Origin: Candidatus Anstonella stagnisolia
GTDB taxonomy: Archaea; Micrarchaeota; Micrarchaeia; Anstonellales; Anstonellaceae
Assembly (NCBI GenBank): GCA_902384585.1
Contig: CABMCJ010000004.1
Location: 248,001 to 312,000 of the forward strand
Length of the DNA: 64,000 bases
Reading direction: 5' to 3'
Part shown: one piece after another, positions 1 to 64,000 of the stretch
How positions within the stretch are numbered: position 1 is the first letter of the stretch
Layout: each line of letters starts with the position of its first letter
Notes under the pieces: generated by a model
Database searches by the model: none
What the model was told of the DNA's origin: nothing
Seen by the model: the letters and a program-made list of their open reading frames with translations, nothing else
Program-made: the position numbers and the translations under genes

Positions 1-60
1 TTTTATTTCCTGGGCTGCCTGGGAAACATTTTCAAATTGCATTTCCTCTGGTTCGTACAT
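1..60 (-). CDS. N-terminal 20 codons of an unidentified gene, cut by the window edge
   Basis: On the minus strand an ATG at 60 opens a frame that stays open to base 1 and begins MYEPEEMQFENVSQAAQEIK. An AGGTG ribosome binding site lies about 5 nt before the ATG, and the thioredoxin stop codon is only 8 nt upstream, so the two genes probably share a transcript. Too little is visible to name a family. Confidence 0.55.
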   Translation of the reverse strand, partial: MYEPEEMQFENVSQAAQEIK

Positions 61-68
61 AAAAACAC

Positions 69-386
69 CTAAACTTTCTTGAGAATTGCGCTTAAGTCTG
101 CCTCTTTTAGACCCACATGCGGCTTTGCATCCGCCCGCACTACAACTTTCCCATCCTTGAAAAGCAAAAGAGTTGGGATTACTTCTACCTTATATTCGTC
201 CCAGAGGGGGTTCTCGTCCTCGTCCACCTGCAGTTTTAGGAGGGGAACGCTTGCCTTTCCTTCATAACTTTCGAAAATTGGCAGGAATGCGCGGCAGAAG
301 GGGCACCATGAGGCATAGAAAAGCACGAGAAGCTTGCCTTTCTTGCTTTTTTCCTTTAGCTCTCCAAGCGTTGTAATATTGTCCAT
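69..386 (-). CDS. trx: thioredoxin-fold thiol-disulfide protein
   Basis: A 105-residue cytoplasmic thioredoxin-like protein with the active-site motif YASWCPFC followed by the fold's usual cis-proline segment (VIPTLLLFKDGK). The two cysteines of CPFC would cycle between dithiol and disulfide to reduce partner proteins. A longer frame reaches 428, but the ATG at 386 is preferred because a TATA-like box lies 27 nt upstream (405-413), as expected for a leaderless transcript. The next gene, cut by the window edge, follows 8 nt later. CPFC differs from the classical CGPC, so the protein may be a glutaredoxin-like or disulfide-isomerase-like variant. The assignment to the fold is secure; the specific partner is unknown. 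Confidence 0.85.
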   Translation of the reverse strand: MDNITTLGELKEKSKKGKLLVLFYASWCPFCRAFLPIFESYEGKASVPLLKLQVDEDENPLWDEYKVEVIPTLLLFKDGKVVVRADAKPHVGLKEADLSAILKKV

Positions 387-404
387 ATTTTGAATTTGAA
401 GGGC

Positions 405-413
405 AAATTTATA
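405..413 (-). promoter_or_regulatory. TATA-like box of the thioredoxin gene
   Basis: Read on the minus strand the sequence is TATAAATTT, with its first base 27 nt before the chosen ATG at 386. This spacing places transcription initiation close to the start codon, so the mRNA is probably leaderless. Confidence 0.5.
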
Positions 414-430
414 TTCCTTGCACCCCATTT

Positions 431-443
431 ATCACTACGTTAT
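431..443. promoter_or_regulatory. one-mismatch copy of the ATAAC-N3-GTTAT palindrome
   Basis: The sequence ATCAC-TAC-GTTAT differs by one base from the perfect palindrome seen at 11163, 30716 and 40346. It lies between the divergent thioredoxin and ABC-exporter genes, and its right half runs into a TATA-like TTATAATAT before the exporter start at 461. A regulator bound here would cover the exporter promoter. A single mismatch and no statistics make this weaker than the other three sites. Confidence 0.4.
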
Positions 444-460
444 AATATGCGGTGGGAAAC

Positions 461-1426
461 ATGAGCCTGATTATACAAAACCTTACAAAAAGATACGGGG
501 AGCTTACTGCTGTGGACAACCTGAATATTGAGGTTGAGGCAGGGGAGATATTCGGGCTCCTGGGGCCAAACGGGGCAGGGAAGACCACCACGCTCTCCAT
601 GCTGTGCTGCATAATTGAGCCGACTTCGGGAACTGCGAAAATAAACGGCTTTGACATCAAAACGCAGAAATCGCAGGTGAGAAAATCCATTGGAATCGTG
701 TTCCAGCAGCCTTCTGTGGATGATTTGCTCACTGCAAAGGAAAACCTTGAATTGCACTGCATGCTGTACGGGGTGGAGCAGGGAGTGCGCCAAAAAAGGA
801 TAGATGAGGCATTTTCCCTTGTGGAGCTTGAGGACAGGGAGAATGATTTGGTAAAGACTTATTCCGGTGGCATGAGAAAGCGCCTTGAAATTGCGCGTGC
901 GCTCATACACCGCCCGTCCGTGCTCTTCCTTGATGAGCCCACTACAGGGCTTGATCCGCAAACAAGGGAGCACATGTGGAGCTACATAGAGAGGCTTGCT
1001 GCAGAAGTGCAGATGACTGTTGTGCTCACAACACATTACATGGAGGAGGCGGACGCGCTATCAGACAGGGTGTGCATAATAGACCATGGGAAAAGGATTG
1101 CGCTTGAAACCCCTGAGAAACTTAAAGCGCAAATGGGCGGGGACGTTGTGTACGTGCAGGCACAGAAAATTGACGAGAAGAAAGTGAAATCGCTTTCCTT
1201 TGTGCGCAGCATAAAAAAGCAGGACGGGAAGTTCGCAATCACAATGAAGGATGCGGGAAAGAACTTGCAGAAGCTGCTTGGGAAAATCGGGTGCGTGGAA
1301 AGCGTGGATGTGCACCCCGCAAGCCTCAACGACGTTTTCATAAAATACACAGGAAAGAGCATAAGGGAAGAGGAAGCTGCAGGGGATTACTGGACGCGCG
1401 TGATGAACTCGGAGAAGAAAGAGTAG
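461..1426 (+). CDS. ABC-2 type exporter, ATP-binding subunit (DrrA/CcmA-like)
   Basis: The ATPase half of an export ABC transporter, with a P-loop GPNGAGKT near residue 40, the signature YSGGMRKRLEIARAL, Walker B VLFLDEPTTGLDPQ and the switch histidine in TTHYMEEAD. The C-terminal hundred residues match the small extra domain usual in DrrA-type ATPases. A GTG at 452 is possible, but the ATG at 461 has a GGTG ribosome binding site about 6 nt before it. The permease follows after 5 nt, so the pair forms one exporter. The substrate cannot be told from sequence; relatives export drugs, antibiotics or polysaccharides. The promoter overlaps a palindrome shared with redox genes. Confidence 0.9.
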   Translation: MSLIIQNLTKRYGELTAVDNLNIEVEAGEIFGLLGPNGAGKTTTLSMLCCIIEPTSGTAKINGFDIKTQKSQVRKSIGIVFQQPSVDDLLTAKENLELHCMLYGVEQGVRQKRIDEAFSLVELEDRENDLVKTYSGGMRKRLEIARALIHRPSVLFLDEPTTGLDPQTREHMWSYIERLAAEVQMTVVLTTHYMEEADALSDRVCIIDHGKRIALETPEKLKAQMGGDVVYVQAQKIDEKKVKSLSFVRSIKKQDGKFAITMKDAGKNLQKLLGKIGCVESVDVHPASLNDVFIKYTGKSIREEEAAGDYWTRVMNSEKKE

Positions 1427-1431
1427 GTTTT

Positions 1432-2193
1432 ATGGATTTTCAAAAAGAGATTGATGGGATGTACGGAGTGTGGCTGCGCGAGTTCAAGGTTTTCCTGCGC
1501 GAGCGCGAGAGGATAATAGGCGCGATTTTCACGCCGCTCCTTTGGATGGTTGCATTCGGGGGCGGGCTTGGGGCAAACGTAAGCATAGGGGATTACAATT
1601 ACCAGCAGTTCGTGTTTCCGGGAACCGTTGCAATGGCAACTCTCTTTGCGTCCATGTTCTACGGAGTATACCTTGTGTGGGACAAGAAGCTGGACTTTTT
1701 CAAGGAAGTTCTTGTTGCGCCGCTTTCTCGCGCAAGCGTTTTTGTTGGAAAAGCCGCAGGCGGAGTTACAATATCCATAATAGAGGGCATAATAATAGTG
1801 ATACTTGGCACGCTTATTGCGGGCGTACCGACTTCGCCCATTCTTTTCCTGCAGGCAATCTTTACGATATTCACGCTTTCCCTTGGGATTACGTCCTTTG
1901 GGCTCATCATAGGGGCGAAAATGAAAAGCCCAGACGGGTTTAACCTCATAATATCGTTTGTAATATGGCCGCTCTTCATACTTTCAGGCGCTTTCTTCCC
2001 GCTCAACAACCTGCCTTCGTACTTGCAAATTGTAACGCAGCTCAACCCTGTAACGTATGGGGTGGATGCGCTGCGCGGCATAATGCTTGGGGCAACGCAT
2101 TATGGGATACTTTTTGATTTGGGAGTGCTTTGGGTGTTCAACATTATTGCAGCCGTAATTGGCGCAATAGAGTTTGACAGGATGAAACTGTGA
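1432..2193 (+). CDS. ABC-2 type exporter, membrane subunit
   Basis: A 253-residue integral membrane protein with an amphipathic N-terminal segment and about six hydrophobic helices, ending in the ABC-2 pattern LSGAFFPLNNLPSYLQIVTQ. It is the channel partner of the ATPase that ends 5 nt upstream. The frame is open further 5', but that part overlaps the ATPase and is not typical of the family, whereas ATG 1432 gives a standard N-terminus. Relatives include DrrB and NodJ. Substrate unknown. Confidence 0.85.
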   Translation: MDFQKEIDGMYGVWLREFKVFLRERERIIGAIFTPLLWMVAFGGGLGANVSIGDYNYQQFVFPGTVAMATLFASMFYGVYLVWDKKLDFFKEVLVAPLSRASVFVGKAAGGVTISIIEGIIIVILGTLIAGVPTSPILFLQAIFTIFTLSLGITSFGLIIGAKMKSPDGFNLIISFVIWPLFILSGAFFPLNNLPSYLQIVTQLNPVTYGVDALRGIMLGATHYGILFDLGVLWVFNIIAAVIGAIEFDRMKL

Positions 2194-2208
2194 AGTTCAA
2201 GTGGGAAA

Positions 2209-3450
2209 ATGAAACTCTTCAATACGTACGGAAGGAGAAAGGAAAAGTTTGCGCCTAGCGGGAAAAATATCGGTTTCTATACCTGCGGTCCCACTGTGTA
2301 TGCGCCCCCTCACATCGGGAATTACCGCACTTATGTTTGGGAGGACGTTATCCGAAGGTACCTTGAGTGCAGCGGATACCGCGTAAAGCACATCATGAAT
2401 ATTACGGATCTTGATGACATTGTCCTGAAAGAGGCAAAGAAAAAGAAAACAAGCTGGAAAGCGCTTTCGCAAAAATACGGGAAAATCTTTTTGAAGGAGA
2501 AGAGAATGCTTGGGTGCCTTGAGGCATACAAGTATCCGCGCGCAAGTGCGCACATTGGAGAAATGGTGAAAGTTGCGCAGAAATTGCTGCGCAAAGGTTA
2601 TGCTTACGAAGATGAGAAGGGGGACATTTATTTTGACATTTCAAAGTTTTCCGAGTATGGGAGGCTCTCGAACTTCAAGCCCTCAAAGAAAGCAAAAAAG
2701 GTTTCAAAACAAGATTATTGGCAGTATGATGCAGGGGACTTTTTGCTGTGGAGAGGCTGCAACAACAAATACGCTGAAGCATGCTGGAATACTGCGATTG
2801 GAGTTGGGACTCCTGCGTGGAATTTGGAATGCCCTGCAATGTCCATGAAATACCTTGGGGAAGAATTTGAAATCCACATGGGCGGCACGGACAACGTTTT
2901 TTCGCACCATGAGAATGAGATTGCGGTTGCAAAGTGCGCAAGCGGAAAGAAATTCGTGCGCTACTGGATGCATGTGAAGCACCTTCTCCTTAACGGGAAG
3001 AAGATGAGCAAATCAAAGGGGAATGTGATTGTGCTTGAAGATTTGCTGCGCAAGGGATATTCTGCGCGCGAAGTGAGGGCTGCGCTGCTCTCTGTGCACT
3101 ATAGGAGAAGGATGAATTTCACTTTTGCGAGAATGGAGAGAATTGCAAAGTATGTGAGAAGTGTTGAAAGCGCGATAAAGATTGTGAAAAAGGCTGCGCA
3201 AAGCAGCAAATATGCGGAAAGCGATGCGCAAATTATAGGTGCAATAAAAATGGGAAAGCACGCGCTTGAATGCTTCAAGTACAACATGGACAACGACTTT
3301 AATGCGCCGCACATCCTGCACCACTGCTGCAACCTCATATGCTGGGCGCAGGAAAGGGCGAAAAGGAAAAGGCTTGGGAAGAAGAGCGCGCAAATCGTGC
3401 TGAGAAGCGTGAGGGAGATAAATTCCGTATTGAATGTGCTGGAAATCTGA
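2209..3450 (+). CDS. cysS: cysteinyl-tRNA synthetase
   Basis: Charges tRNA-Cys with cysteine in the cytoplasm. The class I signatures are present: TCGPTVYAPPHIGNYRTYVW near residue 30, containing the zinc-ligand cysteine and the HIGH-like HIGN, and KKMSKSKGN near residue 265. Further conserved elements are GVGTPAWNLECPAMS and HMGGTDNVFSHHENE. At 413 residues it is shorter than typical bacterial enzymes (about 460), mainly at the C-terminal anticodon-recognition end. The gene starts 15 nt after the ABC permease and precedes a Cys-rich protein that has its own promoter. Confidence 0.95.
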   Translation: MKLFNTYGRRKEKFAPSGKNIGFYTCGPTVYAPPHIGNYRTYVWEDVIRRYLECSGYRVKHIMNITDLDDIVLKEAKKKKTSWKALSQKYGKIFLKEKRMLGCLEAYKYPRASAHIGEMVKVAQKLLRKGYAYEDEKGDIYFDISKFSEYGRLSNFKPSKKAKKVSKQDYWQYDAGDFLLWRGCNNKYAEACWNTAIGVGTPAWNLECPAMSMKYLGEEFEIHMGGTDNVFSHHENEIAVAKCASGKKFVRYWMHVKHLLLNGKKMSKSKGNVIVLEDLLRKGYSAREVRAALLSVHYRRRMNFTFARMERIAKYVRSVESAIKIVKKAAQSSKYAESDAQIIGAIKMGKHALECFKYNMDNDFNAPHILHHCCNLICWAQERAKRKRLGKKSAQIVLRSVREINSVLNVLEI

Positions 3451-3503
3451 ATACTGGAGGCAGGCGTTACGGATTTATAACTTTTAGCAGCCTATACTAT
3501 TCC

Positions 3504-5078
3504 ATGCCAGTAGACGAGGGGCAGGTTGCACTTGAGAAGATGTGGCAGGGCACGTGCAGGGTGCTTTTTGGGCAAGAGCTGGGACCACTGCACGAATATG
3601 AGAAGTGGCTTTCCGAGCTTGTTGATGCCCCTTTTGTAGGCAAATCAAGCAAATCCTCAAAAGAGGTCTTTTTTTCCACGCAGAGCTATTCAAATGCAAA
3701 AAAATGCATAGGGCTGGATGAGGTTGACCTGAACCAGAAATTTCCGCCCCTTTCAATAAACCAGATAAAGGACATTGACTCGATTGCACAGGCGATTTCA
3801 GACCGCACATATTACACTGGGAACGTGATTCTTGGGAATTCGAGATATGTTTCAAAAAGCTCGAACATAACTGATGGGACTTACATTTCAAATACGACTG
3901 TTTCGGGAAATTCAAAGTACCTTTGTTACTGCACGCTTGCGCGCCTTGACAATGCGGGATTTGGGAGCAATGCATTCAGCCAGTGCGAATTCTGCCTTAA
4001 ATGCCACGAGCTCACGCGCGTGAAGCGCAGTTTCGAGCTTTGGATGAGCCAGGATTCCTCGGACTGTTATTATTCGCACGGGCTGAAGAACTGCACGGAC
4101 TGCATGTTTTCATTCAATGTGCGCAACAAGAGGTTTGCAATCGGGAACCTTATGCTTGCTCCTGACAAATACAAGGATATAAAAACGAAACTTGTTGCGG
4201 AAATGGCAACGGAAGCAAAGCGCGCAAAAAGGCTGCCCTCCCTTCTTGAGATAGTCGCAATCTCAGGAAAAGCCCCGAAAATCGCGCTTGCATCAAAGCA
4301 GCCTGCGCCAGTAGTACAGGATAAGGGAAAAATAGAGGCTGCATTTGCGCAAACAATGCAAATACTTCTTGGCAGGAAGCTTGCAAAGCCCATTGATTTT
4401 TATGCGCAATGGCTTGTGAGGCACACGCGCGGGATTGGGAAATTCAAGTCCGCAATGAGCGGCAAGGACGTTTTGCTTGCGCACTACGGTAACTATTTCG
4501 ACCTTCCGAAAGACAGGCTGCTCACGCTTGAAGAGGCGAACGAGTTTGGGATGAAGGCGCAAATTGATGCTGCTGCAGTTTCGGACTTGAGCCTGAAGAA
4601 TGCACATGCGAAAATAGGGAATATTGCATTTTTCAACTCCGACATACAGGATGGGGTGAACATGAATGACATTGAATGCACAATTACAATAGATGCATCG
4701 CTTTGCTACAGGGCGGTGTGCAGCGTGTATTCCAAATACTGCGCATATTCCTTTTGGCCGCGAAGCTGCGAATACATATTTGGCTGCGACACTGTGTTTG
4801 ACTCGTCCTTTTGCGTGAACTGCTACAATTCCGTGAACCTGAAGCGCTGCTTTGAGGTGGACAGCAGCAACTCCTGCTCTGACAGCTATTTCTGCCACAA
4901 CTGCGAGAACGTGCAAAACTCAATGTTCTGCTTCAACGTGAAAAATAAGAGGTATGCAATTGGGAACGTTGAGGTTGGGCAGGAGGCGTTCATGAAGGCA
5001 AAGGCGGCACTTGTTGCGCAGATGGCGGATGGGCTTGACAAGAACGGGAAGCTAAGCAGGGACATATTTTCCCTTTAG
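3504..5078 (+). CDS. Cys-rich protein of two homologous modules, function unknown
   Basis: I do not recognise a function. The 524 residues consist of two homologous modules of about 250 residues each. Each opens with a helix-like motif (CRVLFGQELGPLHEYEKWL; MQILLGRKLAKPIDFYAQWL). A middle region with an SSKEVFF or SGKDVLL element follows, then a Cys/Asn/Ser-rich stretch of short irregular repeats, closed by MFSFNVRNKRFAIGN or MFCFNVKNKRYAIGN and a helix. I count 23 cysteines (10 and 13). The repeat texture suggests a beta-solenoid, possibly metal-binding, and resembles Cys-rich proteins of DPANN and CPR genomes often labelled CaiB/BaiF. There is no signal peptide. ATG 3504 follows a TTTATAA box by about 30 nt, so the mRNA is probably leaderless. 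Two one-module relatives lie at 47902 and 48638. Confidence 0.8.
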   Translation: MPVDEGQVALEKMWQGTCRVLFGQELGPLHEYEKWLSELVDAPFVGKSSKSSKEVFFSTQSYSNAKKCIGLDEVDLNQKFPPLSINQIKDIDSIAQAISDRTYYTGNVILGNSRYVSKSSNITDGTYISNTTVSGNSKYLCYCTLARLDNAGFGSNAFSQCEFCLKCHELTRVKRSFELWMSQDSSDCYYSHGLKNCTDCMFSFNVRNKRFAIGNLMLAPDKYKDIKTKLVAEMATEAKRAKRLPSLLEIVAISGKAPKIALASKQPAPVVQDKGKIEAAFAQTMQILLGRKLAKPIDFYAQWLVRHTRGIGKFKSAMSGKDVLLAHYGNYFDLPKDRLLTLEEANEFGMKAQIDAAAVSDLSLKNAHAKIGNIAFFNSDIQDGVNMNDIECTITIDASLCYRAVCSVYSKYCAYSFWPRSCEYIFGCDTVFDSSFCVNCYNSVNLKRCFEVDSSNSCSDSYFCHNCENVQNSMFCFNVKNKRYAIGNVEVGQEAFMKAKAALVAQMADGLDKNGKLSRDIFSL

Positions 5079-5090
5079 AGTTAGACTTCA

Positions 5091-5152
5091 TTGTACAGGA
5101 AAATCCGGGCGCATTTTCGTTGAAGCTTCAGATTCTCTTGTACAGGAAAATC
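5091..5152. repeat. 15-bp direct repeat: duplicated tail of the acetyltransferase gene
   Basis: TTGTACAGGAAAATC occurs at 5091-5105 and again at 5138-5152. The second copy encodes the last residues of the acetyltransferase; the first lies beyond its stop codon. The period is 47 bp. It appears to be a decayed partial tandem duplication of the gene's 3' end. Confidence 0.6.
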
Positions 5153-5580
5153 TGGTCATCGTCTGTTTCGTTGTAATTCTTTACCCTTCCGCACTTCTTG
5201 AATCCGCAGGCGAGATAGAATTTCCTGCTTGTGAATTTTGCGTAGGTATCAACGCGCAGGAATTTGCAGTTGTGCGCTTTTGCGACTTTTTTTGCTGCTG
5301 AGAGTATTTTGCAGCCTAAGCCTTTTCCGCGGAATTCAGGAAGCAATGAGAAAAAGTAAATCACAAGCGCCTGCACTTCCGGGCGGAGTATTATTACGCC
5401 TGCGCTCTTGCCACCTATTTTTATTTCGTATGCTGGATAAAGCGCAAAATATTTCTTGTCAAAGAATATCTTTTTTGCGTGCGCCTGCCAAACGCTGCCC
5501 CATCTGCGTGTTGTCCCTTTTACAAGCAAAGCTAGCCAAGAAGGGCGCCTTTGCTTCATTGGCGCGAATGAGATTTCCAT
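5128..5580 (-). CDS. GNAT-family N-acetyltransferase
   Basis: A 150-residue acetyltransferase of the GNAT fold. The acetyl-CoA pyrophosphate-binding loop is seen as FRGKGLG, preceded by the hydrophobic beta-4 strand ALVIYFFSLLPE and followed by the usual RKFYLACGFKKCG near the C-terminus. The ATG at 5580 is preferred over the longer frame because the extra residues would run into the divergent promoter region. It is transcribed away from a small membrane-protein gene. The substrate (protein N-terminus, small amine or other) cannot be told. Confidence 0.8.
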   Translation of the reverse strand: MEISFAPMKQRRPSWLALLVKGTTRRWGSVWQAHAKKIFFDKKYFALYPAYEIKIGGKSAGVIILRPEVQALVIYFFSLLPEFRGKGLGCKILSAAKKVAKAHNCKFLRVDTYAKFTSRKFYLACGFKKCGRVKNYNETDDDQIFLYKRI

Positions 5581-5631
5581 AGGGGAGATATCGGAGTTAT
5601 ACTTAAAAACTTGCCGTGCGTCCCTTACGCA

Positions 5632-5895
5632 ATGGCAACTTTGGCACAACTTGAGAAAGAAATTGCGCTAATAAAAGAAAGGAACCGCAAGGTTGAGGCA
5701 AACAAGGCTTGGGAAACGAGCTGGGCAAGAAGAATTGCAATTGTTGTTCTTACTTATGCGGTTACGTCTATTGTATTCGCAAGCATAGGGGTTCCAAAGC
5801 CATTTGAGAATGCGCTCGTGCCTACTGTTGCATTCCTGCTTTCCACACTCACGCTTGAGGCTTTCAAGGGAATTTGGATTAAGGGGAGAAAATGA
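5632..5895 (+). CDS. small two-helix membrane protein
   Basis: An 87-residue protein with a charged N-terminal helix (ALIKERNRKVEANKAWETSW) followed by two hydrophobic helices (RIAIVVLTYAVTSIVFASIG and VPTVAFLLSTLTLEAFKGIW). Small proteins of this design occur widely in archaea and have no assigned role. ATG 5632 has a TTAAAAA-type box about 29 nt upstream, suggesting a leaderless start. Its stop overlaps the start of the peptidase gene by 4 nt, so the two are translationally coupled. Confidence 0.7.
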   Translation: MATLAQLEKEIALIKERNRKVEANKAWETSWARRIAIVVLTYAVTSIVFASIGVPKPFENALVPTVAFLLSTLTLEAFKGIWIKGRK

Positions 5896-6953
5896 GAATT
5901 GGGAAAAATATCCTTCACGCACGCGCAAAAAGGTTCTTTTCAAACATGAACGCTTCAAAAGCAAAAGCGGACTTTGCGCTTTTTTACAATACGGACAGCA
6001 CAAGCAGCACGGATGCGAACTTTTCGTATTTTTCAGGAACTGAAATAGACGGGAGCGTGCTGCTTCTTAGGAAAAATGAGACTGGGGTGCTTCTTACGTC
6101 CGGAATGAACTATGAGAAGGCGCGGATTCTTTCTCCTTATCCTGTTGTGAAATTTGCACGCGCAAAAGCGTATGAGGAAATAAGAAAGCTTGCGGGAAGG
6201 GGAAAACTTGTTTGTGGCTTGGACTTGCAGGCAGTGAGCGCTGCAAGGTATTTCAGTGCAAAAAGAAAACTAAAAGTGAAGACAGTTGATGTTTCAGAGG
6301 CTGCTTCTGCTGCACGTGGGACAAAGGATGAAGAAGAAATTATGAAAATAAAAAAAGCTGTGAAGATTGGAAAGGAAATTCTTGACGGTATAGACCCGTT
6401 TGAGTATGAGACGGAACTGGAAGTTTCAAAGGCACTGAAAATTATGGCGCTTGAGAAAGGCTGCGATATCTCTTTCCCTCCAATTGTTGCTTTTGGGGAA
6501 AACTCACGCCTGCCGCACCATGAGCCGAGCGCAAAGAAAATCGGGAAGGGAATTGTGCTCATAGATTTCGGGGTTAAGTACGAAGGATATTGCAGCGACC
6601 TCTCGCGCTGCTATTTCAAGGGAGAGGCAAAAAAAGAAAGAGAAGCATATGCAAAAATGCAGGAAATGTACGAAGACATAGTTAGGAAGTTGGAAAAATG
6701 CAGAACTGGAATGGAAATTGCAAAGCTTGCGGATAATGTTTACAAGAGGCACAAGCAGCCTGCTCTTATACACTGCATCGGGCATGGGATTGGGCTGGAA
6801 GTGCACGAGTATCCGCATTTGGGGCAGAAATCAAAGAATAAAGTAGGGGAGAACACAGTGCTTGCGATTGAGCCGGGCGCGTATTTTGAGAAATTCGGGG
6901 TAAGGTATGAGAATGAGGTTTTGATTTCGGGAAAGAAGGCGAGGACTCTTTAG
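5892..6953 (+). CDS. pepQ: Xaa-Pro aminopeptidase/dipeptidase (M24 metallopeptidase)
   Basis: A cytoplasmic metallopeptidase of the pita-bread fold that removes residues preceding proline. All five expected metal ligands are visible: Asp in VLIDFGVKYEGYCSD (two aspartates), His in IHCIGHGIGLEVHEYP, Glu in AIEPGAY and Glu in RYENEV. The N-terminal 120 residues form the creatinase-like domain. The length of 353 residues is normal. The gene begins at an ATG that overlaps the stop of the membrane-protein gene. A methyltransferase gene follows after 10 nt. Confidence 0.9.
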   Translation: MRIGKNILHARAKRFFSNMNASKAKADFALFYNTDSTSSTDANFSYFSGTEIDGSVLLLRKNETGVLLTSGMNYEKARILSPYPVVKFARAKAYEEIRKLAGRGKLVCGLDLQAVSAARYFSAKRKLKVKTVDVSEAASAARGTKDEEEIMKIKKAVKIGKEILDGIDPFEYETELEVSKALKIMALEKGCDISFPPIVAFGENSRLPHHEPSAKKIGKGIVLIDFGVKYEGYCSDLSRCYFKGEAKKEREAYAKMQEMYEDIVRKLEKCRTGMEIAKLADNVYKRHKQPALIHCIGHGIGLEVHEYPHLGQKSKNKVGENTVLAIEPGAYFEKFGVRYENEVLISGKKARTL

Positions 6954-6963
6954 AGGATGGCAC

Positions 6964-7566
6964 ATGGATGGAGGAAAAATCGTCCAGAAGGGATACAATA
7001 AGATAGCGAAGAAGTACCATGCACAGCGCGCGCGGTTTGACAATGGGAAAGAGCTTGCAAAATTCATGAAGTTGCTGCCGAAAAATGCAAGCGTGCTTGA
7101 TTTGGGGTGCGGGGCAGGGGTTCCGATTTCTAAAACTCTTGTAAAGCGAGGGTTTGCAGTTACCGGAATTGACATTGCAAAGAGTATGCTTGCACTGGCG
7201 AAGAAAAACGTGCCAAAGGCAAAATTCCTGCGAAAAGACATGACAAAACTGGATTTCAAGGCAAATTCATTTGACGGGGCAGTCTCTTTTTATGCAATAA
7301 TACATGTGCCGCGCGAAAGGCATGCAAAAATATTCAGGGGACTGCACAAGGCACTAAAGAATAAAGGAGTTTTTCTTGTGTGCCTTGGAAATGACAGGTG
7401 GGAAGCAACAGAGAAGTATATGGGCACAACAATGTTCTGGAGCCAAAATGAGCCGAAAAAGGCGCTTTCCATAATAAGAAGGGCGGGATTCCGCATAATG
7501 TTTGCAAAAACCCTTGTGCGCGGGGGAGAAACGCACTTTTGGGTGATTGCGAGGAATGTGAAATAG
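6964..7566 (+). CDS. class I SAM-dependent methyltransferase
   Basis: A 200-residue methyltransferase with SAM-binding motif I VLDLGCGAGVPISKTL, the acidic residue at the end of strand 2 in VTGIDIAKSM, and motif III FDGAVSFYAIIHVPRE. It resembles the UbiE/Methyltransf_11 group acting on small molecules. It begins 10 nt after pepQ with GAGG in the spacer. The substrate is unknown. Confidence 0.8.
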   Translation: MDGGKIVQKGYNKIAKKYHAQRARFDNGKELAKFMKLLPKNASVLDLGCGAGVPISKTLVKRGFAVTGIDIAKSMLALAKKNVPKAKFLRKDMTKLDFKANSFDGAVSFYAIIHVPRERHAKIFRGLHKALKNKGVFLVCLGNDRWEATEKYMGTTMFWSQNEPKKALSIIRRAGFRIMFAKTLVRGGETHFWVIARNVK

Positions 7567-7663
7567 AAGGGATAGCCTGCGCGCTTCTCGTCGGAAGAAC
7601 CTTTTTAAACTAATAAGTGCAATAAAGTCCTACTTTTATTATCCTAATTAAGGGGTGTATGAA

Positions 7664-8065
7664 ATGAAAATAGTTATCTCAGACCAAAAAAGCGGCAAGT
7701 CCTACACGACTGAAATTGCCAAGGACAAGGAGGCGCGCCTTATAGGGAAGAAGGTGGGCGAGGAGCTTGAAGGGGCAATTGCAGGCGCGGACGGGTACAC
7801 GCTTAAGATTACCGGAGGCAGCGACCTCTCAGGAATCCCCATGAGGCCGGACGTATCTGGCCCAAGGAGGGCAAGCCTTCTTCTTTCAGAGGGACCGGGC
7901 TTTAGGTCCACAAAGAAGGGAGAGCGCATGAAGAAGACAGTGCGCGGGAACATTATTACAGACGAGATTATGCAGCTGAACACGATTGTTGTGCAGGCGG
8001 GAAGCAAGCCCCTTGAGGAGCTGCTCCCAAAGCCGCAGAAGGAAGAGAAAAAGGAAAGGAAGTAA
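7664..8065 (+). CDS. rps6e: 30S ribosomal protein S6e
   Basis: A protein of the small ribosomal subunit found in archaea and eukaryotes but not bacteria. The N-terminus MKIVISDQKSGKSYTTEI and the segment GYTLKITGGSDLSGIPMRPD are diagnostic. The length of 133 residues fits archaeal S6e, which lacks the phosphorylated eukaryotic tail; the C-terminus here is a lysine/glutamate tail. A GTG at 7655 is in frame, but ATG 7664 has GGGGTG 6 nt upstream. The eIF2-gamma gene follows at 8092, a common archaeal pairing. Confidence 0.95.
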   Translation: MKIVISDQKSGKSYTTEIAKDKEARLIGKKVGEELEGAIAGADGYTLKITGGSDLSGIPMRPDVSGPRRASLLLSEGPGFRSTKKGERMKKTVRGNIITDEIMQLNTIVVQAGSKPLEELLPKPQKEEKKERK

Positions 8066-8091
8066 GGCAGGTTTAAAACTGGGGTGCTAAT

Positions 8092-9294
8092 TTGCAGGCT
8101 GAAGTAAACATTGGAATGGTAGGCCACGTTGACCACGGGAAAACAAGCCTTACAAAAGCACTCACGGGAAAATGGACGGACACGCACAGCGAGGAACTCA
8201 AGCGCGGAATTACGATTAAGATTGGGTATGCGGATGCGGCTTTTTACAAGTGCGAGAAGTGCGGCGAGGACGCTTACGGAATAAGCGAAAAATGCGAGAA
8301 GTGCGGCGGGAAAGCAACGCTTCTTAGGAATGTTTCTTTTTTGGATGCGCCTGGGCACGAAACTCTCATGACTACTACTATTGCGGCATCCAGCATACTG
8401 GATGGAGCGCTTCTTGTAATTGCGGCGAATGAGAAATGCCCGCAGCCGCAGAGCTTGGAGCACCTCATGGTGCTGGACATACTTGGGATAAAAAATATCG
8501 TAGTAGTGCAGAACAAAATAGACCTTGTTACGCCGGAAAAAGCAATGGAGAATTACAAACAGATAAGGGAATTCCTTAAAGGCTCTGTTGCGGAAAAGGC
8601 GCCAATCATCCCGATTTCTGCAAACTACAAATCCAACATTGCCATTTTGATAAAGACTATTGAGGAGCACATAAAAACCCCCAAGCATGACCCGAACGCG
8701 GCGCCGCGCATGTATATTGCACGCTCGTTTGACATAAACAAGCCGGGTACTTCTATTTCAAAACTGGGAGGCGGAGTGCTGGGAGGCTCTCTTATACAGG
8801 GGGAGCTGAACGTTGGGGATTCAATTGAGATACGCCCAGGGATTTCAAAAAAAGTAAAGGAAAAGGAAGTTGTGGAGCCGATTATTGTGAAAGTGCACGC
8901 GCTTGCGGCTGGCGGGGAGAGCGTGAAAAAAGTAAGGCCAGGTGGGCTTATCGGGATTGGGACATTGCTTGACCCGTCGCTTACAAAAGCGGACACGCTT
9001 TCTGGGAATCTTGTGGGAAAGCCAGGGACATTGCCGCCCGTCTTGTCGGACATTGAGCTTGAGTACACGCTTCTAAAGAGGGAAGGGTTTGACAATCCTG
9101 CGCTTAAAATGGGAGAGCCTCTTGTTGTGAGCGTGGGAACTGCGACTACTATTGGGGTAATTGTGAAACTCAAGGGAACAAACGTGTTCCTAAAACTTAA
9201 ACGGGCGATTTGCGCCGAGAAAAAGAGCAAGGTTGCGCTGTGCCGAAGGATGGGGCAGAGATGGAGACTGGCTGGATTTGGGAAGCTGAACTAA
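8092..9294 (+). CDS. eif2g: translation initiation factor 2, gamma subunit
   Basis: The GTPase subunit of archaeal IF2, which binds initiator tRNA and delivers it to the small subunit. Visible are the P-loop GMVGHVDHGKTSL at the N-terminus, switch I containing RGITIKIGY, a four-cysteine zinc ribbon (CEKCG and CEKCGG, about residues 45-65), DAPGHE and the guanine-specificity motif QNKIDL. The 400-residue length is normal. The start is a TTG at 8092, supported by GGGGTG about 5 nt before it and by the conserved N-terminus that immediately follows. It lies downstream of S6e in the same direction. Confidence 0.95.
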   Translation: MQAEVNIGMVGHVDHGKTSLTKALTGKWTDTHSEELKRGITIKIGYADAAFYKCEKCGEDAYGISEKCEKCGGKATLLRNVSFLDAPGHETLMTTTIAASSILDGALLVIAANEKCPQPQSLEHLMVLDILGIKNIVVVQNKIDLVTPEKAMENYKQIREFLKGSVAEKAPIIPISANYKSNIAILIKTIEEHIKTPKHDPNAAPRMYIARSFDINKPGTSISKLGGGVLGGSLIQGELNVGDSIEIRPGISKKVKEKEVVEPIIVKVHALAAGGESVKKVRPGGLIGIGTLLDPSLTKADTLSGNLVGKPGTLPPVLSDIELEYTLLKREGFDNPALKMGEPLVVSVGTATTIGVIVKLKGTNVFLKLKRAICAEKKSKVALCRRMGQRWRLAGFGKLN

Positions 9295-9335
9295 TTTTGC
9301 TGCGGGCGCGGAGTCGGGACTGAATTAATTTCCCG

Positions 9336-9467
9336 TTACCGTTTTCCCTGCATGCACATGTTGCATATGCCTTTTTCCATGCAGAAGTTGCACGTTATTT
9401 TTCCGCAAAGAGCGCAGCTTCTGCCCGCAGGCTTGCCGCATATTGAGCACAGTCCGGTTATTTCCAT
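9336..9467 (-). CDS. 43-residue zinc-ribbon microprotein
   Basis: A short frame with eight cysteines in four CxxC pairs: CSIC, CALC, CNFC and CNMC. This is the layout of a two-zinc treble-clef or HIT-finger domain. It starts 10 nt after the pdxT stop with a GGGGAT ribosome binding site, so it is probably the third gene of the pdxS-pdxT transcript. It could carry zinc or act as an adaptor; the function is unknown. The regular CxxC spacing and clean start support a real gene. Confidence 0.65.
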   Translation of the reverse strand: MEITGLCSICGKPAGRSCALCGKITCNFCMEKGICNMCMQGKR

Positions 9468-9477
9468 ACCAATCCCC

Positions 9478-10056
9478 TTACTTGCCTAAGAGAAGGAAAA
9501 ACTCGTGGAAGAGAGTAGTTGAAAGCTCTGGGTGGAACGTGCATGCAAGGTAGTGCTTGTCACCGACTTGCTCGTATGCTGCAACTACCTCCCCGTCCTT
9601 GTATGCAAGGGGCTTCACGTTCTGCCCCATGAAATTTATTGTGGGTGCGCGTATGAAAGCCGCATCAACGTCCCCGAGCTCTGTTTTCAGGCGCATCTGG
9701 AATGAGCTGGACTGCGAGCCGTATGCGTTGCGCTTCACCCCGATGTCCATAAGGGAGAGGAAATGCTGCCCTGGGATTGCGCCCTCGACCCTTTTTGCAA
9801 GCATTATTGCACCTGCGCACGTGCCGAATATTTTCGGGATTTTTGAGATGCCTGCAACCATGCCGTTTCGCACAAGAAGCTTTCCGATTGTGGTGCTTTC
9901 GCCCCCTGGGATAATGAGGCCGTCAAGCCCCTCAAGGTGCTCTTTTGCGCGCACGGGAACAACAGTACATGGGGTGTTGAGGCGGTAAGCGGCAGCAAGC
10001 GTTGTTTGTGAGTGCTCTGCAAAATCCCCCTGCAAGCAAAGAATTCCAATTCTCAT
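9478..10056 (-). CDS. pdxT: pyridoxal 5'-phosphate synthase, glutaminase subunit
   Basis: Releases ammonia from glutamine and passes it to PdxS for PLP synthesis. The class I amidotransferase triad is visible: the nucleophile in FGTCAGAIML and the His/Glu of CTFHPELS. GGESTTIG, the oxyanion-hole signature of the PdxT group, is also present. The length of 192 residues is normal. The start MRIGILCLQGDFAEH is the family's usual N-terminus. It lies 18 nt downstream of pdxS. Confidence 0.95.
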   Translation of the reverse strand: MRIGILCLQGDFAEHSQTTLAAAYRLNTPCTVVPVRAKEHLEGLDGLIIPGGESTTIGKLLVRNGMVAGISKIPKIFGTCAGAIMLAKRVEGAIPGQHFLSLMDIGVKRNAYGSQSSSFQMRLKTELGDVDAAFIRAPTINFMGQNVKPLAYKDGEVVAAYEQVGDKHYLACTFHPELSTTLFHEFFLLLGK

Positions 10057-10074
10057 AAATATACCTGTTTTATT

Positions 10075-11061
10075 TTACACACCGCGGTGCGAAAGCCTCT
10101 GGTTGGGAGGGATGTCCTTTATGTCCAGGCTGTGCATTGGCTCGCCAAGGCCTTCGGACACTGATGCAAGCACGTTTGCGTCCGCGTAGTTTGCAACTGC
10201 GTTCACGATTGCTTCTGCGCGCCTTTCAGGGTCTGAGGACTTGAAAATGCCGCTTCCTACGAACACCCCGTCGCATCCAAGCTGCATGCACAGGGAGGCG
10301 TCTGCAGGGGTTGCGATTCCCCCAGCCGCAAAATTCACTACTGGGAGCCTTCCGAGCTTTGCGGTTGTAATCACAAGTTCGTATGGGACGCGCATTTCCT
10401 TTGCAAGGTTCGCGTATTCTATGTTGCGCTTGTTTGCAAGGGATGCGATTGAGGAATTTATGGAGCGGATGTGCCGCACCGCCTCAACGATGTTGCCCGT
10501 GCCTGCCTCGCCTTTTGTGCGCATCATTGCGGCGCCTTCGTGAATCCGGCGGAGCGCCTCTCCTAAATTGCGCGCGCCGCACACAAAGGGAACAGTAAAA
10601 TTGTGCTTGTTGATGTGGAACTGCTCATCCGCTGGGGTGAGCACTTCGCTTTCGTCTATGAAATCAACGTTAAGTGCCTGCAAAATTTGAGCCTCTGCAA
10701 AATGCCCTATGCGGCATTTTGCCATCACAGGGATGCTCACTGCGGAAATGATGTCCTTTATCATTGTGGGGTCGGACATGCGCGCAACCCCGCCCTCCTT
10801 TCTTATGTCGGAGGGCACGCGCTCAAGCGCCATCACCGCGCATGCGCCCGCATCCTCTGCGATTCGCGCCTGCGCTGAGTTCACGACGTCCATTATCACG
10901 CCGCCCTTTAGCATTTGCGCAAGGCCGGACTTTACCTCAAATGAACCGAATACCGGGGAGGTGGGCTGTTCGCGCATGGGCTGCGCTGCCGCACGATGCA
11001 TTGGAACGCGTGGAGCGGGCTTTTGCTTTGAAGGCTTCTTCTTTGCCATGAACTTTGCCAT
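10075..11061 (-). CDS. pdxS: pyridoxal 5'-phosphate synthase, lyase subunit
   Basis: Builds PLP from ribose 5-phosphate, glyceraldehyde 3-phosphate and the ammonia supplied by PdxT. The (beta/alpha)8 barrel carries the Schiff-base lysine in [10 protein letters not shown], the second lysine in [12 protein letters not shown], the signature [17 protein letters not shown], and [24 protein letters not shown]. At 328 residues it is longer than usual (about 295) owing to a basic, proline-rich N-terminal extension of about 40 residues. ATG 11061 and ATG 11049 are both plausible; 11061 suits the TATA-like sequence about 30 nt upstream. It is divergent from the suf regulator. Confidence 0.95.
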
Positions 11062-11147
11062 AAACACCGGGTTTAATAATGGGCTTATAATATAAATGCT
11101 TTCGCTTTAAGGCAGGAACACAGGGGCGAAAGAAAGGTATTTTAAAT

Positions 11148-11175
11148 ATAACGTTGTTAAAGATAACGTTGTTAT
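11148..11175 (+). promoter_or_regulatory. tandem palindromic operators at the suf regulator promoter
   Basis: ATAACGTTGTTA occurs twice, at 11148-11159 and 11163-11174, with a 15-bp period. With the next base the second copy is a perfect palindrome ATAAC-GTT-GTTAT (11163-11175); the first has one mismatch at its last base. They lie just after a TATA-like TTTAAATATA (11142-11150) and before GAGGTG and the ATG at 11194, so a bound protein would block initiation. The regulator encoded at 11194 is the obvious candidate ligand. Confidence 0.65.
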
Positions 11176-11193
11176 TAAAGTGAGGTGGTTTGG

Positions 11194-11547
11194 ATGGCAG
11201 TGTTTTGTGAAATAGTAGTCGCGCATGCGCTCCCGGCAGTGCGCTCGGCGCTTGCGACGGAACTTGTGAAGGGGAGGAAGGTTACGCAGCTTTACGCGTG
11301 CGAGCTCCTTGACATCACGCAGCCCGCGATTTCCCAGTACATAAAGGGGAAAAGGGGGAAGAACCTGCAGAAGATAACGGGCAACAAGAAAGTTTCAGCC
11401 GCAATAAAGGGGCTTGCGGACAGGCTCCTTAAGAGCAAGAACCCGCACAAGACGCTCAACGACGGCATATGCGAGATATGCAAGCTCATGCGCGCGCAGA
11501 AAATGCTCGACGACACGCACTATCCTTACAAATACTGCATAAAGTAA
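11194..11547 (+). CDS. XRE-type helix-turn-helix regulator with cysteine pair
   Basis: A 117-residue transcription factor of the archaeal group that starts [13 protein letters not shown] and ends with a CxxC pair (COG2522-like, from memory). The helix-turn-helix lies at about residues 27-55 ([20 protein letters not shown]). Cysteines at 5, 93 and 96 are those I recall as conserved in the group and could bind an Fe-S cluster or zinc; C36 and C115 are extra. It sits directly before sufC (13 nt) and carries two palindromes in its own promoter. An autoregulated sensor of Fe-S status is the simplest reading. ATG 11194 has GAGGTGG 5 nt before it. Confidence 0.8.
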
Positions 11548-11560
11548 GCGGGTGCTGGCG

Positions 11561-12292
11561 ATGGAGCTTGAGGCGAGAAACCTTCACGTTAGCGTAGATG
11601 GGAAAGAGATACTCAAAGGGCTGGGCCTCAGGGTAAAGCAGGGGCAGGTGCACGCGATAATGGGGCCAAACGGCTCAGGGAAAAGCACGCTTTCAAACGC
11701 GATAATGGGAAACCCCAAATACAAGGTGGAGAGCGGTGAAATACTTCTTGATGGAAAAAGCATACTTGAGATGCCAACTGATGAGAGGTCACGGGCGGGG
11801 ATTTTCCTGTCTTTTCAGTACCCATTTGAGGTAAGCGGGGTAACGCTCACGAATTTCCTGCGCACCGCGATAAACCAGCGGAGGGAAACGCCCATCTCAA
11901 GCATGGAATTCAACTCCGAGCTTGAGAAGCACATGAAGCTTTTGAAAATGAAAAAGGAATTTGCATATAGGTATTTGAACGAAGGGTTTTCAGGCGGGGA
12001 GAAAAAGCGGTGCGAGATACTTCAGATGTCCATGCTAAAGCCCAAATTCGCGATACTTGATGAGACGGACTCCGGGCTTGACATTGATGCGCTCAAGACT
12101 GTTGCAAAGGGGATTGAGAAATTGAAAAATCCCTTCCTTGGGATAGTGATAATCACGCATTATCACAGGATACTCAAGTATGTGAAGCCGGACTTTGTGC
12201 ACGTGATGGTGGATGGGAGGATTGTGAAGTCCGGCGGCGCAAAGCTTGCAAGCGAGCTTGAGAAAACAGGGTATGAGAAGCTTGTGAAATAA
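11561..12292 (+). CDS. sufC: SUF Fe-S assembly ATPase
   Basis: The ABC-type ATPase of the SufBCD Fe-S scaffold complex. It shows Walker [10 protein letters not shown], the SufC-specific signature [14 protein letters not shown] and Walker [17 protein letters not shown]. The length of 243 residues is normal. ATG 11561 follows GGTG by 6 nt; the in-frame GTG at 11552 is less likely. The gene follows the regulator and precedes sufB by 15 nt. Confidence 0.95.
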
Positions 12293-12307
12293 TTGAGGCT
12301 AGTAAAA

Positions 12308-13720
12308 ATGGGCACCAACATAAACGCGCTTGAAAAGGGATTTGTAAAGAAAAGGGCGAGTGGGAACGTTGCCGCGCCTTATGCAATGCGAGTGGAGCAG
12401 GGGCTTACGGAAGAGCATATTGCAGAGATATCGCACTTGAAGGGCGAGCCGGATTGGATGCTGCAAAAAAGGCTTGAGAGTTTTCGGATATACAGGAAAA
12501 AGCCCATGCCTACTTGGGGAGCGGACCTGAGCGCGCTTGACATTGAGAACATCTGGCCGTACATAAAGCCAGAGGGGCAGAAGACAAACAAATGGGAGGA
12601 AGTCCCTTCTTACATTAAGGACACGTTTGACAAGCTGGGAATTCCGGAAGCTGAAAAGAAATTCCTTGCTGGGGTAGGGGCGATGTACGACAGCGAGACT
12701 AGGTATTTCAAGATAAGAAAGGACCTTGAGGCGATGGGCGTGATATTTGTTGATACCGACACTGCGGTGCAGGAATACCCTGAACTGGTGAAAGAGTATT
12801 TCATGACAAAGTGCGTGCCTGCCGCGGACAACAAGTTCTCTGCGCTGCACGGCGCTCTTTGGAGCGGCGGGAGTTTTGTGTACGTTCCAAAGGGCGTGAA
12901 AGTCCCGATGCCGTTGCAGATTTATTTCATGATGAACTATCCGGGCGAGGGGCAGTTTGAGCACACGCTCATAATCGCAGAAGAGGGAAGCGAAATAAAT
13001 TACATTGAGGGGTGCTCTGCGCCAAGGTATGACACGCGCTCGGTGCACTCCGCGGTTGTTGAAATATTTGCGAAAAAGGGAAGCCGGGTGAGGTACACCT
13101 CAATACAGAACTGGAGCAAGAATGTTTACAATTTGAATACGAAGCGGGCGATTGTGTACGAGGATGCGCTCATGGAATGGGTGGGCGGGACGCTTGGGAG
13201 CGGAAAAACAATGCTTTACCCATGCAGCATGCTTGTTGGGAAAGGCGCGCGGGCTGAGCACCTTAACATTACGTTTGCAAGCGCGGGGCAGGAAAAGGAC
13301 AACGGTGCAAAGGTATTCCACCTTGCGCCAAACACAACGAGCATTGTGGTTGCAAAAAGCATTGCGAAAGACGGCGGGTGGAACAAATATCGTGGGCTGC
13401 TTAAAATCGCAAAAGGCGCAGTTGGTGCAAAGGCAAACTCCCGCTGCGAGGCGCTTCTCATAGATGACAAGTCACGCTCGGACACATATCCTGAAATGGA
13501 CGTTAAGGAAAGCCGCGTGAACATCGGGCATGAGGCGATTGCGAGCCGGATATCGCAGGAACAGCTCTTTTATCTTCAAAGCCGCGGGCTTACAGAACAG
13601 CAGGCAGTGAATCTCATAATAAGCGGATTCATTGAGCCAATTACGAAATTGCTGCCACTTGAATATGCGGTTGAGCTGAACAAACTGATAGAACTTGAAA
13701 TGGAAGGCTCTGTAGGTTGA
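12308..13720 (+). CDS. sufB: SUF Fe-S scaffold protein SufB
   Basis: The core beta-helical scaffold on which nascent Fe-S clusters form together with SufC and SufD. Conserved SufB segments include GVIFVDTDTAVQEYPELVKE, SALHGALWSGGSFVYVPKGV, INYIEGCSAP and the C-terminal SRISQEQLFYLQSRGLTEQQ. The length of 470 residues is normal. ATG 12308 is preferred over a TTG at 12293 because it gives the normal N-terminus, with GAGG about 10 nt upstream. The region after its stop contains a decayed copy of its own 3' end. Confidence 0.95.
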   Translation: MGTNINALEKGFVKKRASGNVAAPYAMRVEQGLTEEHIAEISHLKGEPDWMLQKRLESFRIYRKKPMPTWGADLSALDIENIWPYIKPEGQKTNKWEEVPSYIKDTFDKLGIPEAEKKFLAGVGAMYDSETRYFKIRKDLEAMGVIFVDTDTAVQEYPELVKEYFMTKCVPAADNKFSALHGALWSGGSFVYVPKGVKVPMPLQIYFMMNYPGEGQFEHTLIIAEEGSEINYIEGCSAPRYDTRSVHSAVVEIFAKKGSRVRYTSIQNWSKNVYNLNTKRAIVYEDALMEWVGGTLGSGKTMLYPCSMLVGKGARAEHLNITFASAGQEKDNGAKVFHLAPNTTSIVVAKSIAKDGGWNKYRGLLKIAKGAVGAKANSRCEALLIDDKSRSDTYPEMDVKESRVNIGHEAIASRISQEQLFYLQSRGLTEQQAVNLIISGFIEPITKLLPLEYAVELNKLIELEMEGSVG

Positions 13721-13769
13721 AAAAATATGGAGGCGAGAGGAGCGGATTGAAGGCTCTTTGGATTGAAAA
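13703..13769. repeat. imperfect direct repeat at the sufB-sufD junction
   Basis: A 21-nt segment at 13703-13723, covering the sufB stop codon, recurs at 13749-13769 with 18 of 21 bases identical. Each copy is followed shortly by ATGGAGG. The period is 46 bp. It looks like a tandem duplication of the sufB end together with the translation-start region of sufD, now decaying. Confidence 0.55.
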
Positions 13770-13783
13770 GAAAAGTTGAGATT

Positions 13784-14866
13784 ATGGAGGATTGGATTGC
13801 AAAGAAAAGAGCGGAACTTGAGGCTGCGGCACATTCAATGCCGGCGGAAAATGCGGAAAAGAAATTTGAGGAGAGGCTTCTTGCGGCAATCGGGAAGGAA
13901 AATGCGGGAGGAAAAGTTACTTTTGTGCACAGAGGCAAGAATGTAAAAATAGTTGCGCTTGAAAATGCGCTTTCTTCCGATTCTGGCGCACGCTCTATTT
14001 TTGCATCCGCTCTGTGGAAAACAAGGCTTGCGCACTTTGCTGCTGCGCGCTTTCAGGACGGGCTTTTCGTGGATGCCTCAAAGAATGCGGAAATTGAAAT
14101 TGAAGTTAATGCAAAGAATGGCGGGAACTTTTATGTGCTTCTCCTTGTGGAAAAGGATGCGGGAATGAATGCGATTATACGCATTAAGGGCGCAAAGGAA
14201 AGCATGGGCACTATAGAGGCGGTGCTTGGGGAGAATGCAAATGCGAACATAAGCGTGCTCTCTGCATACGCGGAAAATTCAACGCATTTTTTGCAAACGT
14301 GCGCAAACGTGAAGAGGGACGCGCACCTGCAATGGTTTGTTGCAAGCTTTGGGGGGGACGGAAGCGCGCATGCGAAAAACAGCCTTGTTGAGGAGGGCGC
14401 CAATTGCAGGAATTATGGCATATTTTTCCCAACTGGAAAGGAGAGGATGGTTGTGAGGACTGGCACAAGGCATGCTGCAATTGCAACTTTTGGGGACATA
14501 CTTACAAAAAGCGCGCTTGCGCACGAATCCGTGCTGGACTATAAGGGAGGCGTGCGCATAGAAAGGAATGCAGTGAAAAGCGAATCGGACTTGAATTCGA
14601 GGAACATTATGCTTTCCGACCGCTGCCATGTGGACGCGATTCCGTACCTTGAGATTGAAACGAACGATGTGAAGGCATCGCACGGAACTAGCGTTGGGCA
14701 GCTTGATGAGGATGAGGTTTTTTACCTAAAAAGCAGGGGAATCGGGGACAAGGAGGCGCAAAAGCTTGTTGCAATGGGCTTTTTTGCGAAAATGCTGCAG
14801 AACTGCGCGGGAAAGGCAAAAGAAGAAATTGAGAAAGAGATAGAAAGGTGCATAGATGGCAGTTAA
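13784..14866 (+). CDS. sufD: SUF Fe-S assembly protein SufD
   Basis: A SufB paralogue that pairs with SufB and SufC. The beta-helix core includes HLQWFVASFGGDG and the family C-terminus ATG-independent signature EIETNDVKASHGTSVGQLDE followed by VFYLKSRGIGDKEAQKLV. The length of 360 residues is short compared with bacterial SufD (about 420) but fits archaeal versions. ATG 13784 is chosen over an upstream TTG. It overlaps sufS by 11 nt. Confidence 0.9.
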   Translation: MEDWIAKKRAELEAAAHSMPAENAEKKFEERLLAAIGKENAGGKVTFVHRGKNVKIVALENALSSDSGARSIFASALWKTRLAHFAAARFQDGLFVDASKNAEIEIEVNAKNGGNFYVLLLVEKDAGMNAIIRIKGAKESMGTIEAVLGENANANISVLSAYAENSTHFLQTCANVKRDAHLQWFVASFGGDGSAHAKNSLVEEGANCRNYGIFFPTGKERMVVRTGTRHAAIATFGDILTKSALAHESVLDYKGGVRIERNAVKSESDLNSRNIMLSDRCHVDAIPYLEIETNDVKASHGTSVGQLDEDEVFYLKSRGIGDKEAQKLVAMGFFAKMLQNCAGKAKEEIEKEIERCIDGS

Positions 14867-16073
14867 AATCAACCCAAAGAGAATCCGGAAGGACTTTCCG
14901 ATTTTTTCAAGGGAGCGAAAGCTCGCGTATTTGGACAATGCGGCTACTACGCAAAAGCCGAAATGCGTAATAGATGCCGAGAAGAATTTCTATGGGAGCA
15001 CGAATGCGAACGTGCACCGCGGGCTGTACAAAATTTCCGAACGCGCAACAGAAATGTACGAGAAGGCGCACGAAAAAACTGCTGAATTTGTTGGGGCAGG
15101 CGGAATGCAGGAAATTATTTTCACGCGGAACGCGACTGAGTCACTTAATGTTGTTGCGGGAAGCATTGGAAAAACGCTGAAGGCAGGGGACGAGGTCGTG
15201 CTCACGCTCATGGAGCACCACTCAAATATTGTGCCCTGGCAGCAGTTGCAGAGGAAGGGAGTGAAATTAAGGTACGTGGGATTTGGGAAAGACGGGAAGC
15301 TGGATTACAATGAATTTGAGCAGTGCATAGGAAAAAATACCAAAGTTGTTTCGTTTGTGCATGCATCAAACGTGCTTGGGAGCATTAATGATGCGAAAAA
15401 GATTTGCAAAATTGCGCATGAGAATGGGGCAATTGCGGTTGTGGATGGGGCGCAGTCTGTGCCACACATGGAAGTGGATGTAAAGAAAATGGACTGCGAC
15501 TTCCTTGCGTTTTCCGCGCACAAGATGCTGGGGCCCATGGGAATAGGGATTCTTTACGGGAAGGAAGAGGCGCTTTTGAAGATGGAACCTTTCCTGTATG
15601 GGGGCGACATGATAAAGAGCGTCGGGAAATTTGAGGCAAGCTGGAATACGCTTCCTTGGAAATTTGAGGCGGGCACCCCGAACGTTGCGGGCGCGATTGG
15701 ATTTTCTGCCGCGATTGGGTATTTGGAAAATATTGGAATGCAAAATGTGCGAAAGCATGAAGAGGAAATTACGGAATACGCACTGCGAAAACTTTCGGAG
15801 ATTGGCGGGCTTGAAATTTATGGGAGCAGGAATGCGCAGGATAGGCTGGGCGTAATTTCTTTCAATGTAGAGGGATTGCACCCGCACGACGTTGCGGCGC
15901 TGCTTGATGAGGAAGGGATTGCGATAAGGGCAGGGCATGCGTGCGCGCAGCCATTGCTTGCGCAGCTTGGAGTGAATGCTGTATGCAGGGCGAGCTTCTA
16001 TGTATATAATACTAAAGAGGAAGTGGACAGGCTGTGCAAAGCTATTGGGAAATGCAAGAGCATTTTGATGTGA
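14856..16073 (+). CDS. sufS: cysteine desulfurase SufS
   Basis: A PLP enzyme that takes sulfur from cysteine and delivers it as persulfide for Fe-S assembly. The PLP lysine lies in FLAFSAHKMLGPMGIG, other cofactor residues in LDNAATTQKP and TRNATESLN, and the persulfide cysteine in IRAGHACAQPLL. The length of 405 residues is normal for the SufS (class II) group. It overlaps the sufD end by 11 nt. PLP synthase genes lie just upstream of the operon in divergent orientation, which would supply its cofactor. Confidence 0.95.
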   Translation: MAVKINPKRIRKDFPIFSRERKLAYLDNAATTQKPKCVIDAEKNFYGSTNANVHRGLYKISERATEMYEKAHEKTAEFVGAGGMQEIIFTRNATESLNVVAGSIGKTLKAGDEVVLTLMEHHSNIVPWQQLQRKGVKLRYVGFGKDGKLDYNEFEQCIGKNTKVVSFVHASNVLGSINDAKKICKIAHENGAIAVVDGAQSVPHMEVDVKKMDCDFLAFSAHKMLGPMGIGILYGKEEALLKMEPFLYGGDMIKSVGKFEASWNTLPWKFEAGTPNVAGAIGFSAAIGYLENIGMQNVRKHEEEITEYALRKLSEIGGLEIYGSRNAQDRLGVISFNVEGLHPHDVAALLDEEGIAIRAGHACAQPLLAQLGVNAVCRASFYVYNTKEEVDRLCKAIGKCKSILM

Positions 16074-16078
16074 TTCCT

Positions 16079-16468
16079 ATGGACAGGCAGGCATATGTTG
16101 AAGAAGTGATGGACCACTACAAGAACCCGAGGGGCAAAGGGAAGCTTGAGCATGCGGACTTTTGCGCAAAGGACGAAAACCCGCTTTGCGGGGATGAGAT
16201 TTCAATATGTGCAAAGGTGAAGGCGGGAAAACTTCAGGAAATAAAATTTGACGGGCATGGGTGCGCGATTTGCATTGCGTCAAGTTCCATGCTTATGGAA
16301 AAGGCAACTGGGATGAAAATGGAAAAAGCGCTCAAGATAAAGAGGGAAGATGTGCTTTCTAATTTTGGGGAAATAAGCCCTGTGCGCACAAAGTGCGCGC
16401 TTCTTTCGCTCAAAGTGCTAAAGCTTGGGATTTGCAGCTTTTTGGGCAAAAAAGCGCCGCTTGAATAG
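16079..16468 (+). CDS. sufU: SufU/IscU-type Fe-S scaffold or sulfur-transfer protein
   Basis: A 129-residue member of the IscU/SufU family. The three conserved cysteines are visible in NPLCGDE, GHGCAICIASSSM and VRTKCALL, and the N-terminus VMDHYKNPRG is typical. In SufU these residues bind zinc and accept sulfur from SufS; in IscU they hold a cluster. Its place directly after sufS favours the SufU role. ATG 16079 starts 5 nt after the sufS stop. Confidence 0.9.
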   Translation: MDRQAYVEEVMDHYKNPRGKGKLEHADFCAKDENPLCGDEISICAKVKAGKLQEIKFDGHGCAICIASSSMLMEKATGMKMEKALKIKREDVLSNFGEISPVRTKCALLSLKVLKLGICSFLGKKAPLE

Positions 16469-16510
16469 GCGCCAAAGCATGAATTTGGGGATTTTTTGGG
16501 GAAAAGCCCC
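16420..16510. repeat. decayed direct repeat of the sufU 3' end
   Basis: The last coding bases of sufU (about 16420-16458) resemble the bases after its stop (about 16474-16510), with both copies showing AAAGC, a run of ATTTG, TTTTGGG and AAAAGC in order. The period is about 54 bp and small gaps are needed. It is one of several such gene-end copies in the window. Confidence 0.4.
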
Positions 16511-16528
16511 CTCTGGGCAGGCTCTTGG

Positions 16529-16574
16529 GTGAATATTTATAAACATTTGAGGGAGAATAGGGAATAATATTCAC
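16529..16574. promoter_or_regulatory. promoter with 9-bp inverted repeat before the pilin-like genes
   Basis: GTGAATATT at 16529-16537 and its exact reverse complement AATATTCAC at 16566-16574 flank 28 bp. The left arm overlaps a TATA-like AATATTTATAAAC, and the right arm ends just before the GGGGTG ribosome binding site of the first small membrane protein. The arms lie on either side of the expected start of transcription, so an operator is more likely than an RNA hairpin. Confidence 0.4.
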
Positions 16575-16587
16575 AAGGGGTGTGTAA

Positions 16588-16932
16588 ATGAACAAAGTAT
16601 TGGTAGTTTTTGCATTTGTGCTTGTTGCAGGGATGCTTTTTGCGCAAAGCCCGCTTAGCGGCGTTTCAAACGCGCTCAGCCAGTTGTGTGGCGGGATTAA
16701 GGGGCTTCTTCCTGTTGCTGCGATGCTCATGATAGTGCTTGCGGGCGTGATATACGCTGCAGGGCAGATTATGGGTGCTGAAACAAGGGCACGCGCAAAC
16801 GTATGGGCAACTGCTTGCCTTACTGGTGCGCTCATTGCGGTATTGATTGCGGCGATTGCGCCTGCAGTGCTCAACATGATTTACAATCCGACTGGTGCAA
16901 ATGAGTCTAGGATAGCGGCGGATATCTGTTAA
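16588..16932 (+). CDS. VirB2/TrbC-like small membrane protein, copy 1
   Basis: A 114-residue protein with a signal peptide (VLVVFAFVLVAGMLFAQ), a short Cys-containing segment, and two hydrophobic helices separated by a basic loop (AETRARANVWATA). This is the plan of VirB2/TrbC conjugative pilins and of the archaeal pilins related to them. The core is nearly identical in DNA and protein to the next gene, 14 nt downstream. GGGGTG precedes the ATG. No secretion ATPase or other conjugation gene lies nearby in this window, so the pilin role is inference. Confidence 0.65.
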   Translation: MNKVLVVFAFVLVAGMLFAQSPLSGVSNALSQLCGGIKGLLPVAAMLMIVLAGVIYAAGQIMGAETRARANVWATACLTGALIAVLIAAIAPAVLNMIYNPTGANESRIAADIC

Positions 16933-16946
16933 AACGGGGTGTATAG

Positions 16947-17294
16947 ATGAACAAAACGTATGTATTTCTGGCATTTGTGGTGCTCGCAGGGGCGCTCGTT
17001 GCACAAAACTCGATATTGAGCGGGACTACCGTGGCAATAAAGGAGTTGTGCAGGGGAGTGAAGGACCTTCTTCCTGTTGCTGCGATGCTCATGATAGTGC
17101 TTGCGGGAGTTATCTATGCCGCAGGGCAGATTATGGGTGCTGAAACCCGTGCAAGGGCAAACGTATGGGCAACTGCTTGCCTTACTGGTGCGCTCATTGC
17201 GGTATTGATTGCGGCAATTGCGCCACCGATGCTAACTGCGATATATGGGCAGAGCGGAGTTAGCGGCATAAACGTTGGCGTTTGCGACAACTAA
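16947..17294 (+). CDS. VirB2/TrbC-like small membrane protein, copy 2
   Basis: A 115-residue paralogue of the preceding gene. The core from LLPVAAMLMIVLAGVIYAAG to LIAVLIAAIAP is identical in protein and almost identical in DNA over about 165 bp, while the signal peptide and both termini have diverged. That contrast suggests a recent duplication with selection or gene conversion on the core. GGGGTG precedes the ATG. A T-rich terminator follows the stop. Confidence 0.65.
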   Translation: MNKTYVFLAFVVLAGALVAQNSILSGTTVAIKELCRGVKDLLPVAAMLMIVLAGVIYAAGQIMGAETRARANVWATACLTGALIAVLIAAIAPPMLTAIYGQSGVSGINVGVCDN

Positions 17295-17296
17295 GT

Positions 17297-17333
17297 CCTT
17301 TTTTATTTTCCTTTTTATTTTTCTTTTTTTACC
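17297..17333 (+). terminator. T-rich terminator after the pilin-like pair
   Basis: Immediately after the stop codon are four T-runs of five to seven bases broken by single A or CC. Poly-T tracts without a hairpin are the normal archaeal intrinsic termination signal. Confidence 0.6.
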
Positions 17334-17350
17334 TGTAGTTAGGTGTTTTG

Positions 17351-18823
17351 TTGGCATTTTACCAAAAGCCGCCGCAATTGCTTGCGGTTGCCTTCATTGC
17401 TTATTTTGCATTCTGCGCATACACCAGCATCACACTGCCTTTTTTCATCGGGGACGAAGCGAACTATGCGAATGCGTATTTTGAATTTGCAAAAACAGGC
17501 AGGCCGGACGTTTATGGGGAGCTTGTTGTGAAGCCCGCAGGTATGTTCCTGCTAAGCTATGTGCCGTTGCAAATGCTGCTTGCGGCAGGGAGCATGGGCG
17601 GGATTCCGGTAGAAATCCCGTTTCGGATTGTGAGCATGCTATTTGGGGCAGGCACGATTGCGGTTGTGTACTGGATATTCAAAAAACTCACAGGCTCTGC
17701 ACAGGCTGCGGCAGCCGGCGCCATAGTATTTTTGATAAACCCGAACTTCCTGATGTCTTCGGCAACATACTATCCTGATTCCTTTTTGCAGTTTTTTGCG
17801 TTCCTTTCAATTGCGGCAATGTTTTGGGACGAGGGGAGGAGGGGCGCGATTGTTGGCGGGCTTTTCTGCGGCATTGCATTTTACATAAAGATGCAGCAGG
17901 CGTTTTTCATATTCGCAATTGCAATCCCGCTTCTGTACTTTAGGGGCAGGATAAGGCTGGATTATTTGCTTTTTTGCGCGCTCTTCTGCGCAATCGCGCT
18001 TGTTGCGATTGTGATGCCATATTATCCGCAGAGGATGGAGCAGTTCATGCTGCTTGCCAATACGGAATTGTTCGCAAGGGCGGGGGCAGGGCTGGGATAC
18101 GCATCTTCAAGCATTGCAACTGCGCTGTTCCTGTATGCGGCAGCAATCCCGTTTTTCATATGCATGCTATTTTATTCGTTCCAGCTTGGGAAAAAAGAAG
18201 ACTTCCGGTTTGAGTATGTTCAAATTGCAATCCTCCTTGCGTTCATGGCATTTGTGAACAACTTCTTTTACACGTCCATGCTGTTCTTCGGGTTTGCGCT
18301 CCTTGCCGGAAAAGTGTACGTGCACCTGTGGAAGTTTGAGAAGGTTGCGTTTTTTGCACTGGTTGCGCTTGTGCTGCTCAATTCGTTTTTGATAATGGGC
18401 TCGTTTGACAAGGATAGTGCGTACGATTACCGGTCGCAAAAGCAGCTTGGTGAATTTTTGGCAGGCAAGTACCCCATAACTTTTGTAACTGAAATACCCC
18501 AGATGAGCATATGGAAAGTATATGAGAACCGCTACCTTGCGGAAGGCTCGCCACTACTGCTTGCGAACATGCGAATGTGCGTGCTTCCTTATAAGTTCAT
18601 GAATGAGAATGAGAGCAGGCTGGATGAAATCAATGCGGTGTATTACAACCGCAGCCTGGAGCTGGTTTCCGAAGAGGGAACTGGAAAGCTGGGCAGATAC
18701 GTTGTGCTTGAGAACCGCACGTATGCTAAATATGCAAAGAATTTGAAAGGATATGAAAGAATAGCGGCATTCGGGCAGGAACCCGGATTTTTCGTGTATT
18801 GGAAAGCAGGGGAAAAGGGTTAA
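17351..18823 (+). CDS. membrane glycosyltransferase of the PMT/GT-C type
   Basis: An integral membrane protein of about 490 residues with many hydrophobic helices and the first-loop acidic motif FFIGDEANY, where GT-C enzymes carry the catalytic aspartate that attacks a lipid-linked sugar. The soluble C-terminal portion contains NRS and NRT sequons. It probably transfers a sugar from a dolichol-type carrier to protein or lipid on the outer face. The start is a TTG; TTG 17351 fits the AGGTG at 17341 better than the adjacent TTG 17348. A dolichol-phosphate mannosyltransferase-like gene follows. Confidence 0.7.
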   Translation: MAFYQKPPQLLAVAFIAYFAFCAYTSITLPFFIGDEANYANAYFEFAKTGRPDVYGELVVKPAGMFLLSYVPLQMLLAAGSMGGIPVEIPFRIVSMLFGAGTIAVVYWIFKKLTGSAQAAAAGAIVFLINPNFLMSSATYYPDSFLQFFAFLSIAAMFWDEGRRGAIVGGLFCGIAFYIKMQQAFFIFAIAIPLLYFRGRIRLDYLLFCALFCAIALVAIVMPYYPQRMEQFMLLANTELFARAGAGLGYASSSIATALFLYAAAIPFFICMLFYSFQLGKKEDFRFEYVQIAILLAFMAFVNNFFYTSMLFFGFALLAGKVYVHLWKFEKVAFFALVALVLLNSFLIMGSFDKDSAYDYRSQKQLGEFLAGKYPITFVTEIPQMSIWKVYENRYLAEGSPLLLANMRMCVLPYKFMNENESRLDEINAVYYNRSLELVSEEGTGKLGRYVVLENRTYAKYAKNLKGYERIAAFGQEPGFFVYWKAGEKG

Positions 18824-18858
18824 AGCACGGGAGTGCTGCAAGAAAAAAGGTGCATTGG

Positions 18859-19551
18859 ATGCAACTTAGCATAGTAGTGCCTGCATACAACGAGGCAGAC
18901 AGGATAGTTGCCACTATCTTGAACATTGAGAGGGAGCTTGGGAATGCGAAAATAAGGGATTATGAGATAATTGTTGTTGTGGACGGGAATGACGGCACAG
19001 GTGCCAGGGTCCAAGGGATAGGCAGCAGAAAAGTAAAGGTAATGAGGAATGCGAAGAGGGTTGGAAAGGGAAATGCGATAAGCATGGGTTTTGGGGCTGC
19101 CAAAGGCAGGATAGTGGGATTTGTGGATGCGGACGAGGCAGTGCCTGCGCAGCAGGCAATTGCAATGGCAAAGTTCCTGCGCAGGAATGAAAAGCTGTGC
19201 GGAGTTATTGCTTCCAGGAGTATTGCGAAGGAGGGCTTGCGCAGGCCCACGCTTGTGCGCAGGGTTTTCTCCTTTGCGTTCAACGTGCTTGCGCGCATTG
19301 TGCTTGGGCTGAGGTATTATGACACGCAGTGCGGGGCGAAATTCTTCAGGAGTGAATTTGCTGCAAAAGAACTGCCTTTTAGGACGTGGGGCTTTTGCAT
19401 CGACGTTGAGATGCTCTATAGGCTGCAAAAATACGGCCAAATTGTTGAGTATCCGGTAGACTGGAGCAGCAAGGAAGGCTCGAAATTCTCGCTTGTTTTT
19501 GTGCCGCAGATGTTCTTTGAGCTGCTGAAAATAAGGCTGTCGGGAAGGTAA
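18859..19551 (+). CDS. family 2 glycosyltransferase (dolichol-phosphate sugar synthase-like)
   Basis: A 230-residue GT-A enzyme beginning LSIVVPAYNEADRI, with the nucleotide-sugar and metal motif GFVDADEAVPAQQ and the acceptor-side motif DTQCGAKFFR typical of Alg5/Dpm1-like enzymes. It probably makes a lipid-phosphate sugar on the cytoplasmic side, the donor used by GT-C enzymes such as the one upstream. ATG 18859 has AGGTG 6 nt before it; longer frames overlap the preceding gene. It has no membrane helix, so it would be peripheral. Confidence 0.8.
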   Translation: MQLSIVVPAYNEADRIVATILNIERELGNAKIRDYEIIVVVDGNDGTGARVQGIGSRKVKVMRNAKRVGKGNAISMGFGAAKGRIVGFVDADEAVPAQQAIAMAKFLRRNEKLCGVIASRSIAKEGLRRPTLVRRVFSFAFNVLARIVLGLRYYDTQCGAKFFRSEFAAKELPFRTWGFCIDVEMLYRLQKYGQIVEYPVDWSSKEGSKFSLVFVPQMFFELLKIRLSGR

Positions 19552-19641
19552 GTTTATGCATACCTTTTTATACCCTGCCTGCGTAAGAATTATGTGCATT
19601 TTTACGACGATAAAGCGTGTTTTTTAGTATGGGGAAAATGA

Positions 19642-21567
<1,926 letters not shown>

Positions 21568-21577
21568 GATGGGTTAG

Positions 21578-24130
21578 ATGGCAGATACGCAAAAAGTTGA
21601 AGTGGAAAATTCGCAGGCAAAGGGAGCGGAGCGCAAAGCGGACGTTGAGTATTCGCATGGGAAGATTACGGAACGCCCAGTGGAAGCCGAGATGAAAACG
21701 TCTTACATGGACTATGCGATGTCGGTTATTGTGGGGCGTGCGCTTCCGGACGTGCGCGACGGGCTTAAGCCAGTGCACAAGAGGATTTTGTATGCAATGT
21801 ACGAGCTTTCAAATACGCACGACAAGCCGTACAAGAAGAGCGCGCGCATTGTGGGAGAAGTGCTCGGTAAGTACCATCCGCACGGGGACGTTGCGATTTA
21901 TGATTCGCTTGTGAGAATGGCGCAGGAGTTCTCAATGAGATGCCCGTTAGTGGATGGGCAGGGGAATTTCGGTTCGATGGACGGGGACAATGCAGCCGCA
22001 ATGAGGTACACTGAAGTGCGCATGAGCAGGATTGCGGAAGAAATGCTCACGGACATTGAGAAAAATACCGTGGACTTTGCGCCGAACTTTGATGCAACGC
22101 TTAAGGAACCCCTTGTGCTTCCATCTGCGATACCGAATTTGCTTGTGAATGGGTCTTCAGGAATTGCGGTCGGGATGGCTACGAATATCCCGCCACACAA
22201 CCTTGGGGAAATTATAGATGCACTTGTGCTCATGATAGATACGCCGAGTGTAACACTTGAGCAGCTTATGGATAAGGTAAAGGGGCCGGACTTCCCGACT
22301 GGAGGCATAATATGCGGCACAGTAGGGATAAGGTCTGCGTATGCGACTGGGAGAGGCTCTGTGAAAGTGCGGGGAAAATGCGAAATTGCGCAGAGCAAAA
22401 AGGACAAGGCGCGCAAAAAAATCGTAATTACGGAACTTCCATACCAGGTGAACAAGGCAGAGCTTGTGAAAAAGATTGCGGAACTTGTGCGCGACAAGGT
22501 GCTGGAAGGGATAAGCGACATTGCAGACCGCTCGGACAGGACAGGCATTGAGGTTGAGATTGAGCTTAAGAGGGATGCGAATGCGGATGTTGTGCTAAAC
22601 CAGCTTTATGCGCACACCGCGCTTGAGAGCACGTTTGGGATTACCAACCTTGCGCTTGTGAACAATGAGCCAAAAACAATGGGGCTCTCTGACATGCTGC
22701 GGGAGTTTATCAATCATAGGAGAACGGTTGTGCGGCGCAGGTGCGACTTTGACCTTGCGCAGGCAAAGGAAAGGAAGCACGTGCTGGATGCGTTCAAGGC
22801 TGCGCTTGGGAAAATTGATGAAGTTATAAAGACGCTTAAGGCTGCGCCGAACTCCGCTTCTGCAAAGGAGGCGCTTGTTGCGCTTCTCTCTATTGATGTA
22901 AAGCAGGCTGAGGCAATACTTGAGCTTAAGCTTGGAAGGCTTACTGCGCTTGAGCGGGACAAGATTGATGCGGAGCACATTGAGCTTTCTAAAAAAATAG
23001 AGTGGCTCGTATCCGTGCTTTCTGATGAGGCAAAAATATTTGCGATTGTAAGGGAAGAGCTGCTTGTGATAAAGAAGAAATATGCTGATGCGAGAAGGAC
23101 GGAAATTGTTGCTGCCGCGGACGATGATATCGGGATTGAGGACCTTGTGCCGGATGAGAAGGCAGTTGTGATAATTACAAAGAGCGACTACGTGAAGCGC
23201 GTGGGGCTTGAGGAGTATCGCGTGCAGGGAAGGGGAGGAAAAGGAGTAGTTGGCACGGAAATGAAAGAAGAAGATGAAGTGAAAGATGTTCTTGTGTGCA
23301 ACACGCACGATTATCTGCTTTGCTTTACGCATGACGGGACTGTGCACTGGCTGAAAGTGTACAAGATACCGCAGACTGGAAGGTATGCAATGGGAAAAGC
23401 GATTGTGAACCTTCTGAATGTTAAGGATGGGAAGCTTGCTGCTGCAATACCTGTGCGCGAGTTCAAGGAAGGCGAGAACCTTGTGATGTGCACAAAGAAC
23501 GGGGTTGTGAAGAGGAGCGCGCTCACGGACTACTCGCGCCCAAGACAAGGCGGGATAATTGCGATTACGCTTAAGGAAAAAGATGAACTTATAGAAGTTC
23601 GTAAAACCGACGGGAAGAGGAGCATAATAATCGGAACGAAAAACGGGTATGCAATACGCTTTAATGAGGAAGATGTGCGCGAGATTGGGCGAACCGGGCA
23701 GGGAGTGCGCGGAATTGACCTGCGCGACTCGGACGAAGTTGTCGGGATGGCGCTTGATGATGTGAAAACGCTGCTTACTGTGTGCGAGAACGGGTATGGG
23801 AAGCGCACGGAGCTTGAAGAGTACAGGCTGCAGGGAAGGGGCGGCATGGGCGTGATAAACATACAGGCAGATGAGAGGAACGGGAAAGTCGTTGCGCTGC
23901 GCGCCGTAGAAGACGGGGATGAGATAATACTTCTTTCCAACATGGGCAAGGCAATAAGGATACCTGCGGACGGGATTTCAGTTGTTGGCAGGAACACAAA
24001 GGGAGTAAGGCTCATGAGGCTTCAGGAGAAGGAAAAAGTTGTTGCGATTGCGATAATAAAGAAGCAGAATGGGAACGGGAATTCTGCGCCAAACGTTGCA
24101 AATGCACAGCCTGCACCGCCTGCTGCTTAG
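21578..24130 (+). CDS. gyrA: DNA gyrase subunit A
   Basis: The breakage-reunion subunit of gyrase. The quinolone-region and active-site segments are present: [20 protein letters not shown] and the catalytic tyrosine in [11 protein letters not shown]. The C-terminal pinwheel carries the GyrA box as QGRGGKG in place of the canonical QRRGGKG, with a related QGRGGMG further on. The length is 850 residues, including an N-terminal extension of about 30 charged residues. It forms an operon with gyrB. The changed GyrA box leaves supercoiling strength uncertain. Confidence 0.95.
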
Positions 24131-24142
24131 GTTTGCACGAGG

Positions 24143-24724
24143 CTAGAAGAGGAAGCTTTTGAGCATTTCAGGATATCTTGAATGTGCTGCTTTTGAGAGA
24201 ATCGGAACAAGAATAGCTATTGCGAAAGAGAGCGCAAGCGCAAAGAGCGCGATTGTGTTTGCGTATTGTAGCGGGATGGATGGATGCGCCCCAAGCGCAT
24301 AGTCTGCAAAATCATTGAGCAGGAACCACGCAAGAAGGAAGAGGAGTGCGGTTGTACCGACTTTTTTTGGGAAGAGAAGAAAACCTTCCGCAGCCATTCC
24401 AAAATGCCCGAGCATGAAGATGCAGTACAGGATGATGTCTGCTGAAGAAAAATAGTAGTTTCCATAGAAAAAGAGCACAAGCATTGTCCATAGGCCGTAC
24501 TTGAGCGTGTTTGCGGATATTAGGAGTCGCAGCAAATCGCTTTTTATTTTACCTATCAGGATAAGGGTGCACAGGAAAATGTAAAGCGGGCAGTCGGGAA
24601 TGAAAATCCAGAGAAGCGGGGAGGAAGAGGCGAGCTGGCCTGAGTAGAACCATATGCCCACGAAAACTGCCGCAATGTTTAGGAGAAGGACTATGGGAAA
24701 CAAAATGCCATGTTTATTTTCCAT
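24143..24724 (-). CDS. DUF1405-like integral membrane protein
   Basis: A 193-residue membrane protein with six or seven hydrophobic segments and the motifs WIFIPDCPLYIFL and TLKYGLWTMLVLFFYGNYYF, which match what I recall of the DUF1405 family. No function is established for that family. ATG 24724 starts 5 nt after the preceding stop with GTGAG upstream. It is the last gene of a minus-strand group and converges on gyrA. Confidence 0.7.
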   Translation of the reverse strand: MENKHGILFPIVLLLNIAAVFVGIWFYSGQLASSSPLLWIFIPDCPLYIFLCTLILIGKIKSDLLRLLISANTLKYGLWTMLVLFFYGNYYFSSADIILYCIFMLGHFGMAAEGFLLFPKKVGTTALLFLLAWFLLNDFADYALGAHPSIPLQYANTIALFALALSFAIAILVPILSKAAHSRYPEMLKSFLF

Positions 24725-24729
24725 ATTTC

Positions 24730-25212
24730 TCACAGTTTTTTCAGCACTTTGCACGGGATTCCCCCCGCAAGGCAGTTTGATGGGATGTCGGAATTCACCA
24801 AAGACATTGAGGAAATTTGGGAATTTGAACCGATGCTAATGCCAGCCAGAACAGTGCTGTTTGCACCTATAAGCACGTTTTTCCCAAGTTGCACTTTCCC
24901 AATTTTGCAGCCGTCCATGAGGAATTCGTGCGTGAGGATTGTTGCATTGAAGCCTATTATGCAGTTCTCGCCTATTTCGATTAGTTCGGGGAAAAAGAAA
25001 TCGCACGTTGCGCCAAATGCAAACGCGGCATTCTTCCCTATTTTCATGCCAAGCGTGCGGTAGAGGAAATTCTTAAGTGAAACCGAGGGTAGATAGCGGC
25101 ATATTTGCACTATGAGGAAATTGAAAACAAGCTTTAGGGGGTTTCTTGCCCTCCACCAGTAGTTAAGGGAATTCTTTCCGCTTGGAAGGTGCAGTTTCTC
25201 AAGACGCCTCAT
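24730..25212 (-). CDS. hexapeptide-repeat acyltransferase-like protein
   Basis: A 160-residue protein with left-handed beta-helix hexapeptide repeats (IEIGENCIIGFNATILTHEF, VQLGKNVLIGANSTVLAGIS) and the typical ending SNCLAGGIPCKVLKKL. Such enzymes transfer acetyl or other acyl groups to sugars or small molecules from acyl-CoA. The N-terminal 50 residues include a hydrophobic stretch (KLVFNFLIVQICRYL) that may sit on the membrane. It starts 1 nt after the lipoprotein stop and precedes the membrane protein. Confidence 0.8.
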   Translation of the reverse strand: MRRLEKLHLPSGKNSLNYWWRARNPLKLVFNFLIVQICRYLPSVSLKNFLYRTLGMKIGKNAAFAFGATCDFFFPELIEIGENCIIGFNATILTHEFLMDGCKIGKVQLGKNVLIGANSTVLAGISIGSNSQISSMSLVNSDIPSNCLAGGIPCKVLKKL

Positions 25213-25213
25213 T

Positions 25214-25795
25214 TTAGTTCGCCTTTATCGCAATGTATATTGCTGCCGCACCCTCTGCCATCTTGTCCTTTATGTGGGACGTGAATGCGTTCCAAAGCGG
25301 CGTGCATACCGCATCGCCGGGGCAGTTGAGCGCGGTCTTCCACTTTTGCAAGAGGATGGCATCGTTTGTTGCATTGAGCTTTTGCTCGTATTCCACTATT
25401 TTGCTGTAGGTCGGGATTGTGCTTGAGTTGAAAAGCGCATAATATCCGTTCAAGATGCCCGCATAGGAGTCGTATTTTGCCGTTGAGGCTTTTACGCGCT
25501 CAATGTATGCGCCCCTTGAGTCGGACGTTGAGCTTGATGCTGCGAGCTGGGATTTGCAGGTTGACGCCTCGCTTTCTGCCGCTATTTTTTCCTGCAGGCA
25601 GCTTGCGTAGTTCTGCTCTGCTGCGGATGTTTTGGATTCGTATGCGGGGATTTGAAGGCGCAAATCCTCCAGTTGCTTCTGGTAGGAATCCCGCTGGGAG
25701 ATTGCCTGCTGGTATTGCTGCGCGTCCACCTTGTCCGTGCAGCCGTAGAGGAAAACAAACGAGAATATAAGTGCGAGTAAGAGAGTGCTCTTCAT
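25214..25795 (-). CDS. lipoprotein with coiled coil
   Basis: A 193-residue exported protein with a lipobox-like signal (LIFSFVFLYGC), so it is probably anchored outside the cell by its first cysteine. Residues 25-90 look like a coiled coil, and a second domain with four further cysteines follows. GGTGG precedes the ATG. It is the first gene of the group with the acyltransferase and the DUF1405-like protein. I do not recognise the family. Confidence 0.65.
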   Translation of the reverse strand: MKSTLLLALIFSFVFLYGCTDKVDAQQYQQAISQRDSYQKQLEDLRLQIPAYESKTSAAEQNYASCLQEKIAAESEASTCKSQLAASSSTSDSRGAYIERVKASTAKYDSYAGILNGYYALFNSSTIPTYSKIVEYEQKLNATNDAILLQKWKTALNCPGDAVCTPLWNAFTSHIKDKMAEGAAAIYIAIKAN

Positions 25796-25873
25796 TTATG
25801 CCACCTTATGCTTCTAAATGCGGGCTTGTTTTTTAATACGTGCGCCCTTTTTGCGCATTGGAGCGCATGGCAG

Positions 25874-25944
25874 TGTTAATTTCATGCTAACAGTGTTAAG
25901 ACCGTGCTAACATTTATAAATAGGATGTTAATACAATGTTAACA
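25874..25944 (+). promoter_or_regulatory. three 19-bp palindromic operators around the heat-shock operon TATA box
   Basis: TGTTAATTTCATGCTAACA lies at 25874-25892, TGTTAAGACCGTGCTAACA at 25894-25912 and TGTTAATACAATGTTAACA at 25926-25944. The consensus is TGTTAA-N5-TGYTAACA. A TATA-like TTTATAAATA at 25913-25922 lies between the second and third. Site starts are 20 and 32 bp apart, close to two and three helical turns, so all three face the same side of the helix. The regulator ATG is at 25952. Repression or activation by the protein encoded first in the operon is the likely use. Confidence 0.75.
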
Positions 25945-25951
25945 GATACCT

Positions 25952-26437
25952 ATGGACGAGCTGAAAAAACCCCGCAAAAAAGACAGGGTAGTGAAGGTGC
26001 AGGTAATTGAGCGGAGGGGGGAGGGGGCGGACGAGGAGCTTGTGAAGCTTTGCAAGTACATGCGCATAATGTCGGACCGCGACACGGATGCGACAGTAAC
26101 GCAGGTACTCAAGACAATGATGATTGCCGGGCGGGACAAGCCGGTTGGGGGAAGCGAGCTTGCAAAAATGTCGGGCTTGAACCGCATAACGGTGATACAC
26201 CACCTGAAGAGGCTGGAAATCGCAGGGGTTGTGAAAAAAGAGGAGACAAAGTACATCATGCAGCCGAAAAATGCCGGTGAAATGCTCCTTGAATTCAAAA
26301 GCGACATGGACAAGATGTTTTCCGAAATGGACGACCTTGCGCGCGAAATAGACAGGGAATTTGAGGGGATGCTTGAGGAAGGCCCTGGGAAGGAAGTGCT
26401 TCCTCCCCTGAAGAAAGTGAGGAGAAGGCAGGAATAG
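25952..26437 (+). CDS. winged-helix regulator of the heat-shock operon
   Basis: A 161-residue protein with a winged-helix DNA-binding domain at about residues 45-110 (SELAKMSGLNRITVIHHLKR, then IAGVVKKEETKYIMQ). A basic N-terminus precedes it and an acidic, helical C-terminus follows, which may dimerise. It is encoded just before grpE and has three palindromes over its own promoter, so it is probably an autoregulated heat-shock regulator. It is not HrcA, and I cannot place it in a named archaeal regulator such as Phr. ATG 25952 has a TATA-like box about 30 nt upstream. Confidence 0.75.
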   Translation: MDELKKPRKKDRVVKVQVIERRGEGADEELVKLCKYMRIMSDRDTDATVTQVLKTMMIAGRDKPVGGSELAKMSGLNRITVIHHLKRLEIAGVVKKEETKYIMQPKNAGEMLLEFKSDMDKMFSEMDDLAREIDREFEGMLEEGPGKEVLPPLKKVRRRQE

Positions 26438-26461
26438 GAATCAATTTTATAGAGTGATTGC

Positions 26462-27142
26462 ATGGACGACAAACAAAACCCTAAAGATGGTGCGAAGAAG
26501 GCGGATGAGAAAAACTTTGCAAAAAAACCGGATGAGAAAGCGGGAAAGAATGCACAGAATGCTGATGAAAAAGCACGGATGCAAAATGAAAAGGATTTCA
26601 TAGAAGGTGCGGACGAGAAGGAAATGGAAGCCGATTCCGTAAAGGTGCAGGTTGCGGCGCTCAATGAGAGGATGCTGCGCATTGCTGCAGAATACGAGAA
26701 TTTCCGCAAAAGGACAATGAAAGAGAAAGAGGAGCTTGCGTTGAATGCGAAAGCCGTGATGCTGCTCAAAATAATACCGATGTATGAGGAAGTTGAGATG
26801 GCTGCAAAAGCTGCCGAGAAGGAGAAAGAAAGTTCCATTTCAACTGGCGTAAAAATGCTTGCTTCAAAGTTTGGCAAGATGCTCTCTGATGAGGGGGTCA
26901 CGAAAATGGAAGTGCTTGGAAAGAAATTCGACCCGTACTTGCACGACGTTGTTTCGCACGTTGAGAGCGAAAAACCCCTTGGGGAAATCGTGCAGATTGT
27001 GCAGAACGGGTACAATTTGAACGGGAAAGTATTGAGGCATGCGGTTGTGATTGTTTCAAACGGGAAAGGAAAAGCAAATGAGAAAAAAGAAAGCAAAGAG
27101 GACGAGGAGGAATACAGCGTGGACTCCTGCCCATCATGTTAA
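26462..27142 (+). CDS. grpE: nucleotide exchange factor GrpE
   Basis: Speeds ADP release from DnaK. The central segment [20 protein letters not shown] and the C-terminal beta domain [15 protein letters not shown] with [13 protein letters not shown] are diagnostic. The N-terminal 60 residues are a low-complexity Lys/Asp/Glu tail and the C-terminus ends in a CPSC motif. The length of 226 residues is slightly above average. It lies 24 nt after the regulator and 16 nt before dnaK. Confidence 0.95.
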
Positions 27143-27158
27143 AACTGAGGTGAGAAAT

Positions 27159-29072
27159 ATGGCAAAAATAATCGGAATTGATTTGGGAACGTCAAACTCT
27201 GCGGCAGCGGTAATTGAGGGAGGCAGGCCAGTAATTATACCGTCTGCAGAGGGTGCTACGCAATACGGGAAGGCTTTCCCTTCGTACGTTGCGTTCACGA
27301 AGGAAGGGCAGAAGCTTGTGGGCGAGCCTGCAAGAAGGCAGGCAGTAGCGAATGCGGAAGGCACGGTGTATGCGTTCAAGAGAAAAATGGGCACGGATTT
27401 CCGCTACAAGGTATTTGGAAAGGAATACCGCCCGCAGGAGCTTTCAGCTTTCCTGCTTGCGAAAATAAAGCAGGACGCGGAAAATTTCCTTGGGGACAAG
27501 GTTGAGAAGGCAGTCATCACCGTGCCTGCGTATTTTGACGACAACCAGAGGCAGGCTACAAAGGATGCGGGCTCAATTGCGGGACTGGAAGTTGTGCGCA
27601 TAATAAATGAGCCGACTGCTGCTTCGCTTGCATACGGGCTTGACAAGGGCGCAAAAGAGCAGAAGATAATGGTTTTTGACCTTGGAGGCGGCACGCTGGA
27701 CGTTACAGTAATGGAATTCGGAGGCGGCGTTTTCGAAGTAAAGAGCACTTCTGGAGACACGCAGCTGGGCGGCACGGACATGGACAATGCGCTTGTGGAC
27801 TATCTTGTAGGCGTTTTCCTTCGCGAGAGCGGCATTAACATACAAAACGACAGGCAGGCAATGCAAAGGATGCGCGAGGCTGCGGAGAAAGCGAAGATAG
27901 AACTCTCTACTACGCTTGAGAGCGAAATAAATCTGCCTTTCCTTTCTGCGGGCAAAGAGGGGCCAACGCACTTTGCGCACAAGCTCACAAGGGCAAAACT
28001 TGAGGAGATAGTGGAGCCGATTGTGAACAGATGCAAAAAATCCGTAGAGCAGGCGCTCAAGGACTCAAAGAGCACTGCGAATGATATTGGAAAGATAATT
28101 ATGGTGGGCGGGCCTACAAGAATGCCGATTGTGCAGAGGTTTGTGGAAGGGCTTGTGGGCAAGAAAGTGGAACGCGGAGTGGACCCGATGGAATGCGTTG
28201 CAATGGGCGCTGCAATACAGGCAGGCGTGCTTGCGGGGGATGTGAAAGACATTCTTCTATTGGACGTAACGCCGCTTTCACTGGGAATAGAGACAATGGG
28301 CGGAGTATTTACCAAACTCATTGAGAGGAACACTACAATACCCACGAAAAAGTCGCAAACGTTCTCCACTGCTGCAGACTTCCAGACATCCGTGGATATA
28401 CACGTGCTGCAAGGCGAGCGCGCAATGTCGCGGGACAACATTGAGCTTGGGAAGTTCGGGCTTGTTGGGATACCGCCAGCACCGCGAGGAGTGCCGCAAA
28501 TAGAGGTTACGTTTGACATTGATGCAAACGGCATATTGCACGTAACTGGAAAAGACCTTGGGACTGGAAAGGAGCAGAAGCTGCAAATTGTTGCGCCGCA
28601 CAAGATGGACAAGGGCGAGATTGAAAAGAAAATGAAAGAGGCGGAGCAGTTTGCGGAAACCGACAAGAAACTTCGCGAGGAAGCGGAAACCAAAAACGAG
28701 GCTGAAACCCTGGTGTACACGGGCGAGAAAATGCTAGGGGAATTCGGGGAGAAAATTTCTTCGGAACTAAAAGAGAAAGTTCAGAATGCGCTCAAGGAAA
28801 CAAAGGATGCGCTTGCTGCAAAGGATGCTGCGAAAATAAAGAGCACTGCTGAGAATTTGAAGAAAATATTGCAGGAAGCGGGTGCATCAATGTACCAAGG
28901 CGCTGGTGGCGCAGGAAGCGGGGGAGCGGGTTCTGGCGGCGCAGGTGGTTCTGGGGGCGCTGGAGCGGGCGGAGCATACGGAGCAGGTTCTCAAGGTGGC
29001 GCAGATGATGGACCAAGCGGCTACGGCGCACCAAAAGATGATGCAAAAGACGCGGACTTCAAGAAGGCTTGA
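27159..29072 (+). CDS. dnaK: Hsp70 chaperone DnaK
   Basis: The ATP-driven chaperone of the DnaK-DnaJ-GrpE system. It begins [18 protein letters not shown] and shows [37 protein letters not shown] and the substrate-domain linker [19 protein letters not shown]. The length of 637 residues is normal, with a glycine/serine/alanine-rich tail that replaces the common EEVD-like end. ATG 27159 has GAGGTGAG upstream; the longer frame overlaps grpE. Archaeal DnaK is generally thought to derive from bacteria. Confidence 0.97.
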
Positions 29073-29101
29073 AAAAAGAAAACTAAAGAGAAGCGACCAA
29101 T

Positions 29102-30217
29102 ATGGCAAACAAACGCGACTACTACGAAGTACTCGGGGTCCCAAGGAGCGCAAGCAAGGATGAGATAAAGGCTGCGTACCGGAAACTTGCGATGCAGTTC
29201 CATCCGGACAGGAACAAGGATGCGGGCGCGGAAGAAAAGTTCAAGGAAATCTCGGAAGCGTATGCGGTGCTTTCGGACGAGGGGAAAAAGGGCACGTACG
29301 ACCAGTATGGGCATTCGGGCTTTGACCAAAGGTATTCGCAAGAGGATATTTTCAAGAATGCGAACTTTGACGATATTTTCAGGGAATTCGGGTTCGGTGG
29401 AGGGCCATTTGAAGACATGTTCTCCAGCATGTTTGGAATGGGAGGCGGCAGGGGAAGAAGGGGAGAGTTTGGGAACGACCTTAGGTATGATATGGAAATC
29501 TCTCTTGAGGAAGCTGCAAAAGGGGTGGAAAAGGAAGTTGAATATTCGCATTTTGTTGCATGCAAGAGGTGCAAGGGAAGCGGGGGAGAGCCAGGAAGCG
29601 GCATAAAGAGGTGCGCAAAGTGCTCTGGGCGCGGGCAGGTGCAGCAGATAAGGAACATGGGTCCTTTTGGAAGGGTTGTGACTGCGGGAATGTGCCCTGT
29701 GTGCAGGGGAAGGGGCGAGAGCGTGGAAAAAGCCTGCAATGAGTGCGATGGAAAGGGAGCAGTAAGGAAAAGCGAGCATCTCTCAATAATTGTGCCTGCT
29801 GGGATTGACAGTGGGGGCAGGATAAAATACAATGGGATGGGGGAGTTCGGAAAAGACGGGAGCGGGGATTTGTACGTAATAGTGGGCGTGCGCGAGCACA
29901 ATATTTTTGCGCGTGAAGGGGAAGATTTGCACATGGGATTGAACATAAGCTTTGTGCAGGCTGCACTCGGCGGCGAAATTGAAGTCCCGACTCTTTTTGG
30001 GAAAGTGAAAATGGATGTGCCTGCTGGAACGCAGCCAAATTCGAACTTTAGGCTGAAAGGGGAGGGCATGCCGAACCTTAGGGGAAGGGGAAAGGGGGAC
30101 TTGTACGTGCGCGTGAAAGTGGAAGTCCCCTTAAAATTAAGCCAGAAGCAAAAGGAATTGCTCAAGGAATTTGAAAAGGAAGGGAGAAAGGGAGTAATAG
30201 ACAGGATGTTTGGGTAG
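29102..30217 (+). CDS. dnaJ: co-chaperone DnaJ
   Basis: A complete type A DnaJ of 371 residues. The J domain holds the HPD motif in [11 protein letters not shown], a glycine/phenylalanine-rich segment follows ([20 protein letters not shown]), then the zinc domain with four CxxCxGxG-type repeats ([32 protein letters not shown]) and the client-binding C-terminal domains. It stimulates DnaK ATP hydrolysis and delivers clients. It starts 29 nt after dnaK and is the last gene of the operon; the convergent bcp stop is 9 nt away. Confidence 0.97.
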
Positions 30218-30226
30218 AATGCCTGC

Positions 30227-30679
30227 TTAGAGGGCAGACAAAATCTCCTTTGCATGCCCTTCGGGTTTTACTTTTTCAAAGATTTTTTTCACTTTTCCCT
30301 GCGAGTCTATGAGGAAAGTCGTGCGGAAAATCCCTTCATACTCCTTTCCGTACATGCTCTTTTTGCCCCATGCACCCCATTTCCTTATTGTGGATTTTTC
30401 AATGTCTGCAAGAAGCGTGAAATTAAGCGAATATTTTGAGATGAACTTCTGGTGCGAGCCCTCATTATCCGCGCTTATGCCAAGCACGTGCACGCCTGCC
30501 TTTTTGAAATCTTCAAGCGAGTCACGAAAGCCGCATGCCTCAACAGTGCAGCCCGGGGTGTCGTCCTTGGGGTAGAAATACACTACAACCGCATGCCCGC
30601 GAAAAGAGGAGAGCCTTACGGGCTTGCCGTTTTGGTCTGGCAGTTCAAAGTCAGGTGCAGGTTCGCCTACTTTTAGCAT
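30227..30679 (-). CDS. bcp: thioredoxin-dependent peroxiredoxin (Bcp/PrxQ type)
   Basis: Reduces hydrogen peroxide and organic peroxides. The peroxidatic cysteine is in DDTPGCTVEACGFRD, with a second cysteine five residues later that matches the resolving position of atypical 2-Cys PrxQ. The length of 150 residues is normal. The ATG at 30679 has GGTGAT just before it; a TTG further up is less likely. The promoter contains the perfect palindrome ATAAC-ATA-GTTAT. Thioredoxin, a plausible reductant, is encoded at 69-386 near a similar site. Confidence 0.95.
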   Translation of the reverse strand: MLKVGEPAPDFELPDQNGKPVRLSSFRGHAVVVYFYPKDDTPGCTVEACGFRDSLEDFKKAGVHVLGISADNEGSHQKFISKYSLNFTLLADIEKSTIRKWGAWGKKSMYGKEYEGIFRTTFLIDSQGKVKKIFEKVKPEGHAKEILSAL

Positions 30680-30715
30680 AGCATCACCTATTGGCAATTA
30701 TGGCAGCAAAATTTA

Positions 30716-30728
30716 ATAACATAGTTAT
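30716..30728. promoter_or_regulatory. ATAAC-N3-GTTAT palindrome at the bcp promoter
   Basis: A perfect palindrome ATAAC-ATA-GTTAT (5-bp arms, 3-bp spacer). On the minus strand it runs directly into TAAATTTT, the likely TATA region of bcp, so a bound regulator would overlap the promoter. The same pattern is found at 11163 and 40346. Confidence 0.6.
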
Positions 30729-30750
30729 AGGCGCGCACCCGCCGCGCGCA

Positions 30751-31965
30751 CTATTCGTAGCGCAGGGCTTCTACTGGAGGGACTGAAGCCGCGTTGCGCG
30801 CAGGAAGTATGCCTGAAACCGCGCCTATTATTATGGAAAAGCCTATTCCAAGAAGGATGAGTTCGGGCGTTATGCGCGTGGGAAGCCCGAAGCCCCCAAG
30901 CACGCCGGAAACTGCAAAGGAAAGCGCAACGCCTATTACTCCGCCTACAAGGCCCACCATGCATGCCTCAAAGAGGAAAAGCTTCATTACTGTGCCGCGC
31001 CTTGTGCCAAGGGATTTGAGCAGCCCGATGTATTTTGTCTGCTCAAGCACGCTTGTGAACATTGCGTTTGCAACCCCGATGCCGCCCACTATGAGGGAAA
31101 TTGAGGCGATTCCGCCAAGGAAAATTGCGAGAGTGTTGGTGACGCTTGAGATTGTGGACTGGAGGGTGGTTGCGGTCGTAACAGTGAAATCCTGCTTCTC
31201 CACTGAGACGCGGTGCAGGGAAAGCAGCTTTTGGGTGATGCCTGCTGCGACAGTGTCCGGGTTGCTGCCGTCTGCAGCAACAACTACAATTGAACTTACG
31301 TACTGGTTTTGGCTGAAAAGCTTTTCAGCGGCTTTTTGGGAAATGAAAATGCTGCGGTCAGTTGCTGAGAAGCTGGAGCCGGACTGGTTGAGCACGCCCA
31401 CAACGCGGAAGGGCACATTGTTTATTTTTATCTGCTTATTCAGCATGCTCTCGTTGAAGGTGCTTGTTGCAACCGAGTATCCGAGCACTGCGGAAGAGAG
31501 GTCGCCTATCCCCAGGCTCCTTCCGTACAGGATTGTGTTGGCTGCGCTTAGGGGAAAAGCTGAAGGTTCTGTGCCTATTATGCTTATGCTGGTGTTCTTG
31601 TTGCGGTAGTTCACGCGCGCATTTCCCTGCACGCGCGCATCAAGCCTGGAAACGCCCGCAATGCTTCGAAGCTGGTCTGCCTCGCGGAAAGTTATTTTGC
31701 CTTCAGTTGCGGTTGGGGCGCCAAACTGGCCGCCCCCTCCCACCACAAAGCGGTCTGCGCGCAATCCCCCTGGGGAAATTGTAACCACGTTTGCGCCAAG
31801 CCCGCCAAGGTTCTTTTGTATGCTGTCGTTTATGCCCACGCTTATTGAGATTAGGGAAATAATGGAGGCCACGCCTATCACTATCCCCAGTATTGCGAGC
31901 CAGCTGCGCAATGAGCGGTAGCGCAGGGAATTGAATGCAAGCTCTGCAAGTTCGCTGTTTTTCAT
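30751..31965 (-). CDS. MacB/FtsX-type ABC transporter permease
   Basis: A 404-residue MacB-like permease. It shows one N-terminal helix (LRSWLAILGIVIGVASIISL), a large extracellular MacB periplasmic-core-like domain and three C-terminal helices, including the conserved GIGVANAMFTSVLEQTKYIG and LKSLGTRRGTVMKLFLFEA. In this class the membrane part drives an extracytoplasmic domain rather than forming a channel. ATG 31965 is chosen; ATG 31971 is also possible and overlaps the stop of a 12-codon leader frame. The matching ATPase is at 33780 and an S-layer-like protein lies between them. Confidence 0.85.
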   Translation of the reverse strand: MKNSELAELAFNSLRYRSLRSWLAILGIVIGVASIISLISISVGINDSIQKNLGGLGANVVTISPGGLRADRFVVGGGGQFGAPTATEGKITFREADQLRSIAGVSRLDARVQGNARVNYRNKNTSISIIGTEPSAFPLSAANTILYGRSLGIGDLSSAVLGYSVATSTFNESMLNKQIKINNVPFRVVGVLNQSGSSFSATDRSIFISQKAAEKLFSQNQYVSSIVVVAADGSNPDTVAAGITQKLLSLHRVSVEKQDFTVTTATTLQSTISSVTNTLAIFLGGIASISLIVGGIGVANAMFTSVLEQTKYIGLLKSLGTRRGTVMKLFLFEACMVGLVGGVIGVALSFAVSGVLGGFGLPTRITPELILLGIGFSIIIGAVSGILPARNAASVPPVEALRYE

Positions 31966-31967
31966 TT

Positions 31968-32006
31968 TCATCCCGCCCGTGTTTGCGCAAGTTTGCTGTT
32001 TTTCAT
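31968..32006 (-). CDS. 12-codon leader peptide that copies the permease start
   Basis: A mini-frame MKNSKLAQTRAG with GGTGA just upstream. Its first residues and DNA nearly repeat the start of the permease (MKNSELAE), 41 nt downstream, and its stop overlaps the ATG at 31971. It may be translated and coupled to the permease, or be only the remnant of a small tandem duplication. Confidence 0.35.
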   Translation of the reverse strand: MKNSKLAQTRAG

Positions 32007-32076
32007 TTTTTCACCGCTACTGCAATTTGCATGCACCGAACCGCCATCAGCCGGTGTTACTCTTTGCCTTGAACGC

Positions 32077-33720
32077 CTATCTTTTGCCTGTTTTCAGGGA
32101 ATCCGGTTTTGCGTGTGCGGATATTGCGACTTCTTCAGGCTTGGGGCTGCTTTCCTTTTTCGCTTTTGTGAAATGCTTGTATGCGAAAAAGCCTACTATT
32201 GCAACTACCACTACTGCGGCTATTGGGATTGCGATTCCAAGGGGGCTGCCTGCTGATGCGCCCTGCCTGCCGCCCGTGAGGAAGCCAAGCGGGTTGTTGT
32301 TTGCGCCCTGGCGGAAATTGCCTGTTGCGGAATTTTGAGATGCGCCTGACGAGCCTGACGCGCCGGTGACGCCGGTGAACACTGCGCTCCTTTCAAGCGT
32401 TGTGTTTTCAACGTGCTCCGCATTGTTGCTGTCGCGGTAGCGCACAACCACGTTCACGCTTGGCCCGTTGCCAGCAAGGGAAAGGGTTGCGAAGTCGTCA
32501 ACGTTGAGCGTGCCCATGAAGCTTTCGGAAACCGACTGCGAGCCGGTGAAGCCTGCGCTCGCATACACGCTGCGTATCTGGGAATTGCCCGTGTTTGCGA
32601 TTTGCACCTGCGTTGCGCCGGACTGGGAATCAAGGGTGACTGTTATTTCGGGAGTTGCGGACACTGCAAGGCCCGCATCAAAGCGAGTGGGTTGCCCGCT
32701 GCTTGGGGTGAGCACAAGGGGCAGGGTGTAAAAGCCCGAGCTCTTTGAGGCTGAAACCCCGATGGTGATGTTTTTTGAGGCGCTTTTCCCTGCAGGCACA
32801 GAATCAAAGTACAGCCTCTGCACGCCGATTGGGGTGAACGCGTCGGTTGAGTTTATGTCAAGGGTTGCGGAGATTGGGGAGGAGCCAGTATTTTGGAGCG
32901 TGAGGCGGAAAGGGACCTGCGCGCCTATTTCAACAGGGGCGAGGGGCTCAAGGAAAACGCGGTATTGGACAGAGGAGGAAAGAACTGCTATTGGGCCCAC
33001 GTAAAGAGTATCCTGGGTGGGCTGCTTTGTTGCGTCCTGATAGGTGAATAGTACGGGTATTGCGTATGTGCCCGTCTTTGCATCTGAAGAGGACAGGAGC
33101 ACGAGGGTTACGTTTGTGCCTGAGCCTGCAGGTATGCTGCCCACTGCAAGCTGGGTGGAACCCTCTATTGAGAACGAGGAATTCGCAGGGGTAGTTATCA
33201 GAAGGTTGTTCACAACGCCCCCTGTGTTGCGAAGCTCAAGGTGCAGCGTGAGCTTTTCGCCAGGCGAGATTGCGGCATTGTCTATTGAAAGCGTCCTTGC
33301 CTCAAGCGGGCTGTATTGCTTTACAACGATGGGGACCGTGAGGGAGGTTTTTTTGGAATTCGTGCCGCCGCCTGATTTTTCATAGTTGTAGTATATTTCT
33401 ATTGTGATGAGCTGCAGGCTGCCCGAAGCCCCGTTGTCTATCTTAAACGGGACCGACACCTGGGTATTTGAGCCCGCGCTTATGTCGCTTATGGAAAGCG
33501 TGCGGGTGGACCCCTCAAGGGTGTATTGGGCGCTCACTGCCTCCGCGGTTGCATCCCCGTTGTTGGAAAGCTTGAGCTGGAGATATCCAAGGGTGCCTGG
33601 GTACACGTCAGTTGGGACGGTCGTGTAATTTGAAATCTGGAGTATTGGCTGCGCCTCTGCAAAAGCAAGCCCGAATGCGCCCAGCAGCACCAGAAGTACA
33701 AAAAGGTTCATTTTTTTCAT
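32077..33720 (-). CDS. exported S-layer/NEW3-type protein with C-terminal membrane anchor
   Basis: A 547-residue surface protein: signal peptide (LFVLLVLLGAFGLAFAEAQ), three or four Ig-like beta domains rich in NTGG/NNGD turns of the COG1361 type, a Gly/Ser/Asn linker, a single transmembrane helix (GIAIPIAAVVVVAIVGFFAY) and a basic cytoplasmic tail. Proteins of this type often accompany MacB ATPase and permease genes in archaea and may act as the extracellular adaptor. It lies between the two transporter genes on the same strand. Confidence 0.75.
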   Translation of the reverse strand: MKKMNLFVLLVLLGAFGLAFAEAQPILQISNYTTVPTDVYPGTLGYLQLKLSNNGDATAEAVSAQYTLEGSTRTLSISDISAGSNTQVSVPFKIDNGASGSLQLITIEIYYNYEKSGGGTNSKKTSLTVPIVVKQYSPLEARTLSIDNAAISPGEKLTLHLELRNTGGVVNNLLITTPANSSFSIEGSTQLAVGSIPAGSGTNVTLVLLSSSDAKTGTYAIPVLFTYQDATKQPTQDTLYVGPIAVLSSSVQYRVFLEPLAPVEIGAQVPFRLTLQNTGSSPISATLDINSTDAFTPIGVQRLYFDSVPAGKSASKNITIGVSASKSSGFYTLPLVLTPSSGQPTRFDAGLAVSATPEITVTLDSQSGATQVQIANTGNSQIRSVYASAGFTGSQSVSESFMGTLNVDDFATLSLAGNGPSVNVVVRYRDSNNAEHVENTTLERSAVFTGVTGASGSSGASQNSATGNFRQGANNNPLGFLTGGRQGASAGSPLGIAIPIAAVVVVAIVGFFAYKHFTKAKKESSPKPEEVAISAHAKPDSLKTGKR

Positions 33721-33779
33721 GCAAACCGCCTCTCAACGTGTTTTTTCCTTGCATTGCTCCCTATTTTTCAGCATGCGCA

Positions 33780-34508
33780 TTATCCTGTATTTTTCCCGGC
33801 GTGCTTTTTCCTTGTGTCGCTTTCAATCTTCCCGTCCATTATGCGTATTATGCGGTCTGTTTTTTCCGCCAATGCATGGTCGTGCGTTACAAGTATTACG
33901 GTGATGCCGAGCTTTTTGTGCAGTTGCAGTATGTGCGACATCACCTCGGCGCTTGACTTTGAATCGAGGTTTCCGGTCGGCTCGTCAGCAAGTATGAGCT
34001 TGGGGCTGTTCGCAAGCGCACGCGCGATTGCAACGCGCTGCTTTTGCCCCCCTGAAAGTTGCGATGGGAGGTTGTGCGCCTTGTCCGACATCCCGACTGC
34101 TGCGAGGTTGCGCTCCACGATTTCGCGGCGCGTTTCCTTTGGCACGCCGCGTATCATGAGGGGCAGCTCCACGTTTGCAAACGTGCTCAGGGTGGGCGCG
34201 AGGTTGAATTCCTGGAACACAAAGCCGATTGTGTCGCGGCGCAAATCCGCAACCGCATCATCGGACATTTTTGAAACAGCCTTTCCCTCAACGAATATTT
34301 CGCCCCCAGTTGGCATGTCAAGGCAGCCGAGCATGTGGAGCAGCGTGGACTTGCCGCTTCCCGAGGGGCCAACTATGGAAACAAGCTCGCCCTTTTTTAT
34401 CTCAATGGAAATCCTGTCAAGCGCAAGGAACGGGGTTTCCCCTGAGTAGAGCTTTGAAACTTCCTGCAAGTGCAGAAGCGGCTGTTCCTGCATGCGTTGT
34501 GCTGGCAT
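33780..34508 (-). CDS. MacB/LolD-type ABC transporter ATPase
   Basis: A 242-residue ATPase with Walker A GPSGSGKST, Q-loop VFQEFNLAPTL, signature LSGGQKQRVAIARAL and Walker B LILADEPTGNLDSKS, the last being the mark of the MacB/LolD/FtsE group. It should pair with the permease at 30751. ATG 34508 is chosen because GGGTGA lies about 8 nt upstream and a TATA-like ATATAAAGG precedes that; the longer frame to 34643 crosses a GC-rich repeat and lacks family similarity. Confidence 0.9.
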   Translation of the reverse strand: MPAQRMQEQPLLHLQEVSKLYSGETPFLALDRISIEIKKGELVSIVGPSGSGKSTLLHMLGCLDMPTGGEIFVEGKAVSKMSDDAVADLRRDTIGFVFQEFNLAPTLSTFANVELPLMIRGVPKETRREIVERNLAAVGMSDKAHNLPSQLSGGQKQRVAIARALANSPKLILADEPTGNLDSKSSAEVMSHILQLHKKLGITVILVTHDHALAEKTDRIIRIMDGKIESDTRKKHAGKNTG

Positions 34509-34659
34509 GTTATAGTTCACCCTCGTGCCCTTTATATGCACTGCCCGAGTTTGTGCCCAAATGCTGCCCAAATTGAAATTCGGCCGCCCGTTGCCTATGC
34601 CCGGGTTGCCCCTGCTCGGGTTGCCCGTTGCCCACGCGCCCAAAAATCACGCGGGCGGA

Positions 34660-35133
34660 TTATTGGTTGCTGAGCTTTGCGAATATGAGCAGCCCTATTG
34701 CGCTAAAGAGCATGGGGACGAATGAAAGCGAGCTTGCAATCCCGTATGGGCCCATTGTGACGCGCACAAGGGGGAAGGATGAGAGCGCGTACAGGAGGAA
34801 GGAAAACAGGAATGCGATTATGCCCAGCGTGAAGCTTGCGCGAAGGCGCAGGTAGTCCTTTACGTAGGTGAAGAGAAGGTAGATTGAGAGGAGCACGTTA
34901 AGGCCTGAGAGCGCAAGGCGCAAAAGGAGGTTGCCTTCAAGCGCACTGATGAACGCATTGTTCTCGAACCCGCCGCGCGGGTCGCCCATGCCCATCATGC
35001 CCGGAAGAAGGAGGAGCGAGGAGATTGCGAGAAGTGCAAGTGCCGCAACTATGAGCGCGAGCGTGTAAATCGCAGCCAGCGCGCCTGTTGAAACGTTTGC
35101 ATTGTTTTTCCTATGGTTCCTATTTGCCGCCAT
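34660..35133 (-). CDS. four-helix membrane protein
   Basis: A 157-residue protein with four hydrophobic segments (about residues 20-45, 70-90, 100-120 and 130-150). I do not recognise the family. The ATG at 35133 has AGGTGG 5 nt upstream, which lies within the end of the winged-helix gene, so the two overlap by 14 nt and are coupled. It precedes the MacB-type ATPase, but a 150-nt gap with a TATA-like sequence separates them. Confidence 0.6.
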   Translation of the reverse strand: MAANRNHRKNNANVSTGALAAIYTLALIVAALALLAISSLLLLPGMMGMGDPRGGFENNAFISALEGNLLLRLALSGLNVLLSIYLLFTYVKDYLRLRASFTLGIIAFLFSFLLYALSSFPLVRVTMGPYGIASSLSFVPMLFSAIGLLIFAKLSNQ

Positions 35134-35413
35134 TTTTACCACCTTTTAGTATGTCCTTTATTTCCTTTTGCGCGAGCGCGATGTCGGATATGAAATAAAT
35201 TTTCCCGTATGCGTTGCCGCTGCATTCAAGTATGGAATTCTTAAGCAGAAGCTGCACGTGGTGCTCGCTTGTCTTGTAGTCAAGCCCTGCTGCAATTGAA
35301 AGCTGGCGCAGGTTCATGGGCTTTTTTGAGAGCAATGAGAGCAGCCTTATGCGCGTGGGCCCTCCCTTTGTGCCTTCCAAAAGCCAGAAGAGCAGCCTTT
35401 TCATCGGTTCCAT
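35120..35413 (-). CDS. ArsR-like winged-helix regulator
   Basis: A 97-residue protein with a winged-helix DNA-binding domain: GGPTRIRLLSLLSKKPMNLR, recognition region LDYKTSEHHVQLLLKNSILE and the wing GNAYGKIYFISD. The pattern is that of small archaeal ArsR-type regulators. It heads the minus-strand group with the four-helix protein and the MacB cassette and may control it. ATG 35413 has AGGTG 5 nt upstream. Confidence 0.75.
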   Translation of the reverse strand: MEPMKRLLFWLLEGTKGGPTRIRLLSLLSKKPMNLRQLSIAAGLDYKTSEHHVQLLLKNSILECSGNAYGKIYFISDIALAQKEIKDILKGGKNGGK

Positions 35414-35593
35414 ATGAACACCTAGATTCAACCGCGCCGGATTTTAATAACGTATCTTTTACGAATGGGATTTGGGTAATAGTTGGGTGGAATTGCGGAG
35501 AAGGGAATATAAAGAAAGGGCGAAGCTGCACAAAGTTTGTTATGAAAAGGCGCTGCTTTATTTATTTCGTGCGGGCAAAGCCATGGGAAGCCC

Positions 35594-36763
35594 ATGTCAT
35601 TCAAGGAAATAATTTCAGTGCCGGGAATGAAGCCCGTGCTCTTTACGCTATTCATGGTGAGCTTTGGCTTTGGGGTAATATTGCCCATGCTGCCATTTTA
35701 CGCGCTCTCCCTTGGGGCGCAGCCCTTTGAGCTTGGCATGCTCACCGCGACCTTTGCGCTCATGAGCCTGCTTTTCTCGCCCATAATGGGAAGGCTTGCG
35801 GACAAATTCGGAAGGAAGAAAATACTCATGCTTGGCACGGTTGGGTTTGCTGCAGCGTACGTGCTGTTCGCATTCACGGATTCGCTCTTGCTCGCGTTTG
35901 TTGCCCGCGCGATTGAGGGGATATCCGCATCCGCAATGTTCCCTGCGTGCATCTCGCTCATATCGGACTTCAGCGACGAGAAGCAAAGGGGAAGGGCAAT
36001 GGGGCTTGTTGGGATGAGCTTTTCCCTTGGGCTTATTGCGGGGCCGGCGTTTGGAGGGCTTGCGTCCTCATTTGCGGTCAAGGATGCGTTCCTGCTTTCC
36101 GCGTTCTTTTCCATGCTGAACTTTGCGTCAATATATTTGCAGGTGAAGGAGCCGAAAGAAAAAGAGGAGAGCAAGGATTTGGGAAAACAGGAAGTGGGAA
36201 TGCTGGAGCACATCGCATCCCCAATGCTGTTCCTTTTCCTTTCCTCATTCATGACGACTTTCATGATAGGGGGCCTCGATGCAACGCTTGCGATATATAC
36301 GGGAGGCAAGATGGGGTTCACTGCAACGCAGATTGGGATTGTGTTCACGTACATCGGGGTGCTCATAATGGTGATGCAGTTTGTGAGCGGAAGCATTGTG
36401 AACAAGTACGGGGAGATAAGGCTCGTGCAGGTTGGGCTGCTCCTTTCCGGGGCAGGGTTCTTTTTGCTCATATTCACGCATGACTGGCCAACTCTCATGG
36501 GCGCGCTTGCTGTTTTTGTGTGCGGCAATGCGCTTGTGTTCCCCTCTGTAAATTCGCTCATCACAAAGAAAGTGCAGGGGAAGAGGGGGGCTGTGCTTGG
36601 GCTCGTGTCCTCTTTCAATTCTCTTGGGCAGATGGTGGGGCCTCTTGTGGGGGGGTTCCTTTACGGGATAAACCACGACTATGCATTCCTTGGGATGGCG
36701 GCTGTGATATGGGGCTATTGCATTTTCTTCACGCTTTTTGCTGCGAAAAAGATTGGCAGGTAA
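35594..36763 (+). CDS. major facilitator superfamily transporter
   Basis: A 389-residue twelve-helix transporter. The MFS loop 2-3 signature appears as GRLADKFGRKKIL and motif C-like glycines appear in SFSLGLIAGPAFGG, which suggests a drug:proton antiporter of the DHA1 type. The ligand is unknown. TATA-like sequences lie upstream at about 35510 and 35560. It is followed by the ribB promoter palindrome, which may also act as its end signal. Confidence 0.85.
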   Translation: MSFKEIISVPGMKPVLFTLFMVSFGFGVILPMLPFYALSLGAQPFELGMLTATFALMSLLFSPIMGRLADKFGRKKILMLGTVGFAAAYVLFAFTDSLLLAFVARAIEGISASAMFPACISLISDFSDEKQRGRAMGLVGMSFSLGLIAGPAFGGLASSFAVKDAFLLSAFFSMLNFASIYLQVKEPKEKEESKDLGKQEVGMLEHIASPMLFLFLSSFMTTFMIGGLDATLAIYTGGKMGFTATQIGIVFTYIGVLIMVMQFVSGSIVNKYGEIRLVQVGLLLSGAGFFLLIFTHDWPTLMGALAVFVCGNALVFPSVNSLITKKVQGKRGAVLGLVSSFNSLGQMVGPLVGGFLYGINHDYAFLGMAAVIWGYCIFFTLFAAKKIGR

Positions 36764-36796
36764 TTTACCCATTTTTGGGTAAAACAGTATATATAA
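36764..36796 (+). promoter_or_regulatory. 8-bp palindrome and TATA box of the riboflavin operon
   Basis: TTTACCCA and TGGGTAAA are exact inverted repeats separated by TTTT (36764-36783). Four bases later comes TATATATAA (36788-36796), 30 nt before the ribB ATG, so the transcript is probably leaderless. A leaderless gene cannot carry an FMN riboswitch, which makes a protein operator more likely. Archaea with RbkR regulate riboflavin genes this way, but no RbkR gene is in the window. Confidence 0.55.
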
Positions 36797-36817
36797 CTGG
36801 ATGCGCAAGCTTTGTGC

Positions 36818-37504
36818 ATGGAAAAGAGTAGTTTGGAGAGGGCGATTTCTGTGCTGCGGGCTGGAAAGCCGATTGTTGTGTTTGATTCCGCAAAGCGCGA
36901 GCGCGAGGCGGACATAATGGTGCACGCGAAATTTGCGAGCGCGAAAATGCTTCGCATGCTGCGCACGGATGCTGGCGGGCTTGTGTGCCTTGCGACGAAG
37001 GGGGAAGTTGCAAAGAAACTTGGGTTGCCTTTCCTTGCGGATGCATATGTGAGATGCGGATTGGGAAAGCTTGTGTACATGAAAACAAAATACGGGGACA
37101 AGCCTGCATTTTCTATTGCGGTGAACCATAGGGGGACTTATACGGGCATTACGGACAATGACAGGTCGCTTAGTGCGCGCGAGTTTGAGAAGATTGCGGC
37201 TGGAATTTTGGGGCGGGCGGAATTTGGGAAAATCGCTGCGGGGGAATGGGGCAGGAAGGAGTTTGAAAAGGAATTCAAGGCTCCGGGGCATTTGCAGCTT
37301 TTGATTGGGAAGAGCTTGGAAGAGAGAAGGGGACACACAGAACTTGGGCTTGCGCTTTGCGAGAGGGCTGGGCTTTCGCCTGCGATTCTCATGTGCGAAA
37401 TGCTTGGGAAGGGAAAGGCGCTTTCAAACGGGAAGGCGAAGGCATATGCAAAGAAAAATAAAATTGTATTCATAGAAGGCAGTGAAATTTACGGGAAGGA
37501 GTGA
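36818..37504 (+). CDS. ribB: 3,4-dihydroxy-2-butanone 4-phosphate synthase
   Basis: Converts ribulose 5-phosphate to the four-carbon precursor of riboflavin. The acidic active-site loop is FDSAKREREADIM, with the phosphate and metal region ITDNDRSLSA and the conserved RRGHTELGLALCERAGLSPA near the C-terminus. The 228-residue length fits the single-domain enzyme. ATG 36818 is chosen from its TATA spacing. It is the first gene of a complete riboflavin operon. Confidence 0.92.
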   Translation: MEKSSLERAISVLRAGKPIVVFDSAKREREADIMVHAKFASAKMLRMLRTDAGGLVCLATKGEVAKKLGLPFLADAYVRCGLGKLVYMKTKYGDKPAFSIAVNHRGTYTGITDNDRSLSAREFEKIAAGILGRAEFGKIAAGEWGRKEFEKEFKAPGHLQLLIGKSLEERRGHTELGLALCERAGLSPAILMCEMLGKGKALSNGKAKAYAKKNKIVFIEGSEIYGKE

Positions 37505-37576
37505 GCGGGCTTGTGAAAAATGCGGGCAAAGTAAATGCATGTGGAGTTCATGGAAAAACTGTAATTGGTGAAGCTT

Positions 37577-38056
37577 ATGAAAAAATTGAGAATCGGGCTT
37601 GCGGACACGACTTTCGCGCGCGCGGACATGGCGGCGTTTGCAATTGATGAGATAGAAAGGAAATTCCCGAAAATGAAAATTGAATTCGTGAGAAGGACTG
37701 TGCCGGGCATAAAGGATTTGCCAGTTGAGTGCAAGCTCCTTTATGTGCGCGACAAGTGCGATATCGTAATGGCATTTGGGATGGTGGGGAAAGAGCAGGT
37801 GGACAAGACGTGCGGGCACGAGGCGTCCCTTGGGATACAGTGGGCAAAACTCATGCTGGGCAAGCACATAATAGAAGTGTTCGTGCATGAGGATGAGGGG
37901 AAAGATGAGGCGGACTTGCTTTCGATTTTTGAAGACAGGAGCAGAAAGCATGCAATAAATGCTGTGCTCATTGCAACAAACCAGAGTGAGCTTACGAAAA
38001 TGGCTGGGAAAGGATTAAGGCAGGGCAGGCAGAGCGTTGGGAGAATAGGGGTGTAG
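37577..38056 (+). CDS. ribC: riboflavin synthase, archaeal type
   Basis: Dismutates two molecules of 6,7-dimethyl-8-ribityllumazine into riboflavin. It is the archaeal enzyme, related to lumazine synthase rather than to bacterial RibE. LADTTFARADMAAFAIDEIE, RRTVPGIKDLPVECKLL and the very conserved HIIEVFVHEDEGKDEADL identify it. The length of 159 residues is typical. GGTG lies 6 nt before ATG 37577. It sits between bacterial-type ribB and the ribH-ribA-ribD genes. Confidence 0.92.
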   Translation: MKKLRIGLADTTFARADMAAFAIDEIERKFPKMKIEFVRRTVPGIKDLPVECKLLYVRDKCDIVMAFGMVGKEQVDKTCGHEASLGIQWAKLMLGKHIIEVFVHEDEGKDEADLLSIFEDRSRKHAINAVLIATNQSELTKMAGKGLRQGRQSVGRIGV

Positions 38057-38059
38057 AAT

Positions 38060-38458
38060 ATGGGCATAGCTATTGTATCATCATTGTTCAATGAGGAGAT
38101 TACAAACGAGATGAGAAAGTCCACAAAAGCAACTGCTAGGAAACTGAAGGCGAAAATTTCCTGCGAGTATGCTGTGCCGGGAGTGTGCGACATACCTTTT
38201 GCGCTGCAAAAGGCGTTCAAGAGGCGTGACGTGCAGGCTGCGGTTGTGCTGGGCGCGGTTGTGAAGGGCGAGACAGAGCACGACCGGCTTATTGCAGAGG
38301 TTGCAGCGCACAAGTGCGTGGGGCTTTCCCTCAAATATGAGAAGCCGGTTGGATTTGGGATTATAGGGCCGGGGGCAACATGGGCAAAGGCAAGGAAAAG
38401 GGGGAAGGAATACGGGGAGCGCGCGATGTGCGCGGCGGTGGAAATGTGCAAACTGTGA
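38060..38458 (+). CDS. ribH: 6,7-dimethyl-8-ribityllumazine synthase
   Basis: Condenses the RibB product with the pyrimidine from RibD to give lumazine. Motifs include [28 protein letters not shown] and [18 protein letters not shown]. The length of 132 residues is close to archaeal homologues. It starts 3 nt after ribC, and its end overlaps the ribA start. Confidence 0.92.
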
Positions 38459-39024
38459 AAAGAATTGCAGAGGCAAAATTCCCAAGCAAGTACGGGGAAT
38501 TCAAGATAGTTGCGTTTGTTTCGATGGATGGGAAAGAGCACGTTGCGGTTGTGAAAGAGGGCAAAGGGAAGGGGATACCGCTTGTAAGATTGCACAGCGA
38601 ATGCCTTACCGGGGACGCGCTGGGCTCAAAAAGGTGCGACTGCGGAAGGCAGTTGCAGGGCGCGCTCAAGAAAATTTCCGCGAACGGGAGGGGCGCGCTT
38701 TTGTATTTGAGGCAGGAGGGAAGGGGGATAGGGCTTGCAAATAAAATAAGGGCTTATGCGCTCCAGGACAAGGGGCTTGACACCGTGGAGGCGAACGAGC
38801 AGCTGGGGTTCGGGGCGGACGAGAGGCATTTTGCGTTTGCAGCGTGCATCCTCAAGCAGCTTGGGTTTAAGAAAATAAGGCTGCTCACAAACAATCCTGA
38901 AAAAGTGCGCGCAATGCAGGAAAACGGGATAGAAGTTGTTGAGCGGGTTGCGCACGAATTTGCCACAAAGGAAAACAGGGGATATTTGAAAACAAAAAGG
39001 GAAAAGATGGGGCATTTGGTTTAG
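38446..39024 (+). CDS. ribA: GTP cyclohydrolase II
   Basis: Opens GTP in the first step of the pyrimidine branch of riboflavin synthesis. The zinc site is in [20 protein letters not shown], and the catalytic region reads [17 protein letters not shown]. This is the bacterial and plant enzyme; many archaea use the unrelated cyclohydrolase III instead. The start is ambiguous: GTG 38446 follows GGTGG by about 4 nt, while GTG 38455 overlaps the ribH stop as GTGA. Either gives about 190 residues, the normal single-domain size. Confidence 0.9.
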
Positions 39025-39031
39025 GGGGCGT

Positions 39032-40114
39032 ATGCATTTGAAAGATGAAAAATTCATGAGGATTGCAATTGGGCTTGCGAAAAAGGCTGAGCCGCTGCCA
39101 AATCCGAGGGTAGGCGCAGTAATTGTGAAGAACGGGAAGGTAATTGCAACCGGATATCACCACAAGGCAGGGGAAGCGCACGCGGAAGTTAATGCGCTAA
39201 GGAAATTGGGGAAGGGGGAGGCAAAAAATTCAACGATTTATGTAACGCTTGAACCGTGCTCGCATTATGGGAGAACCCCTCCGTGCACAAAAGCGATTGT
39301 AGAGGCCGGGATTTCAAGAGTGGTGTATGCGGTTGAGGACCCGACAAGGAAGGTGAAGGGCGCGGAGGAACTAAAGAGGGCAGGCATAAGGGTGCAGGGT
39401 GGAATCCTTCAGAAAGAGGCGCAGGTGCTTAACCCTGCGTTTTACAAGGTTGCGAAAACAGGGATGCCTTTTGTCACTCTTAAAAGCGCGTGCTCGCTGG
39501 ATGGGAAAATCGCAAGCAAGAGCGGGGATTCAAAATGGATTTCCTCGCCTGCGTCCAGGGAGCTTGCGCACTGGCTGCGCGCCAAGAACGAAGGGATAAT
39601 TGCGGGAATTGGGACCGTGCTGCAGGACAATCCGAGGCTAACTGCGAGGCTGGAGGGGAGAAGGGACCCGATGCGCATAATACTGGACTCGAAGTTGCGC
39701 ATTCCCCTTGATGCAAAAGCCCTTGCGGGCGGAAGGGCGATTATTGCTGCGAATAAGGGATGCGACAAGAAAAAGAAGGAAAAGCTCGAGAGCATGGGCG
39801 TGAAAGTGCTTTTGTTTTCCGGAAAGAAGATTCCGCTAAAGCCGCTTTTGAAAAAGCTTGCAATGCTGAACATTACAAGCGTGCTTGTGGAGGGCGGGGG
39901 GGAAACCAACGCAGGCTTTGTGGAAGAAAAGCTCGTGGACAGGTACTATTTTTTTGTGTGCCCGAAAATAATCGGCGGGCGGGATGCAAAAAGCCCGGTG
40001 GAAGGCGAAGGGATTGTGAAAATTTCGAAGGCTCAAAAGCTTGTTTTTGAGAAAGTGGAGAAAATAGGCACGGACGTACTCATAGTCGCAGTGCCTTCGC
40101 CGGAAAAAGGATAA
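39032..40114 (+). CDS. ribD: bifunctional pyrimidine deaminase/reductase RibD
   Basis: Catalyses the deamination and side-chain reduction steps after GTP cyclohydrolase II. The N-terminal deaminase domain shows GEAHAEVNALRK and LEPCSHYGRTPPCTKAI, giving the zinc His and two Cys. The reductase domain includes SLDGKIASKSGDSKWISS and VEGGGETNAGF. The 360-residue length is normal. The full bacterial order of reactions is thus available in this archaeal operon. A decayed copy of its last bases follows the stop. Confidence 0.95.
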   Translation: MHLKDEKFMRIAIGLAKKAEPLPNPRVGAVIVKNGKVIATGYHHKAGEAHAEVNALRKLGKGEAKNSTIYVTLEPCSHYGRTPPCTKAIVEAGISRVVYAVEDPTRKVKGAEELKRAGIRVQGGILQKEAQVLNPAFYKVAKTGMPFVTLKSACSLDGKIASKSGDSKWISSPASRELAHWLRAKNEGIIAGIGTVLQDNPRLTARLEGRRDPMRIILDSKLRIPLDAKALAGGRAIIAANKGCDKKKKEKLESMGVKVLLFSGKKIPLKPLLKKLAMLNITSVLVEGGGETNAGFVEEKLVDRYYFFVCPKIIGGRDAKSPVEGEGIVKISKAQKLVFEKVEKIGTDVLIVAVPSPEKG

Positions 40115-40170
40115 GCGGCGGATTGGGGCGGGTGCGCCCATAACCGCAGTGCCTTTGCATGAAAAAAGAT
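40081..40170. repeat. imperfect direct repeat of the ribD 3' end
   Basis: The 32 bases at 40081-40112, ending inside the ribD stop codon, match those at 40139-40170 at 26 of 32 positions without gaps, with a 58-bp period. The shared core is CGCAGTGCCTT. The second copy is outside the gene. It is the clearest of several gene-end duplications in the window. Confidence 0.6.
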
Positions 40171-40244
40171 TTGGGCATCAATTGGGGCTTATTTTGGGAA
40201 AGCCGTTTATAAGCAGCATCCGTAAGTTTTAGCGGGGTGGTGCT

Positions 40245-40319
40245 ATGGGCATTCGGATGGCAATCGCCGTTATTGCGCTTGCGCTCCTCATACTTGCAGG
40301 GCTTTTGCTTGGGGGGTAA
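40245..40319 (+). CDS. 24-residue single-helix membrane microprotein
   Basis: A short frame reading MGIRMAIAVIALALLILAGL plus LLGG: two positive charges followed by one hydrophobic helix. It has a GGGGTGG ribosome binding site and a TTTATAAG box about 40 nt upstream, so expression is plausible. It precedes the CuA-type lipoprotein group by 76 nt, but the palindrome and TATA box at 40346 lie between them, so it is probably a separate unit. Function unknown. Confidence 0.5.
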   Translation: MGIRMAIAVIALALLILAGLLLGG

Positions 40320-40345
40320 GGGGCAGGAATAACGAAAGTATTTTA

Positions 40346-40358
40346 ATAACATCGTTAT
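40346..40358. promoter_or_regulatory. ATAAC-N3-GTTAT palindrome at the CuA lipoprotein promoter
   Basis: A perfect palindrome ATAAC-ATC-GTTAT whose right arm merges with a TATA-like TTATAAATA. The gene start is at 40396 with GAGGTGG before it. The position means a bound protein would compete with TBP. The same motif lies at the suf regulator and at bcp. Confidence 0.6.
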
Positions 40359-40395
40359 AAATAGGCTGCACTGGATTAACATTCGAGGTGGGAAA

Positions 40396-40947
40396 ATGAA
40401 ATTATTGGTCGTAATGCTTGTGGCGTCCGTGCTTCTTCTGTACGGGTGCACGCAGAACTCCGGGAACGTGCAGAATGCCATTGCTGCCGGGACCCCGGGC
40501 ACGCCAAGTGCAACTGGGCAAACCCAAAGCGGCGCGAACGGGCAGGTTGCTTCCGGAGCAGCGGGTTCAGCAGCAGGAGGGCAGCCCGACAGCGGCGTGA
40601 ATTCTGCCCCAAGCGTGCAAACTGATAACGGCACAGGCGCAGCAGGCGGAAACCCGGCTGGCGCAGGAAGCACAGTAAAGGAATTCACAGTGGAAGCAAG
40701 CGACTGGCAGTTTTCGCCCTCAACGATTACGGTGAACAAGGGGGACACCGTGAGGATAACGCTTGTGAACAAGGACGTTTCGCATGGGATTGCGGTAAGG
40801 GAATTCAACTTTAGCCTCAAGGCGGATGCGGGGCAGAGCGCAACCGGCGAGTTTGTTGCAAGCACTGCCGGGACTTACAGTTTCTTCTGCAACGTGTTCT
40901 GCGGAGAAGGGCATCGGGGCATGACTGGGACGTTGGTCGTGAAGTAG
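40396..40947 (+). CDS. lipoprotein with CuA-type cupredoxin domain
   Basis: A 183-residue exported protein: signal with lipobox (ASVLLLYGC), a Gly/Ala/Ser/Asn-rich linker to about residue 93, then a cupredoxin. The C-terminal motif C165-x3-C169-G-x2-H173-x2-M176, together with His130 in DVSHGIAV, is exactly the ligand set of the binuclear CuA centre in cytochrome oxidase subunit II. There is no transmembrane hairpin and no oxidase gene nearby. It may carry electrons or copper outside the membrane. The next two lipoprotein genes follow within 1 and about 20 nt. Confidence 0.85.
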   Translation: MKLLVVMLVASVLLLYGCTQNSGNVQNAIAAGTPGTPSATGQTQSGANGQVASGAAGSAAGGQPDSGVNSAPSVQTDNGTGAAGGNPAGAGSTVKEFTVEASDWQFSPSTITVNKGDTVRITLVNKDVSHGIAVREFNFSLKADAGQSATGEFVASTAGTYSFFCNVFCGEGHRGMTGTLVVK

Positions 40948-40948
40948 G

Positions 40949-42007
40949 ATGCGCAAAATATTCCCTGCCCTCTTCCTGCTCGCGCTTGCGGCAGGGTGCG
41001 TGCAGCAGCAGAATTTCGGGGCGTTTGGCAGCACGCACGAGCATGCGGACTTCAAGATGTATGTGAACGGGCAGGCGCTGGACTTTTCGCAGGCAAAATA
41101 CCAGGAGCCCCTTGGCCCGAACGGAACCGACACGAACTGCACCAATGAAAGCACGCTTGCGCACTTGCACGGGGGGGACGGGGACGTCGTGCACAAGCAC
41201 GCAACAGGCGTTACGTGGGGCTATTTTTTCTCCACGATTGGGATAAACCTTACGGATAACTGCATTGTGCTTGACAATGGGACTGCGTTTTGCAACTCTG
41301 AAAATGGAAAGTGGAGATATTTTGTAAATGGGAGGGAAACAGGCGCAGTAAGGGACACTGAGATAAAGAATCTGGACAGGGTGCTTATCACGTACGGGGC
41401 AAATGATGCGCAGATAAGCGGGCAGCTTGCATCCGTAACCTCCAAGGCTGCTGCTGAGAGCACAAACGGGGCGTGCGGTTCCGGAAACAGCAGCACAAAC
41501 GTAACGGGCGCGTTTGACAAGGATGCGATTGCACAGGAATATTTCAGGCTCGAGGGGATTGCACAGCAGAGGAACCTCACTGCCAAAGACCTTGGGATGC
41601 TTGGGAATCTCACATCCGAAAATGGGAAGCTAAGTGATGCATACAATGAGGCGCTCTGGATGCAAGAGCACAATTATACGCACCATATGGAACATGCCCT
41701 CGGGGCGGTTTATTACATTGCAACTGAGGGGAGCTGGGCGTGCCCGGCAGACCCGCTTTCGCACGTGGGCATTTTCCTTGAGGCAAACGAAAGCAAGATG
41801 GCTGCGGATTCAATAGCAGAAGGCAGGGATGCGCTTGCGCAGTGGGAGCCGAAAGCAGTTGCAATGAAAGCGCAAAATCCGGACACTTACCCCGGCCTTG
41901 GTAACATGCTTTCGGTCATGAAAAAAGAGATAAGCGATTTTATGGCAGGGGATTATGAGGGCGCAAAGCAGGGTGCAAAATACCTTGAGCAGAACGGATA
42001 CTGTTAA
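40949..42007 (+). CDS. His-rich lipoprotein of two domains
   Basis: A 352-residue exported lipoprotein (FLLALAAGC). The first domain has HEHADFKMYVNGQALDFSQ and LAHLHGGDGDVVHKH, seven histidines in two short clusters that suggest copper or other metal binding. I recall similar segments in uncharacterised membrane-anchored proteins of archaea and actinobacteria. The second domain (about residues 170-352) is helical with HNYTHHMEHALG. It starts 1 nt after the CuA lipoprotein, so the two are co-translated. Confidence 0.7.
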   Translation: MRKIFPALFLLALAAGCVQQQNFGAFGSTHEHADFKMYVNGQALDFSQAKYQEPLGPNGTDTNCTNESTLAHLHGGDGDVVHKHATGVTWGYFFSTIGINLTDNCIVLDNGTAFCNSENGKWRYFVNGRETGAVRDTEIKNLDRVLITYGANDAQISGQLASVTSKAAAESTNGACGSGNSSTNVTGAFDKDAIAQEYFRLEGIAQQRNLTAKDLGMLGNLTSENGKLSDAYNEALWMQEHNYTHHMEHALGAVYYIATEGSWACPADPLSHVGIFLEANESKMAADSIAEGRDALAQWEPKAVAMKAQNPDTYPGLGNMLSVMKKEISDFMAGDYEGAKQGAKYLEQNGYC

Positions 42008-42026
42008 TGATTACAGAGGGGGGCGC

Positions 42027-42488
42027 ATGGAAAAAATTAGAGGAAAACTGCTTGTTCTTTTTGTTGTTGCAGGAATTGCGCTGCTTTTTGGGTGCGTGCA
42101 GGATTCAGGGAATTACGGGGCAGGAAACAATGGGGGAGCATACGGGAGCAATGGCAATGCGGCTCCTTCTGGAAACGGAATGATGAATAACGGGAATGGA
42201 GCGTACTGGGCAAATGGAACCCGCGGAATGATGAACGGCTCTTATCGTGGAAGGGGAAACGGAACAGGCTATGGGAATGGAAGCAGGGGGATGATGGGCA
42301 ACCTTACGCAGGAACAGAGGCAGCAGATTATAGCGCAGATTGCGCAGGCTGTTACGGATGCGTGCAATGGAAAGGCGGAAGGGGATGCGTGCGAGCTGGG
42401 TGCGTTTGGAAGGAACATTAGCGGCACGTGCAAGATAAGCAACGGGAACCTGGGATGCTCTTTTGGAATGATGGGCAACCGGCAGTGA
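42027..42488 (+). CDS. Gly/Asn/Met-rich lipoprotein
   Basis: A 153-residue lipoprotein (VVAGIALLFGC) with a low-complexity middle of glycine, asparagine and repeated Met pairs (GMMNN, RGMMNG, RGMMGN) and a C-terminal part with four cysteines. Methionine pairs of this kind can bind Cu(I), which would fit the neighbouring CuA and His-rich lipoproteins. GAGGGGGG precedes the ATG. The family is unknown. Confidence 0.6.
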   Translation: MEKIRGKLLVLFVVAGIALLFGCVQDSGNYGAGNNGGAYGSNGNAAPSGNGMMNNGNGAYWANGTRGMMNGSYRGRGNGTGYGNGSRGMMGNLTQEQRQQIIAQIAQAVTDACNGKAEGDACELGAFGRNISGTCKISNGNLGCSFGMMGNRQ

Positions 42489-42502
42489 TAGTAATTTTTT
42501 CC

Positions 42503-43189
42503 TTATTCCAGTTTTTTTACGATTTGCAGCAAATCTGAGAAGCGCTCTATTTCAAAGTCAGAGTGCACGCTGTCGTCCATGCCTATTACTGCGCCGTATT
42601 TTGCAAAGCACGTGCGCATTCCAGCTTGTTTTGCACCCTTTATGTCGCGGCTGAGGTTGTCGCCTGTGAAAAGGATTTGCGAAGGCTCAAGCGCGAGAGT
42701 GGTGAGAAGCTTTTGGAAAGGCTCCTGCGAGGGCTTTGAGGCATTTGTATCGTGGAAAGTAATTACTGTGTCGAAATAGCCTGCAAGGTTTGTGAGAAGC
42801 AATCTTTGCCATGCCTTATTTCTTGGGGCATCTGTTACGACTGCAAGCTTATATTTTGCGCGAAGCTCCATGAGGGTTTGGGGGACATCTGGGTATGGGT
42901 GCAGGACTGCGAACTTTGTTTTTAGGTATGCGAGGATGCCTGCCTGCTGTATGCGCTCTGCCTTGTTAAGGGGCAAATGGAAAGGATACACAACGTCAAA
43001 GAAAGTCTTTTGGTACTCTATTCCTTTCTTTGAGTATATCTCGAATATTTTTTCCTCTGCCTCCTCTTTTGAGAGAGGCAGACCGTTCTCCACCATTGCG
43101 GCTGCGGCTGCCTGCGCGGTTTTTCTCTTGAAAAGCATGAAATTTATGAGCGTGTTGTACAAATCAAATGCGAGTGCCGCGAGCTTCAT
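42503..43189 (-). CDS. HAD-superfamily hydrolase
   Basis: A 228-residue phosphatase-like protein with HAD motif I LAFDLYNTL, motif II VVTDAP, a lysine in ASKPSQEPF and motif IV FTGDNLSRDIKGAKQAGM. The cap domain is helical, as in subfamily I enzymes such as phosphoglycolate phosphatase. The second aspartate of motif I is replaced (DLYNT rather than DxDxT), which is seen in some dehalogenase- and phosphatase-type members. The longer upstream frame is not conserved. It is divergent from lysS. Confidence 0.8.
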   Translation of the reverse strand: MKLAALAFDLYNTLINFMLFKRKTAQAAAAAMVENGLPLSKEEAEEKIFEIYSKKGIEYQKTFFDVVYPFHLPLNKAERIQQAGILAYLKTKFAVLHPYPDVPQTLMELRAKYKLAVVTDAPRNKAWQRLLLTNLAGYFDTVITFHDTNASKPSQEPFQKLLTTLALEPSQILFTGDNLSRDIKGAKQAGMRTCFAKYGAVIGMDDSVHSDFEIERFSDLLQIVKKLE

Positions 43190-43253
43190 GGAAAGCTCTT
43201 GCAGAGAACATTTTAATAAATAAGGGAGCAAAAAGAGAATATAGCGTGAGAGT

Positions 43254-44822
43254 ATGGAAAATAAGCAAAAAGAACTTGACAAGGGAGCCGCGGCGTCGGA
43301 TGCGGAACTTGACAAGGGAAGCATGCACTGGTCGCAGCAGCTTGCGCAAGAGGTAGTGCAAAAGGCAAAAGAGCCGTATTTGATAAGCGCGGGCATGACA
43401 ACGAGCGGGCCGTGCCATCTTGGGACGCTTTGCGAATTCCTGTACCCCCAAGGCATAAAGAAAGCGCTTGAGATGCAGGGGAAAAAGGCAAAGTACTATT
43501 TTGTTGCAGACATTTTTGATGCGTTTGACGGCGTTCCTTCTGTTTTTGAGAAGTACAAGAGCGTGCTTGAGCCGCACCTTGGAAAGCCGCTTTATGTTGT
43601 GCCTGACCCAACTGGGAAAACTGCGAGCTTTGGGGAGCATTTCATGACCGAGGCGCAGGAAATAATGAAGCATTTCGGGGTGGAAGCGCAGATAATAAAG
43701 ATAAATGAGGTTTATGCAAAAGGCGCGTTTGACAAGTATGCAAAGCTCTTTTTGCAGCAGGAGGAGAAAGTAAAAGAGGTTGTTGCGCGCACTAGCCTGA
43801 GGAAAGAGCTTCCTGCAGACTGGTCGCCCATAATGCCTGTGTGCGAAAAGTGCGGCAGGATTGCGACCACGCGGGTTACGGAGCACACTGATGAGAGTTA
43901 CAAGTATGCGTGTGATAAGGACGTGAAATATACTAAGGGATGCGGGCACAAAGGTGAGAATAAGCTTTCAGACCACAAGTACAAATTGAACTGGAGGCTG
44001 CACTGGCCTTCTTGGATGGATTATTTTGGCACAAGCATTGAGGGAGCGGGAGTGGATCACCACACGAGGGGGGGAAGCTGGGACACGCTTCTTGGAATAT
44101 TTAAGGAAATTTTCAAGAAAGAGCCGCCAATCGGGTACAAATTCGGGTTCATACTTTTTGAGGGAAAGAAATATTCCAAGAGCAAGGGAACTGGGATGGG
44201 GGTTTCGCAGCTCATGAAGCTGCTGCCTCCTGAGGCGATAAAGTACATGCTGCTAAAACCCGACTTGCAGGAGAATATAGATATCAATCCCACAAGCGTG
44301 AACATGCTGAGGCTGCTTGAGGACTATCAGGGTGCGGTTGCGCTCATTGGGGCGGATGAGGAGAGCATGAGCAGGGCGGACAGGAAAAGATTGCAGGCTG
44401 CGAGACTCTCAAAAATACATGAGTGGAAGACCGCTTTCCTTGATGTCATATTATATAGGCAGCTTTATGGAAGCTGGGAAAACGTTGCGAAGGAGAGCAA
44501 GGATGCTGCGGGCGTGAAATATCTTTCTCATTACATTGAGGAGTGGGAGAAAGCAGGGTTTATACCTGAGGAATATTCGTACAAGTACATGCCGCACAAA
44601 GCAGAAGGGAAGCTGAAAGAATTCTTTGAAAGCTTGAAAGATGGGATACAACCCATTGAGATACACAATGCGGTCTTTGAGTTTGCAAAAGCGAATTCCA
44701 TACAGCCTGGGGATTTCTTCAAGTCCATTTACCAGCTCTTGCTTGGGAAGGACAAGGGGCCCAAGCTTGGGAAATTCCTGCATGCGCTTGGGGTTTCGCG
44801 CGTGAAAAAGGATGTGCTTTGA
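43254..44822 (+). CDS. lysS: lysyl-tRNA synthetase, class I
   Basis: Charges tRNA-Lys with the class I enzyme characteristic of most archaea. Class I signatures are GMTTSGPCHLGTL (HIGH-like) and KYSKSKGTGMG (KMSKS-like). A zinc-binding segment begins VCEKCGRIATT. The length of 522 residues is normal. ATTTTAATAAATAAG upstream gives a possible promoter. Its stop overlaps the next start as TGATG. Confidence 0.95.
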   Translation: MENKQKELDKGAAASDAELDKGSMHWSQQLAQEVVQKAKEPYLISAGMTTSGPCHLGTLCEFLYPQGIKKALEMQGKKAKYYFVADIFDAFDGVPSVFEKYKSVLEPHLGKPLYVVPDPTGKTASFGEHFMTEAQEIMKHFGVEAQIIKINEVYAKGAFDKYAKLFLQQEEKVKEVVARTSLRKELPADWSPIMPVCEKCGRIATTRVTEHTDESYKYACDKDVKYTKGCGHKGENKLSDHKYKLNWRLHWPSWMDYFGTSIEGAGVDHHTRGGSWDTLLGIFKEIFKKEPPIGYKFGFILFEGKKYSKSKGTGMGVSQLMKLLPPEAIKYMLLKPDLQENIDINPTSVNMLRLLEDYQGAVALIGADEESMSRADRKRLQAARLSKIHEWKTAFLDVILYRQLYGSWENVAKESKDAAGVKYLSHYIEEWEKAGFIPEEYSYKYMPHKAEGKLKEFFESLKDGIQPIEIHNAVFEFAKANSIQPGDFFKSIYQLLLGKDKGPKLGKFLHALGVSRVKKDVL

Positions 44823-45925
44823 TGAAGGGCGCGCAACGGATGGGGGAAGCCAATTCTTCTTATTACAGGAAAAAGGGAAAGAGGATTTATTCGGATTTCA
44901 AGACTTATGCGCATTCCGGAAAACTTCTTGCTCAGGCAAATGCAAAAGAATTCTGTGAAAAATTCGGCGGAAAAACTTCTGGAGAAGCGAATTTTGGGAA
45001 TGCGGGCGGAAGCGGCGGAGTTTCAAAGGATTCTGTTCTTGTTGCGGAGTTCGGCGTTGGGAACGGGAAGTTTGTGCTGGATTTTCTTGAGGAAGTGAAA
45101 AAGAAGGATGCAACGCTCTATGCCCGCACGCATTATGTGCTTTTTGATTTTTCAGAAAGGATGCTCTCAGATTCGCAAAAAACCCTTGCAGCGCATTTGG
45201 AAAAATGCGAATTTGTTGAGTTTGATGCCTCAAATGAGAAATTGCCCGCAGAGTTTGTTGGGAAAATAAACTATGCGCGCATGAACGAGCTTCTTGATGA
45301 TTTGCCGTGCGAATTTTATGCGCTTGAGAACGGAGAGGTTGTGGAAGCCGAGTTTGATGCGGATGGGAGGCTTACGGGTTTTGCCGGAGTGGGCGGGCTT
45401 GCGCAGGATTTTGAAGGCGTTGAAGATGGAGCATTTGAAAATTGGGATGAGGAAAAACCCAAATCTGCGCTTAGTGGGATTGGTGAGGCTGATGCAGGGC
45501 AATTGCAGCGCGCTCTTCTTGCAGAGGAGTTTTTGCAGAGGGTTGGCGAGGGGTACATCCTTCCTTTTAATTTTGTTGCATGCGAATTCGCGTGCGAGCT
45601 GGGGAAAGCACTTGCGAAAGATGGCATGTGTGACATTTTTGATTATGGGTTTGCAAGCGCAGAAGATATTGTTTCGCAGCCTTCGCACATGTGGAATGAG
45701 AATATTGTGCGCGAGTTTGACGGGCAGCTTACTACTGATTTGAATGTTCCGCTCTTGTGCGCATTTGCAAAGAGCGCGGGTTTGAAAGTTCAGGCAGAGG
45801 GGCAAAAGGAATACGTTGAGAGCGTGCTTGGGAAGAAAGTTTCAATTGAGGATACCAAATACAGCAGGAGCGCGCGGGGAATCGGGGAGAGCGACATGTT
45901 TTATCATGTTAGGATTGTGCGATAG
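44822..45925 (+). CDS. MidA/NDUFAF7-like SAM-dependent methyltransferase
   Basis: A 367-residue methyltransferase of the COG1565 type. SAM motif I is VAEFGVGNGKFVLDFLEE, preceded by the family's N-terminal RIYSDFKTYAHSGKLLAQ, and NYARMNELLDDLPCEFY follows. The mitochondrial relative methylates an arginine of complex I, but no such substrate is evident here. It overlaps lysS by 1 nt, so expression is coupled to charging of tRNA-Lys. Confidence 0.7.
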   Translation: MKGAQRMGEANSSYYRKKGKRIYSDFKTYAHSGKLLAQANAKEFCEKFGGKTSGEANFGNAGGSGGVSKDSVLVAEFGVGNGKFVLDFLEEVKKKDATLYARTHYVLFDFSERMLSDSQKTLAAHLEKCEFVEFDASNEKLPAEFVGKINYARMNELLDDLPCEFYALENGEVVEAEFDADGRLTGFAGVGGLAQDFEGVEDGAFENWDEEKPKSALSGIGEADAGQLQRALLAEEFLQRVGEGYILPFNFVACEFACELGKALAKDGMCDIFDYGFASAEDIVSQPSHMWNENIVREFDGQLTTDLNVPLLCAFAKSAGLKVQAEGQKEYVESVLGKKVSIEDTKYSRSARGIGESDMFYHVRIVR

Positions 45926-45976
45926 TTTAGGGCTAAAAAGCAAAGGTTATAAGCATATTTACATATAAATATTTTT

Positions 45977-46807
45977 GTGGCAACTGAAGATAAAGGACAA
46001 TGCCCCAAGGCAATATTGATTACACCAGCTTACAACGAAGAAGAGACAATTGCGACTATTGCGGAAAGCGGGCTTAGGATGGTGAGGGAAGGGGTTGTTG
46101 CTGATTTTCTTGTGATTGATGATGGCTCTGCTGACAGGACTGCAAACATTGCAGAAAAGATGGGCGCAAAGGTCATGAGGATTGGGAAAAATGCAGGAAA
46201 AGGGAATGCGTTCCTGCAAGGTGCGCTTTACTGCAAGAGGAGTGGCGCGGATGTTCTTGTTATTGTGGATGCGGACATACTTGAACCTCTTAAATCCGAG
46301 ACAGTAAAGAAAATGATTTTGGGAGTGGGAGCAAGGGGCGAGAATGGCCAGGTTATAGGAATGGTAATTTGCCCTGCAATTGAGGAGCAAAACTGGATTG
46401 GATGGGATATTTCTGGGCAGAGGGCAATAAGCATGAAAGCGCTGAACTTTCTTTTTGGCGTGGAGAATGCAGAGCTTTGCAAATCAAAGCCTGCAAAAAG
46501 GTTTGAAAAAATGGCGATGGGTTACGGGCTTGAACGGGCATTGAATTATGCGATAACTGGAAAAATGTTATCGGCCGGGCATACGTGGACGCATTGCGGG
46601 AGATTGGCATTTTTGGAGGAGGAAGATATGATACGATTCAAAAGGTCGTACAGGACGGACGGGGGAAGGGATGTGCGCCAAAAAGATGAGGCTGAGAGAA
46701 CGCGGATTATGATTGCAAAAAGGGCAGACCATGCAAGGAGGCTCGTTAAAATTAGGAAAGTGAAGTGGGTGGGCAGGACGCTAGCCAGAGTGATGGCGAA
46801 GTTCTGA
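45977..46807 (+). CDS. family 2 glycosyltransferase
   Basis: A GT-A enzyme of 276 residues with ILITPAYNEEETIATI, the DDGSADRT segment and the metal-binding VIVDADILEP. It resembles glucosyl-3-phosphoglycerate or mannosyl transferases but I cannot choose. The start is a GTG at 45977 with TTATAAGC about 28 nt upstream. There is no membrane helix. It converges on the Lrp-like gene. Confidence 0.75.
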   Translation: MATEDKGQCPKAILITPAYNEEETIATIAESGLRMVREGVVADFLVIDDGSADRTANIAEKMGAKVMRIGKNAGKGNAFLQGALYCKRSGADVLVIVDADILEPLKSETVKKMILGVGARGENGQVIGMVICPAIEEQNWIGWDISGQRAISMKALNFLFGVENAELCKSKPAKRFEKMAMGYGLERALNYAITGKMLSAGHTWTHCGRLAFLEEEDMIRFKRSYRTDGGRDVRQKDEAERTRIMIAKRADHARRLVKIRKVKWVGRTLARVMAKF

Positions 46808-46843
46808 TAGTAACGCTGCATTTATGGCGCGGCGTTCAAAGAA

Positions 46844-47806
46844 CTAAAAATATACCTGCTTGTATTCCTTCTTGAACTGGTAGTATTCCGTGTGCGAGAT
46901 TGCATCGCTGAAAGCCGCTTTTATGCTGTCCTGTATTTCCATGAACTCGTCAAAGCTTTTTGCGTGGATGTCAAGCTCTATGTCTGCACCTCCGATAACG
47001 TCAAAGGCGTAGATTACATTCGGAATTGCGAAAAGGAATTTCTTGAGCTTTTCATACTTGGAAAAATCATCCAAGTATATGTCCAGCTTGAAATATTCAA
47101 ACCCTATTTTTTCCAAGTCCAGCTTGGGGCGCGCAAAGAGTAGCACGCCATTTTTGCGAAGCGCGCTTATCTTATAATGCACTTGTGCAGGGGAAAGGGA
47201 AAGCTCCTTTGCGATTTGCACATAGGTTTTCCTTGCATTCCCTGCAAGGGACTGCAAAATGCGCTCGTCTGTTTCGTCTGTGAGCTTTTTGGGAGTTGCA
47301 TCAACAACTACTGGAGGGAGGGGGGCTTGATGGGTGGGAAGGAGATAATTCCTCCTGAACTGGTAGAACTGGCTGTAAATTCTGAACTTGAAATTCCTAA
47401 AGTGCGAGCGGTATTTGGAAAGGATTTCTATTTCCTTTTTGCGCACGTCCACTACGTCTTTTCCAAACCAGCCAAATGCCAAATCGTATTCGGGAGTCAT
47501 GTCAAAGAGCCACCAGATATCCTCCCTTCCTTTGTAATATTCCAGTATTTCCTTTCTAAGCTGGGGAGAAACGTGGTGCAGCTTTATGTACAGGGCTGCC
47601 ACGATGTGCCCGACTTTTGAGAAATCTATCACGTAGATGTATTTTTCTATTACGCCCTGCTCCTCAAGGCGCTTTACGCGGTAAGTTATCACGTCCCTGC
47701 CTGCTTTGAGCTTTTTTCCTATCTTTGCAAAAGATTGCGTTGCATCGCAGTCAAGCTCGTAGAGTATTTTCAGGTCGAGCTTGTCTAGAGTTATTTTTTC
47801 GCTCAT
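46844..47806 (-). CDS. double Lrp/AsnC-type regulator
   Basis: A 320-residue protein with two tandem Lrp-like halves. Helix-turn-helix regions lie at about residues 8-55 (LDLKILYELDCDATQSFAKI, ITYRVKRLEEQGVIEKY) and 175-225 (YVQIAKELSLSPAQVHYKIS). Each is followed by a beta-alpha-beta effector-like domain, the second ending IGGADIELDIHAKSFDEFME. Duplicated Lrp proteins could act as pseudo-dimers within one chain. It is divergent from the one-module Cys-rich gene at 47902 across 95 bp of AT-rich promoter DNA, which it may regulate. Confidence 0.75.
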   Translation of the reverse strand: MSEKITLDKLDLKILYELDCDATQSFAKIGKKLKAGRDVITYRVKRLEEQGVIEKYIYVIDFSKVGHIVAALYIKLHHVSPQLRKEILEYYKGREDIWWLFDMTPEYDLAFGWFGKDVVDVRKKEIEILSKYRSHFRNFKFRIYSQFYQFRRNYLLPTHQAPLPPVVVDATPKKLTDETDERILQSLAGNARKTYVQIAKELSLSPAQVHYKISALRKNGVLLFARPKLDLEKIGFEYFKLDIYLDDFSKYEKLKKFLFAIPNVIYAFDVIGGADIELDIHAKSFDEFMEIQDSIKAAFSDAISHTEYYQFKKEYKQVYF

Positions 47807-47901
47807 ATTTCTACATTATACTTAAAAATATATAAATATTTCTTATTTTGTAGGAAAAATATGCAAGAAATTTAATATAAAGTGAAAAGCAGAATAAGCC
47901 C

Positions 47902-48636
47902 ATGGACATAGGCGACTCCTTCAAATCAACATGCAAAATCCTCCTTGGGGAGGAAATTGGCGAGCTTGCGGAGTTTGAGCCATACTTGAAGGAAATGCTT
48001 GCAAAAGGGCTTGCTGTAAAGTCTTCTGTCTCTGGGAAGGAAGTTTTCCTTTCAAGGGAGCACTATTCCAAAAATGCGAAATTCGTTGCACTTGAGGAAG
48101 TTGGGACAAAACAGCCTGCACTAAACGTGAATAGCATAAAGGACATTGATTCCATACTTTCCTCTCTTGGGGAATTCGCATATTGCGGAAACAAGAACTT
48201 GGGGATTTGCACAAACGTGCGCAAAAGCGATTCGTGCTCGGATTCTACGGAAATAGTTTCTTCAAGCGAGGTGCTGGGCTCAAAATATATTGCAAACTGC
48301 TATGGGATGCGCCAAAGCGAGCACTCTTTTGGGTGCATGCTTGGGGGAGAAGTGGGGTTTTGCATAAAGGGGCACGTTGTTTTCTATTCCAAAAGGTGCT
48401 TTGAATCGTATTTGTGCTTCCGCTCTACGGATTTGTATTCGTGCTTTAACTGCAGGGGATGCGCGGACTGCATGTTCTCGTTCAACCAGGTTTCAAAAAG
48501 AAATATGGTGGGGAATGTGGAGCTTCCAAAGGAGAAATACCTTGTGCTCAAGAAAAAACTGCTTGGGGAGGTTGCGCAGGTGTTGAGGAAAAGAAAATCT
48601 TTCCCAAGCGTTTTTGAGCTTGCTGGAGGTGCCTGA
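47902..48636 (+). CDS. Cys-rich one-module protein, first of a pair
   Basis: A 244-residue homologue of the N-terminal module of the protein at 3504. It shares CKILLGEEIGELAEFEPYL, SGKEVFLSREHYS, NSIKDIDSI and the closing CADCMFSFNQVSKRNMVGN. I count 13 cysteines, mostly in the second half. ATG 47902 has a TTAATATAA box about 27 nt upstream. Its stop is separated by 1 nt from the next gene, whose ribosome binding site lies inside this one. Function unknown. Confidence 0.75.
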   Translation: MDIGDSFKSTCKILLGEEIGELAEFEPYLKEMLAKGLAVKSSVSGKEVFLSREHYSKNAKFVALEEVGTKQPALNVNSIKDIDSILSSLGEFAYCGNKNLGICTNVRKSDSCSDSTEIVSSSEVLGSKYIANCYGMRQSEHSFGCMLGGEVGFCIKGHVVFYSKRCFESYLCFRSTDLYSCFNCRGCADCMFSFNQVSKRNMVGNVELPKEKYLVLKKKLLGEVAQVLRKRKSFPSVFELAGGA

Positions 48637-48637
48637 A

Positions 48638-49402
48638 ATGGACAGGAAAATAGAGGAGGCATTTGCCTCTGCAACAAAAATATTGTTTGGAAAGCCGCTT
48701 TCCCCTATTGGGAAATATGAGAAATGGCTGGTTGAGAGGACGCCTGCTGCTGCAAATGTAAAGTCCGCGCTTGGAAAAGGCGGCTGTTACATGCCGGACT
48801 ATTCTTTTTTCGGGAGGGTTCCTAGAGCAAGGATTGCGTCAAAAGAAGAGTTTGAGGCTGCTGGGAAAATGAAAATGCAGGGGCTGAGCGAGGCAAGCAC
48901 GCTTGCGCAAATTGCGAATAAGCTCAAGGAATTTGCATATTTTGTGCCGGACTATTCGGAAGGAAGCAATGTGAATGTGCAGAATTCCACAGGATATTTC
49001 AACTGCATGAACATTGCAAACGGGTTTGATATTTTTGACACGAAAAATTCGGGAGATACTTTTTCTGTGATGGGCTCGGAAGCGGTTTTTGGGAGCTACC
49101 GCATACTCACGTCAAAATTTCTCATACATTGTTACAATGCGTACAGCCTGAATAGGTGTTTTGAGATGGACTATGCGAAAAACTGCAACGATTCTATGTT
49201 CTGCCACAATGTGGAGAGTTTGGACAACTGCATGTTCTGCTTTAATGTGAAGGGGAAGAGGTATGCGATTGCGAACTGCGAGGTTGGAAGGGAGGAGTAT
49301 TTGAGGGTGAAGAAAATTGTAGTGGACGGGATTGTTGCGGCGCTTGAAAGGGACGGCAAGCTGGGGTTTGACGTGTACAATGTGCTTGGGAAGGGAAAAT
49401 GA
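48638..49402 (+). CDS. Cys-rich one-module protein, second of a pair
   Basis: A 254-residue homologue of the C-terminal module at 3504-5078. It shares TKILFGKPLSPIGKYEKWL, SLNRCFEMDYAKNCNDSMFC and NCMFCFNVKGKRYAIAN, with nine cysteines. ATG 48638 is fixed by a perfect GGAGGTG 5 nt upstream; the longer frame from 48614 overlaps the previous gene. Adjacent, coupled expression of the two modules that are fused elsewhere suggests they form a stoichiometric complex. Confidence 0.75.
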   Translation: MDRKIEEAFASATKILFGKPLSPIGKYEKWLVERTPAAANVKSALGKGGCYMPDYSFFGRVPRARIASKEEFEAAGKMKMQGLSEASTLAQIANKLKEFAYFVPDYSEGSNVNVQNSTGYFNCMNIANGFDIFDTKNSGDTFSVMGSEAVFGSYRILTSKFLIHCYNAYSLNRCFEMDYAKNCNDSMFCHNVESLDNCMFCFNVKGKRYAIANCEVGREEYLRVKKIVVDGIVAALERDGKLGFDVYNVLGKGK

Positions 49403-49422
49403 AGCTGGGGCTAATGCTTACA

Positions 49423-49440
49423 AGAAAAAAGAAAAAGAAA
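49423..49440 (-). terminator. T-rich terminator of the minus-strand membrane-protein gene
   Basis: On the minus strand, four bases after the stop codon, the sequence is TTTCTTTTTCTTTTTTCTTG, a poly-T tract of the archaeal terminator type. It lies between two convergent genes and may serve one or both directions poorly. Confidence 0.45.
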
Positions 49441-49444
49441 GAGG

Positions 49445-50332
49445 CTACTTCTTCGCAAGCGCCATCTTTATTTTCATAAGGGTTATCCCGTAGAGGAGCA
49501 TGAGGGATACGCTGATGAGCGGCGAGACTACGTAGGAGAAGCAGCATGTTGCGATTGAAACTGCAACGCCCGCTATTGTAAGGGCGAAGAACACTATTCC
49601 AAGCACAAGGAAGGTCACTAGGTTTCCGCTCACAAGGGTAAAGGATTTGCCCATTGAGTCAAAGAAGCCGCATCCGTCCATTGCATAGAATATCCACATG
49701 GGTGCGAGCAGGAAGCACACGATCAGGAGCATGAGCACGCTTAGTGCCGCAACTGCAAGGGCAAGCACCATGGAGCCCAGCATGCCTGAGGGTGCGTTTC
49801 CTGTTGCAGCTGCCTGCGATATTGCATTCCATAGCATGAATGCAGGGAGTGCAAACAGTATTATGCACAGCAAAATCCAGAATGCCTCAAGCACAATCGC
49901 CTTTATTGTGAAGCGCTTGAAGCGGCCTTGCCAGCCCTCCTTCTGCTTCTTCTTGTTGAGCAATGCGTAGAAGTGCCCGTAAACGTAAAGCAGGGTTGCC
50001 CTGTTGAACACCATTGCAACAAGCGAGATGAGCATTAGTGCAAGTATTGCGATAAGGATTATTCCGCCAATCGCTGCAGGGAAATTGGCGCCCGTTGGAG
50101 TTCCGGTGAGCGCGTTCACTGGCACGCTGTAATCAGGGAAATTGGATGCTGCCTGGGTGCTGCTTGTGCCTGAAAGCATCGGGCTGAAGTTCTTGCCTAT
50201 TGTTGAACCTCCGAAATTGCCGACACCCGTGAGCAATATGAGAAGTATTATGGGGAATGCGACTTCCTGATAGTGCTTCTTGAGAAGGTTGAATGATTCG
50301 GAAATTGCTTTCATTACGTCAACGTTAGCCAT
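49445..50332 (-). CDS. six-helix membrane protein (DUF4013-like)
   Basis: A 295-residue membrane protein: charged N-terminal helix, a first hydrophobic segment (VAFPIILLILLTGVGNFGG), an exposed Ser/Thr/Pro loop, and about five more helices. The pattern of helices each closed by small residues resembles the DUF4013/GlpQ-membrane-domain families of archaea, a tentative match. No function is known. It stands alone on the minus strand. Confidence 0.6.
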   Translation of the reverse strand: MANVDVMKAISESFNLLKKHYQEVAFPIILLILLTGVGNFGGSTIGKNFSPMLSGTSSTQAASNFPDYSVPVNALTGTPTGANFPAAIGGIILIAILALMLISLVAMVFNRATLLYVYGHFYALLNKKKQKEGWQGRFKRFTIKAIVLEAFWILLCIILFALPAFMLWNAISQAAATGNAPSGMLGSMVLALAVAALSVLMLLIVCFLLAPMWIFYAMDGCGFFDSMGKSFTLVSGNLVTFLVLGIVFFALTIAGVAVSIATCCFSYVVSPLISVSLMLLYGITLMKIKMALAKK

Positions 50333-50511
50333 GCATGCACCTCTTTATGGGACTGGGAAACAAAATTATTAAAGCAAATATGTTATGCCGGAGGGCTTTT
50401 GTGAATTTCTGCTCTCCTATGGTAGTGTTTATATAGTTGCTGCCACATATATGCTACGGGAGAAGCAGGGAGTAAGATTAAAAGTTTATTCGCACAAAAA
50501 GAGCTAACTAT

Positions 50512-50560
50512 GCAAACCCGCAAAGCCGGGTTTGCAGTTGCAATCCGCAACGCGGATTGC
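50512..50560 (+). promoter_or_regulatory. two tandem 9-bp hairpins in the L10e leader
   Basis: GCAAACCCG (50512-50520) pairs with CGGGTTTGC (50527-50535) around a 6-nt loop, and GCAATCCGC (50540-50548) pairs with GCGGATTGC (50552-50560) around a 3-nt loop. Both stems are perfect. A TATA-like GATTAAAAG near 50475 would start the transcript just before them, so they lie in a leader of about 90 nt that ends at the L10e ATG. Such leaders are unusual among the mainly leaderless genes here. An autoregulatory binding site is possible. Confidence 0.55.
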
Positions 50561-50597
50561 ACGAATTGTAGCGTAAATGCTCTAAGAGGTGCGTTTT

Positions 50598-51119
50598 ATG
50601 GGATTGAGACCAGCTAGAACTTGCAGAGACCTTGGAAAGGTGCCGTGGGCCAGGTATTCCAAGAAGAAGCCGCGCAAATCCTTTGTGAAGGCAATGCCCC
50701 ACTTGTCGCTTAATGTATACCTTATGGGCGCAAAGGCCCCGTATGACGTACAAATGGCGCTTGTTGCAGGCCAGGACATACAGCTGCGCGACAATGCGCT
50801 TGAAAGCGCGCGCCAGGCTGCGAACAAGTACCTCGAAAAAGTAATGCTGAACCAGTACCTGTTCAAAATCCTTGTGTATCCCCACAACGTGATTAGGGAG
50901 AACAAGATGATTGCGGGCGCAGGGGCTGACCGTCTGCAAAAAGGGATGAGGAAATCCTTTGGGCGCTCAACTGACCGCGCTGCACGCATACAAAAAGGGC
51001 AGGTAATGTTCACGATAAAGACGAAAAAGTCGAACATGCCGCAGATTATAGAGGCGTACAGGCGCGCAAAATCAAAGCTGTCGGGCAACTGGAAAATCAT
51101 AACCACTGCCTGCACTTAG
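50598..51119 (+). CDS. rpl10e: 50S ribosomal protein L10e (uL16 family)
   Basis: The archaeal and eukaryotic counterpart of bacterial L16, located near the peptidyl-transferase and tRNA-binding region. Beginning GLRPARTCRDLGKVPWARYS, with AGADRLQKGMRKSFGRSTDR, it is unmistakable. The length of 173 residues is normal. ATG 50598 has GAGGTG 6 nt upstream. Two unrelated-looking genes follow with 12-13-nt gaps, so they probably share its transcript. Confidence 0.95.
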   Translation: MGLRPARTCRDLGKVPWARYSKKKPRKSFVKAMPHLSLNVYLMGAKAPYDVQMALVAGQDIQLRDNALESARQAANKYLEKVMLNQYLFKILVYPHNVIRENKMIAGAGADRLQKGMRKSFGRSTDRAARIQKGQVMFTIKTKKSNMPQIIEAYRRAKSKLSGNWKIITTACT

Positions 51120-51131
51120 TAGGAGGCAACC

Positions 51132-53279
51132 ATGGACAACTTCCCAATCAGTGCTGAAGTAGATAGCATAATAGAAATTGTGCGTGGCGCTGGTGCGGGG
51201 GGAATGGACATCAGGAAGCTTTCTTCTTCTTTGGGCAAGGACGCCAAGGAAACTGAGAAATGGGTGCACATGCTCGAAGAGCAGGGCGTTGTGCGTGTTG
51301 AGCACCACTTCACGCGGGTGCACGTTTACTGGACTGGAAAGGGCGCGCAAACTTCTTCTATCAATGAGAGGGAAATAGAGCAAAAGCAGGCTGCGCCGGT
51401 TTTGCCAGTCAAGGTGCAGCTGAAAACGCCTGTGAAAATTACCGCTGAACAGAGTCCGGCTTCTTCTGGAATCGGAAAGGAAATTGACGAGGAGAGCGGG
51501 CTTACGCTTGAACAGGTAGAGGAACTGCTTGCGCACGCGCAGAAATTGAAGGAACTCTCTGCGGATGCGGACGAGGAATTCACGCTTGAGATGCCGCAAG
51601 AGGAAGAAACAGAACCGGCTATTGCGGATTATGAAAAAGAAAATTCAAAGGCTACGGTAGAAACTGCAACGGCAGATGCTGCGGTTGATGAAAAACAAGC
51701 GGAAAAATCAACGGGCAAACCCGGTGAAAAAACCGAAAGCGTTGACAATGTCCATAATTTTGCTGATGTTGAGGAGGCGGAAAAGGAAATTGAAGCCGAA
51801 TCAATGGACGAATTTTCAAGGGCGCACGAAAGCGAGAACGTGCGCGAGCTTGCGCAGATGGAAAAGGAAATAATGCAGAAATTGAGCGGGCTTGAAAGGG
51901 CGCTTGATGAGCAGATTGCGAACCAGCCGGACGAGAATGCACCTGCGAATGTTGCAAAGGCAAGGCACGGCGCAAAAGCACCAAGGATTGTGGATGTCGG
52001 GGTTGCGCGGTTCTCAGGGAAGCTTGGGGAGCACGTGGAAGCAGTGAACAAGATTGCAAGCGAGATTGAGAGGCTGAATGCGCAGAAGCAGAAAATTGCG
52101 CGAGAAATGTACGCCCCTCTTGAGAAAAAGCTTGAGAGCGAGATGGAAGTTATTGCCACTAAGTTGCTTCAGAAAGAGAAACTCCTCATGGACTTGAGGG
52201 CAAGGGCTGCACAGATACCGCTTGCTGCGGGAGAGCTTGGGGAAAAGCACGAGAAAATGGTGGAAATAGAGAGGCAGATGAAGGGAATCGTGGATGAGAG
52301 CGCTGTAATGCTTGATGAGGCGCGCACTCAGGTCTCCGAGGCAATGGAAGAGGTTGCAGGGAAAACTGAGGAAGTGCGCCGCGGGATAAATTCGCAATAC
52401 GTACGGTTTGAAGAGCTCAAAGGCACTGCAAAGCAAATCGAGCAAACGCGCGCGCAAGTGGAGGGAATGCTTGCGCAGGCGCATGCACAGTTGCAGGCAG
52501 AGCAGATGAGGGTTGCGCAGCTTGATGAGAATGCTGCAAAGCTCGCGCAGGCAGGGGCGCAGATGAAGGACTCAATGGCAAGGATATGGAGGGAAATCGG
52601 GAAGCAGCAGAATGCGCTTGGGAATATGCAGGAGCAGCTTCACAAGCTTGCTGAAGTAGACAGGTGGGCTGCGGAAAACGAGCTTGAGTACAAGAGGAAC
52701 ATGGTGAACATTTCCGAATTTGTGAAGAACAACGAGATAGAGTACATTGGGCTGCGCGAGGAGATTGAGGCAAACTTTGTGCGCCGCTACTTGAGGGAGC
52801 TTCGCGGCATCACGGAATCTTACGAGTATGAGCTTGGGGAAGCCTCGCGCATGGAGCGCGGAGTGGACGAGCGCATAGTGGATGCGAAAAGAAGGATGGA
52901 AGAGATGATACAGGAGGGCAAAAGGATGGCGTACCTGTACGAATTGCAATTGAAAGAGGATGCAAAAGAGGCGTATGATGAGCAGAAGCTCAAGCGCGAG
53001 AAAATGTTCCGCGCGCTCACCGTGAGCGGCGGGAAACGCACGCAGGTTGAGCAGATGATAGGCGAGATTATTGGGAACGTGCAATCTGGAAGTGCGGGTG
53101 CAGAGCGGGAGATTGAGAGGATGCACGCGGCGCGCGAAGGGATTGAGAGGATGAAGGCGCAGGCTGCGCAGCCGATTAGAGTAGTTAGTGTGCAGAGAAC
53201 AAAAGTAAAGAGTGCAAAGAAAGCTTCTGTTAAAAAGAAAGTTTCAAAGAAGGCGACTAAAGGGAAGAAAAGAAAGTAA
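51132..53279 (+). CDS. winged-helix and long coiled-coil protein with basic tail
   Basis: A 715-residue protein I cannot assign. Residues 1-72 look like a winged-helix domain (MDIRKLSSSLGKDAKETEKW, then VVRVEHHFTRVHVYWTGKG). An acidic, low-complexity region follows to about 250. From about 290 to 650 there are heptad-rich helices (AEQMRVAQLDENAAKLAQAG and others) predicted as coiled coil. The last 40 residues are Lys/Ser/Ala-rich like a histone tail. The layout suggests a DNA-binding, dimeric structural protein. It is 12 nt after the L10e stop. Confidence 0.75.
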   Translation: MDNFPISAEVDSIIEIVRGAGAGGMDIRKLSSSLGKDAKETEKWVHMLEEQGVVRVEHHFTRVHVYWTGKGAQTSSINEREIEQKQAAPVLPVKVQLKTPVKITAEQSPASSGIGKEIDEESGLTLEQVEELLAHAQKLKELSADADEEFTLEMPQEEETEPAIADYEKENSKATVETATADAAVDEKQAEKSTGKPGEKTESVDNVHNFADVEEAEKEIEAESMDEFSRAHESENVRELAQMEKEIMQKLSGLERALDEQIANQPDENAPANVAKARHGAKAPRIVDVGVARFSGKLGEHVEAVNKIASEIERLNAQKQKIAREMYAPLEKKLESEMEVIATKLLQKEKLLMDLRARAAQIPLAAGELGEKHEKMVEIERQMKGIVDESAVMLDEARTQVSEAMEEVAGKTEEVRRGINSQYVRFEELKGTAKQIEQTRAQVEGMLAQAHAQLQAEQMRVAQLDENAAKLAQAGAQMKDSMARIWREIGKQQNALGNMQEQLHKLAEVDRWAAENELEYKRNMVNISEFVKNNEIEYIGLREEIEANFVRRYLRELRGITESYEYELGEASRMERGVDERIVDAKRRMEEMIQEGKRMAYLYELQLKEDAKEAYDEQKLKREKMFRALTVSGGKRTQVEQMIGEIIGNVQSGSAGAEREIERMHAAREGIERMKAQAAQPIRVVSVQRTKVKSAKKASVKKKVSKKATKGKKRK

Positions 53280-53292
53280 ATGGGCGGATGGC

Positions 53293-54963
53293 ATGGCAGT
53301 CAATCACATGTCAGCCAAAATGACAGAAGCGTTCAAGAAAAGCGTTCATGCTTGGGGCAGAACGCAGGTGATGCAATACGTTTCAGTGACTGATTCTATA
53401 GGCAAGGTTGACAAGAACCTGCATGGCGTACTAAGAATGAAAATTGAGGGTGAAATCAGGCTAATTGAAAGGGAAATTGGGAAGAATCCCAGTTGGGTCA
53501 TGGTGGAGCTGAGGAGCCAAAAGAGAATGCTGGAAAGATTCCTTGGGGTTGCAAGCGAAACCAAACCCGAGCCGCACAAGCCGGAGCGCGAATTTTTGCA
53601 GCATCCGGTGCTGGCAGAGGAAGGGGCGCACAATAAAAAGAAGGGGAAGAAAAAGGCGCGCCACGCCACAGGGAAGCATTGTCTAGATATAGTGCTTGCC
53701 CAAGCTTTGAAAAGTGGAGGTAGTGAGGCTAGTTTGAATGGGAACCAGCCGCGCGCAAGCCAAAGCGTTATTGACGTGTTTGGCGCTCTAAAAATTGGCA
53801 GGCTTGATGAACCAAAAGGAAGTGAGCCTGCGGTTGCAATGGCGCTAGTTGACCAGGACGTTTCCCTTTCAAAATATTTTGCTTACAATTGCAACAGGAG
53901 GGAATTGAGGGAGCATGTTGGAGGTAGCGCGGCGTTAGCGAGGCTTCTAAAAGCCGCGCACGAGTGCATACAAACAAGACACCCTTTGGAGCGGGAGGAT
54001 AGGGAAATTATGGAAGGGGCGCATGCAAGCCCTAAGGTAAGCAAGAATGTGAATGCTGCCCAAAAGGGAAGGATGGAACTTTTTGAGGGATTTGTTTTGC
54101 TTGAAGACAGGATTAGGAAGATGAAATTGCATGAGTTTGAACTCGTGTGCAAAAAAGGCGGCATTGATGGTTCGAAGTTGCGCATTGGATATTTTGTAAA
54201 TCTTATTGCAATGGCGCGCAAGGAAATTGAGGAAAACTGCATGCATGTGCGCATTGGCCCCGAACAGTTAGAGCAGATAAGGAAATTTGTTAGCGGGATT
54301 GAACTTGCTGATGCGCATATTGCGCGTAAGGCTGAGGTTGGCATGCAAAAGCATATGGATTCCCAAAGGGAAAGAAAGGAACTTTTGGAGAAATTTGTTT
54401 TGCTCGAGGGCGAGATTAGGAAGATGAAACAGAGCGAGATTGCGCTCCTGTGCGAAAAAAGCGGCATGGATACTACGGAATCGAGGTCGCCGATCGGACA
54501 TGTGCTCAGCTTAATTTCAGAGGCGCGCAAGATGATTGATAGAAACCTTGATATGTCGTTGTTCACTCGTGTAGTCTGGGAGCAGATAGAAAAATTTGTG
54601 CTTGAGATGGAAAGCGCAGCCGCACAAAGGCGGCAGGCTGCAGGCAGTGGGGCAGGAGGCAATGCAGGAGTTGCGGGTTCTGTCCGACCAAGGCTGGTGA
54701 GGAAGAAAATGCAAAAAGGCATGCCTGCGGCGCCGGTTGAGGAGACGGAGCATGAGAGGCACCTTAGGCTGGGCAGGGAGTTTTCAGGAATTCCAGAAGG
54801 CTGGATTAAACAGAGATGCACCCCTGGCAGCTTAACTGACATTTCAAATAAGATAAGCAAGCTCACCAAGGGCGAGATAGATGTGCTGGATGATAAGATG
54901 GTGAAGCAGATTGTGGATTATTCGCAGAAATTCAAGGAATACAGGGAATTACATGAGAGGTAG
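53293..54963 (+). CDS. helical repeat protein, function unknown
   Basis: A 556-residue protein without recognised relatives. Two tandem repeats of about 84 residues are visible at roughly 260-342 and 361-444: each has a FVLL-E-IRKMK helix, a cysteine-containing C-K-G-D turn, an I-A-ARK helix and an EQI-KFV helix. A lysine-rich stretch lies near 115-125. The gene follows the coiled-coil gene by 13 nt, with overlapping GGATGG as a weak ribosome binding site. Base composition is less GC-skewed than its neighbours. A partner of the coiled-coil protein is the simplest guess. Confidence 0.65.
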   Translation: MAVNHMSAKMTEAFKKSVHAWGRTQVMQYVSVTDSIGKVDKNLHGVLRMKIEGEIRLIEREIGKNPSWVMVELRSQKRMLERFLGVASETKPEPHKPEREFLQHPVLAEEGAHNKKKGKKKARHATGKHCLDIVLAQALKSGGSEASLNGNQPRASQSVIDVFGALKIGRLDEPKGSEPAVAMALVDQDVSLSKYFAYNCNRRELREHVGGSAALARLLKAAHECIQTRHPLEREDREIMEGAHASPKVSKNVNAAQKGRMELFEGFVLLEDRIRKMKLHEFELVCKKGGIDGSKLRIGYFVNLIAMARKEIEENCMHVRIGPEQLEQIRKFVSGIELADAHIARKAEVGMQKHMDSQRERKELLEKFVLLEGEIRKMKQSEIALLCEKSGMDTTESRSPIGHVLSLISEARKMIDRNLDMSLFTRVVWEQIEKFVLEMESAAAQRRQAAGSGAGGNAGVAGSVRPRLVRKKMQKGMPAAPVEETEHERHLRLGREFSGIPEGWIKQRCTPGSLTDISNKISKLTKGEIDVLDDKMVKQIVDYSQKFKEYRELHER

Positions 54964-55133
54964 GGGAAAACCGCATCGAGTGACAAACCCTTTTAAACGT
55001 TGTTATGCACAATAAATGCACAAGGCTTTTTGCTGTACAAAACTAAGGCGACACAGCGTAAAGCGAAACTGATTGGCGTGCATTTTAATTGTTTGCTGTT
55101 GTTTCTCACATACTAAACAAGTGGGGTGGGCTC

Positions 55134-55772
55134 ATGGACAAGAATGAGATCGTTTCTGAAAAAATGAAAATGCTCAATACGGGCACCACTACGGTCGGGC
55201 TTGTGTGCTCGGACGGGATTGTGATGGCAACGGACAAGCGGGCGACAATGGGGTATTTCATTGCAAGCAAGGACGTTACGAAAGTTTTCCAGCTTGACGA
55301 CAAGATTGCGATGACGGTTGCGGGAAGCGTTGCGGATGCACAGGCGCTCGTAAGGATAATGCAGGCGGAATTCAAGCTTTACAAGCTCAGGCAGGGCAGG
55401 AACATCACGGTGAAGTCGGCTGCAACCCTGCTTGCGAACATCATGTACCAGTACAAGTACTTCCCATTCTACGTCCAGCTCCTCATTGGGGGGGTGGATG
55501 AAAAGGCGGAAATATACTCCGTGGATGCGCTGGGAGGCGTTACGGAAGAGAAATGCATTTCTACGGGAAGCGGCTCCCCAATGGCATTGGGGCTGCTTGA
55601 GGAGATGTACGTTAAGGACGGAAGCATAAAGGAAAATGCAAAAGTCGCGGTAAAGGCAGTGGGAGTTGCAATGAAGCGCGACTGCGCATCCGGCGAAGGA
55701 GTGGACGTAATCGTAGTCACGAAGAACGGATTCCGCAGGTACGAAAAGGACGAAATTGCAAAGCTTGCTTAA
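55134..55772 (+). CDS. psmB: proteasome beta subunit
   Basis: The proteolytic subunit of the archaeal 20S proteasome. A short propeptide is cut before the active-site threonine in LNTGTTTVGLVCSDGIVMAT. Conserved lysine TDKRAT and STGSGSPMALGLLEEMY follow. The mature length of about 198 residues is normal. ATG 55134 has GGGGTGGG close upstream; the longer frame is not conserved. No alpha subunit gene is in the window. Confidence 0.93.
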   Translation: MDKNEIVSEKMKMLNTGTTTVGLVCSDGIVMATDKRATMGYFIASKDVTKVFQLDDKIAMTVAGSVADAQALVRIMQAEFKLYKLRQGRNITVKSAATLLANIMYQYKYFPFYVQLLIGGVDEKAEIYSVDALGGVTEEKCISTGSGSPMALGLLEEMYVKDGSIKENAKVAVKAVGVAMKRDCASGEGVDVIVVTKNGFRRYEKDEIAKLA

Positions 55773-55870
55773 GAACAGGGATAAGGCTGCATTGGGATGC
55801 GGCATAAGTGGCGAGCAGACCATACTTGCATTTAGTTAGAGCATAGTTAGCATTTAGCGAGGCGAAAGAA

Positions 55871-57769
55871 TTGAACATAGAAGAAATAGAGAAGAAGATA
55901 AAGGAAGTGTTGCCTGAAAACTGCACGCTTAGCAAAGTTGAGGCAGAAGGGCTGGACGTTGTACTTTATCTCAAGGACATAAACGCGTTCTATGCGAACG
56001 ACCAGCTCATAAAGAGGATAGCGGGCACGCTGAGAAAAAGGGTGCTTATTAGGAGCGACCCGTCCGCACTTATGCCGGCAGAGCAGGCGCTCGCACTCAT
56101 AAAGGAGACTGTCCCGCATGAGGCAGTGATAAATGAGGTGCGCTTTAACCCGGAATTTTGCGAAGTGAACATTGAGGCGCTCAAGCCAGGTCTCGTAATA
56201 GGCAAGGGCGGGGCTACTCTTAAGCAGATAATCACAAAGACGAACTGGGCGCCGGTTGTGCAAAGGACGCCAACGATGGCATCAAGCACAATAAAGGGAA
56301 TACGCTCCTCGCTCCTTAAGGAGGCTGTTGCAAGGAAGAAGTTCCTTCTTAGCCTTGGGAAAAGGATATGCAATGGAGGGGGCGCAAAGAGCGATTGGGT
56401 GAAGGTAACTGCGCTTGGTGGATTCCAGGAAGTCGGAAGGAGCTGCACGCTCTTGCAAACGCCCAATAGCAAAGTGCTCGTGGACTGCGGGATAAACCCT
56501 GAAACTTTTGAGGGAACAAAAGCGTACCCGTACTTGAATGCAATGGGAATTGAAGTTTCAGAACTGGATGCGGTAATTGTAACGCACGCGCACTTGGACC
56601 ACTCGGGATTTGTTCCGTACCTTTTTGCATATGGGTTTGACGGGCCAGTGTATTGCACGCCGCCTACGCGCGACCTCATGGTGCTTTTGCAGATGGACTA
56701 TATAGGGATAATTGGGAAAAATTCAACTTCCGCACCGCCGTACGGGATAAAGGACATACAAAAGCAGCTTGCGCACACTATCACGTTTGATTATGGGGAA
56801 GTAATGGATATTACACCCGAACTTAAGCTTACGTTTTACAATGCAGGGCATATATTGGGAAGCGCAATGGTGCACCTTCACATTGGGGAAGGGCTGCACA
56901 ACCTTGTGTTTTCAGGGGACATCAAGTACGGGTTCACGCGCCTCTTTGACCAGGCAAATACGATTTTCCCGAGGATGGAAACGCTTTTCATAGAGAGCAC
57001 TTATGGCGGGAAAGGGGACATCACGCCCAATAGGTATGATACGGAAAAGAGGCTTGGGCAGTTCATCATGGAGACTATCAACCGGAAGGGAAAGGCACTC
57101 ATTCCGGTCTTTTCAGTAGGAAGGTCGCAGGAAATAATGCTTGTGCTTGAGGAATTTGCGCAGAAGAACCGGGACTTTAATGTGCCGGTGTACCTCGATG
57201 GGATGATATTGGAGGCATCTGCTATCCATACTGCTTATCCGGAATATTTGAGGCACAACATACAGAGGAGGATACTTTCAAACGACAGCCCGTTTGAATC
57301 CCGCATATTTGAGCCCATAAGGCAGCAGAAGCGCGAGGACATCGCAAACGGGGAACCGTGCGTAATACTTGCGCCTTCGGGAATGCTTGCGGGCGGTCCT
57401 TCAGTGGAATACCTTAGATTGCTTGCGGACAACCCTGCGAACTCAATACTTTTTGTGGGGTACCAGAGCGCGCTCTCCCTTGGAAGGAAAATACAGAGGG
57501 GCGCAAAGGAAGTCCCGCTTGTTGGGGACGATGGAAGGTCGCAGCTTTTGAATATGAAAATGAGCGTGGAAACAGTGGAAGGCTTCTCCGGGCACTCAGA
57601 TAGGCACCAGCTCATGACGTTTGTAAAGAACTTGAAGCCCACGCCTCACCGCGTATTCACGGACCACGGGGACGAGAGCAAATGCGATGATTTTGCAAAG
57701 AGCATAAGCAGGATGATACACCTGGATGCGCGCTCGCCCATGAATCTTGATGCAATTAGATTGAGGTAA
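55871..57769 (+). CDS. KH/metallo-beta-lactamase/beta-CASP nuclease (aCPSF1/FttA)
   Basis: The archaeal relative of CPSF73, a 5'-3' exo/endonuclease that cuts nascent RNA and drives transcription termination. The N-terminal 145 residues hold two KH-like domains with LVIGKGGATLKQIITKTNW. The MBL core shows VTHAHLDHSG, and the beta-CASP part has VFSVGRSQEIMLVLEEF and GFSGHSDRHQLM. The length of 632 residues is typical. The start is a TTG at 55871 with GAGG upstream, consistent with the family N-terminus. Poly-T tracts found after several genes here are its expected signal. Confidence 0.93.
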   Translation: MNIEEIEKKIKEVLPENCTLSKVEAEGLDVVLYLKDINAFYANDQLIKRIAGTLRKRVLIRSDPSALMPAEQALALIKETVPHEAVINEVRFNPEFCEVNIEALKPGLVIGKGGATLKQIITKTNWAPVVQRTPTMASSTIKGIRSSLLKEAVARKKFLLSLGKRICNGGGAKSDWVKVTALGGFQEVGRSCTLLQTPNSKVLVDCGINPETFEGTKAYPYLNAMGIEVSELDAVIVTHAHLDHSGFVPYLFAYGFDGPVYCTPPTRDLMVLLQMDYIGIIGKNSTSAPPYGIKDIQKQLAHTITFDYGEVMDITPELKLTFYNAGHILGSAMVHLHIGEGLHNLVFSGDIKYGFTRLFDQANTIFPRMETLFIESTYGGKGDITPNRYDTEKRLGQFIMETINRKGKALIPVFSVGRSQEIMLVLEEFAQKNRDFNVPVYLDGMILEASAIHTAYPEYLRHNIQRRILSNDSPFESRIFEPIRQQKREDIANGEPCVILAPSGMLAGGPSVEYLRLLADNPANSILFVGYQSALSLGRKIQRGAKEVPLVGDDGRSQLLNMKMSVETVEGFSGHSDRHQLMTFVKNLKPTPHRVFTDHGDESKCDDFAKSISRMIHLDARSPMNLDAIRLR

Positions 57770-57785
57770 AAGAAAATCCTTTTTT

Positions 57786-58334
57786 CTACAATTTTATCTC
57801 AGCAACATGGGGCACTGCAATTTTGAGCATTTCATCAAAGTTATGGCTTATTTCAGAAATCAAGCCCCTGATTTTGCCTTGCTGTCGTGAAAGCGGCAGC
57901 TTTTCATTGAGTTCGGCAAGTTGCGAGAGACGCCAAGTTACTTCCTCTCTTGTTTTTACGGGTGAAGGTAAAACTTCTACTATCTGATGTTTCACATCAG
58001 GTATTGCCTCAGAAAGCGCAGTTTGGAATCCGCCGGATAGGTCTGTGAGCAAGTTTATGGTAACCGCAGCGGAGTCAGACCCACTGCATGATTCACAAAT
58101 AATGTCTCTTAGATTTCCTATGTGCTGGCCTATTCTTTCTCCAATAAGGACCTTGAGGGACGCCTTTGCTGCACTTGCCCTTGCTGTGTGGAGGGCTGCG
58201 TCATAAATTTCATCCGGACCAACGAAACCGTTGCGCCGAAATACGTGCCTGCTGTTTGTTGGGAGAAGTTCCCCTCTTTGCTGCTGCTTCAAAAAAGAGC
58301 GCGTCTGGCAAGGATTCGGTATATTGGCTCTCAT
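57786..58334 (-). CDS. hypothetical protein of 182 residues
   Basis: I do not recognise this protein. It is soluble, largely helical by composition, with a cysteine pair in IICESCSGSD. ATG 58334 has GAGGTGG 5 nt upstream and a TTTAAATC box before that, so expression is likely. It converges on the termination-nuclease gene. No domain is evident. Confidence 0.55.
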   Translation of the reverse strand: MRANIPNPCQTRSFLKQQQRGELLPTNSRHVFRRNGFVGPDEIYDAALHTARASAAKASLKVLIGERIGQHIGNLRDIICESCSGSDSAAVTINLLTDLSGGFQTALSEAIPDVKHQIVEVLPSPVKTREEVTWRLSQLAELNEKLPLSRQQGKIRGLISEISHNFDEMLKIAVPHVAEIKL

Positions 58335-58413
58335 GTAATCCACCTCAAAAGTGTATTTTGCTTATATTTGGTGGAAAAGATTTAAATGTTATATGCTATA
58401 GAAGAGTGCGGAA

Positions 58414-59811
58414 TTATTGCGCTATTGGAGGCTGCCCGCCCTGCCCTTCGCCCTCTTTTTTCTTTGGAAGGAAGTTGCGTATGTACTGGGAAACGCAGCG
58501 TATCGCATACACTATTGAAGCCCTGAAAATGAATATTGTAACGAGCATTACGGTGAGGAAGAACACCTGCACTACTACTAGAAGCTTGTCAGGGGCCTCC
58601 TCTTCCGGCGTGGGAACGGTCTTTGCGACCTCAAGGGCGGTATTGTTCACTATTGGCACAAGGGTAAGCCCCTTTACAAGCACCACCGTGCTTTCGCTTT
58701 CAAACTGGTTGGATGCGGTTATTGTCACGTTCACGTCCTTTTGGGAGCATATTGCGACTGCGAATGCGTTTTGCCCTATTGTCTCGAAATTCTTCGGGAT
58801 GTGCTCGCCCTCATACAAGGCGCTCACTGTTGTTTGCGCCTGTGGGCGCTCGTCGGTTGCATTAAGGAAAATCTGGCTACACCCCTCGTCCTTTTTCTCC
58901 ACGCGCAAATCGGTTATTTTCAGGAGCGAATGCAGCTCTATCACAAGGGGCTCTTCCGGAAGCGGGCTTATTTCCTGCGAATAGGGGTATGCGTTGTGCA
59001 CAAAGGAAATATTGAGCCCGTCGTAGGGGATGTTGAATATGCGTATCCTGCCTGTTGTGTCCGTTTTTATTGTGCGAGGCGGGGTCGGTGGCGTGATGTT
59101 TATCGCAAGCCCTGCAATGGGCTTCTTTTTTGAATCGAGTATTTGCAAATCAAGGGTGTGGCTGGAAACGCTTGTGCCCTTTCCTGTTGAAAAATCCGAT
59201 GCGAGGGGCACGGTTATTTCGTAAGTGCCTGCATTGAGGTTTGCAGTCGAGGAATCAAAGGACGCGCTTGCGCCCTCAAATGCTACCGTGCCTGCAATTT
59301 GGGTGTCTGCAGGCATCCTGAAAAGCGCGCTTCCTTTTGAATCCGTTGTGCGCGTTGCGAATATGGGCCGGGATAGGGTTACTGTTGCGCCCTGCACGGA
59401 CTTTTTCTTCACGTCTATCACGCGTATGCTGTAAGGGGACAATATGCCGGGGTACGTGAAAGATGCGGTGCTTGAGGCTTCCCTGCCTGAAACCGCATTA
59501 AGGGTTTTTGTGTCGCCCTCCCAGAAAAACGTATTTACGGAAACTGTGTACGCGAGCATTTCGTCGGACTGCACGGTGTTAGTGAGCTTTGCTGAGAAAG
59601 CGCCCTTTTCGTCCGTGAAGCCGGTTGCGTAGCCGTCGGAATTGGAATTCTTGCTGAGCTTCTGGTAGTGCACTTCCACCTGCGCATCAGGCACGGGGTT
59701 ACCCATGGAATCCTTTACGCTCACCTGCAGGTTTTGCACCCAGAAGGAAAATGCGAAGCTGCAAAGGAGCAGCAGCGCAAGGAGTAGAGGCATTGGCTTC
59801 ATGGGGAGCAT
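58414..59811 (-). CDS. exported Ig-like/CarboxypepD-type surface protein with membrane anchor
   Basis: A 465-residue surface protein with a signal peptide (LLLALLLLCSFAFS). Three or four beta-sandwich domains show the carboxypeptidase-regulatory pattern (VKDSMGNPVPDAQVEV, VIDVKKKSVQGATVTLSRP, ILDSKKKPIAGLAINITPP). A C-terminal transmembrane helix (VVVQVFFLTVMLVTIFIF) and a short basic tail follow. Leaderless start is likely, as TTTAAATAA lies about 25 nt before ATG 59811. It may be a cell-surface or S-layer component. Confidence 0.7.
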   Translation of the reverse strand: MLPMKPMPLLLALLLLCSFAFSFWVQNLQVSVKDSMGNPVPDAQVEVHYQKLSKNSNSDGYATGFTDEKGAFSAKLTNTVQSDEMLAYTVSVNTFFWEGDTKTLNAVSGREASSTASFTYPGILSPYSIRVIDVKKKSVQGATVTLSRPIFATRTTDSKGSALFRMPADTQIAGTVAFEGASASFDSSTANLNAGTYEITVPLASDFSTGKGTSVSSHTLDLQILDSKKKPIAGLAINITPPTPPRTIKTDTTGRIRIFNIPYDGLNISFVHNAYPYSQEISPLPEEPLVIELHSLLKITDLRVEKKDEGCSQIFLNATDERPQAQTTVSALYEGEHIPKNFETIGQNAFAVAICSQKDVNVTITASNQFESESTVVLVKGLTLVPIVNNTALEVAKTVPTPEEEAPDKLLVVVQVFFLTVMLVTIFIFRASIVYAIRCVSQYIRNFLPKKKEGEGQGGQPPIAQ

Positions 59812-59887
59812 TTGGACAGCAAATTATTTAAAGAAATTTTAGGATGCAGGCGGCGGGCGGGCGGGAAGCTGTTTTGCACATATGCGG

Positions 59888-59990
59888 GTGCGGGCTATTT
59901 TTTGCTCCTGTGCGGGAAGTAGAGGCAGATGTTCTCTGCCGGACTTTTGCGCGTGCGGGCGATTATTTTTTGCGACTGTGCGGCAGATAC
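59888..59990. repeat. decayed direct repeat of the DUF2085-like gene 3' end
   Basis: The bases ending the membrane-protein gene (about 59953-59990 on the plus strand) recur at about 59888-59920 with small gaps, sharing GTGCGGGC, TATTTTTTGC and CTGTGCGG in order. The copy lies outside the gene and would encode FPHRSKK against LPHSRKK at the true C-terminus. The period is about 65 bp. Confidence 0.5.
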
Positions 59991-60547
59991 GAGCGGATGT
60001 TCCCAGCCGCCATGTTGAGCATGGGCAGGAGGTAGAAGGGGATTGCAAAGCCCGCGATTGCGCCTGTTATGAGGCGGAGCGTGTTTGTGCTTTCGCGCAG
60101 TGTGAAAAGCTGCGTTGTGCCGTCTATTGCGATTGGGATTAATGCGAGCACGAGGAACCATTTGTTGGGTATTTCTTCGGTTTCTATTTTCCATAGGAAG
60201 GGATAGAGGATGCCGCCTATTAGCATTGCAAGGTAAATCGCAACGTCTCTTGAGCATACGGGGAACTTGTAGCCGAGTATGTAATCGTCAAGGTGCACAA
60301 CTACTGCGTGAGAATAGGAAGGGACTCCGTTTTGGGGCGTGCAGTCCGTTATTGCGCCCTGCGCGCTTATGCAAAGCGAGCGGGAAGTGAGCTGGTGGCA
60401 GAAGGGTGCGAAAGCGGTATAGAGGGCGGGTGCGGCGCTGTTTCCCTGCATTTCAAGCACAGGGGTGATGAAAATGAGTGCGTTTAAGAGGAGCATCCCT
60501 ACCATGTATATTGCATAAACCGCCATTGCAGTGCCTGGTTTCTTCAT
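59963..60547 (-). CDS. DUF2085-like membrane protein
   Basis: A 194-residue membrane protein with about five helices and the family-type motifs APFCHQLTSRSLC, KFPVCSRDVAIYLAMLIGG and DGTTQLFTLRESTNTLRLIT. The paired cysteines and histidine in these motifs are conserved and might hold metal or heme, but the family has no established function. It is on the minus strand beside tRNA-Arg. Confidence 0.8.
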   Translation of the reverse strand: MKKPGTAMAVYAIYMVGMLLLNALIFITPVLEMQGNSAAPALYTAFAPFCHQLTSRSLCISAQGAITDCTPQNGVPSYSHAVVVHLDDYILGYKFPVCSRDVAIYLAMLIGGILYPFLWKIETEEIPNKWFLVLALIPIAIDGTTQLFTLRESTNTLRLITGAIAGFAIPFYLLPMLNMAAGNIRSYLPHSRKK

Positions 60548-60610
60548 GGAGGGGACTTTGCTCTCAATGTTTTTAAAATAGTGCAGCGCAAATAAGAGTG
60601 CGTATTTTGC

Positions 60611-60685
60611 GGGCCCGTAGCTCAGCTTGGATAGAGCGGCACCCTCCTAAGGTGAAGGTCGAGAGTTCAAATCCCTCCGGGCCCG
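60611..60685 (+). tRNA. trnR: tRNA-Arg (anticodon CCT)
   Basis: A 75-nt cloverleaf: acceptor GGGCCCG pairs with CGGGCCC, D stem GCTC/GAGC, anticodon loop CTCCTAA, T loop TTCAAAT. The anticodon CCT reads AGG. Two imperfections are a G-A at the first anticodon-stem pair and an A-C in the T stem. CCA is not encoded. A T-rich tract TTTCTTTTT follows as terminator. Confidence 0.85.
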
Positions 60686-60705
60686 TTTCTTTTTGTGCGG
60701 TTGGA

Positions 60706-61500
60706 TTAAGGATAGCCGATGTGGTAGTAGAGGAGGGCTATTTCTTCAGGAGATAGCACGCGGTTGTATATGCGCACGTCTTGGATGGAACCTGCGACTT
60801 TGCCTGCGCTTGGTGAGAATGCGCCAATATAGTTGCCGACTGGAACGGAAAGGGCACCGGCTGCAGTGGCAACTTCCGCGCCGTCAACATATACTTTGAT
60901 TGTTGAGTTGTCAAAGCTAATTGCTATGAATTTCCAGCTGTTAAGAGGTGTGAGAACAAGGCTTGTAGTAGTTACAATATTGCTTGTGCCCGAGTATCTG
61001 GATATTACAGCAAGCGCTCCTGTGCCGCCCATCCCTAGCCTGTATGAATTTGAACCGTCTATGTAAATTGTTTGTATTGTTTGGCCTACTCCGGCATCTG
61101 CCGCAAATGAGGTGGCATTGTACCAGTAAGTGGTAGTAAATTTGCTGAGGTTGGAAAGTTGGGCTGAGGAAAACGTTACATAGCCGGTGTTTGCAAACTG
61201 GGCTGCCTTTCCGCTTTTTCCGTCCACCCACGTTCCGTTAGTCATGACGCCGTTATTCACATTCCCAACGGCATTTGAGATTGCGCCACCCATTCCCTCG
61301 TCAAATTTGTAGTATGCAACCAGTCCCTGCGTGAGCTCTGGGTGCTCCATTGCGCGTATCTTGTATTTTATGTCTGATTGGGACTGCTTTACGTCAGATG
61401 TGCTGCCAACTGGCCAGAAGAGCACTACTGACGCCATGAGAGCTACGAAAAGGATTGCGCCTAAAATCACCAGGTATTCTGTAGCTCCTTGGGCTTTCAT
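60706..61500 (-). CDS. pilin-like protein with class III signal and LamG domain
   Basis: A 264-residue protein that begins with an archaeal class III signal peptide (KAQGATEYLVILGAILFVAL), where the prepilin peptidase cuts before QGATEYL and the hydrophobic helix packs into a pilus core. The rest is a concanavalin/LamG-like sandwich (LVAYYKFDEGMG, WKFIAISFDNSTIKVYVDG, SIQDVRIYNRVLSPEEIALL), which usually binds sugars. A pilus-borne adhesin is likely. No pilus ATPase gene is nearby. Confidence 0.75.
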   Translation of the reverse strand: MKAQGATEYLVILGAILFVALMASVVLFWPVGSTSDVKQSQSDIKYKIRAMEHPELTQGLVAYYKFDEGMGGAISNAVGNVNNGVMTNGTWVDGKSGKAAQFANTGYVTFSSAQLSNLSKFTTTYWYNATSFAADAGVGQTIQTIYIDGSNSYRLGMGGTGALAVISRYSGTSNIVTTTSLVLTPLNSWKFIAISFDNSTIKVYVDGAEVATAAGALSVPVGNYIGAFSPSAGKVAGSIQDVRIYNRVLSPEEIALLYYHIGYP

Positions 61501-61597
61501 GTGAATTCTTCTATAACAAACAAGAAAAAGGTTTGTAATTGGGAACTAATGCGCCCGTGAGGTTTGTCTTTATAAGTTCTGCCTGCAATTCCAATGC

Positions 61598-62392
61598 ATG
61601 GCGGACGTAAAAAAACTTTCGGAACTCTTCTTTAATTCTGTAAAGCATTCGTGCAACACAAGCACCGCAATACTTTTCTCAGGCGGGCTGGACAGTTCGC
61701 TCATTGCGACTGTTGCGAAAAATTTCTGCTCCCCCCTACTTGTAACCGCCGGGCTTGAGGGAAGCTCGGATTTGGAGGCTGCCACGCTTGTTGGTGAAAA
61801 GCTTGGGCTTGACCACGTGAAAGTCGTAATGGACGAGAAGGAGATTATACGTGTGTACAACAAGTGGTACCGCCTTGCGCGCGGCGGGCAGCTGAACAAG
61901 ATAGAGCTTATGGTGCCTGTTTTTGCGTGCTGCCAGCAGGCTGCAAAAAAAGGAAGGTGGAACGTGCTTCTTGGAAGCGGCGCCGAGGAGCTTTTTGTGG
62001 GGTACGACAGGTACTTTGACTATTTGCAGCAGAAAAAAGACCTTAAGAAAATACTTGAGGACGAGCTTTTGAAGCTGCCAACCGGGGATTGCGCTGCAAC
62101 TGACATGGTGGCGCGGAGCTTTGGGATGACGGTAAAATACCCGTTCCTGAACGCCCAGTTTGCGCAGGAAGTGCAGGCGCTCCCAATGAAAGAGAGGATT
62201 GGGACGCGCGAGAACAAGAAACCGCTTTTAAGGAAAATTGCAGCTGAATTCGGGGTGCCTACCCTTGCAGTTGAAAGGAAGAAAGTCGCGATGCAATACG
62301 GAAGCGGCGTGCACAAGGTATTGATGAGGGCGAAAAAAGCTGGATTGCTTGAGCCGGAACTGAGCGGGGAAAAGGAAGAGAAGAAAAAATAA
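61598..62392 (+). CDS. stand-alone asparagine synthetase-like PP-loop protein
   Basis: A 264-residue ATP-pyrophosphatase domain related to the synthetase half of AsnB: AILFSGGLDSSLIATVA binds ATP and LGSGAEELFVGYDRY is the AsnB-type motif. The N-terminal glutaminase domain is absent, so ammonia would have to come from elsewhere or the substrate differs. C-terminal VAMQYGSGVHK is also AsnB-like. TTTATAAG 30 nt upstream gives a leaderless start. It is stop-to-stop with fibrillarin, with no spacer. Confidence 0.75.
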   Translation: MADVKKLSELFFNSVKHSCNTSTAILFSGGLDSSLIATVAKNFCSPLLVTAGLEGSSDLEAATLVGEKLGLDHVKVVMDEKEIIRVYNKWYRLARGGQLNKIELMVPVFACCQQAAKKGRWNVLLGSGAEELFVGYDRYFDYLQQKKDLKKILEDELLKLPTGDCAATDMVARSFGMTVKYPFLNAQFAQEVQALPMKERIGTRENKKPLLRKIAAEFGVPTLAVERKKVAMQYGSGVHKVLMRAKKAGLLEPELSGEKEEKKK

Positions 62393-63052
62393 TTATTTCA
62401 TCCTCAGGAACAGGAAAAGATGCTCCTTGTCGTAGGGATGCAAATCTATTTGCTGCAGGACTTCAAAGGTGCCTTCAAGCTCGCTGATGACTATTTCGTA
62501 CACCTTTTGCGGATCCATTGTAACGTCTATGCTCTGGGACTTTACGCAGAACATTGCGTAGCCGCCTTTCTTGAGGCACGCCTTTGCGTTTGAGATTAGT
62601 ATTTTGGACTGGTCGGGCTGCGCAACGTCCTGGTAGAGGATGTCCACCTTTCCTACTTCTTTTGAATAGTCTTGGGGCTGGCGTGCATCTGCGAAAATGG
62701 GCATCATGTTGGGGCGCACTTCGCACACTGCAATCAAATCGCGCATTGAGCGCTGCGCAAATTCCACGCAGTAAAGCTCGCCTTCTGTGAGGATGTCGGA
62801 AATGTGCGATGCGGTTGTGCCGCTTGCGGCTCCCAAGTAGAGCACTTTTGAAGAGGGAAGGATTGGAAACTCCTTTAGACCTTTCTTTACTGCTGCTGCA
62901 AGCTTGCTTCGGTGCAAGTCCCAGATGCGGTATTCCGCGCCTTCCTCTTTCACTATGCGCTCCCCGTACACTTTTTTGCCTGGGGCTAAGTTCTTTGTTG
63001 CGAGGAAGCCGTCAAGGTCGAATACGTTTGGGAATTTTTCAATAATTTTCAT
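62393..63052 (-). CDS. flpA: fibrillarin-like rRNA/tRNA 2'-O-methyltransferase
   Basis: The methyltransferase of archaeal box C/D RNPs, which modify rRNA and tRNA guided by small RNAs. The 219 residues include the SAM motif VLYLGAASGTTASHISDI, YCVEFAQRSMRDLI and DILYQDVAQPDQSKIL. The usual N-terminal beta domain precedes it. The partner Nop5 and L7Ae genes are outside the window. Confidence 0.95.
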   Translation of the reverse strand: MKIIEKFPNVFDLDGFLATKNLAPGKKVYGERIVKEEGAEYRIWDLHRSKLAAAVKKGLKEFPILPSSKVLYLGAASGTTASHISDILTEGELYCVEFAQRSMRDLIAVCEVRPNMMPIFADARQPQDYSKEVGKVDILYQDVAQPDQSKILISNAKACLKKGGYAMFCVKSQSIDVTMDPQKVYEIVISELEGTFEVLQQIDLHPYDKEHLFLFLRMK

Positions 63053-63091
63053 CTTTGCACCTTATTGGTTTGCACCTTAAGAAAAATAAAG

Positions 63092-63208
63092 CGGGCCCAG
63101 AGGGATTTGAACCCTCGGCTTTCTGATTGCTTCCGCATTTCCTGGCAACATCCGTAATCGGATGAGAGTTAAAAGTCAGACACTCTGGCCAAGCTGAGTT
63201 ATGGGCCC
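63092..63208 (-). tRNA. trnK: tRNA-Lys (anticodon TTT) with a 42-nt intron
   Basis: Acceptor GGGCCCA pairs with TGGGCCC. The anticodon stem TCTGA/TCAGA closes on CTTTTA, an intron and A, so the intron follows position 37, the usual archaeal site. The exons are 63170-63208 and 63092-63127 and the intron is 63128-63169 (all minus strand). The mature length is 75 nt. The intron can form ATCCGATTACGGAT, a short hairpin. Splicing would need the archaeal endonuclease. Confidence 0.85.
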
Positions 63209-63255
63209 ACAGGAGATATTTGGGCATGAGGGTATATAAATAGTTAGCGGCGCGT

Positions 63256-64000
63256 TTATGCTTGGCGCGGATAAGGGGAAGCAATAACGAAATTTGGCAC
63301 GTGGTCTGCCATCAGAAGCGAAATTTGGGTTGCGTACTGTATTGGCGTGAGGCCGGATATCAGGTAATAGTAGTCTATGCTTTCCTTTGTTTCGACAATT
63401 TTTTCTATCATGCCGGGTTCAAATTTGATTTCATCAAGTGCATATCCTGCACGGGCAAGTGCGGGGTTTATTGACTCAACAGGCATTTTTCGCTCGGGTA
63501 ATTTGTAGTAGTGTTCGTGCCCTGGCACGGAATACAATCCAAATGCGGCTTCCGAGGAAGAGAAGCCGAGTTTTTTGAGGATGGACGCGATTGCATTTGG
63601 GGAAGTGCATATGTAATGCAGCGTTCTTGCGAGCAGAAGGGAAGAATCAAAACTGGATGCGTTTAATCCTTTTATAAAATGCGCATTAAGGAGTTTTGCG
63701 GTTTTGAGCCGGCTAAACTTGCAATTTTTGAGCCCTACTGCAACGTTAAAAATATGGTAATTTGCATAGCGCATCGCAGATAGCTGCTGCCCTATGTTTT
63801 CAGTTCCGAATGAGGAAAATATTTCGCTTGGGGTTATTCCGGCACGCTCGCAGTTGCGCATGAAACCGCGGAGGGACAATCCCTGCTTTTCGTGCAAGCC
63901 CGCATAGAGCACATTTGGAGGAATCCTTAACTCATAAAATGCAAATCCGATTTTGCTCCGCAATTCGACCACTTCCCTAAGCCTGCTGCTGGCGGATTTG
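63256..64000 (-). CDS. hypothetical protein, start outside the window
   Basis: The frame runs from the stop at 63256 to the window edge without interruption, at least 248 codons. It contains TPSEIFSSFGTENIGQQL and several helical, basic segments, but I do not recognise a family. A GTG at 63970-63972 could be the start, but the frame remains open beyond it, so the N-terminus is probably missing. It lies upstream of tRNA-Lys on the same strand. Confidence 0.5.
   Translation of the reverse strand, partial: KSASSRLREVVELRSKIGFAFYELRIPPNVLYAGLHEKQGLSLRGFMRNCERAGITPSEIFSSFGTENIGQQLSAMRYANYHIFNVAVGLKNCKFSRLKTAKLLNAHFIKGLNASSFDSSLLLARTLHYICTSPNAIASILKKLGFSSSEAAFGLYSVPGHEHYYKLPERKMPVESINPALARAGYALDEIKFEPGMIEKIVETKESIDYYYLISGLTPIQYATQISLLMADHVPNFVIASPYPRQA

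Follow-up and report, generated by a model that had tools for sequence, protein, structure and literature searches.

Control of Fe-S cluster assembly in archaea is largely open, and a short gene lying immediately before a suf operon in a micrarchaeon raises the question of what its product regulates, through which DNA sequence, and in response to what signal. The window analysed was a 64-kb stretch (positions 248001-312000 of contig 4) of a host genome of 1.33 Mb in 6 contigs, and a candidate regulator of Fe-S assembly is now proposed from it. The gene in question (11194..11547, + strand) encodes an HTH protein of 117 aa, with HTH_3 weakly recognised and cysteines at C5, C93, C96 and C115. It is followed on the same strand by sufC, encoding an ABC ATPase (11552..12292, PF00005), sufB (12293..13720, PF01458), sufD (13763..14866, PF01458), the cysteine desulfurase gene sufS (14856..16073, PF00266) and the scaffold gene sufU (16034..16468, PF01592), and sufC orthologues come after the regulator in many genomes. 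Two copies of the palindrome ATAAC-N3-GTTAT occupy the regulator's own promoter, as had been claimed in an earlier note on this DNA. Copy 1, with one mismatch (ATAACGTTGTTAA, 11148..11160), overlaps the 3' end of a TATA-like element of the regulator-suf operon (TTTAAATATA, 11141-11150), and the perfect copy 2 (ATAACGTTGTTAT, 11163..11175), recovered by pattern search and by matrix, lies over the likely transcription start and has an aligned counterpart in the sister species G001. The centres of this tandem pair are 15 bp apart, a spacing that suits cooperative binding of two dimers. The divergent neighbour pdxS (10075..11067, - strand, PF01680) shares the intergenic region and has the same arrangement relative to the regulator in G001; its own TATA is about 50 bp from the operators, and it is probably not under their control. 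Behind the suf operon, two adjacent small membrane proteins (16588-16932 and 16947-17294) share a near-identical core of ~60 residues, which suggests a recent duplication or gene conversion.

Pattern search of the window located perfect palindromes at 11163-11175, 30716-30728 and 40346-40358 and one-mismatch copies at 11148-11160 and 431-443, the five sites that the earlier note had listed, together with two more one-mismatch copies, at 5588 and 61244, that are both intragenic. When up to 2 mismatches were allowed, 26 matches were counted, compared with 13.4 +/- 3.5 in dinucleotide shuffles. The whole-genome comparison with chance for which the note had called gave a divided outcome: there were 4 perfect copies and 0 of a reversed control pattern, whereas copies with one mismatch were rarer than those of the control (23 vs 61). 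Because of the latter count, raw numbers are weak evidence alone and were dropped as proof; the case that the palindrome exceeds chance is made instead by its position, its conservation and its link to the regulator. All 4 perfect copies are intergenic and at promoters, none being inside a gene, which is the reverse of the pattern that the note had named as telling against its idea, a motif as common within genes as in promoters. Among genomes lacking a regulator of the TQ type described below, 16 of 27 palindrome copies are inside genes. The fourth perfect copy is 28 kb before the window, in the divergent promoter between nitroreductase-CcdA and MsrB-MsrA genes (assigned by Pfam). The four perfect sites all fall within 68 kb, a grouping that was dismissed because one-mismatch sites at genes for FTR1 and AhpC are on other contigs.

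Promoters of homologous regulators tie the palindrome to the protein. Exact palindromes of three types occur in 40 of 110 regulator upstream regions, where shuffles predict 0.075 and downstream controls contain 1 in 214; with at most one mismatch, they occur in 68 of 110, with 2.5 expected and 7 in 214 control stretches. Their usual place is a short distance, a few bases, downstream of a TATA box. In ten N4-type genomes, 8 of the 13 exact matches to TTAAC-N4-GTTAA fall in the regulator's own promoter, and in G098, where the regulator is second in its operon, the site leads the operon, before thiI (L211). Among regulators with a site, a recognition helix with TQ goes with ATAAC-N3-GTTAT (12:0), one with TP, TE, TD or TS with TTAAC-N4-GTTAA (29:1), and one with AP, in methanogens, with TTCAC-N4-GTGAA (20:3). 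Fisher tests of this covariation gave 1.2e-9 and 1.7e-10, p-values that overstate it because the shared ancestry of the homologues is uncorrected, though its direction is uniform. The helix of the window protein reads TQPAISQY, and its operator is exactly the type predicted for TQ. Exact sites stand to reversed controls as 33:18 in genomes with a TQ-type regulator and as 78:228 in others (p 1e-7), the former count taking in the sites before the regulators themselves and an element present three times in G098; an excess over the control is found only where a TQ-type regulator is present. A weight matrix trained solely on the TQ-type regulator promoters of other genomes scored the five named sites above every other position of the 64-kb window (ranks 1-5), with the copy at 11148-11160 first; at a threshold that just admits the lowest-scoring of them, 0.045 sites are expected in shuffles. 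A matrix that included the three spacer bases with tiny pseudocounts was overfitted and was replaced. Conservation of the site in front of distant homologues, together with its covariation with the recognition helix, strongly supports the prediction that it is the operator recognised by the 11194 protein. The triplicated element of G098 is a site-bearing stretch by a recombinase-like gene (L195, L201), found on contig 1 at 342573, 368562 and 394551 with a spacing of exactly 25,989 bp; two copies that were compared are identical over 3013 bases, and the arrangement is either a tandem repeat of ~26 kb or an assembly artefact.

Homologues of the protein were found in 21 of 99 related genomes by sequence search and in 205 of 301 genomes of the phylum by profile search. 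In a scan of named genomes with a 6-sequence alignment, 202 stretches encoded relatives, and the best 80 of these are all archaeal, from Micrarchaeota, Woesearchaeota, Pacearchaeota, Hydrothermarchaeum, Methanosarcina, Methanoregula, Methanocorpusculum, Methanomassiliicoccales, Thermoplasmata and Methanoperedens. The family, which probably corresponds to COG2522, has a common build of about 115 residues, with a cysteine near the N terminus, an HTH of the lambda-repressor kind and, towards the C terminus, C-x2-C plus further cysteines. C5, C93 and C96 are each present in 90% or more of 70 homologues and C115 is usual; the window protein has all four, and some homologues miss the N-terminal or the tail cysteine. 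An AlphaFold2 model is all-helical (pLDDT 84, pTM 0.76), with C5 at the start of the first helix, C93 and C96 in the last helix, and the tail with C115 uncertain. PF01381 (HTH_3) matches 16 of 19 homologues (best 8e-8) and the window protein at 0.0014, under the curated cut-off. Domain scans, which included the 19 homologues in Pfam, yielded no specific Pfam or NCBIfam family, and Foldseek matched the HTH core alone, with no full-length match to a solved structure in the PDB. A SUF or ISC gene lies within 1.5 kb of 65 of 111 distinct regulators. These neighbours are sufCB in Micrarchaeota and Woesearchaeota, sufS-sufU in other Micrarchaeota, and divergent iscS-iscU in Methanosarcina and Methanoregula, and the Methanosarcina homologues divergent to iscSU carry the operator TTCACAATTGTGAA or a close variant. 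Recurrence of the same protein-site pair across archaea points to a widespread switch for Fe-S homeostasis.

Outside the suf promoter, the perfect palindrome at 30716..30728 lies in the promoter of a Bcp/PrxQ-type peroxiredoxin gene (30227..30697, - strand, PF00578) and is conserved in G001 (C27:13548) despite a different upstream neighbour. The one at 40346..40358 lies between TATA-like sequences in the promoter of a cupredoxin (CuA-like) lipoprotein gene (40396..40947, + strand, PF13473). The one-mismatch operator at 431..443 (ATCACTACGTTAT), recovered by pattern search and matrix, is in the divergent promoter of genes for a DrrA-like ABC exporter ATPase (452..1426, + strand, PF00005 and PF13732) and a thioredoxin-like protein (69..428, - strand, PF00085), and G001 has the same site, ATCACTGCGTTAT, in the orthologous place. 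Both divergent neighbours, the thioredoxin orthologue included, are kept in G001, and of the exporter/thioredoxin pair put forward in the earlier note the thioredoxin half is a possible target. Beyond the window, the regulon in the host genome extends to MsrBA with nitroreductase-CcdA and, through one-mismatch sites of high matrix score, to the FTR1 iron permease and the AhpC peroxiredoxin. Further one-mismatch sites of the host are at a glyoxalase-like protein and at diphosphomevalonate decarboxylase, a gene without such a role, and an exact site on contig C30 of G001 likewise faces a gene without one. Sites in G001 are those of regulator-suf, bcp, the ABC exporter and, in degenerate form, FTR1; comparison of orthologous promoters gave no clean site at its MsrB or cupredoxin (CuA) orthologues. 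The regulon originally envisaged for Fe-S, redox and copper chemistry is thus retained for Fe-S, peroxide and thiol functions, and its copper part is weak and not supported, the perfect host cupredoxin site not being conserved in G001. Tandem one-mismatch sites 14 bp apart also occur on contig 24 of G001 (6686-6712; L050/L051), between genes for a UbiA prenyltransferase and an NAD(P)H quinone-oxidoreductase-like flavoprotein.

Among other genomes, G005 carries a perfect palindrome at FTR1 and two tandem one-mismatch copies at msrB. Four genomes have a site at FTR1, two of them (G005 and G031) in exact form and two (G000 and G001) in degenerate form. Listed by locus, trans sites outside the host precede sufB (G095, L197), superoxide dismutase (G024, L199), FTR1 (L166, L200) and Bcp (L040), as well as a weak ZIP-like transporter in G095; none was seen at the AhpC homologues of G024. 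In G098 (L212) an operator lies between the genes (519-1340 and 1626-2837) for Thi4 (thiazole synthase) and divergent IscS, hinting that thiamine or sulfur-transfer genes belong to the regulon of some lineages. In regulator-bearing genomes, iron, Fe-S or peroxide genes, read by hand and not blind, are at 8 of 23 trans sites, compared with 0 of 27 in genomes without a TQ-type regulator (p 9e-4).

The computation shows an operator, ties it to the regulator and outlines a regulon. We infer a dimeric protein, repression rather than activation, and a cluster as the signal; it is probable, in our judgment, that the 11194 protein is an autoregulated Fe-S, iron or peroxide regulator, a dimeric HTH protein exerting cluster-dependent repression on suf and on targets in trans. 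Such a dimer would bind ATAAC-N3-GTTAT at target promoters, over the TATA box or start site, with C5, C93, C96 and C115 holding an Fe-S cluster or other redox-labile metal site, and would then repress its own gene with sufCBDSU, bcp, msrBA/nitroreductase-ccdA, ahpC and the FTR1 iron permease. Once peroxide or iron shortage had removed or oxidised the cluster, these genes would be derepressed. Overlap of an operator with the TATA box or start site, seen for these sites, is the layout known from archaeal repressors. The targets serve Fe-S assembly, iron uptake and the repair of peroxide damage, which are the functions that IscR-like regulators derepress upon cluster loss. Fe-S sensing by the conserved cysteines is plausible, and because of the target set and the invariant cysteines an Fe-S-sensing repressor is the simplest reading.

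Whether the palindrome is an operator at all, and how far its regulon extends, may be weighed against two other explanations. A symmetric core-promoter element resembling a TATA box or BRE would account for AT-rich sequences that are always at TATA boxes, and yet the sequence tracks the recognition helix across archaea, a covariation that already contradicts this idea; in several genomes the palindrome is also scarcely found outside the regulator promoter, and it often stands beside a separate TATA box, not on top of it, and we give the explanation almost no credence. It is harder to dispose of the view, still improbable, that the protein binds at its own suf promoter only and that AT-rich promoter sequence produced the bcp, cupredoxin and other sites by chance. 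The one-mismatch genome count that fails to exceed its control fits this view, as do the absence of conserved cupredoxin and Msr sites in G001 and the apparently unrelated genes at most exact trans sites of other genomes (15 of 23). Opposed to it are the Bcp site kept in G001 behind a different neighbour, the recurrence of the FTR1 site, and the hand-read bias of trans sites toward iron, Fe-S and peroxide genes.

A different doubt concerns the signal, for the protein could bind the palindrome while its cysteines form a structural zinc site or a thiol/disulfide switch, so that peroxide or thiol stress, or a metal, would be sensed. A C-x2-C with two more cysteines also suits zinc, and the regulon holds Bcp, AhpC, MsrBA, SOD and thioredoxin. 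The most constant targets, however, are the SUF/ISC genes (near 65 of the 111 regulators, as above) and an iron permease, also among methanogens, obligate anaerobes for which defence against peroxide is no leading concern. This alternative is unlikely, if the least so of the three, and the Fe-S-sensing repressor is preferred.

The proposed regulator resembles IscR, whose role is general knowledge (reviewed in PMC8593673), in being autoregulated, first in or next to Fe-S assembly operons, with cysteines, an HTH and a palindromic operator, and in a regulon that reaches oxidative-stress genes. It differs in its archaeal host, its lambda-repressor/XRE-like HTH, its operator and its cysteine arrangement, and no Rrf2 match is among the Pfam families listed for the 19 homologues, HTH_3 being the common one. 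SufR of cyanobacteria and actinobacteria (e.g., Rv1460) is an Fe-S-responsive repressor encoded right before the suf operon (PMC6034842). The order of the 11194 gene and suf fits SufR, as does an operator overlapping the TATA box, whereas the protein family, the archaeal host and the operator are different, and no SufR/DeoR-type match was obtained in NCBIfam or, with the 19 homologues, in Pfam. The archaeal regulator is about half the length of SufR. With XRE/HTH_3 proteins it has in common the DNA-binding core, the PF01381 match of most homologues, to which it adds the N-terminal cysteine and the C-terminal C-x2-C...C module. By its sequence features, then, the putative regulator is IscR- or SufR-like in role, of a fold not related to that of IscR, and a member of neither family. 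In the open-access literature searched, no archaeal Fe-S assembly regulator and no paper on COG2522 were found; the papers on the ISC genes of M. acetivorans (PMC7585200), in which the genes are listed, and on methanococcal SufBC (PMC12584684) name no regulator. The regulator-operator pair is probably undescribed so far, and the finding provides three forms of the operator, a set of predicted targets and a code linking recognition helix to site.

More tentatively, and with somewhat less than even confidence, these proteins may be pan-archaeal Fe-S-sensing repressors that are related to neither IscR nor SufR and govern Fe-S assembly, iron uptake and peroxide defence by a single operator, its sequence being set by the two residues that start the recognition helix, and a viral relative could seize the host regulon. 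In the host genome bin, contig C3 (25.6 kb) is virus-like, with terminase and portal/head genes, and carries no operator-like site above 12 bits; a search of viral_contigs returned no relative of the 97-aa regulator homologue that C3 encodes (L251:5850-6140). That homologue shares the recognition helix of the regulator, lacks its cysteine module for sensing, and may be a viral mimic that acts on the regulon of the host.

What the first reader, a model, noticed from the sequence alone, without database searches (positions are those of the whole stretch)
47902..49402. A Cys-rich two-module protein exists both fused and as a split gene pair
Four homologous modules are present: two fused at 3504-5078 and two as coupled neighbours at 47902 and 48638. 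All share an LLG-x-x-L-x6-Y/F-x-x-WL opening, a SGKE/D element and a closing F-FN-x-x-x-KR-x-x-GN. N-type modules match N-type and C-type match C-type. Fusion in one locus and strict adjacency in the other argue for an obligate heterodimer of unknown function.
Basis: partly seen in the sequence, partly recalled or inferred. Interest (0 to 1): 0.8.

Follow-up and report, generated by a model that had tools for sequence, protein, structure and literature searches.

The report
Paired solenoid proteins with dedicated ATPase
Micrarchaeota, tiny archaea, carry up to a few dozen copies of an undescribed two-part, cysteine-lined coil protein, made either as one fused chain or as two neighbouring genes, and it occurs almost only in genomes that also encode one particular DNA-pump-like ATPase, which points to an unrecognised molecular machine.

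Summary
The pattern is real and far larger than reported. The four modules in the window belong to 19 units in this 1.33-Mb Micrarchaeota genome (15 intact fused genes, 1 stop-broken, 3 split pairs). In related loci there are 173 fused genes, 30 adjacent N-then-C pairs and no intact lone module; fused and split states changed at least 8 times. AlphaFold gives one confident two-module body (pLDDT 87.6, pTM 0.88). The cysteines fall on every third residue and alternate with Ser, Ala and Val, so they line a beta-solenoid core and are not conserved metal ligands. The main new result is a partner: a single-copy HerA/TrwB-type ATPase, often beside the arrays. Over 245 genomes, 38 of 41 family-positive genomes have it against 4 of 204 family-negative ones (p = 2e-36). 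Many units have an adjacent regulator; 6 of 8 double-HTH Lrp-type regulators in this genome adjoin family units, including the window pair. No library matches the solenoid significantly. Best reading: paired recognition adaptors, or cargo, of a cytosolic translocase. Function is inferred, not shown.

The parts
47902..48636 (+). N-type module gene of the split pair (244 aa)
   Evidence: Open frame; groups with N modules; 11 of its 13 Cys lie in one residue phase modulo 3
48638..49402 (+). C-type module gene of the split pair (254 aa); ATG 1 nt after the N stop, GGAGGTG ribosome-binding-like site at the junction
   Evidence: groups with C modules
3504..5078 (+). Fused N-C gene (524 aa), the same two modules in one chain
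   Evidence: 22 matches in own genome; AlphaFold pLDDT 87.6, pTM 0.88
46844..47806 (-). Double-HTH Lrp/AsnC-type regulator, divergent from the split pair
   Evidence: HTH_24 E 1e-20, HTH_AsnC-type E 3e-17; 6 of the 8 full-length copies in the genome adjoin family units
47807..47901 (.). AT-rich 95-bp divergent intergenic region, presumed promoter/operator region
   Evidence: Sequence and imperfect inverted repeats; regulatory role is inference

Best explanation
The N and C modules are the two halves of an obligate, pseudo-symmetric cytosolic protein that arose by an ancient internal duplication. Each half has N-terminal helices, a small beta-solenoid whose every third residue (Cys, Ser, Ala, Val) points inward, and a C-terminal helix. 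Joined covalently or made as two translationally coupled chains, the pair forms one body. That much is strongly supported. Genomes carry many specialised paralogues but one co-occurring HerA/TrwB-type ATPase, and many units have a regulator next door. Inferred mechanism: each solenoid pair is an exchangeable recognition adaptor (or the cargo) of this ATPase. The most conserved final rungs of the C solenoid (RCFE-x-D ... CHNCEN ... FCFN-x-K ... GN) and the tail helices give a common docking surface, the variable middle of the solenoid binds a paralogue-specific target, and the adjacent Lrp-, HTH_10- or TrmB-like regulator decides which pair is made. The ATPase then pulls or remodels the bound nucleic acid or protein. 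Docking, target and translocation are not shown.
For: Co-occurrence with the ATPase in 245 genomes: 38 both, 3 family only, 4 ATPase only, 200 neither, Fisher p 2e-36; in 59 relatives 31/2/2/24, with joint presence and absence inside several genera. ATPase adjacent to arrays at 22 loci and in most fetched ATPase neighbourhoods. ATPase has TrwB/HerA/FtsK domains and Walker motifs and its model resembles TrwB, HerA and VirB4. One ATPase to many paralogues. Regulators next to units. Orthologues conserved up to 79% between congeners while paralogues are 40-50%, as expected of specialised adaptors. No export leader or clear transmembrane segment. Obligate pairing.
Against: No direct evidence of physical contact between solenoid pair and ATPase. 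Two genomes (G002, G029) keep the ATPase without any detected family member and three have the family without a detected ATPase, possibly from incomplete assemblies. The ATPase model has low confidence (pLDDT 63). Conserved outward polar residues in the C module could instead be an active site. The target is unknown.
Confidence: 0.4

Rival explanations
1. Effector repertoire: the ATPase is a coupling protein that feeds the solenoid proteins through a channel into host or neighbouring cells, so many paralogues are many effectors of one machine.
For: One ATPase to many paralogues; TrwB/VirD4 is the nearest fold; Micrarchaeota are thought to be symbiont-type archaea (general knowledge); effectors of such systems may lack Sec leaders.
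Against: The ATPase has no transmembrane segment. VirB4-like proteins do not co-occur with the family (8 of 11 VirB4-bearing vs 25 of 48 other genomes, p 0.32). No conserved channel or pilus gene recurs beside the arrays. Orthologues are well conserved between congeners.
Confidence: 0.2
2. Anti-virus defence: a HerA-type ATPase with solenoid pairs as sensors or effectors, comparable to HerA-Sir2, HerA-DUF4297 or the MADS system.
For: PADLOC hits of the ATPase to mad8 (E 7e-15) and HerA models; patchy distribution, even within genera.
Against: No PADLOC hit for the solenoid proteins. No nuclease or other recurrent effector gene beside the arrays. Up to 19 dispersed units, many with a regulator next door, and conserved orthologues are unlike known defence islands.
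Confidence: 0.15
3. A family of enzymes or nucleic-acid-binding proteins that act on their own; the ATPase co-occurs only because both belong to one ecological gene set.
For: Nearly invariant polar residues R444, E447, H461, N462, E464, N474 and K476 in the C module; ATPase-only genomes G002 and G029.
Against: Direct adjacency to the ATPase and co-occurrence at p 2e-36 with concordant presence/absence within genera.
Confidence: 0.2
4. Metal-binding (metallothionein- or zinc-type) Cys-rich proteins.
For: About 22 Cys per fused protein, some in C-x2-C-x2-C spacing.
Against: Of 24 Cys-rich solenoid columns only C472 (97%) and C193 (92%) are near-invariant; the rest often alternate with Ser, Ala, Val or Leu, and all lie in the inward residue phase.
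Confidence: 0.05

Closest known systems
HerA / TrwB (VirD4) / VirB4 / CedD ATPases of the FtsK-HerA superfamily (partner ATPase only)
   Same: TrwB_AAD_bind 3.7e-12, DUF87/HerA, FtsK; NCBIfam CedD 3.4e-14; PADLOC mad8 7e-15; Foldseek TrwB 1.6e-7, HerA 1e-6, VirB4 1e-5
   Different: Own N-terminal domain; no transmembrane segment, unlike CedD, which has a TM domain (PMC11868833); far below curated cut-offs of every named subfamily; variable disordered-looking C-terminal tail
HerA-partner systems (HerA-Sir2, HerA-DUF4297, HerA-NurA)
   Same: A HerA-like ATPase with an associated cytosolic protein
   Different: The partner here is a many-copy paired solenoid without nuclease or NADase match, each unit regulated apart
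PHROG family phrog_15341 (phage, unknown function)
   Same: Weak, consistent match to all three window proteins (E 0.01-0.044); best E 1.6e-9 in the genome search
   Different: Matches fall in shifting registers, so this may be shared Cys-repeat periodicity only; tblastn finds no phage or plasmid relative
Tenebrio-type antifreeze beta-helix (from general knowledge)
   Same: Inward residue every third position with a Cys/Ser/Ala-rich core (comparison from memory)
   Different: Not secreted, flanked by conserved helices, no significant Foldseek match

Membership tests
Obligate two-module (heterodimer-type) protein | Modules group by position, not by locus | tested here: met
   N vs C split 100/100 for 19 + 19 modules
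Obligate two-module (heterodimer-type) protein | No lone module | tested here: met
   173 fused, 30 pairs, no intact orphan
Obligate two-module (heterodimer-type) protein | Physical interface between separate N and C chains | not tested
   Only the fused chain was modelled; no complex prediction was available
Type IV coupling protein (VirD4/TrwB), ATPase | RecA-like ATPase domain with Walker A and B | tested here: met
Type IV coupling protein (VirD4/TrwB), ATPase | N-terminal transmembrane anchor | tested here: not met
   Only hydropathy maxima just at threshold, inside the ATPase domain
Type IV coupling protein (VirD4/TrwB), ATPase | Occurs with VirB4/channel genes | tested here: not met
   VirB4-like genes show no association with the family, p 0.32
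HerA helicase, ATPase | Curated family score reached | tested here: not met
   NF040819 and NF042943 far below cut-off
Known anti-phage system | Solenoid proteins match a known defence family | tested here: not met
   No PADLOC hit
Metal-binding Cys-rich protein | Invariant Cys/His ligand set | tested here: not met
   Most Cys columns replaceable
Cys-rich repeat proteins of CPR bacteria (lead from memory) | Sequence homology | not testable with these tools
   No CPR sequence could be fetched; a probe written from memory gave only weak phage matches and no viral-contig match

The most novel reading that the evidence does not exclude
An undescribed class of ATP-driven machine in which one soluble HerA/TrwB-like translocase works with a large set of exchangeable two-module beta-solenoid adaptors (or cargo), many with their own regulator, taking about 2% of a streamlined archaeal genome.
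Probability: 0.35. Interest if true: 0.88.

Novelty: categorically new. Interest (0 to 1): 0.72.

Why it matters
Micrarchaeota have small genomes, yet this one spends about 30 kb of 1.33 Mb on a single uncharacterised protein family, and others have up to a few dozen matches. Linking the family to one ATPase and to adjacent regulators turns a set of hypothetical proteins into a defined system with testable parts, and gives a concrete handle on what these archaea do inside their cells or with their neighbours.

Tried and rejected
Pfam, NCBIfam and PDB searches with single proteins and a PDB profile search (one chance Cys-rich match): no family. Foldseek PDB and BFVD with the fused-protein model: nothing significant. 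Phages and plasmids by tblastn: none. Viral contigs: no relative. A probe for CPR Cys-rich proteins written from memory gave nothing usable as evidence. A canonical type IV secretion system was weakened by lack of VirB4 co-occurrence. Antigenic-type hypervariation was weakened by conserved orthologues. A conserved link of the fused gene to the upstream CysRS gene was not found in ten related loci. Sequencing frameshift as the cause of split genes fails for 28 of 30 pairs, which have a start codon and coupling geometry; L063 and L093 may be frameshifts. Literature searches found no description of the family.

Full report
What is there. The window lies in a Micrarchaeota genome (G000:C4:248001-312000, 1.33 Mb, 89% complete; the 76 best related loci in named genomes are from Micrarchaeota, 'Ca. 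ainarchaeum' or unclassified archaea). The fused gene (3504-5078) and the split pair (47902-48636, 48638-49402) are as reported. A tblastn of the fused protein gives 22 matches in the same genome. They resolve to 19 units: 15 intact fused genes, one fused gene broken by a TGA (L010:12265-13824) and three split pairs. Five fused copies, including the broken one, lie at C4:676685-687374; the rest are dispersed.

Module relationships. In a maximum-likelihood tree of the 19 N and 19 C modules, N and C separate with 100/100 support, and all split genes fall on the expected side. N and C are themselves homologous (hhalign probability 100%, E 1e-56), so the protein is an ancient internal duplication. 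Over the own genome and related loci there are 173 fused frames, 30 same-strand adjacent N-then-C pairs, and no intact lone module; the four apparent orphans are fragments or broken genes. Split junctions lie between -11 and +7 nt, including ATGA overlaps. On a tree of 159 concatenated units the fused/split state changes at least 8 times (a fast tree with some low supports). This is strong indirect evidence for an obligate pair, covalent or not.

Structure. AlphaFold2 on the fused protein with 117 relatives gives mean pLDDT 87.6 and pTM 0.88. Such a pTM for two 250-aa halves implies a confident mutual arrangement; this is inference, since the interface itself was not examined. All solenoid columns with at least 25% Cys fall in the same residue phase (position 1 modulo 3) in both modules. 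This phase holds 92% and 95% of the solenoid Cys (permutation p < 5e-5), about 80% Cys/Ser/Ala/Val/Thr/Ile/Leu, and only 3.5-5% charged residues. That is the signature of a solenoid with every third residue inward. Most Cys positions accept Ser, Ala or Val, so metal ligation is unlikely as a family trait. The most conserved stretch is the end of the C solenoid (mean entropy 1.0 bit at 461-480), with nearly invariant polar residues R444, E447, H461, N462, E464, N474 and K476. No hydrophobic leader was found upstream of 152 starts, and no convincing transmembrane segment in 118 proteins. Foldseek finds nothing significant in PDB or BFVD.

The partner. Clustering genes around about 90 loci shows recurrent neighbours. 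The commonest, at 22 loci and mostly convergent directly behind the array, is a 580-900-aa ATPase with TrwB_AAD_bind (3.7e-12), HerA DUF87 and FtsK matches and conserved Walker motifs. Its predicted model has low confidence (pLDDT 63) and best matches TrwB, HerA and VirB4. In this genome it sits at C4:687631-689787, next to the five-copy cluster, outside the window. It is single-copy in nearly all genomes. In 59 relatives, family and ATPase are both present in 31, both absent in 24 and discordant in 4 (p 4e-12). In 245 genomes of the phylum the counts are 38 both, 3 family only, 4 ATPase only and 200 neither (p 2e-36); one of the 4 (G023) has a weak family match. Joint presence and joint absence recur within several genera (for example g3, g13, g19, g20, g22), so shared ancestry alone does not explain it. 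VirB4-like proteins do not follow the pattern (p 0.32).

Regulators. The second recurrent neighbour is a double-HTH Lrp/AsnC-type regulator, mostly divergent; the third is an HTH_10 regulator upstream in tandem; some units have a TrmB-like regulator, so named from sequence appearance only. In this genome 6 of the 8 full-length double-HTH regulators adjoin family units (binomial p about 3e-9 under a rough background), including the one 95 bp from the window pair. Regulator type has mild phylogenetic signal on the family tree (20 changes vs at least 22 in 200 shuffles). The closest orthologues between this genome and a congener are 76-79% identical, including the variable solenoid, while paralogues are about 40-50%. 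Paralogues therefore look like stable specialists.

Interpretation. Strongly supported: a large paired-module family, obligate pairing, a Cys-lined repeat core, a co-occurring and often adjacent ATPase, and adjacent regulators. Inferred: that pair and ATPase act together, that conserved ends dock and variable parts recognise, and that the ATPase moves or remodels a target. The rival readings (exported effectors, defence, independent enzymes, metal binding) are listed with their evidence; only metal binding is clearly disfavoured. I rate the family as categorically new because its main component has no significant sequence or fold relative in any library searched, and one ATPase with many solenoid pairs under local regulators matches no system I know. 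The ATPase itself belongs to a known superfamily.

Limits. Copy numbers from draft genomes are affected by contig ends. The genome-contig search returned only the best 80 of 177 relatives, so distribution beyond Micrarchaeota is not fully tested. Whether Cys-rich proteins of CPR bacteria, which I recall as similar in appearance, are homologous could not be tested. Papers used: PMC11868833 (CedD has a TM domain and a HerA/VirB4-like ATPase domain) and PMC12102498 (type IV secretion in Patescibacteria).

Noticed in passing
G000:C4:684277-685806 (L010:12265-13824): One family copy in the five-copy cluster is interrupted by an in-frame TGA (stop-broken or assembly error).
   Followed up: partly
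G000:C4:513895-516144: A VirB4-like protein (E 2e-32, frame of 1048 aa) lies in the same genome; several relatives have two or more, suggesting integrated conjugative-type elements in Micrarchaeota.
   Followed up: partly
window 44819-45925: Methyltransf_28-family protein (putative SAM-dependent methyltransferase, E 3e-14) next to a glycosyltransferase (45977-46807); unusual company for a reduced archaeal genome.
   Followed up: no
L127:9641-11980 (genome G002) and L138:8237-10273 (genome G029): The ATPase is present without any detected solenoid family member and surrounded by unrelated genes, so it may be retained after family loss or have a second role.
   Followed up: partly
L010:15406-17787 and homologues: The ATPase has a long, variable, Glu/Lys-rich and probably disordered C-terminal tail ending in Lys-rich sequence in several genomes, absent in others.
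   Followed up: no
Campylobacter phage CP220/CP20/CPt10 and Vibrio phage 1.238 records: Phages encode Cys-rich repeat proteins, some annotated 'insect antifreeze protein', that weakly matched a Cys-rich repeat probe; possibly another group of Cys-lined solenoids.
   Followed up: no
phrog_15341, matches across all family members: A phage protein family of unknown function gives weak matches to the solenoid repeats in shifting registers; homology or shared periodicity was not settled.
   Followed up: partly
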